This document shows positions 1 through 45,479 of a stretch of DNA of 45,479 nt, one piece after another. The translations under genes were made by a program, and so were the position numbers. The notes under the pieces were generated by a model that ran no database searches, was not told the DNA's origin, and was given only the letters and a program-made list of their open reading frames with translations. The stretch's first letter is position 1, and each line of letters begins with the position of its first letter. The stretch is taken from the NCBI GenBank assembly GCA_001513105.1, contig LFSH01000030.1:1-45479 (forward strand). The letters are read 5' to 3'. This DNA is from Clostridiales bacterium DTU070 (GTDB taxonomy: Bacteria; Bacillota; Clostridia; DSM-8532).

Positions 1-58
1 AGCATTGTTCAGAGAAAATTTTTCAGAGGTTGTGTCACATATGTTTGACTTCTCTAGA
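1..58. repeat. Terminal inverted repeat, left copy
   Basis: Bases 1-58 are the exact reverse complement of 45420-45477 (58 of 58). Homology stops abruptly at 59. Because the copies lie at the very ends of the sequence and face outward, they are most simply the edges of a multi-copy element, such as an insertion sequence, where assembly stopped. No transposase is inside the window, so the element cannot be named. Confidence 0.85.
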
Positions 59-88
59 TTTTGCTTAAATAAATATTTGCCTGAAATA

Positions 89-117
89 TTGACAAAAAAT
101 GAACAATGTGATATTAA
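89..117 (+). promoter_or_regulatory. Promoter of feoAB
   Basis: A perfect -35 TTGACA (89-94), a 17-base spacer and TATTAA (112-117) give a sigma-A type promoter. The predicted start of transcription near 124 falls inside the operator boxes that follow. Confidence 0.65.
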
Positions 118-120
118 TAT

Positions 121-150
121 GTTAGAAAAATCTAACTTAGATTAATCTAA
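121..150. promoter_or_regulatory. Tandem DtxR/IdeR-type operator boxes
   Basis: Two adjacent palindromes follow the -10 element: GTTAGA-4-TCTAAC (121-136) and the perfect 14-mer TTAGATTAATCTAA (137-150). They resemble the DtxR/IdeR box core (TTAGGTTANCCTAA type). Their place over the start of transcription predicts iron-dependent repression of feoAB, probably by the DtxR-family protein encoded convergently at 2232-2612. Operator assignment is inference from symmetry and context. Confidence 0.65.
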
Positions 151-194
151 CTTTTACATATACCAACTATTGCACTTGCAAGGGGCGAGAACAG

Positions 195-437
195 GTGTTT
201 AAAAGAAAAGACACTGAGATAATAAATCAGAGCATCTATTATGCTGAAGACAACTCCCAGTATGTAATTGAAAACGCACCTGAGCTGGGTATTCTGAAAA
301 GCCTTGGAATTATAAAGAATGCCCGGGTTCAGAAGGTATTCACCCACCGGTTCGGCGGACCTGTGCTTGTCAGGGTGGGCTCCAGTGAGATTGCTATCGG
401 CAAGGATATCGCTGAAAAGATTATGGTGGGGAGGTAA
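195..437 (+). CDS. feoA: FeoA, ferrous iron transport accessory protein
   Basis: An 80-residue protein of FeoA size and fold type (SH3-like small beta-barrel). It keeps the family pattern of a hydrophobic G-I-LKSLGI stretch, a VFTHRFGGPVLVRVG core and the AIGKDIAEKI tail. FeoA binds the cytoplasmic face of FeoB and supports Fe(II) uptake. The start is GTG at 195, preceded by GGGGCGAGAACAG, a weak Shine-Dalgarno. It lies 5 bases before feoB, so the two are one operon under the promoter and operators at 89-150. An ATG-initiated version is not available in this frame. Confidence 0.85.
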   Translation: MFKRKDTEIINQSIYYAEDNSQYVIENAPELGILKSLGIIKNARVQKVFTHRFGGPVLVRVGSSEIAIGKDIAEKIMVGR

Positions 438-442
438 TTAAG

Positions 443-2218
443 GTGGCCGGCTGTCATGACATAAACGGGGAAGAAAAAGTACCCGGAAAGCAAAACACAA
501 TTCTGTTAATGGGAAATCCGAATGTAGGGAAAAGCGTATTTTTTTCAGATATGACGGGTATCCAGGTGGTCAGTTCCAATTATGCGGGGACCACCGTTAC
601 TTATACAGAGGGAACGGTTAAACTGGGTGATGAATCCTATACTTTAATAGACGTACCTGGTACATATTCTCTTGAAGCCACATCTGATGCAGAAGCCGTT
701 GCAATAAGTTTTTTGAACAGTAATCCTGTTGCAGTAATATGCGTACTGGATGCTACCAACCTGGAAAGAAACATTAAACTCGGCCTCGAACTGCAGAAAT
801 ATAACGTGCCGATTGTATATGCGTTAAACCTTCTTGACGTTGCAAAACGGCATGGTTTTGAAATAAATACAGGATTATTGTCCATAGAACTTGGGGCACC
901 TGTTATTCCGACCGTTGCCGTAAAAGGCGAAGGCATTGATGAGCTGAAAAATGAACTTAAGAATATATTGAAACGGCCCGGGCGTGGCTGCAGTGAATGT
1001 TCATCCTGCCCCGGATGTAAAGGCAGTGAACTTGATGCATGGGAAAGGGCAAAAGAAATTGCCGACAGGGTCAGGATTAGAGTTGAAGGTGAACTCAGCT
1101 TTTTGGACAGGCTTGGAAGAAACATGGTTAAGCCATGGCCGGGATTTCCAATTGCCTTTCTTGTCATCCTGTTATCGCTCGGAGTAATTGTAGGGGGCGG
1201 TAAGGTACTTTCCGAGATAATACTGCTTCCCCTGGTGGAAAATGCCCTGGTTCCTTTCTTCAGGAATCTGTTTTCGTCATTTATTCCCGAAGGTATGTTT
1301 CTCAATATCCTTATCGGTGAGTATGGTATTTTTGTAATCAGTTTTGAATGGATTATTACACTGATTTTCCCGTATGTGTTTTTATTTTATGTTGTTTTTT
1401 CGTTCCTTGAGGATTCGGGTGTTCTGCCCCGATTAAGCGTTTTGTTTGACAACCTGATGCGGAGGATGGGTGTCCAGGGCGGCAGCATGATTACCATTCT
1501 AATGGGATATGGCTGCGCTGTACCCGCGATTATTGGCTCAAGGGTTGCCACAACCAAAAAGGAACGATTGATAATATCTGCAGTTGTCTGTTTTGCAGTA
1601 CCCTGCATTTCGCAGACAGGAGCGCTGATAAGCCTGTTTGCAGGGTTTTCGCCCTTGTTACTGGTTCTTATGTTCCTTCTGTCATTTGTTATAATGATAA
1701 TCGTATCCAACGTCCTCAGCCGGGTATTAAAAGGGAAAGTCGATCCCTTGGTAATCGAGATTCCAAATTTACTGATGCCCAATGCCAGTGCATATGGCAA
1801 AAAACTGATGCTGCGAATGAAGAACTTCCTGGTGGAGGCTGAACTGCCGATGCTGTTGTCAGTAGTAATTGCGGCTTTATTAAAGGAAACCGGCCTTCTG
1901 GATTATATTGCAGTATACCTTGAGCCTGTTATCAGCGGATGGCTTGGATTGCCGAAAGAGGCGGTAATAGCATTGATTCTTGGAATTGTCCGCCGTGAGA
2001 TGGCAGTTGCGCCGCTGCTTGAAATAGAAGGATTAACGGCACTACAGGCATTTGTAGGAGGAACGGTGGCATTGCTGTACCTGCCATGCCTGTCTGTATT
2101 CGGAATCCTGTCGAAAGAGTTCAGTCCTAAAGTGGCACTGGCTATTGCAGGTTCTACAGTTCTGACTGCCTTGACCGTAGCCGGACTGATAAACCAGGTT
2201 GCGCATTTGTTCATGTAA
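443..2218 (+). CDS. feoB: FeoB, Fe(II) transporter with N-terminal G domain
   Basis: A 591-residue FeoB that imports Fe(II) across the cytoplasmic membrane. The G domain has G1 GNPNVGKS (24-31), G3 DVPGTYS and G4 NLLD. The membrane part holds hydrophobic segments from about 235 on, including the two FeoB gate signatures GYGCAVPAIIGSR and VVCFAVPCISQ. It is shorter than the usual 650-770 residues. The linker between G domain and membrane carries a CxxCxxCxxC cluster (C183, C186, C189, C192), unusual for the family. Start is GTG at 443, five bases after feoA. It is probably iron-repressed through the boxes at 121-150. Confidence 0.93.
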   Translation: MAGCHDINGEEKVPGKQNTILLMGNPNVGKSVFFSDMTGIQVVSSNYAGTTVTYTEGTVKLGDESYTLIDVPGTYSLEATSDAEAVAISFLNSNPVAVICVLDATNLERNIKLGLELQKYNVPIVYALNLLDVAKRHGFEINTGLLSIELGAPVIPTVAVKGEGIDELKNELKNILKRPGRGCSECSSCPGCKGSELDAWERAKEIADRVRIRVEGELSFLDRLGRNMVKPWPGFPIAFLVILLSLGVIVGGGKVLSEIILLPLVENALVPFFRNLFSSFIPEGMFLNILIGEYGIFVISFEWIITLIFPYVFLFYVVFSFLEDSGVLPRLSVLFDNLMRRMGVQGGSMITILMGYGCAVPAIIGSRVATTKKERLIISAVVCFAVPCISQTGALISLFAGFSPLLLVLMFLLSFVIMIIVSNVLSRVLKGKVDPLVIEIPNLLMPNASAYGKKLMLRMKNFLVEAELPMLLSVVIAALLKETGLLDYIAVYLEPVISGWLGLPKEAVIALILGIVRREMAVAPLLEIEGLTALQAFVGGTVALLYLPCLSVFGILSKEFSPKVALAIAGSTVLTALTVAGLINQVAHLFM

Positions 2219-2231
2219 TTCTTTTTAAATC

Positions 2232-2612
2232 TTATTCCGTTTTGTTGGCTTCCATGAATTTTTGCATGGCACTTATGGAATCGTTGCTGATGACATGCTC
2301 GATATGGCATGCGTCCCTGTCAGCGGTTTCTTCGTCAACTTTTAAAACATTAATTAAGAACTTCTGAATAATCTGGTGCTTTTCAGAGGTTAATTTGGCT
2401 TTCTCGAGGCCTGCAGGCGTTAAAAACACTTCCTTGTACTTTTCGCTTATGACCAGTCCTTTTTCAGCAAGCGTTGCCATTGCACTGTTGACGCTTGCCT
2501 TTGAAACCCCCAGCCTTTCGGAAATATCTGAAACTCTCGCTCCGGAGGTTCCACCGGTAAGTTCATAAATTGCTTCAAGGTAATTTTCCATTGTAAAGGT
2601 GAGCTTCGACAT
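2232..2612 (-). CDS. DtxR/MntR-family metal-dependent repressor
   Basis: A 126-residue protein with an N-terminal winged helix (ENYLEAIYELT, then RVSDISERLGVSKASVNSAM) and a dimerisation/metal segment containing ACHIEHVIS, the conserved DtxR/MntR metal-site helix. There is no SH3-like third domain, as in MntR and short IdeR-like proteins. It is convergent with feoB (13 bases between stops) and is the obvious candidate to read the boxes in front of feoA. The ATG at 2612 sits 7 bases after a GGAGG; a GTG one codon earlier is possible. Fe(II) versus Mn(II) cannot be decided from sequence; the neighbourhood favours iron. Confidence 0.88.
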   Translation of the reverse strand: MSKLTFTMENYLEAIYELTGGTSGARVSDISERLGVSKASVNSAMATLAEKGLVISEKYKEVFLTPAGLEKAKLTSEKHQIIQKFLINVLKVDEETADRDACHIEHVISNDSISAMQKFMEANKTE

Positions 2613-2649
2613 CACAGCACCTCCGCAGCATAAAGCAAATCACAGAATT

Positions 2650-2664
2650 TACCTTAATTAGGTA
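2650..2664. promoter_or_regulatory. Candidate autoregulatory operator of the DtxR-family gene
   Basis: TACCT-5-AGGTA is a perfect 5-bp inverted repeat centred on TAATT. It lies just downstream of a minus-strand TATAAT (complement of 2676-2681) and about 40 bases upstream of the regulator's start codon. It differs from the feoA boxes, so it may be a weaker site or bind another protein. Confidence 0.4.
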
Positions 2665-2821
2665 TTGTTATTTTTATTATACACTCTATCCTGCAAAAAA
2701 TAAAGGTAAAGGAAAAACTTTGCTTTGCTTGAGATATGTGGCATATACCTGCCCATTCAGAAACTTGCCTGTCAACTCCCCGGGAAAAACACCTCAGTCC
2801 GTCCAATTCCTGTTCGGAAAT

Positions 2822-2868
2822 AAAAAATGCAGGAGCAGACGCTTCGGTCTACTCCTGTATTTTTTTTC
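2822..2868 (-). terminator. Bidirectional terminator downstream of the CRISPR array
   Basis: An 11-bp stem with one mismatch (2830-2840 with 2847-2857) encloses the loop GCTTCG, with an A-run on the left and a T-run on the right. On the minus strand it would end the pre-crRNA transcript after the trailer-end repeat. Confidence 0.7.
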
Positions 2869-2916
2869 AGTCTGGCTTAACATTGAGAAAATGTTCACCT
2901 GGGCACAGACTATAAT

Positions 2917-3276
2917 GTTTCAATTTCTCATAGGTAGGCCCAAAACAAGCGAAGATTATGGAAGTGGTGCAGTTTCTGTGTAGTTTCAATTCCTTATAGG
3001 TAGGCTCAAAACGTCAATTGCAACAGCCAAATCCTCGCCAAGAGTTCTGAGTTTCAATTCCTTATAGGTAGGCTCAAAACGTTTTAAAAATATTTCTTTT
3101 ATTTCAGTATACGAGTTTCAATTCCTTATAGGTAGGCTCAAAACTATTAAAGTAGTATTAAAAAACTTATTATGAATTATGTTTCAATTCCTTATAGGTA
3201 GGCTCAAAACCTAAAAAATCACTCGAGGAAATAGAAAAAGAAATGCGTTTCAATTCCTTATAGGTAGGCTCAAAAC
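2917..3276 (-). CRISPR. CRISPR array, 6 repeats and 5 spacers, type I-B-like repeat
   Basis: Repeats of 30 bases start at 2917, 2983, 3051, 3115, 3181 and 3247. Spacers are 36, 38, 34, 36 and 36 bases. The last five repeats are identical; the first (2917-2946) has four changes. On the minus strand the repeat begins GTTTTGAGCC and ends ATTGAAAC, the 8-base crRNA handle typical of type I-B systems of Clostridia, so transcription should run right to left. The decayed repeat is then at the trailer end, as expected. No cas gene is present in the window, so interference would depend on cas genes elsewhere. Confidence 0.95.
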
Positions 3277-3500
3277 CCGTCAAATGCGCATAAACAGCGG
3301 ATGTTAAAAAACGGGTGTTTTATGTGTTTCCTGTATGAAACCCTGTAACAGTTGAAATTACTCAATATTTATTTCCGTCGATCCCCGGGGATTTTTACAC
3401 TATCGGACATCGACGGATCTTTTCCGGCCCTGATTGAATAACATAGCAGGTTGATTTTTAACGTCGTTGGTTTAATTATAGCATATTTTTACATATTGTG
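3277..3500 (-). promoter_or_regulatory. CRISPR leader region
   Basis: The AT-rich, gene-free stretch on the leader-proximal side of the array. It contains an 8-bp inverted repeat CCGTCGAT/ATCGACGG (3375-3382 and 3409-3416) enclosing CCCCGGGG. Leader position follows from the repeat orientation and the degenerate repeat at the opposite end. No promoter is assigned precisely. Confidence 0.5.
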
Positions 3501-3645
3501 TCACTTAATTTGCAGAACTCTTTTTTATGCTGTTCCCGGAAATTCTCTGCATACTCAAAGATGTTGCGGATAAGGGGAAATCAGGCTGTTATACATCCCG
3601 ACACACAAAAGAATATGACAAAAGGGATTAATTACATATACAGTA

Positions 3646-3674
3646 TTGACATGTTAAAATAAGATTGTTAAAAT
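3646..3674 (+). promoter_or_regulatory. Promoter of the FadR-type regulator
   Basis: TTGACA (3646-3651), a 17-base spacer and TAAAAT (3669-3674). The predicted start of transcription is around 3681, directly before the palindrome at 3685-3697. Confidence 0.7.
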
Positions 3675-3684
3675 AATAACAGAA

Positions 3685-3697
3685 CTGGTCTGACCAG
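3685..3697. promoter_or_regulatory. FadR/GntR-type operator
   Basis: CTGGTC-T-GACCAG is a perfect palindrome around one central base and matches the TGGTCNGACCA core of FadR-subfamily operators. It lies between the -10 box and the start codon of the FadR-type gene, so autoregulation is likely. A single copy is seen. Confidence 0.75.
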
Positions 3698-3750
3698 ATT
3701 TCATTCAAAATAAATTCGTTCAAAGCAAACCAGACCCGGGGAGCGATTCG

Positions 3751-4461
3751 ATGAATGGCGCTGACAAGCCGTCAAGGATTTCACATAAGGAATTATTTGT
3801 AAGAAAAATGACGAGGGATATTCTGTCCGGAAAATTGAACCCGGGTGACAGGCTGCCTTCAGAGCGTGAACTGGCGGCTGAACTGGGGATTGGGAAGACC
3901 GTTGTCCATTCGGGATATGAAAAACTCTCCAACATGGGGTTGGTGGATATCAAACCCAAATCCGGCGTTTTTGTGGCAGACTATATGAAAACCGGGAATA
4001 TAGAGATTCTTAATGCAATTGTTCAGCTTAGCGGAAACGAATTAAGCAGGGAAGTTACAACAGGTATCCTGGATTTACGGCTTGCAGTTGAAGGCATGGC
4101 GTTCAGGGAACTATGCCTCCGCAGAAGTGAAGAGGATATAGCGTATCTTAAGAGAATCACAGGAGAGATTCGTAATACTGCAGACAGGGCCGGGGAAGAC
4201 GAACTGGCTGAACGCTTTTTCCAATGGCACCGTGAGATCTGTATTTTAAGCGGCAAAAGCATTCTTACCCTGTTCATGAATACAGCCCATGATGTATCGA
4301 TTGCGTTCTGGGTTAACTATCTGAGGATGTACGGTATTACCTTTGCCATTGACCGCCTGGAACGGTTTATTGAGTTGATTGAAGCCCGCGACGGGGAAGG
4401 AGCATATAACCTGCTGGCAAAAGGTATTGATGATTATCTTGCCAGGCTTGAAAACGAATGA
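3751..4461 (+). CDS. GntR-family regulator, FadR subfamily (FCD domain)
   Basis: A 236-residue repressor. Residues about 10-75 form the GntR winged helix (GKLNPGDRLPSERELAAELGIGKTVVHSGYEKLSNMG..., read in parts), and about 95-230 form the all-helical FCD ligand domain, with the histidines of the usual metal/acid-binding pocket visible (QWHREI). Members sense small carboxylates or fatty acyl compounds. The ATG at 3751 follows GGGGAG. The operator at 3685-3697 suggests it controls itself and perhaps the oxidoreductase-hypAB genes 85 bases downstream. The ligand cannot be predicted. Confidence 0.85.
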   Translation: MNGADKPSRISHKELFVRKMTRDILSGKLNPGDRLPSERELAAELGIGKTVVHSGYEKLSNMGLVDIKPKSGVFVADYMKTGNIEILNAIVQLSGNELSREVTTGILDLRLAVEGMAFRELCLRRSEEDIAYLKRITGEIRNTADRAGEDELAERFFQWHREICILSGKSILTLFMNTAHDVSIAFWVNYLRMYGITFAIDRLERFIELIEARDGEGAYNLLAKGIDDYLARLENE

Positions 4462-4546
4462 TATGGACGGCTGTCCATTTTTTATTTTCTGCTGTTGTGG
4501 TGCAGCGATGAGTTTTATCTGATGAAAATGGAAGGAGCGTATCATT

Positions 4547-7338
4547 ATGGGCGAGCAGACCAAATCAAACATGCCACTGGACGAAAGCAAACTGTCTTTT
4601 AAAATTCCACGGACCGATGAACCAAGGGAGAAAATAATCAAGCTTGGGAAAATGATTACCGATCGTGTACCGGCAAAACTCAAAGGCGTTACGGGAGATG
4701 ATCCCGAGTACTGGGGGCGCTTGCCGGACTGGTTACCGACGAGATGGCGGATATCGCCATGAAGATGGGAGTCAGAAAGCCTAAGACTTTACCTGAACTG
4801 GCCAAATTGACAGGCAAGGATGAAGAATACCTGGAGAAGATTTTAAATGAAATGGCCTATATCGGGCTTATCGAGTACAACTGGGAAAACCCGGAGCGTA
4901 AGAAACAGTATGTACTGCCGCGGTTTGTTCCCGGCAGTGCCGAGTTTTTTAACATGCGAAAATCCCAGATTGACGAGCATCCTGAAGTTGCTGCCTTTTT
5001 TGAGCGCATGACTTTTCTGCCCCTGGAAAAGATTACCCCGATGGTACCGCCCGGAGGAGCCGGTATCGGTATGCATGTCATACCGGTGGAAAAGGCCATC
5101 GAAACAGAGAACCAGTCGATAGACATCGAGCATATTTCGTACTGGCTGAAGAAATATAACGGCAAATACGCAAAAAGCATGTGTTCCTGCCGTATCAGCC
5201 GGGCAAAACTCGGGGAAGGCTGCGGCGACGACCCCGAAAGCTGGTGCATAGCCATTGGGGATATGGCTGATTATATAGTTGAGACAGGCCGCGGCGAATA
5301 CGTAACCTACGATGAAGTGCTGGATATCTTAAAGCAGGCGGAGGATAACGGTTTTGTCCATCAGATAACCAATATCGACGGCGAGAATAAAATATTCGCG
5401 ATATGCAACTGCAATGTTAATGTATGTAATGCGCTCCGTACGTCACAGCTTTTCAATACCCCGAACCTCAGCCGCAGCGCTTATGTGGCAAGGGTTGAAA
5501 AAGAGAAATGCGTGGCGTGCGGCCGATGCGTGGAGCATTGCCCCGCGGGTGCCGTAAAACTGGGCCAGAAACTCTGTACAAAGAACGGTCCAATAGAATA
5601 CCCGCGTATTGAGCTTCCCGACGATACTCCCTGGGGACCTGAGAAGTGGAGTATAGACTATCGTGACAAAAACCGCATCAATTGTCATGACACCGGTACA
5701 TCTCCGTGTAAAACAGCGTGCCCGGCCCATATTTCGGTACAGGGTTACCTGAAACTTGCGGCACAGGGCAGATACCGTGATGCTCTAAAACTTATCAAGC
5801 ATGACAATCCGTTCCCGGCAGTCTGCGGGCGTATCTGCAACCGGCGCTGCGAGGATGCATGCACGCGCGGTACTGTTGATCAGGCTGTTGCCATCGATGA
5901 AGTAAAGAGGTTCATTGCACAGCAGGACCTTGATGCAAATACGAGATATATTCCTGAACCGGTTATTCCGAAAATCGGCGGCGGCTTTGAAGAGAAAATC
6001 GCGATAATCGGGGCCGGACCTGCAGGTATGAGCTGTACGTACTTCCTTGCGCTGAAGGGGTATAAGCCTGTGGTTTTTGAAAAGGAAGCAAGGCCCGGCG
6101 GAATGCTGATGAATGGAATTCCCGGGTTCCGTCACGAGAAAGATGTTGTTGAGGCTGAAATTGACATTCTGCGCGAGCTGGGCGTTGAATTCAGATGCGG
6201 TGTGGAAGTCGGAAAGGATGTTACGATACAGGAACTTCGTGAACAGGGCTTTAAAGGCTTTTATATCTCTGTCGGGCTTCAGAATGCTGCGAGGCTGAAT
6301 ATTCCCGGTGAAGACAGTGAAGGTGTGATTTCGGGCATAGATTTTTTACGCAGTGTTAACCTTGATGGAAACAGCAAGCTTTCGGGCAGGGTGGTTGTAA
6401 TCGGCGGCGGAAATGTTGCATGCGATGTCGCGCGTACCGCTGTACACTGCAATGCCGACAGCGTAAGCATGTACTGCCTTGAAAGCTACGATGAGATGCC
6501 CTGCGGTGAAGAAGAACGCTCCGAATGCGAGACGGAGGGTATAGCCATCCATACCGGATGGGGGCCGATGGAGATTATCTCCGGCAGCGGAAAGGTTACA
6601 GGTATAAAGTTCAAAAAATGCTTGTCGGTCAAGGACAGCGAAGGCCGCTTTTCACCCGTATACGACGAGAGCGTTACAGAAACGGTCGAGTGCGATATTG
6701 TCCTGTATTGCATAGGGCAGAGACCTGGTTACAGGCATCTGCTCGACGGCACGAAGGTTGAGTTTAATCCCAACGGCACGATCAAGGCCGACCCGGTGAC
6801 CTGCCAGACAGCTGAACCCGATATTTTTGCCGGAGGAGATGTATGCTACGGGCCCAAATTCGTAATTGATGCCATTGCAGCCGGAAGAGAGGGGGCTGTT
6901 TCACTGCACCGTTTCGTACAGCCCGATACCAGCCTTACAATAGGGCGTAATCTCCGCCGGTTCATTGAACTGGACAAGGAAAACATCATGATTGATATGG
7001 AAAACTTCGACAATACCCCGAGACAACGTACAGGCTATAACGAAGCCCTTGCCAGAACCTTCCGTGACAGCCGCACCGGTTTTACCGCGGAGCAGGTGAA
7101 AAAGGAAACGGCACGATGCCTTGACTGCGGTGTATCGGTGGTTGACCCGAATAAATGTATCGGCTGCGGTATTTGTACCACGAAATGTGAATTTGATGCC
7201 ATCAGGCTGTACCGTGAACGGCCGGAGTGCAGCACGATGATTCGGACTGAAGACAAGATGAAAGCCATTCTCCCGTATATGATAAAGCGCGCAGTAAGGA
7301 TTAAGTTTGGAAGAAAGAAAGGCAAAAAAGATGCATGA
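4547..7338 (+). CDS. Large Fe-S/FAD oxidoreductase (GltD-like), interrupted by a one-base frameshift
   Basis: Two frames together make one protein of about 930 residues. Frame one starts at ATG 4547 after GGAAGGAG and runs DDPEYWG; frame two continues GALAGLVTDEMADIAMKM. One extra G in the G5 run at 4713-4717 would join them. Reading on: a winged-helix-like segment (about 4790-4920); Cys-rich segments MCSCRI and ICNCNVNVC; a 4Fe-4S motif CVACGRCVEHCP; the GltD-type cysteine region CKTACPAH...CGRICNRRCEDAC; FAD motif IIGAGPAG; NAD(P) motif VVVIGGGNVACDVA; and a C-terminal CIGCGICTTKC ferredoxin motif. It looks like a cytoplasmic electron-transfer flavoprotein. The partner acceptor is unknown. 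It overlaps hypA by 8 bases. Confidence 0.75.
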
Positions 7339-7675
7339 ACTGGGAATAGTCTTTCACATAATTAAAACAATAGAACGTATCGGAGAGGAAAACAGGCTGA
7401 ATACGGTTACCGAAGTAACGCTGGAGCTGGGGGAAGTGTCGGGAGTGATCCCGGGTGAGCTTAACGACTGCTGGAACTGGGCCGTGAAAAAGACCGGCCT
7501 TATGAACGAAGCAAAGCTGCTGATAGAAAAAATACCGGCGCTTACCTTTTGTGAAAGCTGCAAAGAGACGTACGGAACCATACGGCATGGGCGAATCTGT
7601 CCTTACTGCGGCAGCGAAATGACTTATCTTGTACAGGGTAATGAAATTAACCTGAAAGAGATAAAAGCATGTTAA
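7331..7675 (+). CDS. hypA: HypA, nickel metallochaperone
   Basis: A 114-residue HypA/HybF protein. The start is ATG 7331, giving the invariant N-terminal MHE in which His2 binds Ni(II); an in-frame TTG at 7307 would bury that residue and is rejected. The zinc ribbon is C74-x2-C77 and C90-x2-C93. HypA delivers nickel to [NiFe]-hydrogenase (and in some bacteria urease) precursors together with HypB. It overlaps the oxidoreductase by 8 bases and precedes hypB by 16, so the three are translationally linked. Confidence 0.92.
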   Translation: MHELGIVFHIIKTIERIGEENRLNTVTEVTLELGEVSGVIPGELNDCWNWAVKKTGLMNEAKLLIEKIPALTFCESCKETYGTIRHGRICPYCGSEMTYLVQGNEINLKEIKAC

Positions 7676-7691
7676 ACCGGAGGTTTTATTA

Positions 7692-8366
7692 ATGGAAAAA
7701 GTAAGGATTATAGAAGTTAAGGAGAGTATTTTTGCCGACAACGACAGGGAAGCCGAAAGAATACGATCACAGCTTAAGCAGGAGAAAACATTCCTTCTGA
7801 ACCTTATGTCATCCCCGGGCAGCGGAAAAACAACAATGCTTATGCGGACAATAGAGGAACTGAAGTACGAGTTCCGTACCGGTGTGATGGAGGCGGATAT
7901 TGACTCATCGGTGGATGCAGAAAAAGTTGCCGGTGCCGGTGTGAAGACCATCCAGATTCATACAGGGGGCATGTGCCACCTTGATGCGGGTATGACCGAA
8001 CAGGGGCTGAAGGAGCTGGGCACAGAGGATTTGGACCTGGTAATACTCGAAAATGTCGGAAACCTCGTATGCCCTGCGGAGTTCGATACCGGCGCGGTAA
8101 GGAATGCGATGATCCTTTCGGTTCCGGAAGGGCACGACAAGCCTCTGAAATACCCGCTGATATTTACCGTATGTGATGTACTGATCATAAACAAGATTGA
8201 TGTACTGCCATATTTCGATTTTGACCTGGAAAAGGTCAGGGAATATGCCCATATGCGGAATCCCGACCTTAAAATCTTCCCGGTTTCGGCAAAGACAGGG
8301 GAAGGCATGGATGCATGGATTAACTGGCTCAGGCAGCAGGTAAACGACTGGATCCGGACTGATTAA
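7692..8366 (+). CDS. hypB: HypB, nickel-insertion GTPase
   Basis: A 224-residue SIMIBI-class GTPase. It has the P-loop SSPGSGKTT (40-48), the DIDSS switch segment, HTGGMCHLDA with the conserved Cys-His metal site at the dimer interface, ENVGNLVCPA and the guanine-specificity motif NKID. There is no His-rich N-terminal nickel store and no CxxCGC start, so it is the minimal type. ATG 7692 follows CCGGAGG. Together with HypA it would mature a nickel enzyme, but no hydrogenase structural gene or other hyp gene (hypCDEF) is in this window. Confidence 0.93.
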   Translation: MEKVRIIEVKESIFADNDREAERIRSQLKQEKTFLLNLMSSPGSGKTTMLMRTIEELKYEFRTGVMEADIDSSVDAEKVAGAGVKTIQIHTGGMCHLDAGMTEQGLKELGTEDLDLVILENVGNLVCPAEFDTGAVRNAMILSVPEGHDKPLKYPLIFTVCDVLIINKIDVLPYFDFDLEKVREYAHMRNPDLKIFPVSAKTGEGMDAWINWLRQQVNDWIRTD

Positions 8367-8385
8367 CAGGAGAATCAATTGTATT

Positions 8386-8423
8386 GAAAAAACACCGGCA
8401 GCGATGTGTAAGCCGCCGGTGTT
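8386..8423 (-). terminator. Terminator of the ABC exporter operon
   Basis: AACACCGGC (8391-8399) pairs perfectly with GCCGGTGTT (8415-8423). Read on the minus strand the stem is followed by a run of six T, which fits termination of the two ABC genes; on the plus strand no T-run follows. Confidence 0.7.
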
Positions 8424-8521
8424 GCCGTATTCAGGATAATAATATTTGATCAACGCATTTTTTGCAGTAAGGAAATGAGGCAGGCATAACGGGTAAGTGT
8501 ATAAAACAGCAGTTAATAGAT

Positions 8522-10273
8522 TCAGCTAAAGCTGCTGTTGAAGAGGTTTGCATAAAACCCTCCCTTTTCAAGCAGTTCTTCATGGGTTCCGGTTTCAACA
8601 ATCCTGCCCTTATCCATTACAATAATTTTATCAGCGTCCAGTATCGTAGAAAGACGGTGCGCAACAACAAAACTTGTTCTTCCCGTCATAAGCCTGTCGA
8701 AGGCTTTGTTGATACGCATTTCAGTGTTCACGTCAATCGATGATGTTGCCTCGTCAAGTATCAGCACCGACGGCAGTGCAAGCATTACCCGGGTAATACA
8801 TAGGAGCTGTTTCTGGCCTTCCGAAAGTGAACCGCCGTCTTCGCTGATAACCGTATCCAGTCCGTCGGGAAGGCGTTTTATGAATGAATACGAATGGGCC
8901 TGCTTTGCTGCCTCAATTATTTCCTCATCGGTAGCATCGGGCCTGCCGAAGGCAATATTCTCACGTACCGTACCGGGCTTAAGCCAGGTATCCTGCAGTA
9001 CCATTCCGAACGAAGCACGCAGCGAGCGCCTTGTGACATCCCTAATATCCATACCGTCAACAGTGATACTTCCCCTGTCGACGTCGTAAAAACGCATAAG
9101 CAGGTTGATAAGCGTGGTTTTTCCGCAGCCTGTGGGACCGACTATCGCAATCTTCTGTCCCTTTTTCGCACTGAGGCTCAGGTCTTTTATAAACTCCCTG
9201 GATTTGTCGTATGAAAAACTTACAGAGACAACCTCTATGTTTCCGTCGGTGTTCTTCAGCGTTTTGGCATTTTCTGAATCGGGCTTCTCGGGTGCCTGTT
9301 CCAGTATGTCAAATATCCTTGCCGCACAGGCAAGCGCATTCTGAAACTCTGTAATAACCCCCGAAATTTCGTTGAATGGCTTTGTATACTGGTTCGCATA
9401 GCTTAAAAGGCTTGTAAGCATACCCACGGTAAATGCTGCGCCGGAGGATATGACATCGGTTGCGCCCGCAAACGCTACGGCTGCGTAAACAAGCGCATTC
9501 ACGAAGCGTGTTACGGGGTTTGTAAGCGAGGAATAAAATATTGCCTTAACCGAAACCTTTTCAAGCCTTTTGTTTATTCCGGCAAACCTTTCAAGTTCGG
9601 CTTTTTCCCTGTTAAATGCCTTTACAACCTTAAGGTTTCCGGCAGATTCATTTATCATGGTAGTCTGCCCGGCACGCACTTCCGACTGTTCGCTGAAGAA
9701 CCTGTACGTATGCCTTGCTATGAACCTTGCTGCAAACAGTGACAACGGCGTAAGGCATACTACAACAAGGGCGATTTTCCAGTTTATTGCAAGCATCAGC
9801 ATAAGTGTCCCGGCTATTGTAAGAATGCCTGAGAACAGTTGTGTAAAGCCCATGAGCAAGCCGTCCGAAAACTGCTCAACATCAGAAACCATGCGGCTTA
9901 CAGTTTCGCCCGAGGGATGCCTGTCTATATATTCAAGGGGCAGTACGTTTATTTTTCTGAAAATGTCATTGCGTATATCCCTTGCGGTGTTGTAGGTTAT
10001 GCGGTTATTGAGCAGATTCATGGCAAGAAGGGCACCGGCGCATATTACAGACAGCACGGCAATTTTTGCAAGTTCTGTCTTTATGCCCTGGAAATCAACC
10101 AGTCCCTTACCGATAATCAAATCGATCGTTTTTCCGAAAAGCAGCGGGATATAAAGCGTTAACGAAACATTAATGCACGCGAGGATAAGGGACAGGATAA
10201 TTAAAAACCTGTATTCCGATACATACCGAAGTACTTTCCTGACAGTACCTTTCGGGGCTTTTTCAGCTGACAT
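8522..10273 (-). CDS. ABC exporter half-transporter, subunit B
   Basis: A type IV (exporter-fold) half-transporter of 583 residues: six membrane segments in the first 320 residues, then an ATPase domain with Walker A GPTGCGKTT, signature LSEGQKQLL and Walker B VLILDEATS with the catalytic Glu intact. The signature is LSEGQ instead of LSGGQ. The ATG at 10273 gives an 11-base overlap with the upstream subunit; a longer reading from 10324 would overlap far more and is less likely. With its partner it forms a heterodimer resembling TM287/288, LmrCD and BmrCD, probably a drug or lipid/peptide exporter. Substrate unknown. Confidence 0.85.
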   Translation of the reverse strand: MSAEKAPKGTVRKVLRYVSEYRFLIILSLILACINVSLTLYIPLLFGKTIDLIIGKGLVDFQGIKTELAKIAVLSVICAGALLAMNLLNNRITYNTARDIRNDIFRKINVLPLEYIDRHPSGETVSRMVSDVEQFSDGLLMGFTQLFSGILTIAGTLMLMLAINWKIALVVVCLTPLSLFAARFIARHTYRFFSEQSEVRAGQTTMINESAGNLKVVKAFNREKAELERFAGINKRLEKVSVKAIFYSSLTNPVTRFVNALVYAAVAFAGATDVISSGAAFTVGMLTSLLSYANQYTKPFNEISGVITEFQNALACAARIFDILEQAPEKPDSENAKTLKNTDGNIEVVSVSFSYDKSREFIKDLSLSAKKGQKIAIVGPTGCGKTTLINLLMRFYDVDRGSITVDGMDIRDVTRRSLRASFGMVLQDTWLKPGTVRENIAFGRPDATDEEIIEAAKQAHSYSFIKRLPDGLDTVISEDGGSLSEGQKQLLCITRVMLALPSVLILDEATSSIDVNTEMRINKAFDRLMTGRTSFVVAHRLSTILDADKIIVMDKGRIVETGTHEELLEKGGFYANLFNSSFS

Positions 10274-11999
10274 CCGCAACACCCCCTTTTGTCTGCGAGA
10301 CATATATCTCCCTGTATATTTCACAGCCTGCGAGGAGCTCGTCGTTTGTTCCTATGCCTGCAATATTGCCGTCATCCATTACTATTATCCTGTCGCAGTC
10401 GATTACGGAGGAAATACGCTGTGACACAATAAACACCGTCGGGCGATAATTCAGCTTTGAAAGGGCGTTCCTTAATCTTTTGTCGGTTGCCGTATCCAGC
10501 GCGGAGGAGGAATCGTCAAGGATAAGCACAGGAGCCTTTTTTACCAGTGCCCTTGCGATGGTGAGACGCTGCTTCTGTCCGCCCGAAAGGTTTTTCCCGC
10601 CCTCGGTGATAACCTCGTTTATGCCGTTCTTTTTTGACGCAATTATATCAAGACCCTGTGCAATCTCCAGCGCTTCATGCAATTCTTCGTCGGAAGCGCT
10701 GCTGTTGCCCCATAAAAGGTTGTCTTTCACTGTGCCGTTGAAAAGAACGGCTTTCTGAGGCACAACAGCAACCAGTTTACTCAGTGTTTCCGGCGAATAT
10801 TCCTTTACATTTCTTCCGAACAGCATTATTTCGCCGCTGCCGGGATCATAAAAACGCGGAATGAGATTGATGACCGTAGTCTTGCCCGAGCCTGTCGCAC
10901 CAATAATCCCTATCCGTTCACCCTTTCTGACGCTGAAACTTATATCCGAAACTGCCGGGGCGGACGATGACGGATAGGTAAAGCTGACATTATTAAACGA
11001 AACCGCGGTATCGGAATTCAAATCGGGTTCGGCGCCTTTTTCGGGATACGTTATTGAAGGTCTTGTTTCAAACACTGCTTCAATGCGCTTTGCTGATGCC
11101 ACAGCCCTTGATATGCTGATGATTAGGTTCGCAAGTTTAACAAGCTCGATCAGTATCTGTGACATGTAGTTGTACAATGCCACAACCGAGCCTTTTGTTA
11201 TAACACCGCTGTTAACGCGAAGGGCTCCTGTATAAATAAGCACTATTATCGCAATGTTAACGAGTACAAGTGTCACAGGATTCAATAACGCCGATATGCG
11301 CCCTGCTTTGTGGGAAGTTATGTTAAGCTCTGCATTCGCTTCCTCGAACTCGTTTATTTCCTGCTGTTCCCTGCCGAATGCCCTTATTACCCTTACACCG
11401 TTCAGTGCGCTGCGTGTTGACAAAAGCACCCTGTCAAGCCGCTTTTGTACAAGCCTGTATAAAGGCATTGATGACAGCAGAACTGCAAAAACAACCGCCG
11501 AAAGCACAGGAATTGTTACAGCAAACGTTACCGCCGATACTTTATCAACGGTAAATGCCATAATCATTGCGCCGAAAACAACGAACGGCGAGCGAAGCAG
11601 GAGCCTTAACGTCAGGTTTATGCCGTTCTGCACCTGGTTTACATCGCTTGTCATGCGGGTAATAAGCCCCGAAGTTCCAAGGGTATCTATATCAGGGTAT
11701 GAGAGTTTGCTTATATGTTCAAACAGGGAATATCTGAGCCTTGTTGAAGCGCCTACAGCCGCTTTTGCGGAGAAATACTGGGCTGTAACCGAGAATAAGA
11801 GCCCTGTTAAAGCCAGTAAAAAAAGTACGCCGCACATTTTCAGGATGTATGCAGTGTCGGATGCGGCAATGCATATGTCTATAATTCTTTTTACAATAAC
11901 CGGCACGAAAAGCTCAAGTATCGCTTCAAGCATTTTGAAAAGAGGAGCCAGAACAGCTTCTTTTCTGTAACCGATAATAAATGATAACAGTTTCTTCAT
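10263..11999 (-). CDS. ABC exporter half-transporter, subunit A (degenerate Walker B)
   Basis: A 578-residue exporter-type half-transporter with N-terminal membrane domain and ATPase domain: Walker A GATGSGKTT, canonical signature LSGGQKQRL, Walker B VLILDDSSSALD. The catalytic glutamate after Walker B is Asp, the hallmark of the degenerate-site subunit in heterodimeric exporters. The ATG at 11999 follows GGAGG by six bases; an earlier in-frame start at 12038 has no such signal. It is the first gene of a two-gene operon. Confidence 0.85.
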   Translation of the reverse strand: MKKLLSFIIGYRKEAVLAPLFKMLEAILELFVPVIVKRIIDICIAASDTAYILKMCGVLFLLALTGLLFSVTAQYFSAKAAVGASTRLRYSLFEHISKLSYPDIDTLGTSGLITRMTSDVNQVQNGINLTLRLLLRSPFVVFGAMIMAFTVDKVSAVTFAVTIPVLSAVVFAVLLSSMPLYRLVQKRLDRVLLSTRSALNGVRVIRAFGREQQEINEFEEANAELNITSHKAGRISALLNPVTLVLVNIAIIVLIYTGALRVNSGVITKGSVVALYNYMSQILIELVKLANLIISISRAVASAKRIEAVFETRPSITYPEKGAEPDLNSDTAVSFNNVSFTYPSSSAPAVSDISFSVRKGERIGIIGATGSGKTTVINLIPRFYDPGSGEIMLFGRNVKEYSPETLSKLVAVVPQKAVLFNGTVKDNLLWGNSSASDEELHEALEIAQGLDIIASKKNGINEVITEGGKNLSGGQKQRLTIARALVKKAPVLILDDSSSALDTATDKRLRNALSKLNYRPTVFIVSQRISSVIDCDRIIVMDDGNIAGIGTNDELLAGCEIYREIYVSQTKGGVADVS

Positions 12000-12231
12000 G
12001 ATTCCTCCGGATAAATTCACTGTTTTATATGATATCACAAGCCTGACGGGAGTGTAAACTGCCCGTACCTGAACAGTCTTTCATAAACATGGCCGGCAGC
12101 ATATGTAAAATTTATTTTAAAAGTCTGCTTTTGTGGAATAAATATGATATAAACAGGTTTGGATTAAATTGTCCGGAAATCGTACATACATTTTACAATA
12201 AAGGATTGACGGAGTTAAAGGGGTTGATACT

Positions 12232-12804
12232 GTGAAAAAGATTAAAATACTTGCAATTGTTGGTTCGCTGCGGAAGGATTCCCTGAACCGCCAGCTGGCA
12301 CTTGCTGCGAAGGATATAATTGGCGACAGGGCCGATTTTGAAATACTCGAATACGCTGATGTGCCTTTAATGAATGAGGATATTGAATTCCCGGCGACCG
12401 AGCCGGTTAAACGCGTTCGTGAAAAAGTGAAGGAAGCCGACGGGATCTGGTTCTTTTCTCCGGAATACAATCATTTTTTCTCCGGGGTGCTTAAAAACCT
12501 GATCGACTGGTTATCCCGCCCGGTAAGCGATGAAGAACCATATGTGCTTTATGGGAAACCCGCTGCGGTAAGCGGCATATCCCTCGGCATGTCCGGAACG
12601 GGAATTGCCCAGGACCACCTGGTAACTCTTATAAGTTTTTTGAACATGGACGTTATGAATGTGCCCCGGGTTACGATACCGAATGCAACCGAACAGCTGG
12701 ATGACCGGGGAAAGCTGGCATTAACGGAAAGCTATCCTTTTCTTGAGGAACAGGCAAATGCGTTAATGGATTTTGTTCAAAGGAGAGTTAAGGACGGGGA
12801 CTGA
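12232..12804 (+). CDS. NADPH-dependent FMN reductase-family flavoprotein
   Basis: A 190-residue flavodoxin-fold protein. GSLRKDSLNRQL (residues 11-22) is the FMN phosphate loop of the NADPH-dependent FMN reductase/chromate-quinone reductase family, and SPEYNHFFSGVLKNLIDW is its second conserved flavin-contact segment. It would reduce quinones, azo dyes or FMN with NAD(P)H in the cytoplasm. The start is GTG 12232 after AAAGGGG; no ATG is available. It is a single-gene unit closed by the terminator at 12853-12879 and diverges from the ABC operon, which might share a stress role. Confidence 0.85.
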   Translation: MKKIKILAIVGSLRKDSLNRQLALAAKDIIGDRADFEILEYADVPLMNEDIEFPATEPVKRVREKVKEADGIWFFSPEYNHFFSGVLKNLIDWLSRPVSDEEPYVLYGKPAAVSGISLGMSGTGIAQDHLVTLISFLNMDVMNVPRVTIPNATEQLDDRGKLALTESYPFLEEQANALMDFVQRRVKDGD

Positions 12805-12852
12805 AACAAGTACCCGGATCGATAACCGATCTCGCGCCTGATTTCAGTTGAA

Positions 12853-12879
12853 GCCATCCCGAACGGGATGGCTTTTTTT
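12853..12879 (+). terminator. Terminator after the FMN reductase gene
   Basis: GCCATCCC-GAAC-GGGATGGC with a perfect 8-bp stem followed by seven T. A strong intrinsic terminator. Confidence 0.9.
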
Positions 12880-13168
12880 AATCTTTCACGGAAATAGCCA
12901 AACTTAGAGTGTTACAGGCAAAGAAATACGTTGATTTTGCAGATTGATTTTTATCCGGGATAATAATAATATCGTGAGGGCTTTGTTAATTCGTGCAATG
13001 CGTATTACAAAGCAATCATGGCTCTATTTGCCGAAAATCGGAATATTCTTGTAAAACCTGCATTTTTCAGACGTGTCTGCAGCAGGAGCAGAAAGATCAC
13101 TATTTTCTGCAGCGGTTTTTTGGCATTGATTACAAATACGGACCGACAGCCTGAGAGGATTAACTGGA
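12880..13168 (+). other. Gene-free leader ahead of the MFS gene
   Basis: This stretch contains a 7-bp hairpin GCAGAAA/TTTCTGC (13088-13094 and 13104-13110) followed by AGCGG and six T, so it could act as a weak terminator or attenuator for the transporter. An open frame from 13018 runs into the transporter gene but has no ribosome binding site and looks incidental. Confidence 0.35.
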
Positions 13169-14470
13169 ATGAAAAAAATTCTGCAAAAAAATCAATTACT
13201 ACGGACCCTGTTTGAGTTGCGAGGCAATCCTCGTGTCTGTGTCTATACCGAACCCATGTGGGGGCTTTCGATGAATCTTTGTCTTCCCTATGCAACGGTT
13301 TATATGCTTGCATTTGGTATGAATGATACACAGGTGGGCATTATTACGTCAATCTATATGTTCTCGCAAATGATTTTTGCATTTCTGTCCGGTGCCATTA
13401 TTGACAAAATGGGCCGCAGAAAAAGCACGATGGTATTTGATTTCTTGTCCTGGAGCATTCCATGCCTTATATGGGCATTCAGCAGGAATTTCTGGTTCTT
13501 CGTTGTGGCTGCCCTGTTTAACGGGATGATGAAGATACCTACGGTATCATGGGACTGCCTGCTGATTGAGGACGCACCAAAGGATAAAATAACACATATA
13601 TATTCGCTGGTGATAATCTCAGGCAACCTTTCCGCGCTGTTTGCGCCGATATCTTCGTTTCTTGTGGCAAAACTCACACTGGTACCGGCCATAAGAATAC
13701 TGTATATCAATGCTTTTATCGTTATGACCGCAAAAATCCTGATCCTTTACAGATTTTCAACCGAAACTGCTGTGGGGGAAATCAGGCGCAGGGCAACCGA
13801 AAGCAAGACCTGGGGCGAAATGCTGCGCGGATACAGGAGCGCGGTGCAAAAGATACGGAATTCAAAGGGCACGATGTTTGCCATAGTAACCAGTATCCTG
13901 GTTGAAATTATAACGATGATTGGGATGACGTTCTGGCAGATTATCGCATCCCGCAGGATTGGTATTCCGGATGCGTTGCTGCCCGTATTTCCGATGGCGA
14001 AAAATGTAATATCAATATTACTGTTCTTTACGGTGATCTCAAGGCTCAACCAAAAGAAGCTGAGATGGCCTTTGTACGGCGGATTCATCAGCTCGGTAAT
14101 CGGCTGCCTGCTTTTGATTTCAATAACAGGCACCAGTGTATGGGGATATGTTATACTGTCGGCATCATTAATCTTTGAATCATTGGGGATGGCTGTTCTG
14201 AATACGCTAAGGGAATCCCTTGTTGCCATTCACGCAGACCCGGAAGAACGCTCGGTAATCATGTCCCTTCTCCAGACTGCGGTTATGCTGGTCAGCATAC
14301 CTTTCGGGTACATTGGCGGGATGCTGAGCGATATTTCAAAGGTGTTTCCCTTTGTGCTCAGCATTGTATTATCACTGCTCGGGATTCTTGCCACAGCTTT
14401 GCTTTACAGGGATAGGCAGGAGTCTGTGTCTTCCGAAGTAGTGGCAGCAAAGGACAGTCCCGTGTTATAA
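13169..14470 (+). CDS. MFS transporter
   Basis: A 433-residue major facilitator protein with about 12 hydrophobic segments. The loop 2-3 motif A is seen as GAIIDKMGRRKST, and a second half begins near residue 220 after a basic cytoplasmic loop (RRRATESKTWGEM). Close relatives in Clostridia are annotated as generic drug or sugar efflux carriers; nothing in the sequence fixes the substrate. ATG 13169 lies downstream of GAGAGG at a loose distance. It stands alone, preceded by a possible attenuator hairpin at 13088-13121. Confidence 0.8.
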   Translation: MKKILQKNQLLRTLFELRGNPRVCVYTEPMWGLSMNLCLPYATVYMLAFGMNDTQVGIITSIYMFSQMIFAFLSGAIIDKMGRRKSTMVFDFLSWSIPCLIWAFSRNFWFFVVAALFNGMMKIPTVSWDCLLIEDAPKDKITHIYSLVIISGNLSALFAPISSFLVAKLTLVPAIRILYINAFIVMTAKILILYRFSTETAVGEIRRRATESKTWGEMLRGYRSAVQKIRNSKGTMFAIVTSILVEIITMIGMTFWQIIASRRIGIPDALLPVFPMAKNVISILLFFTVISRLNQKKLRWPLYGGFISSVIGCLLLISITGTSVWGYVILSASLIFESLGMAVLNTLRESLVAIHADPEERSVIMSLLQTAVMLVSIPFGYIGGMLSDISKVFPFVLSIVLSLLGILATALLYRDRQESVSSEVVAAKDSPVL

Positions 14471-14490
14471 TATATATGGATTTACCCTGA

Positions 14491-14519
14491 TTGACGCAAA
14501 TAGGAAAATACCATATAAT
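14491..14519 (+). promoter_or_regulatory. Strong promoter with no gene directly downstream
   Basis: TTGACG (14491-14496), exactly 17 bases, then perfect TATAAT (14514-14519). It reads into more than 430 bases without an open frame, so it should drive either a small RNA or a long 5' leader of the gene at 14973. Confidence 0.65.
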
Positions 14520-14524
14520 TTATA

Positions 14525-14954
14525 TGTACCCGTTTATTTTAAAAAGAGATATTTTTTGAAAGTTTCTGTAAATTTATCTTATTGTATCAGCAATCCCAAT
14601 GTATTGGGGCAGGTTTTTCGGTTCTATCCAAATATTTGCAGGATCATTCCCGCCTCTTTAAGCGGAAAAGTGTTCAACTTGATTGCCTTGTTTAAAATAC
14701 CATGATGTTTTGTCAACAACAGGAATTGCCAGGTCAAAACACAGTTATCGGCATAATTCAGCTGCTGCGGTTCAGTAATAAAATTTATGCCGGCAAAACA
14801 GGGAGGTGAGTTTTTACTTTTTTCGGAGTATCATGCCGGGTGTGACTTATTACAGGCAGCTTTCAGGCTTTCACGAAAGCGGCATTTCAGCGTCAAGCAA
14901 ATATAGTAACCTTATTATAATAGTAATATAAAGTTTATTTATTTCAGTTTTTTT
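14525..14954 (+). ncRNA. Candidate small RNA or long 5' leader
   Basis: No coding frame is visible. The first hairpin CCCAAT-GT-ATTGGG (14595-14608) is followed by GCAGG and a T-run near 14613-14617, so an RNA of roughly 90 bases is possible. Further on, CGGCATAA (14749-14756) pairs perfectly with TTATGCCG (14785-14792). A second TATAAT (14916-14921) without a good -35 lies nearer the next gene. I do not recognise a known RNA family. Confidence 0.35.
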
Positions 14955-14972
14955 ATGAAAGGAGGCATCATT

Positions 14973-15614
14973 ATGACAAACAAGAACTTCACCGTGACAT
15001 TGCCGAAGAATCCGTCAATAAGCCTGAGTGTAATCCCGGGCCATTTTACCACCAATCATTTCCATACCAACAATTATCTTGACCTGGACAATCTGAAAAC
15101 CAATTCGTCCATAGCCAGAGATGTGGCAAGGGAACTGGCGCTGCCTTATTTAACCTCTACCCTTGTTGATACCATTGTGTGTATTGAGGGAACCGAGGTA
15201 ATCGGCGCATACCTGGCCGAAGAGCTTTTACAGGAAGGAACCTCCGTTGTGAACAGCGGCAGGGATATCCATGTCGTAACCCCCATCAGCAATGTCCATC
15301 GTAAACTTATATTTCAGAGCAATACCCAGGAACTGATTGTGAACCGTAACATAATACTGCTGGTGTCTTCAATATCCAGCGGAATAACTTTGTACAGTGC
15401 TTTGGAGTGCCTTTCATATTACGGCGGCAATATAGTCGGAATATCTGCGCTGTTTAACGCATGTCCGGAAAAGCATGAACATAAAATCAATGCCATGTTT
15501 ACCAATGAGGACATACCCAACTACCAGGTTTACAGCCCGGCCGAGTGTCCAATGTGCAAAGCCGGCCGTAAACTGGATGCAATTATCGTGCATGATGGTT
15601 ATATAAGAATATAA
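14973..15614 (+). CDS. Phosphoribosyltransferase-like protein with C-terminal zinc knuckle
   Basis: A 213-residue protein with a type I PRTase-like core: IVCIEGTEVIGAYLAEELL is a strand-helix like the OPRT core, and LLVSSISSGITLYSALECL corresponds to the PRPP-loop strand and loop, although the usual acidic pair is replaced by Ser-Ser. A CPMCKAG motif near the end may bind zinc with partners not obvious. Start chosen at ATG 14973, 8 bases after AAAGGAGG; an ATG at 14955 would place that signal inside the gene. Related proteins in Clostridia are labelled orotate phosphoribosyltransferase-like, without known substrate. It ends before the terminator at 15776. Confidence 0.6.
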   Translation: MTNKNFTVTLPKNPSISLSVIPGHFTTNHFHTNNYLDLDNLKTNSSIARDVARELALPYLTSTLVDTIVCIEGTEVIGAYLAEELLQEGTSVVNSGRDIHVVTPISNVHRKLIFQSNTQELIVNRNIILLVSSISSGITLYSALECLSYYGGNIVGISALFNACPEKHEHKINAMFTNEDIPNYQVYSPAECPMCKAGRKLDAIIVHDGYIRI

Positions 15615-15775
15615 TATACTCAAGGAATGAACAGAATTGACATACCCATGGTTTCTTATCACATGCTTCGTTTTTTGCACCGGTTCGGGATGCTTGACCG
15701 AAGTTTGCTCCTGATGGGGAAGATACCTGGTTTTGCCGGGGATAACCCTGATAGAAGACTGAACTGTTAAGTTAC

Positions 15776-15811
15776 AGCCAATCGATATATTACATATCGG
15801 TTGGCTTTTCT
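15776..15811 (+). terminator. Terminator after the PRTase-like gene
   Basis: A 13-bp stem (15776-15788 with 15794-15806, one G-U pair) and a 5-base loop, followed by TTTTCTG. Bases 15615-15775 hold nothing else recognisable. Confidence 0.8.
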
Positions 15812-15884
15812 GTTCTTTTTGTGTGAGTGACCAGTAAAAAATTCATAAACAGCAATTTTTATCAATCCTGAGGAGGCCTTTTCT

Positions 15885-15908
15885 GGTATCCTATTAACAG
15901 GTGATACC
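15885..15908. promoter_or_regulatory. Inverted repeat over the AraC-type gene's ribosome binding site
   Basis: GGTATC (15885-15890) and GATACC (15903-15908) form a 6-bp inverted repeat with 12 bases between. The right arm overlaps the Shine-Dalgarno AGGTGA of the gene at 15912. It may be an operator or a translational hairpin. Confidence 0.35.
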
Positions 15909-15911
15909 GTT

Positions 15912-16730
15912 ATGGAATATAAGGAGCATATTCAGAAGGCGATTGATTTTATTGAGGATAACCTGAAACATGATATAAGTTTGTCCGAGTGTGCAAGAGC
16001 AGCAGGCTATTCTCTTTATCACTTCCTGAGAATATTCAGGGAAGTGACCGGGCTTACGCCCGCAGATTACATAAGAAAACGCAGGCTGACCGAAATAATT
16101 AAAAAGATGAACGGCTCGAAAAATATATCGGATATTGCTTTTGAATACGGATTCAACTCAAAGGAGAATTTTACAAGAGCTTTCAAGACAGAGCATCATA
16201 TTCTTCCCGGCGAGTACAAGTCGGCAGGAAACAGCCTGAAACTGTATGAAAAACTGAGCCTCGATGTTAAACCGTTTTATATTACCCCTGAATTAGTCAG
16301 GCTTGAGCCCTTTTCCCTTACAGTTTACAGGAGTGATGAAGAGTATCCGCCGCATTTCTGGAACAAGTATAACTGCAGGAAATTGTCGAAGAAACTTACA
16401 GAAGGGAAAACGGTCAGTGATTACGGAGTGTCGGAGTACAACGGAAAGCTGAACTACTATATTGGTGTTCGCACCGAACATGCGGAAGGAGACACCAGCG
16501 GTACGGTCAATATTATTATTCCCGGCGGATTGTATGCCGTTTTTACAACCCCGCTGTCCAACACTTTTGACTTTGTAAGTACAATACACAGGACATGGCA
16601 GTTCATCCTTAATGTATGGCTCCCGGACAGCGGTTATGTTCACGGAGATACTCCCGCTTTTGAAGTTTACAACGAGAAAAGCAGGAGTTTTCAGGAAGAA
16701 ATATATATTCCGGTGATTAAGAAAGGGTGA
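15912..16730 (+). CDS. AraC-family regulator with GyrI-like effector domain
   Basis: A 272-residue protein. Residues 1-105 form the double helix-turn-helix of AraC/XylS proteins (LSECARAAGYSLYHFLRIFREVTGLTP, read in parts; second helix ISDIAFEYGFNSKENFTRAFK). Residues about 110-270 match the GyrI-like/BacR small-molecule binding domain seen in Rob and SoxS-like multidrug regulators. Such proteins sense hydrophobic compounds. ATG 15912 follows AGGTGA. The next gene starts 5 bases after the stop, so the two form an operon. Confidence 0.87.
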   Translation: MEYKEHIQKAIDFIEDNLKHDISLSECARAAGYSLYHFLRIFREVTGLTPADYIRKRRLTEIIKKMNGSKNISDIAFEYGFNSKENFTRAFKTEHHILPGEYKSAGNSLKLYEKLSLDVKPFYITPELVRLEPFSLTVYRSDEEYPPHFWNKYNCRKLSKKLTEGKTVSDYGVSEYNGKLNYYIGVRTEHAEGDTSGTVNIIIPGGLYAVFTTPLSNTFDFVSTIHRTWQFILNVWLPDSGYVHGDTPAFEVYNEKSRSFQEEIYIPVIKKG

Positions 16731-16735
16731 TTTTT

Positions 16736-17662
16736 ATGAAAAAACTGAACATTGACTGGAGCGGCATTGAAGACAGGACAGGATTTCTGTTCTCATTCGC
16801 AAAATCCCTGTCAGCTGTGGTAAAAAACAGCCCGTACAGTGATTTGCACGAAGACATTGTTGCAACAAGCGGATTTGCATTCAGGATGTGGGTTGATCCT
16901 GAAACGTTATGCCCGAGCGCGACAAGCATATGGGATTTTGAATCCCAGAAAGAATGGGTCGAAAGCGGCGGAATCAAATGCGACTATGTCGGAAGGTACT
17001 GGGAACAGGACGATATTGAAGAAGAACGCAGGCAGAAGGCAATTGAAGTAATCAGGGCATCAATAGACAGGGGGATACCTGCTGTTTCATGGGACATAGG
17101 CGTTCCCGAATGGGGGCTCATAACCGGGTACAACGATGAGGACGGTTCCCTTGATGCCCTTTCGATCCAGGGCGAGTACCTGAAAATGCCGTATGATGTC
17201 CTGGGAAAAAGGGAAATACCAATCCTGTCGGTTTTAACGGTTACGGGAAAATCGGACAAGTCCCGGGAAGAAATATACCATGATACATTAAGACTTGCGG
17301 TATCCCATCTGAGGGGAAGGGAATGGTGCGACAGGAACATGTCCGGCCTTGAAGTTTATCCTGCCCTGATATCCTTCTTTGATGAAAAATTCTCACAGGA
17401 CCTGTCATGGAACATGGAATATTCTCTGGGCACATACGGTGCGCTGAAACTGTATGCATACAGGTATTTTGAAAAAGTTGGTTCGCAGGAACTGGCAGGT
17501 TTGTACAGGAAAGTTTATGAGAACTGGATAACGGCGTTTAACATAAAAAGAAATGAAGATGTAAACGATAGGAATGTCAGGGAACGGATTATCGGCCTGC
17601 TGAAAGACTCCCGCGAGTGTGAAATCAGGGCTGTTGAAAAGATGGAAAGCATAGTTTCATAA
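16736..17662 (+). CDS. BtrH-like (papain-fold) protein paired with the AraC regulator
   Basis: A 308-residue protein that I place tentatively with BtrH/DUF4872-like proteins. The N-terminal half has IPAVSWDIGVPEWGLITGYND, similar to the GHYVVVxGYD part of papain-like C39 folds, but the usual catalytic Cys near the start is not obvious. The C-terminal half is helical. The start is ATG 16736 after AAAGGGTGA. It is probably cotranscribed with the AraC/GyrI regulator and is therefore a likely target or co-sensor. Function unknown. Confidence 0.5.
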   Translation: MKKLNIDWSGIEDRTGFLFSFAKSLSAVVKNSPYSDLHEDIVATSGFAFRMWVDPETLCPSATSIWDFESQKEWVESGGIKCDYVGRYWEQDDIEEERRQKAIEVIRASIDRGIPAVSWDIGVPEWGLITGYNDEDGSLDALSIQGEYLKMPYDVLGKREIPILSVLTVTGKSDKSREEIYHDTLRLAVSHLRGREWCDRNMSGLEVYPALISFFDEKFSQDLSWNMEYSLGTYGALKLYAYRYFEKVGSQELAGLYRKVYENWITAFNIKRNEDVNDRNVRERIIGLLKDSRECEIRAVEKMESIVS

Positions 17663-17703
17663 CATGATGTTTGGTGATAAATCCGAATTATTGGAGGTAG
17701 TTA

Positions 17704-17732
17704 TTGACTTTTCTGAAATAATATAATAATAT
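17704..17732 (+). promoter_or_regulatory. Promoter of the valine T-box leader
   Basis: TTGACT (17704-17709), 17 bases, TAATAT (17727-17732). It lies about 25 bases before the stem I region of the T-box. Confidence 0.6.
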
Positions 17733-17754
17733 ATATGGAAATTAAATGAATATC

Positions 17755-18046
17755 CGAAAAATGGCGATGACAAGGAGTAGTACATGCTTTCCCGAAGCAG
17801 AGAGAGAAGATGGCCGGTGCAAATCTTCGTGACGGAAGTATGGAAGTAGCCTTTGAGCTGTGAACCGAAAGGGCATGTTCCCAAGTAGGCTTCAACGGAA
17901 ATTCCCACCGTTAAAAGGGAAGCAATATCGGATGATTTGCAGAATTATCCCGTATTGGCAGAGTGCAGATACACAGTATCTGAATTTAGGTGGTACCGCG
18001 GATTAATCAGTTCGCCCTAAGCAAACGCTTACGGCGAACTTTTTAT
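17755..18046 (+). ncRNA. T-box riboswitch, valine specifier GUA
   Basis: A full T-box leader. Stem I starts near GGCGATGACAAGGAGTAG and includes the AGAGAGA bulge segment (17803-17809 area). The specifier is read as GTA at 17846-17848 in the context GAA-GTA-GCCTTTGAG. The antiterminator T-box bulge AGGTGGTACCGCGG is at 17988-18001; its TGGT pairs with the ACCA 3' end of tRNA-Val. The terminator pairs AGTTCGCC (18009-18016) with GGCGAACT (18033-18040) followed by a T-run. Uncharged tRNA-Val should turn on the gene behind it. Exact 5' end is inferred. Confidence 0.93.
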
Positions 18047-18075
18047 TTTATATTCGGAAAAAGGGAGGTATTGTG

Positions 18076-18573
18076 ATGCAGAAAAAATATGACTTCAGGC
18101 AGGCAGAAAAAGAAATGCAGGAATTCTGGAAAGAAAACGGCATTTATAAATTCGATCCGGACAGCACCGCAGAGATCTTCTCAATTGACACACCGCCTCC
18201 GACAGTCAGCGGCAGTCTGCACATCGGACACATATTCTCTTATACCCAGGCCGAAATTATTGCAAGATTCAAACGCATGCAGGGGTATAACGTCTTCTAT
18301 CCCTTTGGTTTTGACGACAACGGGCTGCGCTGGGAGACCGATAAATCCTTTGACATCAGGATAATCCTCTTTGGAGAAAAACTGAAGGAGGTTATCTATA
18401 ATGCAAGAAAATATAAAACCGAAAATGCCCTGTCTATGAAAGCTGAAATTGAAAAGGTTGTTATTGATGCCGATGAAGAATTCGCAGGCCTGTTCGGGCA
18501 GACGGTTAATGACATAAAAGCATGCTGCCATGCGAAGCTGGTGGAGATAAATATCGTCGCACCTGTAGCATAA
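18076..18573 (+). pseudogene. valS: Internally deleted valyl-tRNA synthetase
   Basis: A 165-codon frame joining the first ~84 residues of ValRS to its last ~80. The N-terminus has PPPTVSGSLHIGHIFSYTQ (HIGH motif at about 49-52) and runs to FDDNGL, where normal ValRS continues PTERYVEK. Here it jumps near 18328 to RWETDKSFDIR and the C-terminal helical region NARKYKTENALSMKAEIEK. The remaining Rossmann half, CP1 editing domain, KMSKS loop and most of the anticodon domain are missing, roughly 600-700 residues. The frame stays open across the junction and keeps a T-box leader and GGGAGG, so a mini-protein may still be made. It cannot charge tRNA. Another valS must exist elsewhere. Confidence 0.85.
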
Positions 18574-18586
18574 ACCTCCTTCTTTT

Positions 18587-18628
18587 TATCCTTCACTGGC
18601 CCGGTACTTTCCAGGGCCGGGAAGGATA
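18587..18628. terminator. Hairpin between convergent valS remnant and thiamine operon
   Basis: TATCCTTC (18587-18594) pairs with GAAGGATA (18621-18628), with inner pairing GGCCC/GGGCC (18598-18602 and 18614-18618). No long T-run flanks it in either direction, so its efficiency as a terminator is uncertain. Confidence 0.5.
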
Positions 18629-18634
18629 GCATGA

Positions 18635-18835
18635 TTACAGCAGGAATCTGTTGACGTATGACTGTACAAAATAGAAAATAATCACAAATGAAAAGTTTAT
18701 AACCGTAAACTTTAACATGTAGGATTTAACACTGCCGGGATTGTGCTTTTTGTACTCGCTGAAGGTAATCAGGCTTGCAAGCGATGCAATGAGTGTTCCG
18801 CATCCGCCTTTACTTCCTTTACTGCCTTTTATCAA
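18635..18835 (-). CDS. Small membrane protein at the end of the thiamine operon
   Basis: A 66-residue frame starting TTG at 18835, overlapping the stop of the HAD gene by four bases (TTGA), typical of translational coupling. It begins with a Gly/Ser/Lys-rich segment (GSKGSKGGCG) followed by one clear hydrophobic segment near the C-terminus (FTVINFSFVIIFYFV). I recognise no family. Its place in a TPP-controlled operon might suggest a role in thiamine precursor handling, but that is speculation; it could also be an incidental frame. Confidence 0.4.
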   Translation of the reverse strand: MIKGSKGSKGGCGTLIASLASLITFSEYKKHNPGSVKSYMLKFTVINFSFVIIFYFVQSYVNRFLL

Positions 18836-19482
18836 TTAGCCTTAATATCCCAGTCCTCAAAGGAATACAGGCAAATGTCCGAAATGGTTTTTATCTCCTC
18901 CCAGTCCTCATCCGAACTATCGTCATATACTGCCGCCACGCGAAGTCCGGCCGCTTTTGCACTTTTTATCGCATGCAGAGCATCCTCAAACACAAGGGTT
19001 TCGTGTTTCGGTGTATTAAGAATGCTGAGCGCCTTCAGAAAGAATTCAGGGCTGTCTTTTCCAACTCCGGCTTCTGTACAGGTGAAAATGAACTCAAAAT
19101 ATTTGTCTATCCCGAGCCTTTCCACTGCTGCTTTTGCAAGACTGTAACCGGTGGCGGTGGCAATGCACATTCTTATGTTACTTTCATGGAGCCTGTCTAA
19201 TAACGGAATAACCGGGTTCTTAAGAGGGATCCTGTACCTGTAATGATCCTCGACTAAACTGAGTATCCCTTTGACAATCTCATCCTCGGTTTCCTGTATT
19301 GCGAACTCCTTTCTGAAATATGCTGCAGACTGGTCAAGGCTCATCTCCTTCAGTATTTCAGTAATGTTTTCAGGAGGGTTATGTCCTTTACTTACTAAGT
19401 ATTCGGCCCCGATGTTTTTCCAGAAAGGCATTGAATCCAGCAAAGTCCCGTCCAGATCAAATATGGCTCCCTTAAACTTCAT
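18832..19482 (-). CDS. HAD-superfamily phosphatase in the thiamine operon
   Basis: A 216-residue subfamily IA HAD hydrolase (beta-phosphoglucomutase/PGP-like). Motif I FDLDGTLLDS with the nucleophile and acid Asp near residues 9 and 11, motif II as IATATGYS, motif III Lys in GVGKDSPEFF, motif IV VFEDALHAI. A helical cap lies between motifs I and II. It overlaps thiE by 11 bases and is therefore TPP-regulated. In this setting it could dephosphorylate thiamine monophosphate or a phosphorylated thiazole/pyrimidine salvage intermediate; sequence alone does not prove this. Confidence 0.85.
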   Translation of the reverse strand: MKFKGAIFDLDGTLLDSMPFWKNIGAEYLVSKGHNPPENITEILKEMSLDQSAAYFRKEFAIQETEDEIVKGILSLVEDHYRYRIPLKNPVIPLLDRLHESNIRMCIATATGYSLAKAAVERLGIDKYFEFIFTCTEAGVGKDSPEFFLKALSILNTPKHETLVFEDALHAIKSAKAAGLRVAAVYDDSSDEDWEEIKTISDICLYSFEDWDIKAN

Positions 19483-20119
19483 AACTGACCACCCTGCTTA
19501 CAACTCTCCTTAGTTCCCTTACCGCGGCGGTTATATCGTCCTGCGCAAATATGGCTGAAACCACCGCAATGCCGTCAATTCCGCTTTCCGCAAGCTCAAT
19601 TGCATTATCCCTGTTAATACCCCCGATTGCTACAACCGGTATTTTAACTGCCCGGCATATTTCCTTAAGCCGTTCAATGGAAATTACACTTGCATCAGGC
19701 TTGACGGGAGTGGGAAACATGGCTCCGACACCTATGTAATCGGCACCGTCTTCTTCGGCCTTAACAGCCTGCTCCACTGTCTGGGCAGAGACGCCAAGGA
19801 TTTTGTCCCTGCCTATTATTTTCCTGACTTCTGCTGCGTCCAAATCATTCTGACCGACATGAACCCCGTCGGCACCGCAGGCCATGGCTATATCCACATT
19901 GTCATTGATTATGTAGGGAATTCCGTATTTGCCGGTAACATTTTTCAACTCGCATGCAAGATTCAGAAAGGAATTATAATCAAGGTTTTTCTCTCGAAGC
20001 TGAAGGAAAGTCACGCCTGCCTTTATGGCTTCCTCCGCGGCATCAGCAAGAGAACGGCCGTTAAGCCATGTACGGTCGGTGACTGCGTACAGAAAAAGGG
20101 ATGTTCTATCGAATTTCAA
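19472..20119 (-). CDS. thiE: ThiE, thiamine-phosphate synthase
   Basis: A 215-residue TIM-barrel enzyme joining HMP-PP and thiazole phosphate to give thiamine monophosphate. The family signatures are all visible: TFLQLREKN, the IINDNVDIAMACGADGVHVGQ substrate-phosphate segment (in parts), GVSAQTVEQA, DYIGVGAMFPTPVKPDA, and VVAIGGINRDN. It overlaps thiM upstream by 14 bases and the HAD gene downstream by 11. Start ATG 20119 follows AAAGGAGG. Confidence 0.95.
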   Translation of the reverse strand: MKFDRTSLFLYAVTDRTWLNGRSLADAAEEAIKAGVTFLQLREKNLDYNSFLNLACELKNVTGKYGIPYIINDNVDIAMACGADGVHVGQNDLDAAEVRKIIGRDKILGVSAQTVEQAVKAEEDGADYIGVGAMFPTPVKPDASVISIERLKEICRAVKIPVVAIGGINRDNAIELAESGIDGIAVVSAIFAQDDITAAVRELRRVVSRVVSYEV

Positions 20120-20930
20120 TTTTCATACCTCCTTTAAGAATGTCAGCGTCTGTTTTGCTTATTGCGTCAATAAGATAGGTGCGATATGAAGAAGGGCCGG
20201 AGTCATTTTTTATTGCTTTTTCATATGCCATTTCACCGCTAAGACCCATTACACAAACGGCGGCGGCCGCAGCGGCCGTATGATTACCCGGGTTTGCGGC
20301 GCAGTAAGCTGCTATTATGGCTGTTAACATGCATCCTGTACCCGAAACTTTAGACATCATTTCATGCCCGTTGTGGATAATATATGTTTTATTCGCATCA
20401 GATACAATATCAACAGCACCGGTAATGGCGATAACCGCACCGGTACGTGAACTCAGTTCCCTGGCTAAAGATATTGTTCCATCAAGGTTTTCACCTGTTA
20501 TTGCATCCTTTGCATCGGCATCGACACCCTTTGTTGTTCCGCTGCCCCTGTAAATGCTTTTAATCTCCGAAATATTCCCGCGGATAACAGAAAAGCTGAC
20601 TTCCTCCAAGAGTTTGAATGTTGTATTGGTGCGCATTGCCGACGCTCCTGCACCTACCGGATCAAGCACAACAGGATGGGAAAGTTCGTTTGCCCTTTTG
20701 CCGGTTTTCAGCATTGCGGCTATTGTTCTTTCATTTAAAGTGCCGATGTTTATAACCAGGGCGTCGCACAGGGAAGTTATATCCACAGCATCCTTTTCGT
20801 CGTCAGCCATTATGGGAGATGCTCCGCAGGCTATAAGCGAGTTAGCCACATCATTGACTGTGACGTAGTTTGTTATACAGTGCACCAGAGGAGTTTTTTC
20901 ACGAACATTTGCAAGTATGTCGTCAAACAT
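20106..20930 (-). CDS. thiM: ThiM, hydroxyethylthiazole kinase
   Basis: A 274-residue ribokinase-fold enzyme that phosphorylates the thiazole alcohol in thiamine salvage. PLVHCITNYVTVNDVAN near the N-terminus, GASPIMADDEKD, PVVLDPVGAGAS and the anion-hole/catalytic segment KVSGTGCMLTAIIAAY match ThiM. ATG 20930 follows GGAGG closely; an earlier in-frame ATG at 20966 lacks a binding site. It is the first gene after the TPP riboswitch. With thiE but without thiC/thiG here, the operon is for salvage. Confidence 0.95.
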   Translation of the reverse strand: MFDDILANVREKTPLVHCITNYVTVNDVANSLIACGASPIMADDEKDAVDITSLCDALVINIGTLNERTIAAMLKTGKRANELSHPVVLDPVGAGASAMRTNTTFKLLEEVSFSVIRGNISEIKSIYRGSGTTKGVDADAKDAITGENLDGTISLARELSSRTGAVIAITGAVDIVSDANKTYIIHNGHEMMSKVSGTGCMLTAIIAAYCAANPGNHTAAAAAAVCVMGLSGEMAYEKAIKNDSGPSSYRTYLIDAISKTDADILKGGMKIEIR

Positions 20931-21097
20931 ATGAATCCCTCCATTAGAATAATTTACATGAAACAAAAAGTTCTCCTGCTTTCATGCATTCAGCCAGGCA
21001 CGCGGCAGGCCGGGACAGAATAATACAGGGTTGAAACAATATGCCGGGATTGCCGAAGAAATTAACGAAGGGTAAGTACAAAGGTACCGAAAATAAT

Positions 21098-21127
21098 AAA
21101 AGGAAGCGCCCGACAGGTACTTCCTTT
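21098..21127 (-). terminator. Expression-platform terminator of the TPP riboswitch
   Basis: On the minus strand AAAGGAAG and CTTCCTTT (complements of 21120-21127 and 21098-21106) form the stem, followed by TTATTATT. It lies between aptamer and thiM, consistent with termination when TPP is bound. Confidence 0.75.
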
Positions 21128-21156
21128 CCATACCGGATATACCGATAAAGTAACTT

Positions 21157-21240
21157 TCCCTACGTTGGCATTACCCAAATCAGGTTCAAAGGGTCGAAGC
21201 TGTATCGCTTCCTCTCAGCCTGCACACAAGCTCCCCTTGT
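21157..21240 (-). promoter_or_regulatory. TPP riboswitch (thi-box)
   Basis: On the minus strand the aptamer reads ACAAGGGGAGCTTGTG, then GCTGAGAGG, a P3 stem-loop, GACCCTTTGAACCTGAT, GGGTAATGCC and the closing AACGTAGGGA. All conserved TPP aptamer blocks are in order. It controls thiM-thiE-HAD. Confidence 0.97.
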
Positions 21241-21256
21241 TATTCAATTGCAGAAA

Positions 21257-21285
21257 ATATTACCATATGCAATACAGGATGTCAA
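21257..21285 (-). promoter_or_regulatory. Promoter of the thiamine operon
   Basis: On the minus strand: perfect TTGACA (21285-21280), 17 bases, TAATAT (21262-21257). The start of transcription would fall just ahead of the TPP aptamer. Confidence 0.75.
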
Positions 21286-21411
21286 TGGTATGGGATGCAG
21301 AAATTATGGACAGAGAAATTCCGGTATTAAAAAAACTCCGGTATTTAATTATTAATCAAGTAAAACGTTTTTGCATTCCCAATCGTATTACCAGTGAAAG
21401 GGGGAAGTTAA

Positions 21412-21903
21412 TTGAAAAGTTCTTTATTTCGTACGAGTGAAGAGCTGATTCGGATATATAACCGCCATGCCGATACTGTCTACCGGGTCTGCTTCATGTT
21501 TATGAAAAATGCACCTGATACTGAGGATATGGTTCAGAACACTTTTATCCGGCTTATGAAAGACAGGACGGTTTTTCAGAACGAGGAGCATGAAAAAGCA
21601 TGGCTTATCAGGACTGCATCAAATCTATGCAAGGACTATTTCAGGCACTGGTGGTCAAGGACGGTAAGCATTAACCAGGTCCCGGAGGCCGGGTATGAAC
21701 AGCCCCTTGCAGCAGACAGTATTCTGAAAAAGGTTATGGAACTTCCCTCGAAGTACAAAACTGCCATATACCTGTACTACTACGAAGGGTATTCAACCGT
21801 GGAAATAGCTGAAATCCTGAAAAAAGACCCGTCCACGATACGGGGTTATCTGCACAATGGCAGGAAACTATTGAGAATGGAAATGGAAGGTGAGGATGAA
21901 TGA
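21412..21903 (+). CDS. ECF-type RNA polymerase sigma factor
   Basis: A 163-residue sigma-70 family factor with region 2 (HADTVYRVCFMFMKNAPDTEDMVQNTFIRL, in parts; DAED-like segment present as DTEDMVQ) and region 4 (LPSKYKTAIYLYYYEGYSTVEIAEIL, then DPSTIRGYLHNGRKLL). No region 3. The start is TTG 21412 after GGGGGAAG. Its stop overlaps the next gene's ATG (ATGA), so sigma factor and membrane partner are coupled, the usual arrangement of ECF sigma/anti-sigma pairs. Confidence 0.9.
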   Translation: MKSSLFRTSEELIRIYNRHADTVYRVCFMFMKNAPDTEDMVQNTFIRLMKDRTVFQNEEHEKAWLIRTASNLCKDYFRHWWSRTVSINQVPEAGYEQPLAADSILKKVMELPSKYKTAIYLYYYEGYSTVEIAEILKKDPSTIRGYLHNGRKLLRMEMEGEDE

Positions 21904-23111
21904 AAAAAGAAGAATTAAAGGCATCCTTTGACAGGATAAAACCCGACGAAGCAGCGAAAAAAAGGATGCTTGACAATATCCTGAACCAGTATGAAAGAAA
22001 GAAGGGATTTTTTATGCCGTTAAACCTGAAGAGGGCCATCCCGGCTTTGGCTGTAATAGTTGTAATGGCAGGAGGCCTGCTGACTTATAATCATATTATG
22101 AAAGACAGGCATTTCACTACGCCCTATGAATACAATTCAACCGGTACAAACGACATGATAAGGGAGGATGCGGTAGCCCCGATCGTGAACCAGTTCCGGA
22201 TTGACAAAAGGCATTATATACTGCTGTCTGAAGACTTAAGGGAGGATTTTGGCCTGCCTGAGCTGGTTGATAGCAACGATATCGGCGAAAAGATTGCAGA
22301 AATTGAAAACAGCCCCGATACAAGCCTTGTCGGCTGTGAAGTATACAGGTATGTCCCGGCCGGCGGGGAAGCGGTTGTTGCTGTAAAAAGGGATAATGAG
22401 TATCAGCTTTTCAGGTTTTTCACCTTCGAAAGTTATATCAACAACCAGGACGAAGATGCGGCGGAATACCTGAAGCTATATGGTATTAACGGTGCCGGTG
22501 ATATTTCAAAAATCCGGTTTATAACCCATAGCGAACAGGGCAAGCTGCAGGGATACGAAGACATAGCAGCCGAAATTACCGACAGGGACGATATTGCTGC
22601 TTTCTACAGCTATTATTCGGTACTGAAGAATTCCAGCGACAGGTACTTTGATTCCCTGTTCAATTTCAGGGGTACGAATGAAAACAGCCCGGGCATTGTA
22701 GCAGATCCTGCCTTGCCTGGCGCGGTTGAGCCGGATATGACAGCACCGGACAGAACCGGCTATGGAACAGAGCTTCTGCCCGATACAGCACCCGAACAGA
22801 CGGAGCCTGCGTATGACCTGCCGCTGATAGCGGATGACGGAAGCAACGTTTCATCGGCAGATACCCCTGTATCAAGCGGAGTTTCTTCAGCTGGAACCGG
22901 TATGACCGACATGGGCGGCACAGGAGCCGGGTATGTACCGCCGAGCATGGGTTCTGCCGGCGATGCGCTGGCAAATCCCGTAACAATCAGGATATATAAC
23001 CAAAACGGCATATATTATGATTCCCCGTATTACAGAAACATAGGTTTTATTTCAAGATACGAAGTGAACGAAGAATTCAGGGAATTCATCGCCGGGTACC
23101 TGGATGATTAA
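21900..23111 (+). CDS. Putative membrane anti-sigma factor
   Basis: A 403-residue single-pass membrane protein. A charged N-terminus of ~45 residues (KASFDRIKPDEAAKKRML is like the start of ECF30-type anti-sigmas) precedes one hydrophobic segment (IPALAVIVVMAGGLL, about 47-62). The extracytoplasmic part has a globular region to about 260, a Pro/Asp/Ser/Gly-rich low-complexity stretch (about 262-345) and a final compact tail. There is no HxxxCxxC zinc anti-sigma motif. It overlaps the sigma gene by four bases. The signal it senses is unknown; the lytic transglycosylase next door hints at the envelope. Confidence 0.7.
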   Translation: MKKEELKASFDRIKPDEAAKKRMLDNILNQYERKKGFFMPLNLKRAIPALAVIVVMAGGLLTYNHIMKDRHFTTPYEYNSTGTNDMIREDAVAPIVNQFRIDKRHYILLSEDLREDFGLPELVDSNDIGEKIAEIENSPDTSLVGCEVYRYVPAGGEAVVAVKRDNEYQLFRFFTFESYINNQDEDAAEYLKLYGINGAGDISKIRFITHSEQGKLQGYEDIAAEITDRDDIAAFYSYYSVLKNSSDRYFDSLFNFRGTNENSPGIVADPALPGAVEPDMTAPDRTGYGTELLPDTAPEQTEPAYDLPLIADDGSNVSSADTPVSSGVSSAGTGMTDMGGTGAGYVPPSMGSAGDALANPVTIRIYNQNGIYYDSPYYRNIGFISRYEVNEEFREFIAGYLDD

Positions 23112-23213
23112 CCTGCACCCTGTCCGGTAAAACCTGATAACGTCCCGACGGTATTTTGAATAAAGGGAATTAAAAACAATAACTCAGGATCCTGTGACCT
23201 ATTTATAACTGGG

Positions 23214-25094
23214 ATGAAAAATGGTAAAATAAAATCACTGTTTGTTGAAATAAAACCATTTTTGGTCTCAAAGGGGTTTGGAGTTTTGAGAAAAGCAGTT
23301 ACTGCAGGATTATTGTTTTTAATTCCCGTTTTGATTTTAGCCCTTGTTTATGTTATTAAAACCCAGAATTCACCCGTGAACGGCGGAAACCCTGAAAATA
23401 ATGACAGGATCACAGAGGCTGTTGTTTCGATTACCCTGTCTCCCAGCCCGACACCCGTTGTTCCTCCCGCTGTTCCGGAATTAATGGCGGAACTGAATTC
23501 GGGGAAAAAGACCGCGTCAGATGAAGGGCTTAAACTTTTGACAAATGAAGAAAGCGCCTTGGGTTACTTTTCGAACCTTATACTTGCATACCGTTATGAA
23601 CAGGAAGGCAAAGATGCTTCAGAGTATTACAGGGCGGCTCTCGAGCTTTATCCCACCGACGAAATTCGTTTCAGGCTGGCCGACCATCTTTTGAACAGTA
23701 AAAGGTTTGAAGAAGCAGAACAGGAATACCTGGTGCTTCTGCCCGATGAAAAGGCTTATGATGCATTGACCGGGCTTAAAGCCGATCCTGAAAAGGTTTG
23801 CGAAGCATACGCAGCCAAAAAGGAATGGAAAGCCTTAGAGGAATATCTTAAGCGTATTTTTGACGAAAACCCCGGTACAGATGCCGATACAGCGCTTATG
23901 AAGCATTATGCACAGGCTCTCTTTGAACAGGGCAATTACAAGGAAGCGCTACCTTTCTACGAAAAACTGTATGAACAGGATGAGACCGATTCAGGCATTG
24001 CCTGGCTCTACGCGCGCTGCCTTGAATCGGCCGGGCGGTCGTCAACGGCATTGAAAGTGTACTCTTCCCTCGGGGAGAAGGGAGCATACAGAAGAGGCAT
24101 TATTCTTCAGAAACAGGGAAAGAACATGGAGGCTGCCGATGCCTTTGCAGCAAGTAATGAAGCTGTTTCGATATGGCAGGCGGCACGCATATGGGACGCA
24201 GCAGGTATGTTCGATAAGGCTGTTGAAGCATATACCCGTGTGGCGTCACTTGCAGGTTCATACCAGGATGATGCCGCATACAGGGCATATATCCTTTCAA
24301 AACGGCTTGGCAGAAATGATGTGGACAAGCTCATTGAAGTCCTTTCATATCATCCTGCCTGGATGGTGAGAGTCGGAAAGGAACCCTTGTTCCCGCAGGT
24401 GAATGATATTTCCTACCATAAACCTGAATATTTGAAGCAGGCGGCAATTTATGAAAAAGACGGGTATACCGAGGCCGCGCTGATAGAAGTGGCAATCGGT
24501 TCAAGAAAAACCAGCCTTGAAGAGAAACTTGCCCTTGGCGACTGGTACCTTGAGAGGGGTGAATACTACAACGCGGTTTTATGGGGAATCAGGTCGTTAA
24601 GCGAACAGCCGACAAGAAGGGGATATGAACTTGCCTATCCGCAGCTTTTTGAAGAACATGTCCTTGAAGCATCGGAAAAATACAATCTTGATCCTGCCCT
24701 GATATGGGCTGTAATAAGGGAGGAAAGCCATTTCAGGCATGATGCCGTATCATGGGCCGGTGCGATGGGACTGATGCAGATTATGCCTGCTACGGGAAAA
24801 GACATTGCATCAAGGCTTGGAATGACAATAACCGACAATGATTTGTTGAATCCCGAAATCAGTATAAAGTTCGGATCTTTTTATATCAGTTCTATGATGA
24901 ATATGTTCAATGCCGATATCGATAGGGCTATGGCGGCATATAACGGCGGCCCCGGGAACGTCAGAAAGTGGCTGGAAAGCAGTTTCATGACTTCGGATGA
25001 GGATTTCCCCACGGCCGTTACCTTCCTTGAGACGCAGGAGTATATCACAAAAGTGAGGAATTCGTACCACATTTACAAATGGTTGTACGACTGA
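23214..25094 (+). CDS. TPR-containing lytic transglycosylase (Slt70-like)
   Basis: A 626-residue envelope protein with a membrane anchor at about 30-45, a Pro/Ser/Thr linker, then TPR-like helical repeats (about 95-420; e.g. YKEALPFYEKLYEQD) and a C-terminal SLT domain. The SLT signature is complete: IWAVIREESHF with catalytic Glu near residue 504, GAMGLMQIMPATG, and AAYNGGPGNVRKW. It would cleave the MurNAc-GlcNAc bond of peptidoglycan with 1,6-anhydro product. It follows the sigma/anti-sigma pair by 100 bases with no terminator in between, so it may be in that regulon. Confidence 0.92.
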   Translation: MKNGKIKSLFVEIKPFLVSKGFGVLRKAVTAGLLFLIPVLILALVYVIKTQNSPVNGGNPENNDRITEAVVSITLSPSPTPVVPPAVPELMAELNSGKKTASDEGLKLLTNEESALGYFSNLILAYRYEQEGKDASEYYRAALELYPTDEIRFRLADHLLNSKRFEEAEQEYLVLLPDEKAYDALTGLKADPEKVCEAYAAKKEWKALEEYLKRIFDENPGTDADTALMKHYAQALFEQGNYKEALPFYEKLYEQDETDSGIAWLYARCLESAGRSSTALKVYSSLGEKGAYRRGIILQKQGKNMEAADAFAASNEAVSIWQAARIWDAAGMFDKAVEAYTRVASLAGSYQDDAAYRAYILSKRLGRNDVDKLIEVLSYHPAWMVRVGKEPLFPQVNDISYHKPEYLKQAAIYEKDGYTEAALIEVAIGSRKTSLEEKLALGDWYLERGEYYNAVLWGIRSLSEQPTRRGYELAYPQLFEEHVLEASEKYNLDPALIWAVIREESHFRHDAVSWAGAMGLMQIMPATGKDIASRLGMTITDNDLLNPEISIKFGSFYISSMMNMFNADIDRAMAAYNGGPGNVRKWLESSFMTSDEDFPTAVTFLETQEYITKVRNSYHIYKWLYD

Positions 25095-25146
25095 CCTTTT
25101 CTGAGTGACCTGTAAGGAGAAAGAACGATTATACTGAAAGATTCCA

Positions 25147-25174
25147 TTGCCGGTAATCCGGGTACACATATAAT
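25147..25174 (+). promoter_or_regulatory. Promoter of the rsgA leader
   Basis: TTGCCG (25147-25152), 16 bases, perfect TATAAT (25169-25174). Transcription from about 25181 would give a 5' leader of about 355 bases before rsgA. Confidence 0.6.
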
Positions 25175-25219
25175 AGAAATTGAAGTGTATTATGAATACG
25201 GTTCGAAAGGAGTGGTTTT

Positions 25220-25255
25220 ATGTTAGCAGTAAAGACAGGGGTGATTTCAGTATAG
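25220..25255 (+). CDS. Leader peptide uORF upstream of rsgA
   Basis: ATG at 25220 with AAGGAG 7 bases upstream encodes 11 residues, MLAVKTGVISV, then TAG. The binding site is as good as those of real genes nearby, and two terminator hairpins follow before rsgA. Its likely role is to let a translating or stalled ribosome choose between RNA structures, not to make a functional peptide. Confidence 0.55.
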   Translation: MLAVKTGVISV

Positions 25256-25398
25256 CTTAATATCGGCACAGGAACACGTGAAAACCTGTTCCACAGGTTT
25301 TATTTGTGTTGCCTATGCAGCTTCTTTCGGTAACCGGGCGGTATTGGCGAACCGCTGGTATTCAGCGGCGTGTCTTTAAATAGAGTATGGCTGATTAT

Positions 25399-25424
25399 AA
25401 ACACGCTCTGGCAGCGTGTTTTTT
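25399..25424 (+). terminator. Leader terminator 1 upstream of rsgA
   Basis: AACACGCT-CTGGC-AGCGTGTT, a perfect 8-bp stem followed directly by further T residues. It lies within the rsgA leader, after the uORF. Confidence 0.8.
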
Positions 25425-25469
25425 GCTGCGTTAATTTGCGATAACGTTAAATATACATAAGCAGCAGTA

Positions 25470-25497
25470 CCGCAGGAGGTTTCTGCGGTTTTTTTTT
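25470..25497 (+). terminator. Leader terminator 2 upstream of rsgA
   Basis: CCGCAG-7-CTGCGG with a perfect 6-bp stem followed by about nine T. It ends only 40 bases before the rsgA start codon, so it must be overcome for expression. Confidence 0.8.
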
Positions 25498-25536
25498 ATG
25501 CAAAATTATAAATTATGTAAAGGACGGATTTGAACG

Positions 25537-26604
25537 ATGGATATAAAAGAATATGGATGGGATGAGTATTTTGAAAATGAGTGGAGAAGTAACCCCACCG
25601 ACGGTATGTTCCCCGGTAGAATAACTGCAGATTACGGTCAGATGTTCCGGGTGGTTTCTGCTCACGGCGAACAGCTGGCAAAAAGACCCGCATGCAGGCA
25701 TGGCAACTCCATGCAACTGGCGGTTGGAGACTGGGTGGCTCTGAAAAGGCTTTCTGAAGACGGGCAGTTTCAGATAATGCTTGCCCTGAAAAGGAAAACG
25801 AAATTCTCAAGGTTTGCAGCAGGAGGTGAAGTAAAGGAACAGATTGTTGCAGCAAATGTTGATACCGTTTTCCTTATGCAGTCACTAAACAGGGATTTTA
25901 ATATGAGAAGGCTTGAGAGATACCTGATCGCTGCCTGGGAAAGCGGCGCTCAGCCTGTTGTAGTACTGAGCAAGGCCGATTGCTGTGAAAATGCAGACGA
26001 AAAGATTGCAGTTGTATATAATACCGCACCGGGCGTTGATGTTCACGCAATCAGTTGTGTAACAGGGGAAGGAATCGGAGACATAAAAAAGTACTTTACA
26101 ACAGGGAAAACGGTGGCGTTGCTTGGTTCATCCGGTGTCGGAAAATCCACATTGGTTAACACTCTTGCAGGCAGGGAGCTTCTGAAAACCGGGGAAATCC
26201 GGGAGAATGACAGCAGGGGAAGGCATACCACAACCCACAGGGAACTCCTGCTGCTGCCCGAAGGAGGCCTGATCCTGGATACCCCGGGAATGCGGGAACT
26301 GTCCATATGGGACGCAGATACCGGTATGGAGATGATGTTTTCCGACGTGGAGGAGCTTGCCAGGCTGTGCCGTTTCAGCGACTGCAGGCACCAGAGCGAA
26401 CCCGGATGCGCTGTAAAAGAAGCTCTTCGGACCGGCGAACTTGACATGGAAAGATGGAACAGCTGGTTGAAACTGCAAAAGGAACAGAAACACCTAAAGG
26501 GCAGAAAGGAAGCAAAACTGTTGCTTCAGCAAAAGAAGCAGGGAAAATTTGCGGCAAAGTCCCGGAAAGAGTTTTATGAAGGAGGAGCAAGACATGAATA
26601 TTAA
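25537..26604 (+). CDS. rsgA: RsgA, ribosome small-subunit-dependent GTPase
   Basis: A 355-residue circularly permuted GTPase that checks late 30S subunit assembly. An OB-fold N-terminal domain (to about 110) is followed by G4 VVLSKAD, then G1 GSSGVGKSTLVN, G2 RHTTTHREL and G3 DTPGMREL; the C-terminal zinc domain shows C-x5-C-x1-H-x5-C (CRFSDCRHQSEPGC). The tail is Lys-rich. At 355 residues it is longer than the usual ~295-residue clostridial RsgA, so it may be a second, inducible copy. Start ATG 25537 lies beyond the leader terminators; its stop overlaps the acetyltransferase by 11 bases. Confidence 0.92.
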   Translation: MDIKEYGWDEYFENEWRSNPTDGMFPGRITADYGQMFRVVSAHGEQLAKRPACRHGNSMQLAVGDWVALKRLSEDGQFQIMLALKRKTKFSRFAAGGEVKEQIVAANVDTVFLMQSLNRDFNMRRLERYLIAAWESGAQPVVVLSKADCCENADEKIAVVYNTAPGVDVHAISCVTGEGIGDIKKYFTTGKTVALLGSSGVGKSTLVNTLAGRELLKTGEIRENDSRGRHTTTHRELLLLPEGGLILDTPGMRELSIWDADTGMEMMFSDVEELARLCRFSDCRHQSEPGCAVKEALRTGELDMERWNSWLKLQKEQKHLKGRKEAKLLLQQKKQGKFAAKSRKEFYEGGARHEY

Positions 26605-27565
26605 AATCAGAAGTGAAAAAATATCGGATTACAGTAGTATTGCCATAGTCAATTACGAGGCATTCATGGGACTGAATACCTGTAAGCAATATGTTTCAGA
26701 ACCTGTAATGGTTGATTTGTTAAGGAACAATTTGTTGTTCGATCCTGAATTGTCCCTGGTTGCGGAGGTTGAAGGCAGGGTTGCCGGTCACGCGCTGTTT
26801 TCTCCGTTCAGATTTATTGTATCAGGCAATGTACAGCCGGGGGTAATGCTTGCTCCATTGGCTGTAAAGCCTGAATTTCAGAATAAGGGGATAGGCAGCG
26901 CGCTTGTAGAAGAAGGCCACAGGATAGCCAAGGAAAAAGGATTCACGTTATCACTGCTTTGCGGACATGATAATTATTATCCAAGATTCGGTTACAAAAC
27001 CCGGATGTTTTCGCTTACCGGTATAAAGGCATATGTTTGTTTTAAAGATTTTGACGGCGAAGGTATCTCTGAAAGGGCTGTGCGTGAATGCGATATTGAC
27101 TGGATAACAGAAGCATGGAATAAGGGGCATTCATCCGATTCGCTTGCAATTTTCCCGGGTAAAAACATAAGTGACTGGAGCAGCTACAGCAAAAGGAGCC
27201 GGTGTTCTGTTATAACAAAAGATGGTAAGGTTTTGGGTTACGTGAGAGTTGCAGATTCCGATATACCTGATGTAAGGGAATTACTGGCCGATAGTGAGAA
27301 TATCCCGGATATCCTGGCCTACGTTGCATGGAAAAAATACGGCCGGGCTGAAGGGGAGATTAAAGTCGCAGGAACGGCTGAAAAGTTCAGCAGCATTGTT
27401 TCAGAGAACCTTACCGTTGCCGATGACATAGCAGCCTACAGCGCATATATGATCAAAGTTCTGGACGATAACAGCCCGGTTGTGGAATACTGCGACGGGG
27501 TGGAAAAAGGTATAATAAAACCGGGCGTTATTTCGTTCCACCCTGTATTTGATTTGGACGACTAA
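26594..27565 (+). CDS. GNAT-family N-acetyltransferase
   Basis: A 323-residue protein. The N-terminal ~160 residues are a GNAT domain with MLAPLAVKPEFQNKGIGSALVEEG (motif A, acetyl-CoA pyrophosphate loop QNKGIGSA), preceded by VAEVEGRVAGHALFS and followed by LLCGHDNYYPRFGYKT. The C-terminal half may be a second, degenerate GNAT fold, as in Eis-like and mycothiol-synthase-like enzymes. ATG 26594 follows GGAGGAG, which lies inside the end of rsgA. Coupling with rsgA under the attenuator leader suggests a ribosome- or drug-directed acetylation; the substrate is unknown. Confidence 0.82.
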   Translation: MNIKIRSEKISDYSSIAIVNYEAFMGLNTCKQYVSEPVMVDLLRNNLLFDPELSLVAEVEGRVAGHALFSPFRFIVSGNVQPGVMLAPLAVKPEFQNKGIGSALVEEGHRIAKEKGFTLSLLCGHDNYYPRFGYKTRMFSLTGIKAYVCFKDFDGEGISERAVRECDIDWITEAWNKGHSSDSLAIFPGKNISDWSSYSKRSRCSVITKDGKVLGYVRVADSDIPDVRELLADSENIPDILAYVAWKKYGRAEGEIKVAGTAEKFSSIVSENLTVADDIAAYSAYMIKVLDDNSPVVEYCDGVEKGIIKPGVISFHPVFDLDD

Positions 27566-27800
27566 AGCCGGCAGGACGGTCCTTCCTGCCCGGAAAGCCG
27601 CAAAAGCCAGGCAGAATTTCTCAAAACCATGGGAACAGGTTTCCGGAAAGCACAAAAAAACGGGGGAGTGCCAGGTAAAGAAGGGGAGGAGGACAGAACC
27701 CTTGTCCCGGCAGGAAACCGTGGGAATGGGCTGTCTCCTGTCCCCGTATTTGATGCGGGCAGGAACTTATAACTAAAAACAGGAATTGGAGGGATAAGTC
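27566..27800. other. Intergenic region with GGCAGGA hairpin
   Basis: No gene. GGCAGGA (27570-27576) pairs with TCCTGCC (27584-27590) directly after the acetyltransferase stop; no T-run follows. Further G/C-rich CCTGTCCCCG-type text near 27738 resembles the GGGACA hairpins at 28174-28402. Confidence 0.4.
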
Positions 27801-28148
27801 TTGAAAATAGCAAATTACTATGAGAAAGAGCCCAGGCTCACAACCAGTCATAATGGAAATGGCTTACTGAAAGACGTTGTATTGTTCAGCGAAAATGACT
27901 TTCAGACAAACCTGAGGTTTTTCCGGTATATGGTATTGCCTGCAGGCACATCCATCGGCTTTCATAAACACGGCGATAATGAAGAGTTATATGTCATTCT
28001 GAAGGGAAATGGCCTTATGAAAGTCAATGATGAAGAAATACAGGTAAAATCCGGCGATGTAATTGTCAATCAGCCTTTTGACAGCCATGGCCTGGTTAAT
28101 AACTCGGACTCAGACCTCGAGATACTGGTATTCGAAGTAACCAGGTAG
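27801..28148 (+). CDS. Single-domain cupin protein
   Basis: A 115-residue cupin_2 protein. Motif 1 is seen as GFHKHGDNEELYVILKGNG (metal ligands His, His, Glu) and motif 2 as GDVIVNQPFDSHGLVN (His). Start TTG 27801 after GGAGGGA. Such small cupins are sugar or metabolite isomerases/dioxygenases or sensors; nothing narrows this one. It is monocistronic, with the repeat-rich gap after it. Confidence 0.85.
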   Translation: MKIANYYEKEPRLTTSHNGNGLLKDVVLFSENDFQTNLRFFRYMVLPAGTSIGFHKHGDNEELYVILKGNGLMKVNDEEIQVKSGDVIVNQPFDSHGLVNNSDSDLEILVFEVTR

Positions 28149-28421
28149 AACAGGCTGCGGAAAAAGTCCGAGGGGGGACAGTTGCGTGTCCCCTGTCCTG
28201 GTTCCTGATAGTTGAGGCCTTATCAATGCCGGCAGCGGGACGGCTCCTTCCGTCCCATACCTTTAGGGCTTGAATTATCACGATAATAATGCAATAATAA
28301 ACTGGTAATAACAGGCAGGTTTAAAATGCAACGGGGCAGCTGCTTTGTCCCTGATAATTAACTGATTTACGGGCATTAGCGGGACAAGGTACCTGTCCCG
28401 CTTAACCGATTGAGGAGGGGA
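28149..28421. repeat. Cluster of GGGACA/TGTCCC stem-loops
   Basis: Three perfect hairpins in a gene-free gap: GGGGACA/TGTCCCC (28174-28180, 28187-28193), GGGACGG/CCGTCCC (28237-28243, 28250-28256) and AGCGGGACA/TGTCCCGCT (28378-28386, 28394-28402). They share the GGGAC core with G/C-rich text after the acetyltransferase gene, so they look like a small dispersed REP-type repeat. Confidence 0.65.
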
Positions 28422-28453
28422 TTGAAATTATTATAAGAAAGCTGGCTGTATTT

Positions 28454-29188
28454 TTGGTGACTTTTGCTGTTATGGCTATCCTGATGTTACTGGGACTAAA
28501 GGTTATTCCCGCAGCGATAATTACATTTCTGACGGTAGTGTCCATATACATAATAATAGCCGTAACAAGCAATAAAAGAAGATTAAGTCTGCTGGATGAA
28601 AAGTGCGATCCCGAAGAATTTCTGGCAGCAACAGAGAAGCAGAAACAGGTCATGAAAAAAGAAGACCCGAAAATCGAGGCTTACCTGGATATCAACAGGG
28701 CGGTTGCATTTATTTCAATGGGCAGGTTTGACGAAGCAAAAAAAATTCTGCTCCTTATAGACAAGGAGGCATTATCCCATAAAAACGGTTCATTGTTTGC
28801 CTATACAGTCAACCTGATTGTTTGTTACTATGAACTGGGAGAGATCGACAGCGCCGAAGAGTTGTTTGAAACACAGATGCCTGTTCTTCCCCCGGTAAAT
28901 AAAAGAATGGAGCTTTTCGCAAAGATTCTTGTGGCTGAAAGGCTTTTTTTCCTGAAAAGATACGGCGAAAGCCGCGAACATTTTGAAAGGCTGCTGAATG
29001 AAAAGAAACTGAGTAAACGCAGCCGCCTTGAAATACTGTACCGGCTGGCGCAGATGGATGAACTTGATGGGAATGCAGAAGCCGCTTTCAAGAAATACAA
29101 AAAGATTGCCGATTACGGGAATAAACTGTGGATAGCTGAAAAGGCAAGGGAAAAATGCGGAAATATGCCGGTTAACCAGGTTTATTAA
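28454..29188 (+). CDS. Membrane-anchored TPR protein, start uncertain
   Basis: At least 244 residues: a hydrophobic N-terminus (two closely spaced segments, about 1-37) followed by TPR-like helical repeats (INRAVAFISMGRFDEAKKIL, YELGEIDSAEELF, FLKRYGESREHFERLL). The listed start TTG 28454 cuts into the first hydrophobic segment. AGGAGGGG at 28413-28420 points to a start near 28422, but the TTG there reads only MKLL before TAA; one extra base would fuse MKLL to IRKLAVFLV of this frame. So either a one-base deletion or a non-standard ATT start at 28427/28430 is likely. Confidence 0.7.
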   Translation: MVTFAVMAILMLLGLKVIPAAIITFLTVVSIYIIIAVTSNKRRLSLLDEKCDPEEFLAATEKQKQVMKKEDPKIEAYLDINRAVAFISMGRFDEAKKILLLIDKEALSHKNGSLFAYTVNLIVCYYELGEIDSAEELFETQMPVLPPVNKRMELFAKILVAERLFFLKRYGESREHFERLLNEKKLSKRSRLEILYRLAQMDELDGNAEAAFKKYKKIADYGNKLWIAEKAREKCGNMPVNQVY

Positions 29189-29306
29189 AATCCTGCATTG
29201 GTATATAATCAATAATGTGACTTAACCGGTATAAGGCACAGGTACAGCACAACCGCAGTTTTGCTGTTATCTTTGCCGAATTTTTTCAACGGATGGAGGG
29301 TGGAAC

Positions 29307-29969
29307 ATGGCAAAATATCGTTGTTCAGTATGCGGGTATATTTATGAAGGAGAACTCACAGAGGACTTTAAATGCCCAAGGTGCAGGAAACCGGCTTCTT
29401 TCTTCGTAAAGATTGAAGAGAAAAAAGAGAGCAAAAATCCCTACGCCGGGACAAAAACCGAGAAAAACCTGATGGAGGCTTTTGCAGGTGAAAGCCAGGC
29501 AAGAAACAAGTATACATATTTTGCCCAGGTAGCGCAGAGAGAAGGATACGAGCAATTGGCCGAGATTTTTCTTACCACTGCAAGGAACGAGCAGGAACAT
29601 GCCCGTATTTGGTTCGAAGAGCTCGGAAATATCGGAAATACTGCTGAAAACCTTTTACATGCGGCAGAGGGTGAAAACTACGAATGGACCGACATGTATA
29701 CACGCTTTGCGAAGGATGCCGAGGAAGAAGGCTTTACCGAACTGGCGGAGAAATTCCGGAAGGTGGCTGCAATTGAAAAAGCCCATGAAGAGCGCTACCG
29801 CAAGCTGTTAAAAAATGTTGAGATGCAGCAGGTGTTTGAAAAAAGTGAAGAAACGATGTGGGAATGCTGTGTATGCGGGCACATCGTTATTGGTAAAAAA
29901 GCCCCGGAAGTTTGCCCGGTGTGCTCGTATTCAAAAAACTATTTTGAAGTGAGAAAAGAAAATTATTAA
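29307..29969 (+). CDS. rbr: Rubrerythrin with rubredoxin-like domains at both ends
   Basis: A 220-residue peroxide-scavenging di-iron protein. N-terminal short rubredoxin (C6-x2-C9, C23-x2-C26), central ferritin-like four-helix domain with [21 protein letters not shown] and [10 protein letters not shown] supplying the Glu/His iron ligands, and a C-terminal rubredoxin (CCVCG...CPVC). Electrons flow from the rubredoxin sites to the di-iron centre to reduce hydrogen peroxide to water. Two Fe(SCys)4 sites per chain are less common than one. ATG 29307 follows GGAGGGTGG. Confidence 0.93.
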
Positions 29970-30000
29970 AGTTCCTTAAAGACTGTAACCAAATTGACTG

Positions 30001-30031
30001 ATACCCGGTGTTATATTACAGCACCGGGTAT
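30001..30031 (+). terminator. Hairpin after the rubrerythrin gene
   Basis: ATACCCGGTG (30001-30010) pairs perfectly with CACCGGGTAT (30022-30031), followed by TTGGTT. A likely terminator with a poor T-run. Confidence 0.65.
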
Positions 30032-30103
30032 TTGGTTCGGAAGCAGAGCCGGTATTAATGTGATATTATTGATTCAAGTCAGAAAACCATGGGGGAAGAT
30101 CCT

Positions 30104-31150
30104 ATGAGGCCTTTATATTTTGAAAACGGGGTTTTAAAATTAATTGACCAGACAAAACTTCCTAATGAAACAATCTGGCACGAATACAGATCCTATGAAC
30201 AGGTGGCGGCGGCAATTAAAGACATGATTGTAAGGGGCGCTCCTGCAATAGGAGTTACTGCCGCCTACGGAATGGTTATTGGAATTAACGTCATTAACAC
30301 TGGGGATAAGGATGAATTTTTCGAAAAACTTGAACACATTGCCTCAGTGATGAAAAATACAAGGCCGACAGCCGTCAACCTGTTCTGGGCTGTGGACAGG
30401 ATAGTGAGGAAGGCCCAAGAGAACAAGGACAGGAGCATCGATGAAATAAAAGAGGAAATACTCCGGGAAGCCAAAAGAATGGATCAGGAGGACGTGGAAA
30501 GCAACCGCAGGATAGGTGAGTTCGGAAACCGGCTTATAAACCCTAAGGACACCATCCTAACCCATTGCAATGCAGGCAGCCTTGCCACCTGCGACTACGG
30601 TACGGCCCTGGGGGTAATCCGTGCCGCCCATGAAGCCGGAAAGGAAATCAGGGTGTTTGCGGATGAAACCCGTCCATATCTCCAGGGGGCAAGATTAACA
30701 GCTTATGAGCTTATGCAGGACGGGATTCCCGTTACACTTATCTGCGATAACATGGCCGGGTATTTTATGCGTAAGGGTGAAATAAACTGCTGCATTGTCG
30801 GTGCCGACAGAATTGCTTCTAACGGTGATACCGCTAATAAAATCGGAACATATACGATTGCCGTTCTTGCAAAGGAAAACAATATACCGTTTTATGTCGC
30901 TGCACCTGTTTCGACTATTGATTTCGGTATAAAAACCGGTGAAGAGATAATTATTGAGGAGAGAAACCACAGGGAGGTTACTCATATCGGTGATATCCAG
31001 CTTGCACCCAAAGGAGTTGATGTAAGAAACCCGGCATTCGACGTCACACCGAACCGCTATATCACTGCCATCATAACAGAACGGGGAATACTGTACCCGC
31101 CGTTTGAGGAGAGTATCAAAAGCCTTGCCCGAACGGCAAACCCGCGCTGA
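30104..31150 (+). CDS. mtnA: MtnA, methylthioribose-1-phosphate isomerase
   Basis: A 348-residue member of the eIF2B-related isomerase family, converting 5-methylthioribose 1-phosphate to the ribulose form in methionine salvage (or in related pentose salvage). MIVRGAPAIGVTAAYG, LTHCNAGSLATCDYGTALG (catalytic Cys), FADETRPYLQGARLTAYEL, DNMAGYFM and VGADRIASNGDTANKIGTY (catalytic Asp) are all present. Start at ATG 30104, 10 bases after GGGGGAAG; an ATG at 30089 overlaps that signal. No other mtn gene lies nearby. Confidence 0.94.
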   Translation: MRPLYFENGVLKLIDQTKLPNETIWHEYRSYEQVAAAIKDMIVRGAPAIGVTAAYGMVIGINVINTGDKDEFFEKLEHIASVMKNTRPTAVNLFWAVDRIVRKAQENKDRSIDEIKEEILREAKRMDQEDVESNRRIGEFGNRLINPKDTILTHCNAGSLATCDYGTALGVIRAAHEAGKEIRVFADETRPYLQGARLTAYELMQDGIPVTLICDNMAGYFMRKGEINCCIVGADRIASNGDTANKIGTYTIAVLAKENNIPFYVAAPVSTIDFGIKTGEEIIIEERNHREVTHIGDIQLAPKGVDVRNPAFDVTPNRYITAIITERGILYPPFEESIKSLARTANPR

Positions 31151-31267
31151 AAGGCTTGATATTTGATCAGAAAGCTGATATAAAGTGATCATGAATATTT
31201 TCGGAGTATTCACTTGTATGATTTTTTTATTGACGTGCCGCAACGTGATAGGGAATAAGGTATACAG

Positions 31268-32464
31268 ATGAATGCATTAAAAGTACGGACCCGGTATGAA
31301 CACACAATATACGCCTGCTATATCGGATTTATTACCCAGGCGATTATAAATAATTTTGCACCGCTGCTGTTTTTGATATTTCAAAGTTCCTACGGGCTTA
31401 CCCTTGACAGGATTACCCTGATAACCACAACGAATTTCCTGGTACAGCTGCTAGTTGATTTGATTTCAACAAAACTGGTGGATAAAATTGGATACCGGGT
31501 ATCGGCGGTATGCGCCCACTTTTTTTCAGGAATTGGCCTGTTGGGGATGGCATTTTTACCCGATTTGACAGGAAATGCATATACAGGGCTTATAGTTTCG
31601 GCTGTGCTATATGCCATAGGCGGAGGCCTGAATGAAGTAATTATGAGCCCTATTGTTGAGGCGTGTCCCACCGAAAAAAAAGAGGCGGCAATGAGCCTGC
31701 TCCATTCCTTTTACTGCTGGGGACATGTCGGTGTGGTCCTTCTTTCCACCGCATTTTTCGCGTTATTTGGCATCAGCAACTGGAAAATACTTGCATGTAT
31801 CTGGGCAATTGTACCCTTTGCCAACCTGGTTTATTTCACGCAGGTTCCTTTGTATCCGATAGTTGACGGGGATAAGGGGCTGTCGGTTAAGGCTCTTTTC
31901 AGTAAGAGAATCTTTTGGTTTTTCATGCTTTTAATGGTATGCGCAGGAGCATCGGAACAGGCTATGAGCCAGTGGTCTTCAGCCTTTGCCGAATCAGGGC
32001 TTAAAGTATCAAAAGCAACGGGTGATTTGGCTGGACCCTGTACTTTTGCAGTATTAATGGGAACTGCCAGGGCTGTTTATGGGAAATACAGCGATCATCT
32101 GCCTCTTAAAAAGGTTATGATAATAAGTTCGGTATTGTGTATTGTCAGTTATTCTCTGGCTGCGTTGACGGGGAATGCCGTTCTTGCATTTATCGGCTGT
32201 GCCTTATGCGGCTTTTCAGTGGGCATTTTCTGGCCCGGGACATTCAGTATTGCTGTAAAAAGGCTTCCGACAGGCGGAACGGCGATGTATGCCCTTATGG
32301 CGCTTGCCGGTGATTTTGGATGTTCAGCCGGACCAACCCTTGTCGGGTTTGTCGCAAGCGCGAATGACGGCAGGTTAAGCGCCGGCCTTTCGGCAGCCAT
32401 GATATTTCCCGTACTGATGCTGGCCGGGCTGATGACACTGAAAAAAGCAAGGAATACCGGATAA
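31268..32464 (+). CDS. MFS transporter, FucP/sugar-type
   Basis: A 398-residue, ~12-segment major facilitator. The loop 2-3 signature is weak (TKLVDKIGYRVSA), as in FucP-like and other sugar/proton symporters; AYALMALAGDFGCSAGP-like text near the end fits helix 11. Its stop is 24 bases before the propeller protein at 32489, so the two likely function together, perhaps importing oligosaccharides or uronates. Confidence 0.8.
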   Translation: MNALKVRTRYEHTIYACYIGFITQAIINNFAPLLFLIFQSSYGLTLDRITLITTTNFLVQLLVDLISTKLVDKIGYRVSAVCAHFFSGIGLLGMAFLPDLTGNAYTGLIVSAVLYAIGGGLNEVIMSPIVEACPTEKKEAAMSLLHSFYCWGHVGVVLLSTAFFALFGISNWKILACIWAIVPFANLVYFTQVPLYPIVDGDKGLSVKALFSKRIFWFFMLLMVCAGASEQAMSQWSSAFAESGLKVSKATGDLAGPCTFAVLMGTARAVYGKYSDHLPLKKVMIISSVLCIVSYSLAALTGNAVLAFIGCALCGFSVGIFWPGTFSIAVKRLPTGGTAMYALMALAGDFGCSAGPTLVGFVASANDGRLSAGLSAAMIFPVLMLAGLMTLKKARNTG

Positions 32465-32488
32465 ATGATAAAAATGGGGGATTTTATT

Positions 32489-33529
32489 ATGAAAAAATAC
32501 ACTGTTTACAAGGATTCTGCAACAGGTTATGAAATACGCCAGTATACACATGGTCCTGAACGGTATACGAAGCTGTATTTCACAACCGAAAACTTTACCG
32601 CGGATGACCGTTATTTTTTCTGCAACAGGCAAATCCCGGAGGGAGGCAATGAAGTTTATAAGGGAAACGGTGAGATTCTGAAGGTTGAAGTTGAAACAGG
32701 GGAGATGAAGGTGATAGCAGGCAGTGAATACCGGGGCTTTGCGCTTGACCGGTCCGGGAATTACGGGGTAATGGTGAAAGGAAATATCGTATGCCGGTAC
32801 GACTGCGACACCGATCAGATAACCGAACTGGGCGCTCTTCCTGAAGGAGGCAGCATTACAGGACATCTCACAACCAGCAGGAGCGGCATGATTGTCTGCG
32901 GGTATAAGCAATGGAACTGCATTTATGCCCTGGTTATGTTTGATCCGAAAACAGGCAGGAGCGAGATTGTGTACCAGAGCGATTATAACCTTGGCCATGC
33001 ACAGGTTTGCCCAACCGATGAGAACACCATTTTTTTCATCCATGAAACAGGCGGTGATGCACTGCAGCGGATGTGGCTTTTTGACGTGAAAACATCCACC
33101 GCAAGGCCATACTATGTTGAAACCGAAGGCGATTGGATCACCCATGAAGTGTGGACCTCCGACGGGGAGAATATTGTTTTCATGAAACTGCCAAGGTACT
33201 TGATGATTGGTACAAAGGACGGCCATAATTTCCGTGTGGTTGCAGAGATAGAACAGATTCTGCATCCCGGCGTCTCATGCGACTCGAAGTGGTTCTGTGC
33301 CGACCGGATTGGTTACCTGGGGGTTGAAAGCCCCAACCTGATTTACCTGGTAAACGGTGAGACAGGAAATTACCTGGCAGTGGCAAATACCGATGCGCCA
33401 AAAACGGGAGCCGATCACATGCATCCTTCCTTCAACCGGAAAGGAGACATGATTCTGTTCAACCGGCCGTTTGACAATGGAACGACGCAGGTATGCCTTA
33501 TCGATCTTAATCAGCTTGAACGTCCGTAA
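32489..33529 (+). CDS. Oligogalacturonate-lyase-like beta-propeller protein
   Basis: A 346-residue protein made of repeated blades (GEILKVEVETGEMKVI, GRSEIVYQSDYNLGHAQVCP, DGENIVFMKL). Conserved histidines NLGHAQ, WITHEVW and DHMHPSFN resemble the Mn-binding His/Gln set of PL22 oligogalacturonate lyases, where HPHPSF is typical. No signal peptide, consistent with cytoplasmic action on imported oligomers. ATG 32489 follows GGGGGA. Lyase activity is likely but not certain; it may be a non-catalytic relative. Confidence 0.65.
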   Translation: MKKYTVYKDSATGYEIRQYTHGPERYTKLYFTTENFTADDRYFFCNRQIPEGGNEVYKGNGEILKVEVETGEMKVIAGSEYRGFALDRSGNYGVMVKGNIVCRYDCDTDQITELGALPEGGSITGHLTTSRSGMIVCGYKQWNCIYALVMFDPKTGRSEIVYQSDYNLGHAQVCPTDENTIFFIHETGGDALQRMWLFDVKTSTARPYYVETEGDWITHEVWTSDGENIVFMKLPRYLMIGTKDGHNFRVVAEIEQILHPGVSCDSKWFCADRIGYLGVESPNLIYLVNGETGNYLAVANTDAPKTGADHMHPSFNRKGDMILFNRPFDNGTTQVCLIDLNQLERP

Positions 33530-33536
33530 TAATTTT

Positions 33537-33619
33537 AAAGTTTCCTCGCATTGCATGATATTCCAAGCACTTGAATGTAAAGATATCATGCAATGCCCGG
33601 AAACAGTCGCCGCGTTTCC
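33537..33619. repeat. Stem-loop repeat, copy 1
   Basis: GCATTGCATGATAT (33548-33561) pairs perfectly with ATATCATGCAATGC (33583-33596), and outside it GTTTCC (33540-33545) with GGAAAC (33599-33604). The right arm plus the next 23 bases (33577-33619) is about 80% identical to 38586-38629. It begins 8 bases after a stop codon. Bases 33620-33694 are AT-rich without visible features. Confidence 0.75.
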
Positions 33620-33694
33620 CCAAGCTGATAAGCCTTAGAAGGTTGGACAAATTGTATAAAAATGTAATACAATTGCTTATGGGGAATGGCATAT

Positions 33695-33721
33695 GTGCAG
33701 TTCAATGCCCGGTACCAGGCT
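33695..33721 (+). repeat. Direct repeat of a coding segment, upstream copy
   Basis: 27 bases identical to 34466-34492, which encode VQFNARYQA in the gene at 34424. The upstream copy is not in an open gene and probably marks a partial duplication or rearrangement. Confidence 0.85.
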
Positions 33722-33945
33722 ATGAATACAAGAGCCGTCTTTCAAATCCCTTATTTTGTTTTATTATTACTATTATTTACCATTATAAATTAGTACGCTA
33801 CATTGTCAATGTTGCCTTTTTATAACATGGGATCCTCGTGACAGACAGATATTTTTACCATTATTGAAAACTTTGTAGTCTGAAATGCCATATTCGCTTA
33901 ATCAAATTGCGCATAGCAATAAATATTATTGGAGGTATAAAAACT

Positions 33946-34422
33946 ATGGAACTGCATTTGGACATTAAAACTGGAGATTTACATATCGGGGACAGGTATG
34001 TGATACGGCATGGCATGACAAGAAAGGAACTGCTGGCACAGGAGGGCATTGAAAAACTGTTTTATGACGATGCGGTATATAATCGGGTGAATGCCATGAT
34101 GCATACCTTTGAGGACCGCGGGCATTCGGTATTTATGAGGGTTGGGTTTGAATTTAAAGAAGAACATCCTGAGAATGCAAAGATTACCGATATAATAATG
34201 AAACTTGACGATGCAACTGCGAGGATATATAGGGGAGTGGGTATTCTGGAATACATGGACATTGAGGACGGGTATGTGGATTATGTCAGAAAAATCACGG
34301 GAGTAATGAATTATTATCTTGGCAAAGGTATTTTCTTTGAGGACAATAAGGGGCATGTTTCCATAATGAAATCACTGCAGGCACCTAATTTATGCATATT
34401 CTACAAATATCCGGAGGGATGA
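33946..34422 (+). CDS. Protein of unknown function (unknown pair, gene 1)
   Basis: A 158-residue soluble protein with mixed alpha/beta character (MELHLDIKTGDLHIGDRYVI..., then FMRVGFEFKEEH). No signal peptide or membrane segment. ATG 33946 follows GGAGG; an ATG at 33907 lacks a signal. Only one base separates its stop from the next gene, so the two are a pair. I recognise no family. The small, paired, accessory setting resembles immunity or phage-cargo proteins, but this is not shown. Confidence 0.6.
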   Translation: MELHLDIKTGDLHIGDRYVIRHGMTRKELLAQEGIEKLFYDDAVYNRVNAMMHTFEDRGHSVFMRVGFEFKEEHPENAKITDIIMKLDDATARIYRGVGILEYMDIEDGYVDYVRKITGVMNYYLGKGIFFEDNKGHVSIMKSLQAPNLCIFYKYPEG

Positions 34423-34423
34423 T

Positions 34424-35059
34424 ATGAACCGGGAAGAATATATGCAAAAATATATTTCCGATCCGGTGCAGTTCAATGCCCGGTACCAGGCTCAGGGAAA
34501 GTATCCGGGACTTGATCCTTTGCATAATGAAATAGTTCCAAAGGGAACCCTGCTGGCAGCATTGGAGATAGAAGGCGCTGCATACTTTATCAAGGCAGAG
34601 GAGTTACTAAACAATAATATGGGAGCCTCTGCCTCGGACATTGGTGCAAGCTGCATGGTGCAGCCATGGCTGAAGGACAACTACCAGGATACCGCTTCCT
34701 ACCGCTATAACATTAGAATCAAAGAACAATCGAATAAGAAGATACTTGGGAAAAGGAGTTTCGCAGAGAAATATGCGGAGCAGATAGCTGGATGCGAGCG
34801 TGTGGAAGCCGTAATGGCAGAGCTGGGAATAAAGAGCCCGGAAGAGTTTACCGGAAAGATAGCGGTTGTTGAAGGCAGGATGAAAGAACTGGCAGAGCAG
34901 ATGAAATTCAAAAAGATTCCATTACGGCTGCAGATACAATCGGCAGAGCTTGTCAGGACAGCGGAAAGATGCCTGGCCAAAGGGAAAGAGCCAAAAGTAC
35001 CGGATAATTTAGCTATTAACAGGTCAAAACCAAAACGAGCAATTTCCATAGAGAGATAA
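34424..35059 (+). CDS. Protein of unknown function (unknown pair, gene 2)
   Basis: A 211-residue, highly charged, mostly helical protein (MNREEYMQKYISDPVQFNARYQAQ at the start, read in parts; Lys/Arg-rich end SKPKRAISIER). No membrane segment. ATG 34424 follows CGGAGGG one base after the previous stop. A 27-base piece of its 5' part is repeated at 33695-33721. Function unknown. Confidence 0.6.
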   Translation: MNREEYMQKYISDPVQFNARYQAQGKYPGLDPLHNEIVPKGTLLAALEIEGAAYFIKAEELLNNNMGASASDIGASCMVQPWLKDNYQDTASYRYNIRIKEQSNKKILGKRSFAEKYAEQIAGCERVEAVMAELGIKSPEEFTGKIAVVEGRMKELAEQMKFKKIPLRLQIQSAELVRTAERCLAKGKEPKVPDNLAINRSKPKRAISIER

Positions 35060-35370
35060 AAAATAAAACCGTATCACCACAGGATTCAGGTGACTACGAC
35101 ATGAAAAAAGCGGCTGTTTTTGCTGATCAGTGCACTCTTATAAAGTTCATTATTGAGGTTTCAATATTGGTTGCTTTTTTTCTTGAACGGTGATTTTTCA
35201 AAAATGACCGGAAAACCCATTGACATGTTTCCGTGGACAGATACAATAAAAATTTGACGGTTAAGAAGGGGCGAGAGCTGCTTTATCAGGCTGGGATGAT
35301 ATTTGCAATAACAGGAGATTACACTTTTGAATAAATTCAATAAAGAAAAAGTAACAGAAAAAGCAAGTTA
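35060..35370 (+). other. Gap ahead of the Fic gene, with a 14-codon frame
   Basis: No full gene. At 35328-35371 a TTG with AGGAG nine bases upstream opens a 14-codon frame (MNKFNKEKVTEKAS) whose TAA overlaps the Fic ATG in TAATG. It may be a coupling leader or the stub of a decayed gene. The rest of the gap is AT-rich without hairpins. Confidence 0.4.
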
Positions 35371-36324
35371 ATGTCCGGATTTAAGGGGCCCAAGCGGTGC
35401 AGGTGGGTTGAAATGGATTATTATGAGTATATGGTAGTATATGATGATTATAGAAAATTGAGATACAAAGTATCAGAGGATGTATATGATAAGGTTGTAG
35501 AAGCAAGAAGGAACAAGGCTATTGTTGAGATACCTGTGAAAACATTGGATAAGGTGTTTTGGGTTAATAAGATAGGTATAGAAGATGATTTGCGGGTTTT
35601 CTTGAAATTGTATGATGATATCAACCAGTCGTTGTTAAAGAATAACGGTCGGTTGGTTGAAGCATTAAACTCAGCTTGTATAGAAGTGGCAAGAACAACG
35701 TATGAAGACACTTTAAAAATAATAAATGGTGAAGCTGAAATAAGGAACAAGTCAGAAAAAATGGTTGTAAATATCTATAATGTGTTGAATTATATGAATA
35801 AAACGGAGTATAAATTTATTACAAAGGAATCCTTAATGGATGTATGGGAAATGATTATCGATGGGGTTTGCGAAAACAGTTATTTATGGGAAAAGGGGAA
35901 ATACAGGACAGGAGATATTCATGTAGTGGATAGTCAAGGTAAGATTGTGCATACAGGCGTGCCTGTAAATAAACTTGACGATGTTATGGATGAATTTATG
36001 GATAATTATAATTATATTGATCCTGATAAGGTTTTTGCTCTTGTCAAGTCGTTTGTTCTGCATTATATTTTTGCATATATTCATGCGTTCTGTGATGGGA
36101 ATGGGCGGATGGCCCGGCTGTTGAACAATAATTATTTGATCCAGGCCGGTTGGGATAAATTTAGACGGTTGAGTATTAGTAGCGCTATAAACAGGCAGAG
36201 AACAGGGTATTATAGGAGCATTGATTTTTCAAATAATTCCTTTGGGGACACTACCTTTTTTGTAAAATTTATGCTAAAATCTATAAGCAGTTTAATGTAT
36301 TCAATTATAACAGGTGGTAATTGA
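35371..36324 (+). CDS. Fic-domain protein (AMP/NMP-transferase family)
   Basis: A 317-residue Fic protein. The catalytic loop HAFCDGNGRMAR (238-249) fits HxFxxGNGRxxR, so transfer activity is expected (AMPylation, or another nucleotidyl modification of a protein hydroxyl). An N-terminal helix carries S101-A-C-I-E105-V106, matching the class II inhibitory motif [S/T]xxxE[G/N] except for the last residue. The region is visibly more AT-rich than its neighbours. Start: ATG 35371 is coupled to a 14-codon frame through TAATG; ATG 35413, 5 bases after GGTGGG, is an alternative giving 303 residues. Confidence 0.85.
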   Translation: MSGFKGPKRCRWVEMDYYEYMVVYDDYRKLRYKVSEDVYDKVVEARRNKAIVEIPVKTLDKVFWVNKIGIEDDLRVFLKLYDDINQSLLKNNGRLVEALNSACIEVARTTYEDTLKIINGEAEIRNKSEKMVVNIYNVLNYMNKTEYKFITKESLMDVWEMIIDGVCENSYLWEKGKYRTGDIHVVDSQGKIVHTGVPVNKLDDVMDEFMDNYNYIDPDKVFALVKSFVLHYIFAYIHAFCDGNGRMARLLNNNYLIQAGWDKFRRLSISSAINRQRTGYYRSIDFSNNSFGDTTFFVKFMLKSISSLMYSIITGGN

Positions 36325-36361
36325 CAGTGAAGTTCAGGTTTGCAACAGGTAGGTGGCAGGT

Positions 36362-36574
36362 ATGTTGATTTTGAATAAGGATCAGGATTTTAAAGTGTCC
36401 AGGGATACAAAGTATTTATGTTCCCTGCTGGATTTGGCAGATTGCAGTGAAATCGTTCTGCAATTCGATAATAAATTGAATATGTGGGTATCTGAATATG
36501 TGATTTTAAGTGATTGGGAAGTTAAGGAATGGATAAAGGATAATTGTTTATATGTTGTTCCTTTAGGGCAGTAA
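36362..36574 (+). CDS. Small protein downstream of Fic
   Basis: A 70-residue acidic protein rich in Leu/Asp/Trp (KYLCSLLDLADCSEIVL, VLQFDNKLNMWVSE) with no membrane segment. It follows the Fic gene by 37 bases and shares its AT-rich composition. It lacks the [S/T]xxxE[G/N] motif of FicA antitoxins. ATG 36362 is preceded by GGTAGGTGG; a GTG at 36353 is possible. Partnership with Fic is inferred from position only. Confidence 0.5.
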   Translation: MLILNKDQDFKVSRDTKYLCSLLDLADCSEIVLQFDNKLNMWVSEYVILSDWEVKEWIKDNCLYVVPLGQ

Positions 36575-36702
36575 GTACAATGTTTTGCTTGCGGACAGAA
36601 TTATATGGAAGTGATGCTCGGCCGCATCACTTTTATAAGTGTAAAATAAGCCATTACAATATGATATTGTTAACAGGAATTTTGAACAGGAAGGGGATGC
36701 AT

Positions 36703-37053
36703 ATGATTAAAAGAATGCACGAAATGAAAACCGAGATCAGGGAACAGATGAGAGGCGGAAAGGGAAGCGTTGAACTGGTTCATATTCTGAACAAGGACGA
36801 GATGAAGGGAAAGGTCCGCCTTTTTGCCAAGATAGTTTTGAATCCTGGCTGCTCAATTGGGCTGCACGAGCATGTGGATGAGGAAGAGGCTTACTATATC
36901 CTGAAAGGAAAGGGAACAGTAACCGATAACGGGAAAACATCATCTGTTCAGGCAGGAGATGTAATTCTGACAGGAGGCGGCGCATCCCATTCAATAGAGA
37001 ATACAGGAGACGAACCCCTGGAGTTCATAGCGGTGGTCATGCTGTACGGCTGA
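36703..37053 (+). CDS. Single-domain cupin protein
   Basis: A 116-residue cupin: GLHEHVDEEEAYYILKGKG (motif 1; His, His, Glu) and GDVILTGGGASHSIEN (motif 2; His). ATG 36703 lies 7 bases after AGGAAGGGG; ATG 36697 is too close to that signal. A paralogue of the cupin at 27801, with about the same domain layout. Substrate unknown. Confidence 0.85.
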   Translation: MIKRMHEMKTEIREQMRGGKGSVELVHILNKDEMKGKVRLFAKIVLNPGCSIGLHEHVDEEEAYYILKGKGTVTDNGKTSSVQAGDVILTGGGASHSIENTGDEPLEFIAVVMLYG

Positions 37054-37100
37054 GCTGCTTTATCCTGTCTTTTCGGGGATATTTTACCGAAACAGTGAAA

Positions 37101-37127
37101 AAGCGGGGAATATAAGTTTCCCCGCTT
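37101..37127. terminator. Bidirectional terminator between convergent genes
   Basis: AAGCGGGGAA (37101-37110) pairs with TTCCCCGCTT (37118-37127), A-rich on the left. It serves the cupin from the left and the serine hydrolase from the right, whose stop codon overlaps the arm. Confidence 0.8.
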
Positions 37128-38260
37128 CAGAGTCCCAGCATTTCGTATGTTAGGTCCCTCAGTTTTGGATGGATTTCATGATAGACAAATCCGCATTTCA
37201 GTACATGCTGTATGTAGAATATTGCAAGGTTGTTTGTTACATCTATCAATGCATATGCACCTGCTGCACCGTCCCAGCCGAACTCACCCAAAGGACTTCT
37301 TACACCCGATTTCTCCCTTTCAATCAGGGTACGTACGCCAAGAGCGTAACTGTAGCCATGCCTTTCAAACAAGTCAAAATCCTTTTTCGAGGTTTCATTC
37401 ATCTGGTCCTGCCGCATCAGGTCAATGGATTCCATAGAAAGAATCCTGTGACCTTCTTTGCTGATACCGCCGTGGCACATCGCATCCAAATACAGCAGAT
37501 AATCATCCACTGTTGATATGAGGCCTGCGCCGCCGCTTTCATAGTTTTTTGTCAGAACGTAACGGTTACGGTTCGGTATAGGTAATGAGGCCTTGGTTTT
37601 CATGTCGTATTCGAACAAATCGCTCATATTGGCCTTGCGTTCGGGTGTCAGCTCAAAACCGGTATTTCTCATACCCAATGGTTTGAAAATATGGTTGTCA
37701 AAATATTCACCCAGTCTTTGTCCGGAAACAACCTCTATTACAGCGCCAAGCACGTCATGGCTCAGGCTGTATAGGAAATGGGTTCCCGGTTCAAATTCCA
37801 GCGGTTCATTTGCCAGTGCTTCAATAACCTGCCGCGTAGTTGCTTCATTATTCGTATCCTCTATAATTTTGATTATTGACGGAGCTTCAAGATTATAATT
37901 CAAACCGCTTTGCATCGACATAAGATGACGGATGGTTATCTGTTTTTTCGCCGGTACTGTTTTGTCGCCTGATTTAACCTTCATATTCCTGTACTCGGGA
38001 AGATAATCCGAAACAGGGGAATCCAGCCCAATGAGACCTTTTTCAATAAGCTGCATTACAGCGGTGCATGTGAACAGTTTTGTTGCTGAATAAAGCCAGT
38101 ATGTATTTTTGTCGGTTAAAGGTTTTTTCCTTTCTGAATCGGCATATCCTGTGGTGTGCCTGAAAACCGTCTCGTGTTTATATATTACTGCACAATCGCA
38201 ACCGGGAATACCGTGTTGCTCAAGTGAATCCAGGTAATCCGACAGTATTTTTTTATTCAT
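37127..38260 (-). CDS. Beta-lactamase-family serine hydrolase (class C-like)
   Basis: A 377-residue penicillin-binding-fold protein of the AmpC/EstB/DD-peptidase type. The nucleophile motif SxxK is S58-A-T-K61; the second motif is Y-S-L in FLYSLSHDVLG (normally YxN); the third is in the GWDGAAGAY region. No signal peptide is visible, so it is probably a cytoplasmic esterase or peptidase, not a resistance enzyme. ATG 38260 follows GAGGTGATGTTTC. Confidence 0.83.
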   Translation of the reverse strand: MNKKILSDYLDSLEQHGIPGCDCAVIYKHETVFRHTTGYADSERKKPLTDKNTYWLYSATKLFTCTAVMQLIEKGLIGLDSPVSDYLPEYRNMKVKSGDKTVPAKKQITIRHLMSMQSGLNYNLEAPSIIKIIEDTNNEATTRQVIEALANEPLEFEPGTHFLYSLSHDVLGAVIEVVSGQRLGEYFDNHIFKPLGMRNTGFELTPERKANMSDLFEYDMKTKASLPIPNRNRYVLTKNYESGGAGLISTVDDYLLYLDAMCHGGISKEGHRILSMESIDLMRQDQMNETSKKDFDLFERHGYSYALGVRTLIEREKSGVRSPLGEFGWDGAAGAYALIDVTNNLAIFYIQHVLKCGFVYHEIHPKLRDLTYEMLGL

Positions 38261-38566
38261 GAAACATCACCTCTAAACCCAATGTACTCTGCAACAATCA
38301 GTAAACAAGTATGTAAGGCGTGAATGTGCAGGATATCTTAGAAAGCTGCTATAATCGATTTTATACCAATTTGCTTATTTTTGCTACTGATACTTGAAAA
38401 AGATTTCGACATGCATAGCCAAAATACGGCAAGGTATGTGCTGGGACCTGTTCGAGGGATATTCTGCAATACCGGGAAATACCCGAAACAGCCGCTTCAT
38501 GTGCAGGCACCGGATACCCAAAGCATGGTAAGCTGACCTGGCAATAATACATCGGGAAATAAGCGA

Positions 38567-38629
38567 TTGCATTTGTTACTGAAAGGTAAAGACATCATAC
38601 AAATGCTCGGGAGCAGTCGCTGCATTTGC
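38567..38629. repeat. Stem-loop repeat, copy 2
   Basis: GCATTTGT (38569-38576) pairs with ACAAATGC (38599-38606). The right part 38586-38629 aligns with 33577-33619 with mostly transitions, and the stem is kept although its bases differ from copy 1. Confidence 0.65.
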
Positions 38630-38652
38630 AAGAACTGCGCAGTTCAGCTCGG

Positions 38653-38720
38653 GCAAGCCGAAACTCGCAAAAATACTTAAGAATAGAAAAGTATGTAGTA
38701 TTTTTGCTCCGTCGGCTTGC
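38653..38720. repeat. Long imperfect palindrome, MITE-like
   Basis: GCAAGCCGA (38653-38661) pairs with TCGGCTTGC (38712-38720), and GCAAAAATAC (38667-38676) with GTATTTTTGC (38698-38707), around a 21-base loop. The flanks (38630-38652 and 38740-38765) show further weak complementarity. Confidence 0.7.
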
Positions 38721-38764
38721 TTATTCTCGCTTCTTTTCGCCCATCTCTAAGCTGCACTTCGCTG

Positions 38765-38795
38765 AAAGTTTCCTTGCATTGCACGATATCTCCAA
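38765..38795. repeat. Half copy of the stem-loop repeat
   Basis: 31 bases nearly identical to 33537-33566 (three differences including one inserted base), i.e. the left arm of copy 1 alone. Confidence 0.65.
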
Positions 38796-39120
38796 ACATT
38801 TACATACGTTGTCCCGTTCACATTGTTCAGTATTACCCGTTATTGTATTTAACGGGCAGAAGCGACAATTCATTATATATGTTTTTGCCTGCGGTAAGCT
38901 GCCTGTTCATAATACCCTGCCATGCCCTGTGGAGGACAGGTGTTCGGCATTACAGGTCCACAGGTTCTTAAAATTCAAAAAATAATTAAATCTGTATCAA
39001 CACTTATCGCCTTTTTTCGTTATAAAGACGTAAGAGGCTGCTTAAAAAAGGCTTGTAAAAATGCTATTGTAAAAAGGGGTTCATTACCGGTACTGAACGC
39101 ATTATGAAGGGCCAGCCGTT

Positions 39121-39590
39121 ATGATTGATTTGCTTTATTCAAAATATTACAGCGAACTGTTACGCTTCTGCGTTTCTCTATCCCATGATCATGCGTTTGC
39201 AGAGGACACGGTTCAGGAAACTTACCTGCGCGCCCTTGCGAATGCCGATATCCTGAATGATTTGCCGGAGGAAAAATGGAGGGCGTGGCTTTACCGTACA
39301 GCAAAAAACATATTTATCGATCATTTAAGGCGTCTGGCTAAAAGGCATGATACGGTCAATGACACTGTTAGTGAAGACGATTATTCGAGCGTAATTGTAC
39401 AAATGATGTGCCAGTATCTTCCCGAAAACGAACGTGTTTTATTTCAGCTCAGGTATTTACAGGCTATAACTCAACAGAGCTTGGGGAAATGTTTGACATA
39501 CCGCCGTCTACGGTAAGGGCAAGACTTGCTTCTGCAAGATCGAAACTGAGAAAGCTATATAATGAAATTTACCTGGAGGTATTATCATGA
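39121..39590 (+). CDS. ECF-type sigma factor, interrupted by a one-base frameshift
   Basis: Region 2 (YYSELLRFCVSLSHDHAFAEDTVQETYLRAL, in parts) is in the frame from ATG 39121; region 4 (GYNSTELGEMFDIPPSTVRARLASARSKLRKL, in parts) continues in another frame. One extra T in the T3 run at 39456-39458 would read QLRYFTGYNSTELGEMF and give about 156 residues. As it stands, the first frame stops at 39516 after a scrambled tail. It overlaps the next gene by four bases (ATGA). Confidence 0.8.
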
Positions 39591-40798
39591 CTAAGAAAAA
39601 ACTTGTAATCAATACGGTTGTTTGCGATGCAACAAAGGTCACAGAAGAAAAACTTGCAGGCTATGACAGTATTACCATCGATGCATCGGTGCTTCTTACC
39701 ACGCCGGAGTCCCGCAGACTTCTTCATGATTATAATGTTATGATAAATTGCAATGATGTTCTGGAAGTGGATGCTGATGTAGAAATTATCATGCAGAACG
39801 GGAATTATACCGTATCTCCTGCAGAATTGGCAGGGAAAGAAGCCTTTCTTACGATAAATGGTTCATTAACCATTGAGCCCGGATCAGAAAAAGCGCTCGG
39901 CAGGTTTGTTGCAATCCATGTAAACGGAAGCGTAACCTGCCCGGAAAGCATGGCCCCGTATCTTGGCTCCCTGAAAGTAAACGGCAGCATCAACACTTAT
40001 CCGGACGATGCCGTATTGCTGAAGCGTACATTTATAGTCGACAACACATTTATTAAAAGGTGCAGGAATGCAAGGTATTTTGCCAAAAAGCGCGTGGTAA
40101 TAACCGATGGTTCCCTTGATGTCGCCGAAATGGCAAACAGGGGAGTTCGGTTCCTGACCGATACGGCGGTAATTGCCGAATCGCTTCTTGAAGCGGCTCT
40201 TCCTCTTTTCCGGGAAACAACCGATATAATTACAGTTCCTGACGGGTGCAGTTTCGTAAATGACAGCGCTGAACTCAACAAAGCTCTGCTGATGAAGCAC
40301 GGAACGAAAATGTATATCAACGGTGATCTTATAATTAACCCTGAAGCCGGTGAATTGCTTGATAAAATAGAATATCTCCATGTGAGCGGAGATATCAGGC
40401 TGCCTGAATCACTTGAAGAGGAGTTTCTAAAAGTCAATGCGAAATACGATAACCTGGTAATTGTGCGTAAAAAGTGCATAACCGACAGGATCAACATAAA
40501 GATTGAAAGGGGTATGCTTGAACGGAACCCGGACGGTATCACTGTAATAGACTGTGTGAACGTGACAATCGCAGAGGATATACCACCTGAAATGATACTT
40601 GAACGCCTTGCATTCAACGACTGTGTTAATATCAGTTGCTCACCTGAACAGAGAAGCGCAGTTGAGCAGGTATCGGATGATATTGTTAACATCTCTGATT
40701 TGGGCAAAGGGATTAAGAAAATATTCAGCAGTTTTTTGCCCGATATTGGAAACCCGGAGGATGTGAAGATGGTGAATTCCTCCGTATATACCTTATAG
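39587..40798 (+). CDS. Beta-helix-like repeat protein coupled to the sigma factor
   Basis: A 403-residue protein without signal peptide or membrane segment. Short repeated units of the kind ITIDASVLL, MINCNDVLEVDADVEI, LTINGSLTIEPGSE, IHVNGSVTCPES, LKVNGSINTYPD, MYINGDLIINPEAG, LHVSGDIRLPES recur through it and fit a stacked beta-strand (bactofilin or polymer-forming) fold. The ATG overlaps the sigma stop, so it occupies the anti-sigma position, yet it has no known anti-sigma domain. Closed by the terminator at 40824. Confidence 0.7.
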   Translation: MTKKKLVINTVVCDATKVTEEKLAGYDSITIDASVLLTTPESRRLLHDYNVMINCNDVLEVDADVEIIMQNGNYTVSPAELAGKEAFLTINGSLTIEPGSEKALGRFVAIHVNGSVTCPESMAPYLGSLKVNGSINTYPDDAVLLKRTFIVDNTFIKRCRNARYFAKKRVVITDGSLDVAEMANRGVRFLTDTAVIAESLLEAALPLFRETTDIITVPDGCSFVNDSAELNKALLMKHGTKMYINGDLIINPEAGELLDKIEYLHVSGDIRLPESLEEEFLKVNAKYDNLVIVRKKCITDRINIKIERGMLERNPDGITVIDCVNVTIAEDIPPEMILERLAFNDCVNISCSPEQRSAVEQVSDDIVNISDLGKGIKKIFSSFLPDIGNPEDVKMVNSSVYTL

Positions 40799-40823
40799 AA
40801 GGCACTGACCCGAACAGGTAAGT

Positions 40824-40858
40824 AAAGCTGGGTTTTCCGGATAAACAACCCAGCTTTT
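40824..40858. terminator. Bidirectional terminator between the repeat protein and DUF2935 genes
   Basis: AAAGCTGGGTT (40824-40834) pairs perfectly with AACCCAGCTTT (40847-40857) and is followed by T on the plus strand. Confidence 0.85.
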
Positions 40859-40867
40859 ATTTTAACT

Positions 40868-41776
40868 TTATTGATTCATCGTTCTTAACAGCCTCAGGTA
40901 AAGGTTGGCTTCACGCAGTACATGATCGGCCAGAAGGGGAGGAATAATTGATTTTATCCTGCACCGTAGAATTCCTTCGGTTCCCGCCCTCTTAAAATCC
41001 CTTATGCCGTCGGTAAGCTGCAGGCTTTCCCGTATTATCCGGTTTTCAGCCATTCTTATGCATTCCCGCACAAGTTTTTCAAACCCTTCTGCAAAGTTTC
41101 GGGCTGTTTCTTTAAGATCTCTTTCGGACGGATCCAGCATTCCGTCAATGAATGAAGCATGTTCTGCCATTAAGTGGTTCCAGAAATTCAGCTCTTCGCA
41201 CAGGGTACGCTTTGGAAGCTCCCTGTTCTGGAGGTTTTTCAGCAGTACCATGTAATATTCCGCTTCATGGGTGATATGGTCCAGCATTTCATTGTACATG
41301 GTTATGAATATCTTGCAGCCCGATACGAGAGAAATCAGCCTTTTCTGAAAACCGATCACCCTTTCGAGAAGGCTCATTGATCTTTGGTTCAGATTGCTGA
41401 CCACGCTTTCTGATGATTCCCTGAAATAGCTTTCGGGAAAAGACGCAAGTCCGGTCAGTTCATATTCAGCCCGGGTTATTTCGGTGTTTATGCCTGCCCC
41501 CGTCAGCATAGAGTTCAGTTCTTCAGCCCTGAGGGTATATGGTGTTACCATTTCGTTTGAATTGATTACGTTTTCCGATACGGCCCTGTCTGCATAATGC
41601 ACCGTTTCGGACAGGAGCTGTTCGAAACCTTCCTTAAGTGCCTTTGCTTCTGAAATTAGTGCTGTTTCAACGGGTGCAAGGCTTATTTCAATGAAAAACA
41701 GGTGTTCTTTCATAATCCTTTGAAAGAAAAGGTTTGTCTCAAGTGAAAGCCTTATAAAATCCTGGTTTGACAGCAA
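40868..41776 (-). CDS. DUF2935 helical protein
   Basis: A 302-residue all-helical protein with two related halves, each with FW/FF-x-x-(I/L)M-x-EHxxFI (FFQRIMKEHLFFIEISL and FWNHLMAEHASFIDGML) and a later HxxHEAEYY-type segment (DHITHEAEYY). The repeated Glu/His pairs look like a metal site, as in the DUF2935 family of Bacilli and Clostridia, whose function is not established. Start TTG 41776 after GGAG; no ATG alternative is nearby. Confidence 0.85.
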   Translation of the reverse strand: MLSNQDFIRLSLETNLFFQRIMKEHLFFIEISLAPVETALISEAKALKEGFEQLLSETVHYADRAVSENVINSNEMVTPYTLRAEELNSMLTGAGINTEITRAEYELTGLASFPESYFRESSESVVSNLNQRSMSLLERVIGFQKRLISLVSGCKIFITMYNEMLDHITHEAEYYMVLLKNLQNRELPKRTLCEELNFWNHLMAEHASFIDGMLDPSERDLKETARNFAEGFEKLVRECIRMAENRIIRESLQLTDGIRDFKRAGTEGILRCRIKSIIPPLLADHVLREANLYLRLLRTMNQ

Positions 41777-42008
41777 TATGGTTTCTCCTTTCCAAATAAC
41801 TGCATACTATTATAATACTGCGAGCATTGTAAAAAGTGTTTGTCTTGTTTGCGGGGCAGGGAGCCTTTATTGCCGCTGACGTTCCAGGTGTGATATAATC
41901 TTGTATGTAAAGTCATCCATATGCAAATCAGGAAATTGAAGTTTTAATGTTCAGTTTATATACCGATGATAAGTTATATATAGTCAGTTAAAGTCCGCAA
42001 CGGCGATG
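41777..42008. other. Divergent intergenic region between DUF2935 and DUF2804 genes
   Basis: AT-rich with GTTATATATAGTCAGTTAAAG-like text near 41972-41992 that recurs in altered form at 42034-42057, a degenerate direct repeat. No gene is visible. Confidence 0.35.
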
Positions 42009-42053
42009 ACTGGATCAGGGAAAAACCCGATAATAAATTATATATGATCCAGT
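42009..42053. promoter_or_regulatory. Inverted repeat ahead of the DUF2804 gene
   Basis: ACTGGATCA (42009-42017) pairs perfectly with TGATCCAGT (42045-42053) and encloses GGG-AAAAA-CCC. It ends directly before the GGGGGAGG binding site, so it could be an operator or a translational hairpin. Confidence 0.5.
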
Positions 42054-42072
42054 GAAAGGGGGAGGTAAAAAA

Positions 42073-43104
42073 ATGCAGCATGAAATTACAAAACAGGCGC
42101 CTTTGCTTGATGAACAGGGCAATGTAAGGGAAGCAGGCTTTGCCAGGAAACTTCTGCCCGTCTACAACCGCGGGGATATCAAGGCAAACGGGCTGAGAAT
42201 CAAGGAGTGGGATTATTACCTTGTCTCAAATGACCATTACGCAGTGGCATTGACCATTTCAGACAATTCATACATAGGTTTTGACTCCATATCCTTTATG
42301 CATTTTGATGAATGCTGGCATGAAACCAAAAGTATAATGCAGATCCTGACAATGGGAAAAAAGAATCTCCCGTCATCCTCTGTAAAGGGCGATATAGAAA
42401 CAGGGAACAGCAAATACAGGATGAAATTTACCAACCGGAACGGTAAGAGAATCCTGGATTTTCACATGGAGAAATTCATTGGTGACACTCCCGTCACAGG
42501 CCAGATTATCCTCACCGACGAACCAGAAGAAAGCATGGTAATAGTAACTCCTTTCAACAAAAAAGCGCATTTCTATTACAATCAGAAGATTAACTGTATG
42601 CGTGCGGAAGGCACCGTAACGGTAAACAGGAAGGACTACATATTCAGCCCGTCTGACTCTTTTGCCGTGCTGGACTGGGGAAGGGGCGTATGGACATATA
42701 AAAACACATGGTACTGGGGCAGTGCTTCAGGACTGGCAGACGGCGTCCCGTTCGGTTTCAATATCGGGTACGGCTTCGGGGACACCTCCGCTGCGACAGA
42801 AAACATGCTGTTTTATAACGGGAAAACTCATAAACTCAGCAATGTATACTGGCATATTCCGCTTAATGAAAAAGGAAAGGAAGAGTATCTGAAGCCCTGG
42901 AGCTTTACCAGTGATGACGGCCGTTTTGAAATGGAGTTTCAGCCCATACTTGACCGGGCGGCCTGTATAAATGCCCTTGTGCTTAAATCCGACCAGCACC
43001 AGGTGTTCGGGCGTTTTACAGGGAAAGCCGTACTTGATGACGGAAAGGTAATATCGGTAAAAAACCTTACAGGCTTTGCCGAAAAGGTCTATAACAGGTG
43101 GTAA
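42073..43104 (+). CDS. DUF2804 domain protein
   Basis: A 343-residue protein matching DUF2804: near-N-terminal LLPVYNRGDIKANGLRIKEWDYYLV, the central HFDECWHETK and the Trp-rich block LDWGRGVWTYKNTWYWGSASG, then GFNIGYGFGD. The beta-rich fold resembles lipocalin-like/AttH-type carotenoid-cyclase families, and a role in lipid handling has been suggested for relatives; no activity is proven. ATG 42073 follows GGGGGAGG; an upstream start at 42052 would overlap the signal. Confidence 0.85.
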   Translation: MQHEITKQAPLLDEQGNVREAGFARKLLPVYNRGDIKANGLRIKEWDYYLVSNDHYAVALTISDNSYIGFDSISFMHFDECWHETKSIMQILTMGKKNLPSSSVKGDIETGNSKYRMKFTNRNGKRILDFHMEKFIGDTPVTGQIILTDEPEESMVIVTPFNKKAHFYYNQKINCMRAEGTVTVNRKDYIFSPSDSFAVLDWGRGVWTYKNTWYWGSASGLADGVPFGFNIGYGFGDTSAATENMLFYNGKTHKLSNVYWHIPLNEKGKEEYLKPWSFTSDDGRFEMEFQPILDRAACINALVLKSDQHQVFGRFTGKAVLDDGKVISVKNLTGFAEKVYNRW

Positions 43105-43123
43105 GCCTGCAGCCGGTAAAAAA

Positions 43124-43158
43124 GGCGGGAAGTAAGCAGCTTTAGCTTACAACCCGCC
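43124..43158. terminator. Bidirectional terminator between DUF2804 and thrS
   Basis: GGCGGG (43124-43129)/CCCGCC (43153-43158) and GTAAGC (43132-43137)/GCTTAC (43145-43150) form a two-part stem with a symmetrical AA/AA internal loop. It separates convergent genes. Confidence 0.8.
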
Positions 43159-43166
43159 CTAATTAT

Positions 43167-44933
43167 TTAGTCCATTATATATTTCGGTATTCCCATGTCG
43201 AGCTCAGGCTTTATCTTTTCAAGAAAGCTGTCCAGCGACATCAGGCCGAGATTGCCTTCCTTTCTTGACCGTACCGACAGGCTGTTCGTTTCAACCTCCC
43301 GGTCTCCTATTATTATTATAATGGGGATTTTTTCCATCTCCATTCTCCGGATCTTTGCATTCATTTTGTCGTCGCCTGAGTCGCAGTCAACTCTCAGTCC
43401 AAGTCTTTTCAGCTTCACCGATAATTCCCGGCAGAAATCATTGTGACGACTGCTGACAGGAACAATACCGATTTGAACGGGTGCAAACCACAGCGGAAAA
43501 TCGCCGTTGTAATGTTCGATAAGCATAGCAAAGAATCTTTCAAGGCTTCCGAACATTGCCCTGTGCACCATAAACGGCGTATGCTTCAGGCCGTCGGCCC
43601 CGATATATTTCATACTGAATCTTTCGGGAAGGTTGAAGTCAAACTGGATTGTACTGCACTGCCATTCCCTTCCCAGGGCGTCGCGCAGCTTTAAATCTAT
43701 TTTCGGACCGTAAAAGGCCCCGCCGCCTTCATCAATTTCATAATCCAGGCCGGCCTTGATTACTGCGTCCTTCAGTACTGCAATTGCCTTATCCCAGTCG
43801 TCTTTGCTGCCTATTGACTTCTTCTCGGGTTTTGTAGCTATATATGCCTTAAAGTCGCTTAGTCCGAAAGACTTCAGAATATAAAGGGAAAACTTCAGGG
43901 CATTGAAGATTTCATCATAAACCTGCTCAGGAGTACAGATTATATGTGCGTCGTCCTGCGTGAATCCCCTGACCCGCGTAAGGCCCTGCAGCGTTCCCGA
44001 CAGTTCATACCGGTATACAGTGCCGTATTCTGCATAGCGAATCGGCAGATCCCTGTATGAGCGTACCCTGCTGTTATATATCATCACGTGGAACGGGCAG
44101 CTCATCGGTTTAAGGTAGTACTCCTCGTTGTCTATTTCTATGGGATTGTACATCGTATCCTTGTAATACTGAAGGTGTCCTGATGTTTTCCACAGCTCCG
44201 ACCGCCCGATATGCGGTGAGTATACCCAGTCATAACCGTTAAGGACATGTGCCGACTGGCTGAATTTCTCAAGCAGGTACCTTACCATGGCGCCTTTCGG
44301 ATGCCACAGAATAAGTCCCTGGCCGACTTCCTGCGAAGAACTGAAAAGATCGAGCTGTTTGCCTAAGTTCCTGTGGTCGCGCTTCATCGCCTCCTCGATT
44401 TTGGCGATATATGCCTTCAGTTCCTCATCATTCTCCCAGGCCGTGCCATAGACACGCTGGAGCATTGCATTGCCTGCGTCTCCCTTCCAGTATGCCCCGG
44501 ATAAACCCGTCAGTTTAAAAGCCTTTGGATTCAGCTCTTTTAGTGAGGATAAGAGGCGACCATTGCACAGATCAGAGAAGTTTCCTGCTCTGCAAATTGC
44601 AACTCCGGGGTTTCCGGGATCTTCGGGAAGCTCGTCTATCAGCTCGAGCTTGTACGGCTGGTCCGAAAACATGCGGCGTGCCTCGTTCGCACTGACCGAC
44701 CCGGTTGTTACCTGGTACCCTTTTTCAATGATTTCCCGGATTTTTTCCTCGATTTGTATTAAGTCTTCCGAAACCAATGGCCTCGGCAGTTCAAAATCGT
44801 AAAAGAATTGATCCTCGGTGACCGTTCCTGCTGCTGGTTTTGCTTCGATGAAAATCTCTTTTACGGCATAAGCCAGGACAAGAAGCATGGTGTTCCTGAT
44901 TTCATATAACCTTTCGTTTTTATCGCTGCTCAT
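43167..44933 (-). CDS. thrS: Threonyl-tRNA synthetase without TGS domain and with degenerate editing site
   Basis: A 588-residue class II ThrRS. The catalytic core is complete: GLILWHPKGAMVRYLLE, zinc ligand Cys in KPMSCPFHVMIY, motif 2 TRVRGFTQDDAHI, motif 3 region HRAMFGSLERFFAMLIEHY, and the anticodon domain with GIVPVSS. The N-terminal TGS domain (~60 residues) is missing. In the editing domain, the conserved HxxxH is N14-x3-L18 and the CxxxH is C123-x3-L127, so three of four zinc/editing residues are gone although the fold remains (GAYWKGDAGNAMLQRVYG). ATG 44933 follows AGGAG. It is controlled by a threonine T-box. Confidence 0.93.
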   Translation of the reverse strand: MSSDKNERLYEIRNTMLLVLAYAVKEIFIEAKPAAGTVTEDQFFYDFELPRPLVSEDLIQIEEKIREIIEKGYQVTTGSVSANEARRMFSDQPYKLELIDELPEDPGNPGVAICRAGNFSDLCNGRLLSSLKELNPKAFKLTGLSGAYWKGDAGNAMLQRVYGTAWENDEELKAYIAKIEEAMKRDHRNLGKQLDLFSSSQEVGQGLILWHPKGAMVRYLLEKFSQSAHVLNGYDWVYSPHIGRSELWKTSGHLQYYKDTMYNPIEIDNEEYYLKPMSCPFHVMIYNSRVRSYRDLPIRYAEYGTVYRYELSGTLQGLTRVRGFTQDDAHIICTPEQVYDEIFNALKFSLYILKSFGLSDFKAYIATKPEKKSIGSKDDWDKAIAVLKDAVIKAGLDYEIDEGGGAFYGPKIDLKLRDALGREWQCSTIQFDFNLPERFSMKYIGADGLKHTPFMVHRAMFGSLERFFAMLIEHYNGDFPLWFAPVQIGIVPVSSRHNDFCRELSVKLKRLGLRVDCDSGDDKMNAKIRRMEMEKIPIIIIIGDREVETNSLSVRSRKEGNLGLMSLDSFLEKIKPELDMGIPKYIMD

Positions 44934-45100
44934 AATAAAACACTCCTTTTTTTATTTTTCAGAAACAGGATTGTTTAGCATTGCAGCGACAGGTTATAAT
45001 ACCCGAACAGTCCGAGAAATAGATTATACTGCCGTCATACGAAAGACATGCGGCAATATACAGTATTTTTCTCACAGTTCATGCACCACCTTCCGGGAAT

Positions 45101-45345
45101 AATAAAAAACTCCCACCCCAGTAAGGGGTGAGAGCAGCTCTCACGGTTCCACCCAAATTACAGCTGTACTGAACAGCTGTCACTCGTTGCGATTATAACG
45201 GAATCACCGGTAATACTTACTGCTGTTTCGGTATACTGCTCGAAGGGGGTTTTCGGTTTTCCATGTATGGAAGTGCTCCCAGCCGCCGACACTTCCTCTC
45301 TGGTATACTGGGCAAAACCTACTCGTCCTTGTCATCGCATTTGTC
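45101..45345 (-). ncRNA. T-box riboswitch, threonine specifier
   Basis: On the minus strand: stem I begins GCGATGACAAGGACGAGTAG, includes the AGAGAGG segment, and has GAA-ACA-GCAG, giving specifier ACA (complement of 45224-45226). The antiterminator bulge reads TTTGGGTGGAACCGTGAG (about 45140-45157); its TGGA pairs with the TCCA end of tRNA-Thr. The terminator stem (45110-45133) is followed by a run of T. It would raise ThrRS synthesis when tRNA-Thr is uncharged. Confidence 0.92.
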
Positions 45346-45359
45346 GGTATGTTTTGATT

Positions 45360-45389
45360 ATTATAACAGATTCAGCACCCAAAAGTAAA
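45360..45389 (-). promoter_or_regulatory. Promoter of the thrS T-box
   Basis: On the minus strand TTTACT (45389-45384), 18 bases, TATAAT (45365-45360), just ahead of stem I. Confidence 0.5.
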
Positions 45390-45419
45390 GATTGTGAAAA
45401 TCCGCACATATGGCAGCAG

Positions 45420-45477
45420 TCTAGAGAAGTCAAACATATGTGACACAACCTCTGAAAAATTTTCTCTGAACAATGCT
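45420..45477. repeat. Terminal inverted repeat, right copy
   Basis: Exact reverse complement of 1-58; see the left copy. Two further bases (45478-45479) extend beyond the part matched on the left. Confidence 0.85.
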
Positions 45478-45479
45478 GT

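Follow-up and report, generated by a model that had tools for sequence, protein, structure and literature searches.

A conserved uORF leader ahead of an accessory rsgA and other clostridial genes: a probable transcription attenuator

Introduction

In Bacillus subtilis, vmlR is controlled by an anti-antiterminator/antiterminator mechanism that has been shown by experiment; a ribosome held at the start of an upstream open reading frame (uORF) leads to read-through (PMC9226507). The cplR leader of Clostridioides difficile, a clostridial case, combines a uORF attenuator with a premature terminator (PMC10201436). In Listeria, a uORF attenuator controls hflXr (rli80), which encodes a second, spare version of a housekeeping ribosome GTPase (PMC6310831). 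For Tn916, tetracycline and other inhibitors of translation are reported to lift attenuation (PMC9154091).

Here, we analyze a leader upstream of rsgA in Clostridiales bacterium DTU070. The window, i.e. the whole stretch of DNA that was analyzed, comprises 45,479 nucleotides (contig LFSH01000030.1). A sequence-only reading of this DNA had proposed that the leader controls a ribosome-assembly GTPase and a coupled acetyltransferase in the way known from antibiotic-responsive genes. Like the vmlR leader, it has a uORF with Shine-Dalgarno (SD) sequence, a predicted anti-antiterminator and antiterminator, and an intrinsic terminator. However, vmlR has a uORF of three codons (MIN), an ABC-F target and another sequence (PMC9226507), whereas the window leader has an 11-codon uORF with an SD-like motif inside it, 9 nt ahead of the stop codon, and an accessory RsgA as target. 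The cplR leader differs in its MRI uORF, in a terminator that also hides the gene's own SD, and in its ABC-F target (PMC10201436). Among known cases of a uORF attenuator with a spare ribosome GTPase as target, hflXr comes closest, although HflX splits 70S ribosomes, its uORF carries an RLR motif and its leader sequence is different (PMC6310831). A conserved arrest motif of the RLR type, as in erm and hflXr, was not found in the uORF peptide MLAVKTGVISV or its relatives. Within the open-access literature, we found no link between RsgA and a uORF attenuator, no report on window-type leaders or an inducible RsgA, and no precedent for an accessory RsgA as attenuator target.

Results

Anatomy of the leader

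The promoter, the uORF with its SD, the hairpins and the two terminators that the sequence-only reading had placed before rsgA are all present, as follows.

25147..25174, + strand: SigA-type promoter TTGCCG-16-TATAAT, matching the consensus at 10 of 12 positions
25204..25212, + strand: uORF SD CGAAAGGAG, which with CGGUU (25199-25203) is the 5' strand of helix H1
25220..25255, + strand: uORF of 11 codons, MLAVKTGVISV and stop; start, length (9-14) and GGUG-N9-stop spacing are kept in most leaders
25238..25246, + strand: SD-like motif GGGGUGAUU inside the uORF, with exactly 9 nt from GGUG to the stop codon
25265..25318, + strand: P1 hairpin domain, from covariation and fold, with GGCACAGG (25265-25272) paired to CCUAUGC (25312-25318) and an inner hairpin at 25282-25300
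25321..25336, + strand: switch strand CUUCUUUCG-GU-AACCG, partner of the uORF SD (H1) or part of the antiterminator (H2)
25361..25373, + strand: inner antiterminator strand, including GCGUGU (25368-25373), which pairs with 25401-25412
25401..25425, + strand: intrinsic terminator 1 (T1), ACACGC...GCGUGU and U tract
25469..25497, + strand: intrinsic terminator 2 (T2), ACCGCAG...CUGCGGU and U tract
25537..26604, + strand: accessory RsgA, 355 aa, carrying the GTPase motifs and the Cys/His residues for Zn binding (PF03193, 3.6e-53)
26594..27565, + strand: GNAT acetyltransferase gene, sharing 11 nt with the 3' end of rsgA

The predicted fold of the window leader RNA is more stable than those of 100 out of 100 shuffled sequences (z -3.4). 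Each element by itself is common in a 3-kb region. Terminator-like sites are in fourfold excess there (10 against 2.5 expected); promoter-like sites number 4 against 4.7 expected, and the window promoter alone is thus within chance. We accept it as real because homologous leaders carry promoters at the same place: in 40 of 45 leaders, the 110 nt preceding the uORF SD contain a match of at least 9/12 (13.0 expected). An Rfam search of the leader, at gathering and at permissive thresholds, gave no credible match.

Conservation

Since a DNA search with the leader inside the genus matched the window alone, homologous leaders were located by protein anchors. The DNA upstream of accessory rsgA genes in other genomes, from many families, keeps the leader anatomy. 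In particular, homologous leaders retain both the uORF and the terminators, whose lack in such loci the sequence-only reading had regarded as speaking against it. It had also proposed a covariance search; model R2, a second model from which the window sequence was left out, scores the window leader at 77.5 bits (E 7e-16, rough like all our model E-values owing to short calibration). Model R1, built from 26 leaders, matches 64 places in 45 of the 391 genomes of the class and, partly by construction, 35 of the 61 accessory rsgA loci that have enough upstream DNA. Neither model found a convincing score at the housekeeping rsgA loci scored (best 15 bits). At one locus (L040), tandem matches (629-829 and 862-1063) precede a single accessory rsgA, the first of them weak (22.9 bits).

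P1 and T1 covary in alignments A1 and A3. RNAalifold recovered T1 alone from the whole alignment, probably because insertions break the remaining helices. Of the 12 leaders that belong to the sequence type of the window, 5 have CGUGU in the equivalent spacer, where 0.35 would be expected.

Among the correctly framed uORFs of the 45 leaders scored, the distance from GGUG to the stop codon is 9 nt almost without exception. As L007 has the conserved GAGGUG in another frame than its uORF, the motif seems to be kept as RNA and not merely as peptide. The sequence GAGGUGAU can base-pair with the 16S rRNA 3' end, and a ribosome at the uORF stop codon could therefore be held through this pairing.

Competing helices

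The strand 3' of P1, typically GUAACCUUUCG or CUUCUUUCGAGCAACC, has two possible pairing sites. In H1, it pairs with the uORF SD and its 5' flank and sequesters the ribosome-binding site of the uORF; in H2, it pairs with the T1 loop and the start of the T1 right arm. Because one strand (UAACC-CUUUCG) is common to both helices in the 45 leaders, they exclude each other.

Covariation was tested by comparing the duplex energy of each leader's own pair with that of pairs swapped between leaders. For H1, own pairs reach -14.07 kcal/mol and swapped pairs -11.26 kcal/mol (p 2e-5; within sequence groups p 5e-5); for H2, the values are -6.70 and -5.43 kcal/mol (p 2e-5; within sequence groups p 0.0055). 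The leaders are related by descent, which means that these tests are not wholly independent of ancestry; with 10 leaders less than 55% identical, p is 0.0005 for H1 and 0.004 for H2. Most control regions show nothing, the small p-values among them being 0.02 (promoter with switch strand) and 0.001 (upstream 12-mer, offset -25); we therefore take small p-values in these tests with caution. Compensatory pairs are seen in L163 (UAACCAU/AUGGUUA), L139 (GUAAC/GUUAC) and L170 (UUAAUCA/UGAUUA). When folds are cut before the T1 right arm, 41 of 45 leaders show the AACC core paired to the loop of T1 or to its 5' half.

In the window, H1 joins 25199-25212 and 25321-25336 with a predicted -20.5 kcal/mol. 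The AACC part of H2 is partly caught in a local inserted hairpin, and for this reason the window antiterminator leans mainly on the pairing of 25361-25373 with 25401-25412. GCGUGU (25368-25373) is complementary to ACACGC (25401-25406); this pairing with the left arm of T1, already pointed out in the sequence-only reading, makes up the inner part of the antiterminator. Covariation supports the antiterminator, to which an anti-antiterminator over the uORF SD can now be added.

The accessory RsgA

The window protein matches RsgA by profile (PF03193, 180 bits; TIGR00157, 169 bits) and by structure (6h4d and 5no2). With both the GTPase domain and the Zn-binding C-terminal region present, it is a full RsgA. 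The ribosome-assembly GTPase of the earlier proposal is thus indeed an RsgA, but a spare paralogue rather than the housekeeping copy, which lies on another contig and is 30% identical. That the window gene is the housekeeping orthologue can be excluded; it is a second copy, of a type found in 10 of 33 genomes when the order is considered, and in 76 of 391 for the class. Resistance and stress genes show a similarly patchy distribution. As to the acetyltransferase, a 59% identical homologue of the window GNAT sits directly behind its own leader copy at L148.

Accessory rsgA genes lacking the window-type leader frequently have other uORF leaders, as judged by eye and from single folds. A terminator-free uORF leader lies upstream at L056, L060, L062, L069, L074, L078 and L101, in which the uORF ends in a GGGAGGU-like sequence, followed by CCUCC and the rsgA SD GGAGG, an arrangement known from translation attenuation. 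Control of accessory rsgA by a uORF thus seems to have arisen more than once. At other loci (L005, L006, L007, L034, L037, L038, L133, L134), the DNA that separates the leader from rsgA or another gene encodes a conserved basic protein of about 50 residues (NPRTRVQEN..KKKRRQ..KK).

Other genes behind the leader

Model matches across the class genomes show that the leader also precedes genes other than rsgA. Their names are profile matches, some of them assigned through similarity to a scanned member.

L139: TetM-like ribosomal protection protein (623 bits; the curated cut-off is 775)
L199: fragment of a Lsa-family ABC-F (568 bits, below its cut-off)
L158, L162, L164: MutS2-like ATPases
L143, L150, L155, L159: RtcB, release-factor-H-coupled type
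L144, L147, L151: MsbA-like ABC exporters
L137, L140, L148, L180, L202: GNAT and APH-like enzymes
L153, L177: methyltransferases
L170, L172, L146, L156, L163, L191: CD3324-family (Mor-like) small proteins, recurrent targets

MoxR-type AAA ATPases are also among the targets. With the CD3324 family, PfkB and HAD, they have no obvious link to the ribosome. The presence of TetM-like, Lsa ABC-F, RtcB, MutS2 and exporter genes behind the same leader supports the link to antibiotic-response genes that the sequence-only reading had drawn. A target bias toward the 30S decoding centre may exist, although an ABC-F is also among the targets. PADLOC gave nothing beyond a weak mad8 match.

The genome of the window has three leader copies, on C40 (the window), C42 and C36. 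The latter two are:

G000:C42:6431-6620, - strand: L133, ahead of a gene for a small basic protein and, after it, GntR/ABC genes
G000:C36:104665-104927, + strand: L191, before a CD3324-family gene

A genome of the same genus keeps a leader (L135) before an apparently decayed rsgA and has no intact accessory rsgA.

Relation to tet(M)

The tet(M)/tet(O) leader follows the same order of SD, short uORF, UAAACUG, hairpin, strand complementary to the uORF, and terminator. Its uORF has AAGGU about 9 nt before the stop codon, resembling the window-type GGUG-N9-stop, and the terminator tail, AUUUUUAUGCCCUUUU, is the same as in the window-type leader. It differs in its seven-codon uORF (MRQGILK) and in its complementary strand, which lies over the body of the uORF and not over the SD. 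In L173 (530-699) and L175, this seven-codon uORF precedes the leader peptide annotated for tet(M) and is complementary to a downstream strand, on a plan as in the window leader. The models match tet(M) over the full length and at the right place, but weakly (R1, 13.1 bits, E 0.022; R2, 19.4 bits, E 0.011; rough E-values). They matched neither tet(O), which stayed below threshold, nor a Paenibacillus tetB(P)-like locus. Homology of the two leaders is plausible; the sequence similarity falls short of proof.

Discussion

Comparison between genomes establishes, at the level of sequence, a conserved anatomy, competing helices and common target genes. Judged by this, the leader is a real and widely conserved RNA switch in clostridia; it is absent from Rfam and forms a new family of an already known kind of regulator. 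Three features of an attenuator of the vmlR kind are found here: a uORF with SD between promoter and terminator, an intrinsic terminator before the main ORF, and, according to the covariation tests, an antiterminator and anti-antiterminator that exclude each other.

The leader very likely acts as a uORF-dependent transcription attenuator that reads ribosome occupancy of the uORF start region; the experimentally established vmlR mechanism follows the same logic (PMC9226507). By default, the 11-codon uORF would be translated fast and the ribosomes would depart, leaving the SD and its 5' flank (25199-25212) free to bind the switch strand (25321-25336). With the SD paired, T1 would stop transcription, and T2 would serve as backup. 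A translation inhibitor or damaged ribosomes would keep a ribosome on the SD and the first codons. This would leave both the switch strand and, further downstream, GCGUGU unpaired, so that they could pair with the T1 left arm and loop, and RNA polymerase would read on into the accessory rsgA and the overlapping acetyltransferase gene. We infer this direction of the switch (SD free, termination; SD covered, read-through) from the anatomy and the vmlR precedent. Induction by translation inhibitors is probable, mainly because the ribosome is what many of the targets act on, repair or protect, while others export or modify drugs. The extra RsgA would have a protective role on 30S subunits.

The combination of short uORF, antiterminator and terminator is also the classic plan of amino-acid or charged-tRNA attenuators, in which ribosomes stall at specific uORF codons when an amino acid is short, and valine is frequent near the end of the uORF. 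However, there is no run of a single codon, the peptide varies widely between leaders, GAGGUG is conserved even out of frame (L007), and the downstream genes are not biosynthetic, which makes such a mechanism very improbable. Even less probable is a metabolite riboswitch in the P1 domain with an incidental uORF. P1 is structured, with a conserved AAUA flank, and several terminators are present, but its apex is highly variable in sequence and length, an Rfam match is absent, and the targets are metabolically unrelated. Moreover, the switch helix has the uORF SD as one of its arms, and the uORF spacing is nearly invariant.

As every element is common on its own, the leader might be a plain, unregulated double terminator with read-through; the conservation of competing helices and of the fixed uORF-stop spacing across families gives this still less credit than the riboswitch. 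We give the least to autoregulation. RsgA binds 16S rRNA, and an RsgA-like ribosome-biogenesis protein, or the small basic protein that is encoded between leader and gene at several loci, might bind the leader. Yet unrelated proteins lie behind the same leader, and the genome of the same genus that lacks an intact accessory rsgA has retained it.

If the uORF-dependent attenuator is accepted, the leader family flags genes that clostridia turn on, most likely, under ribosome impairment, and the accessory RsgA and several poorly known leader-borne genes become candidate inducible ribosome-protection factors. The mobile tet(M) leader may, as the similarities suggest, derive from the chromosomal family. 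A broader reading, which we put forward tentatively and with some doubt, is that a single attenuator family of ancient origin, with the leader of Tn916 tet(M) as a distant member, governs a dispersed clostridial ribosome-damage regulon. It would sense impaired initiation or early elongation in general and switch on RsgA, MutS2, RtcB, Tet-like and ABC-F proteins, the accessory RsgA representing a new inducible class of 30S decoding-centre protection. The roles assigned in this reading are spare assembly for RsgA, rescue for MutS2, rRNA repair for RtcB, and protection for the Tet-like and ABC-F proteins.

Apart from the leader, the window contains a CRISPR repeat array (CRISPR-DR2, 2983-3276), as well as two T-box leaders and one TPP riboswitch (17758-18022, + strand; 45121-45344, - strand; 21139-21247, - strand).
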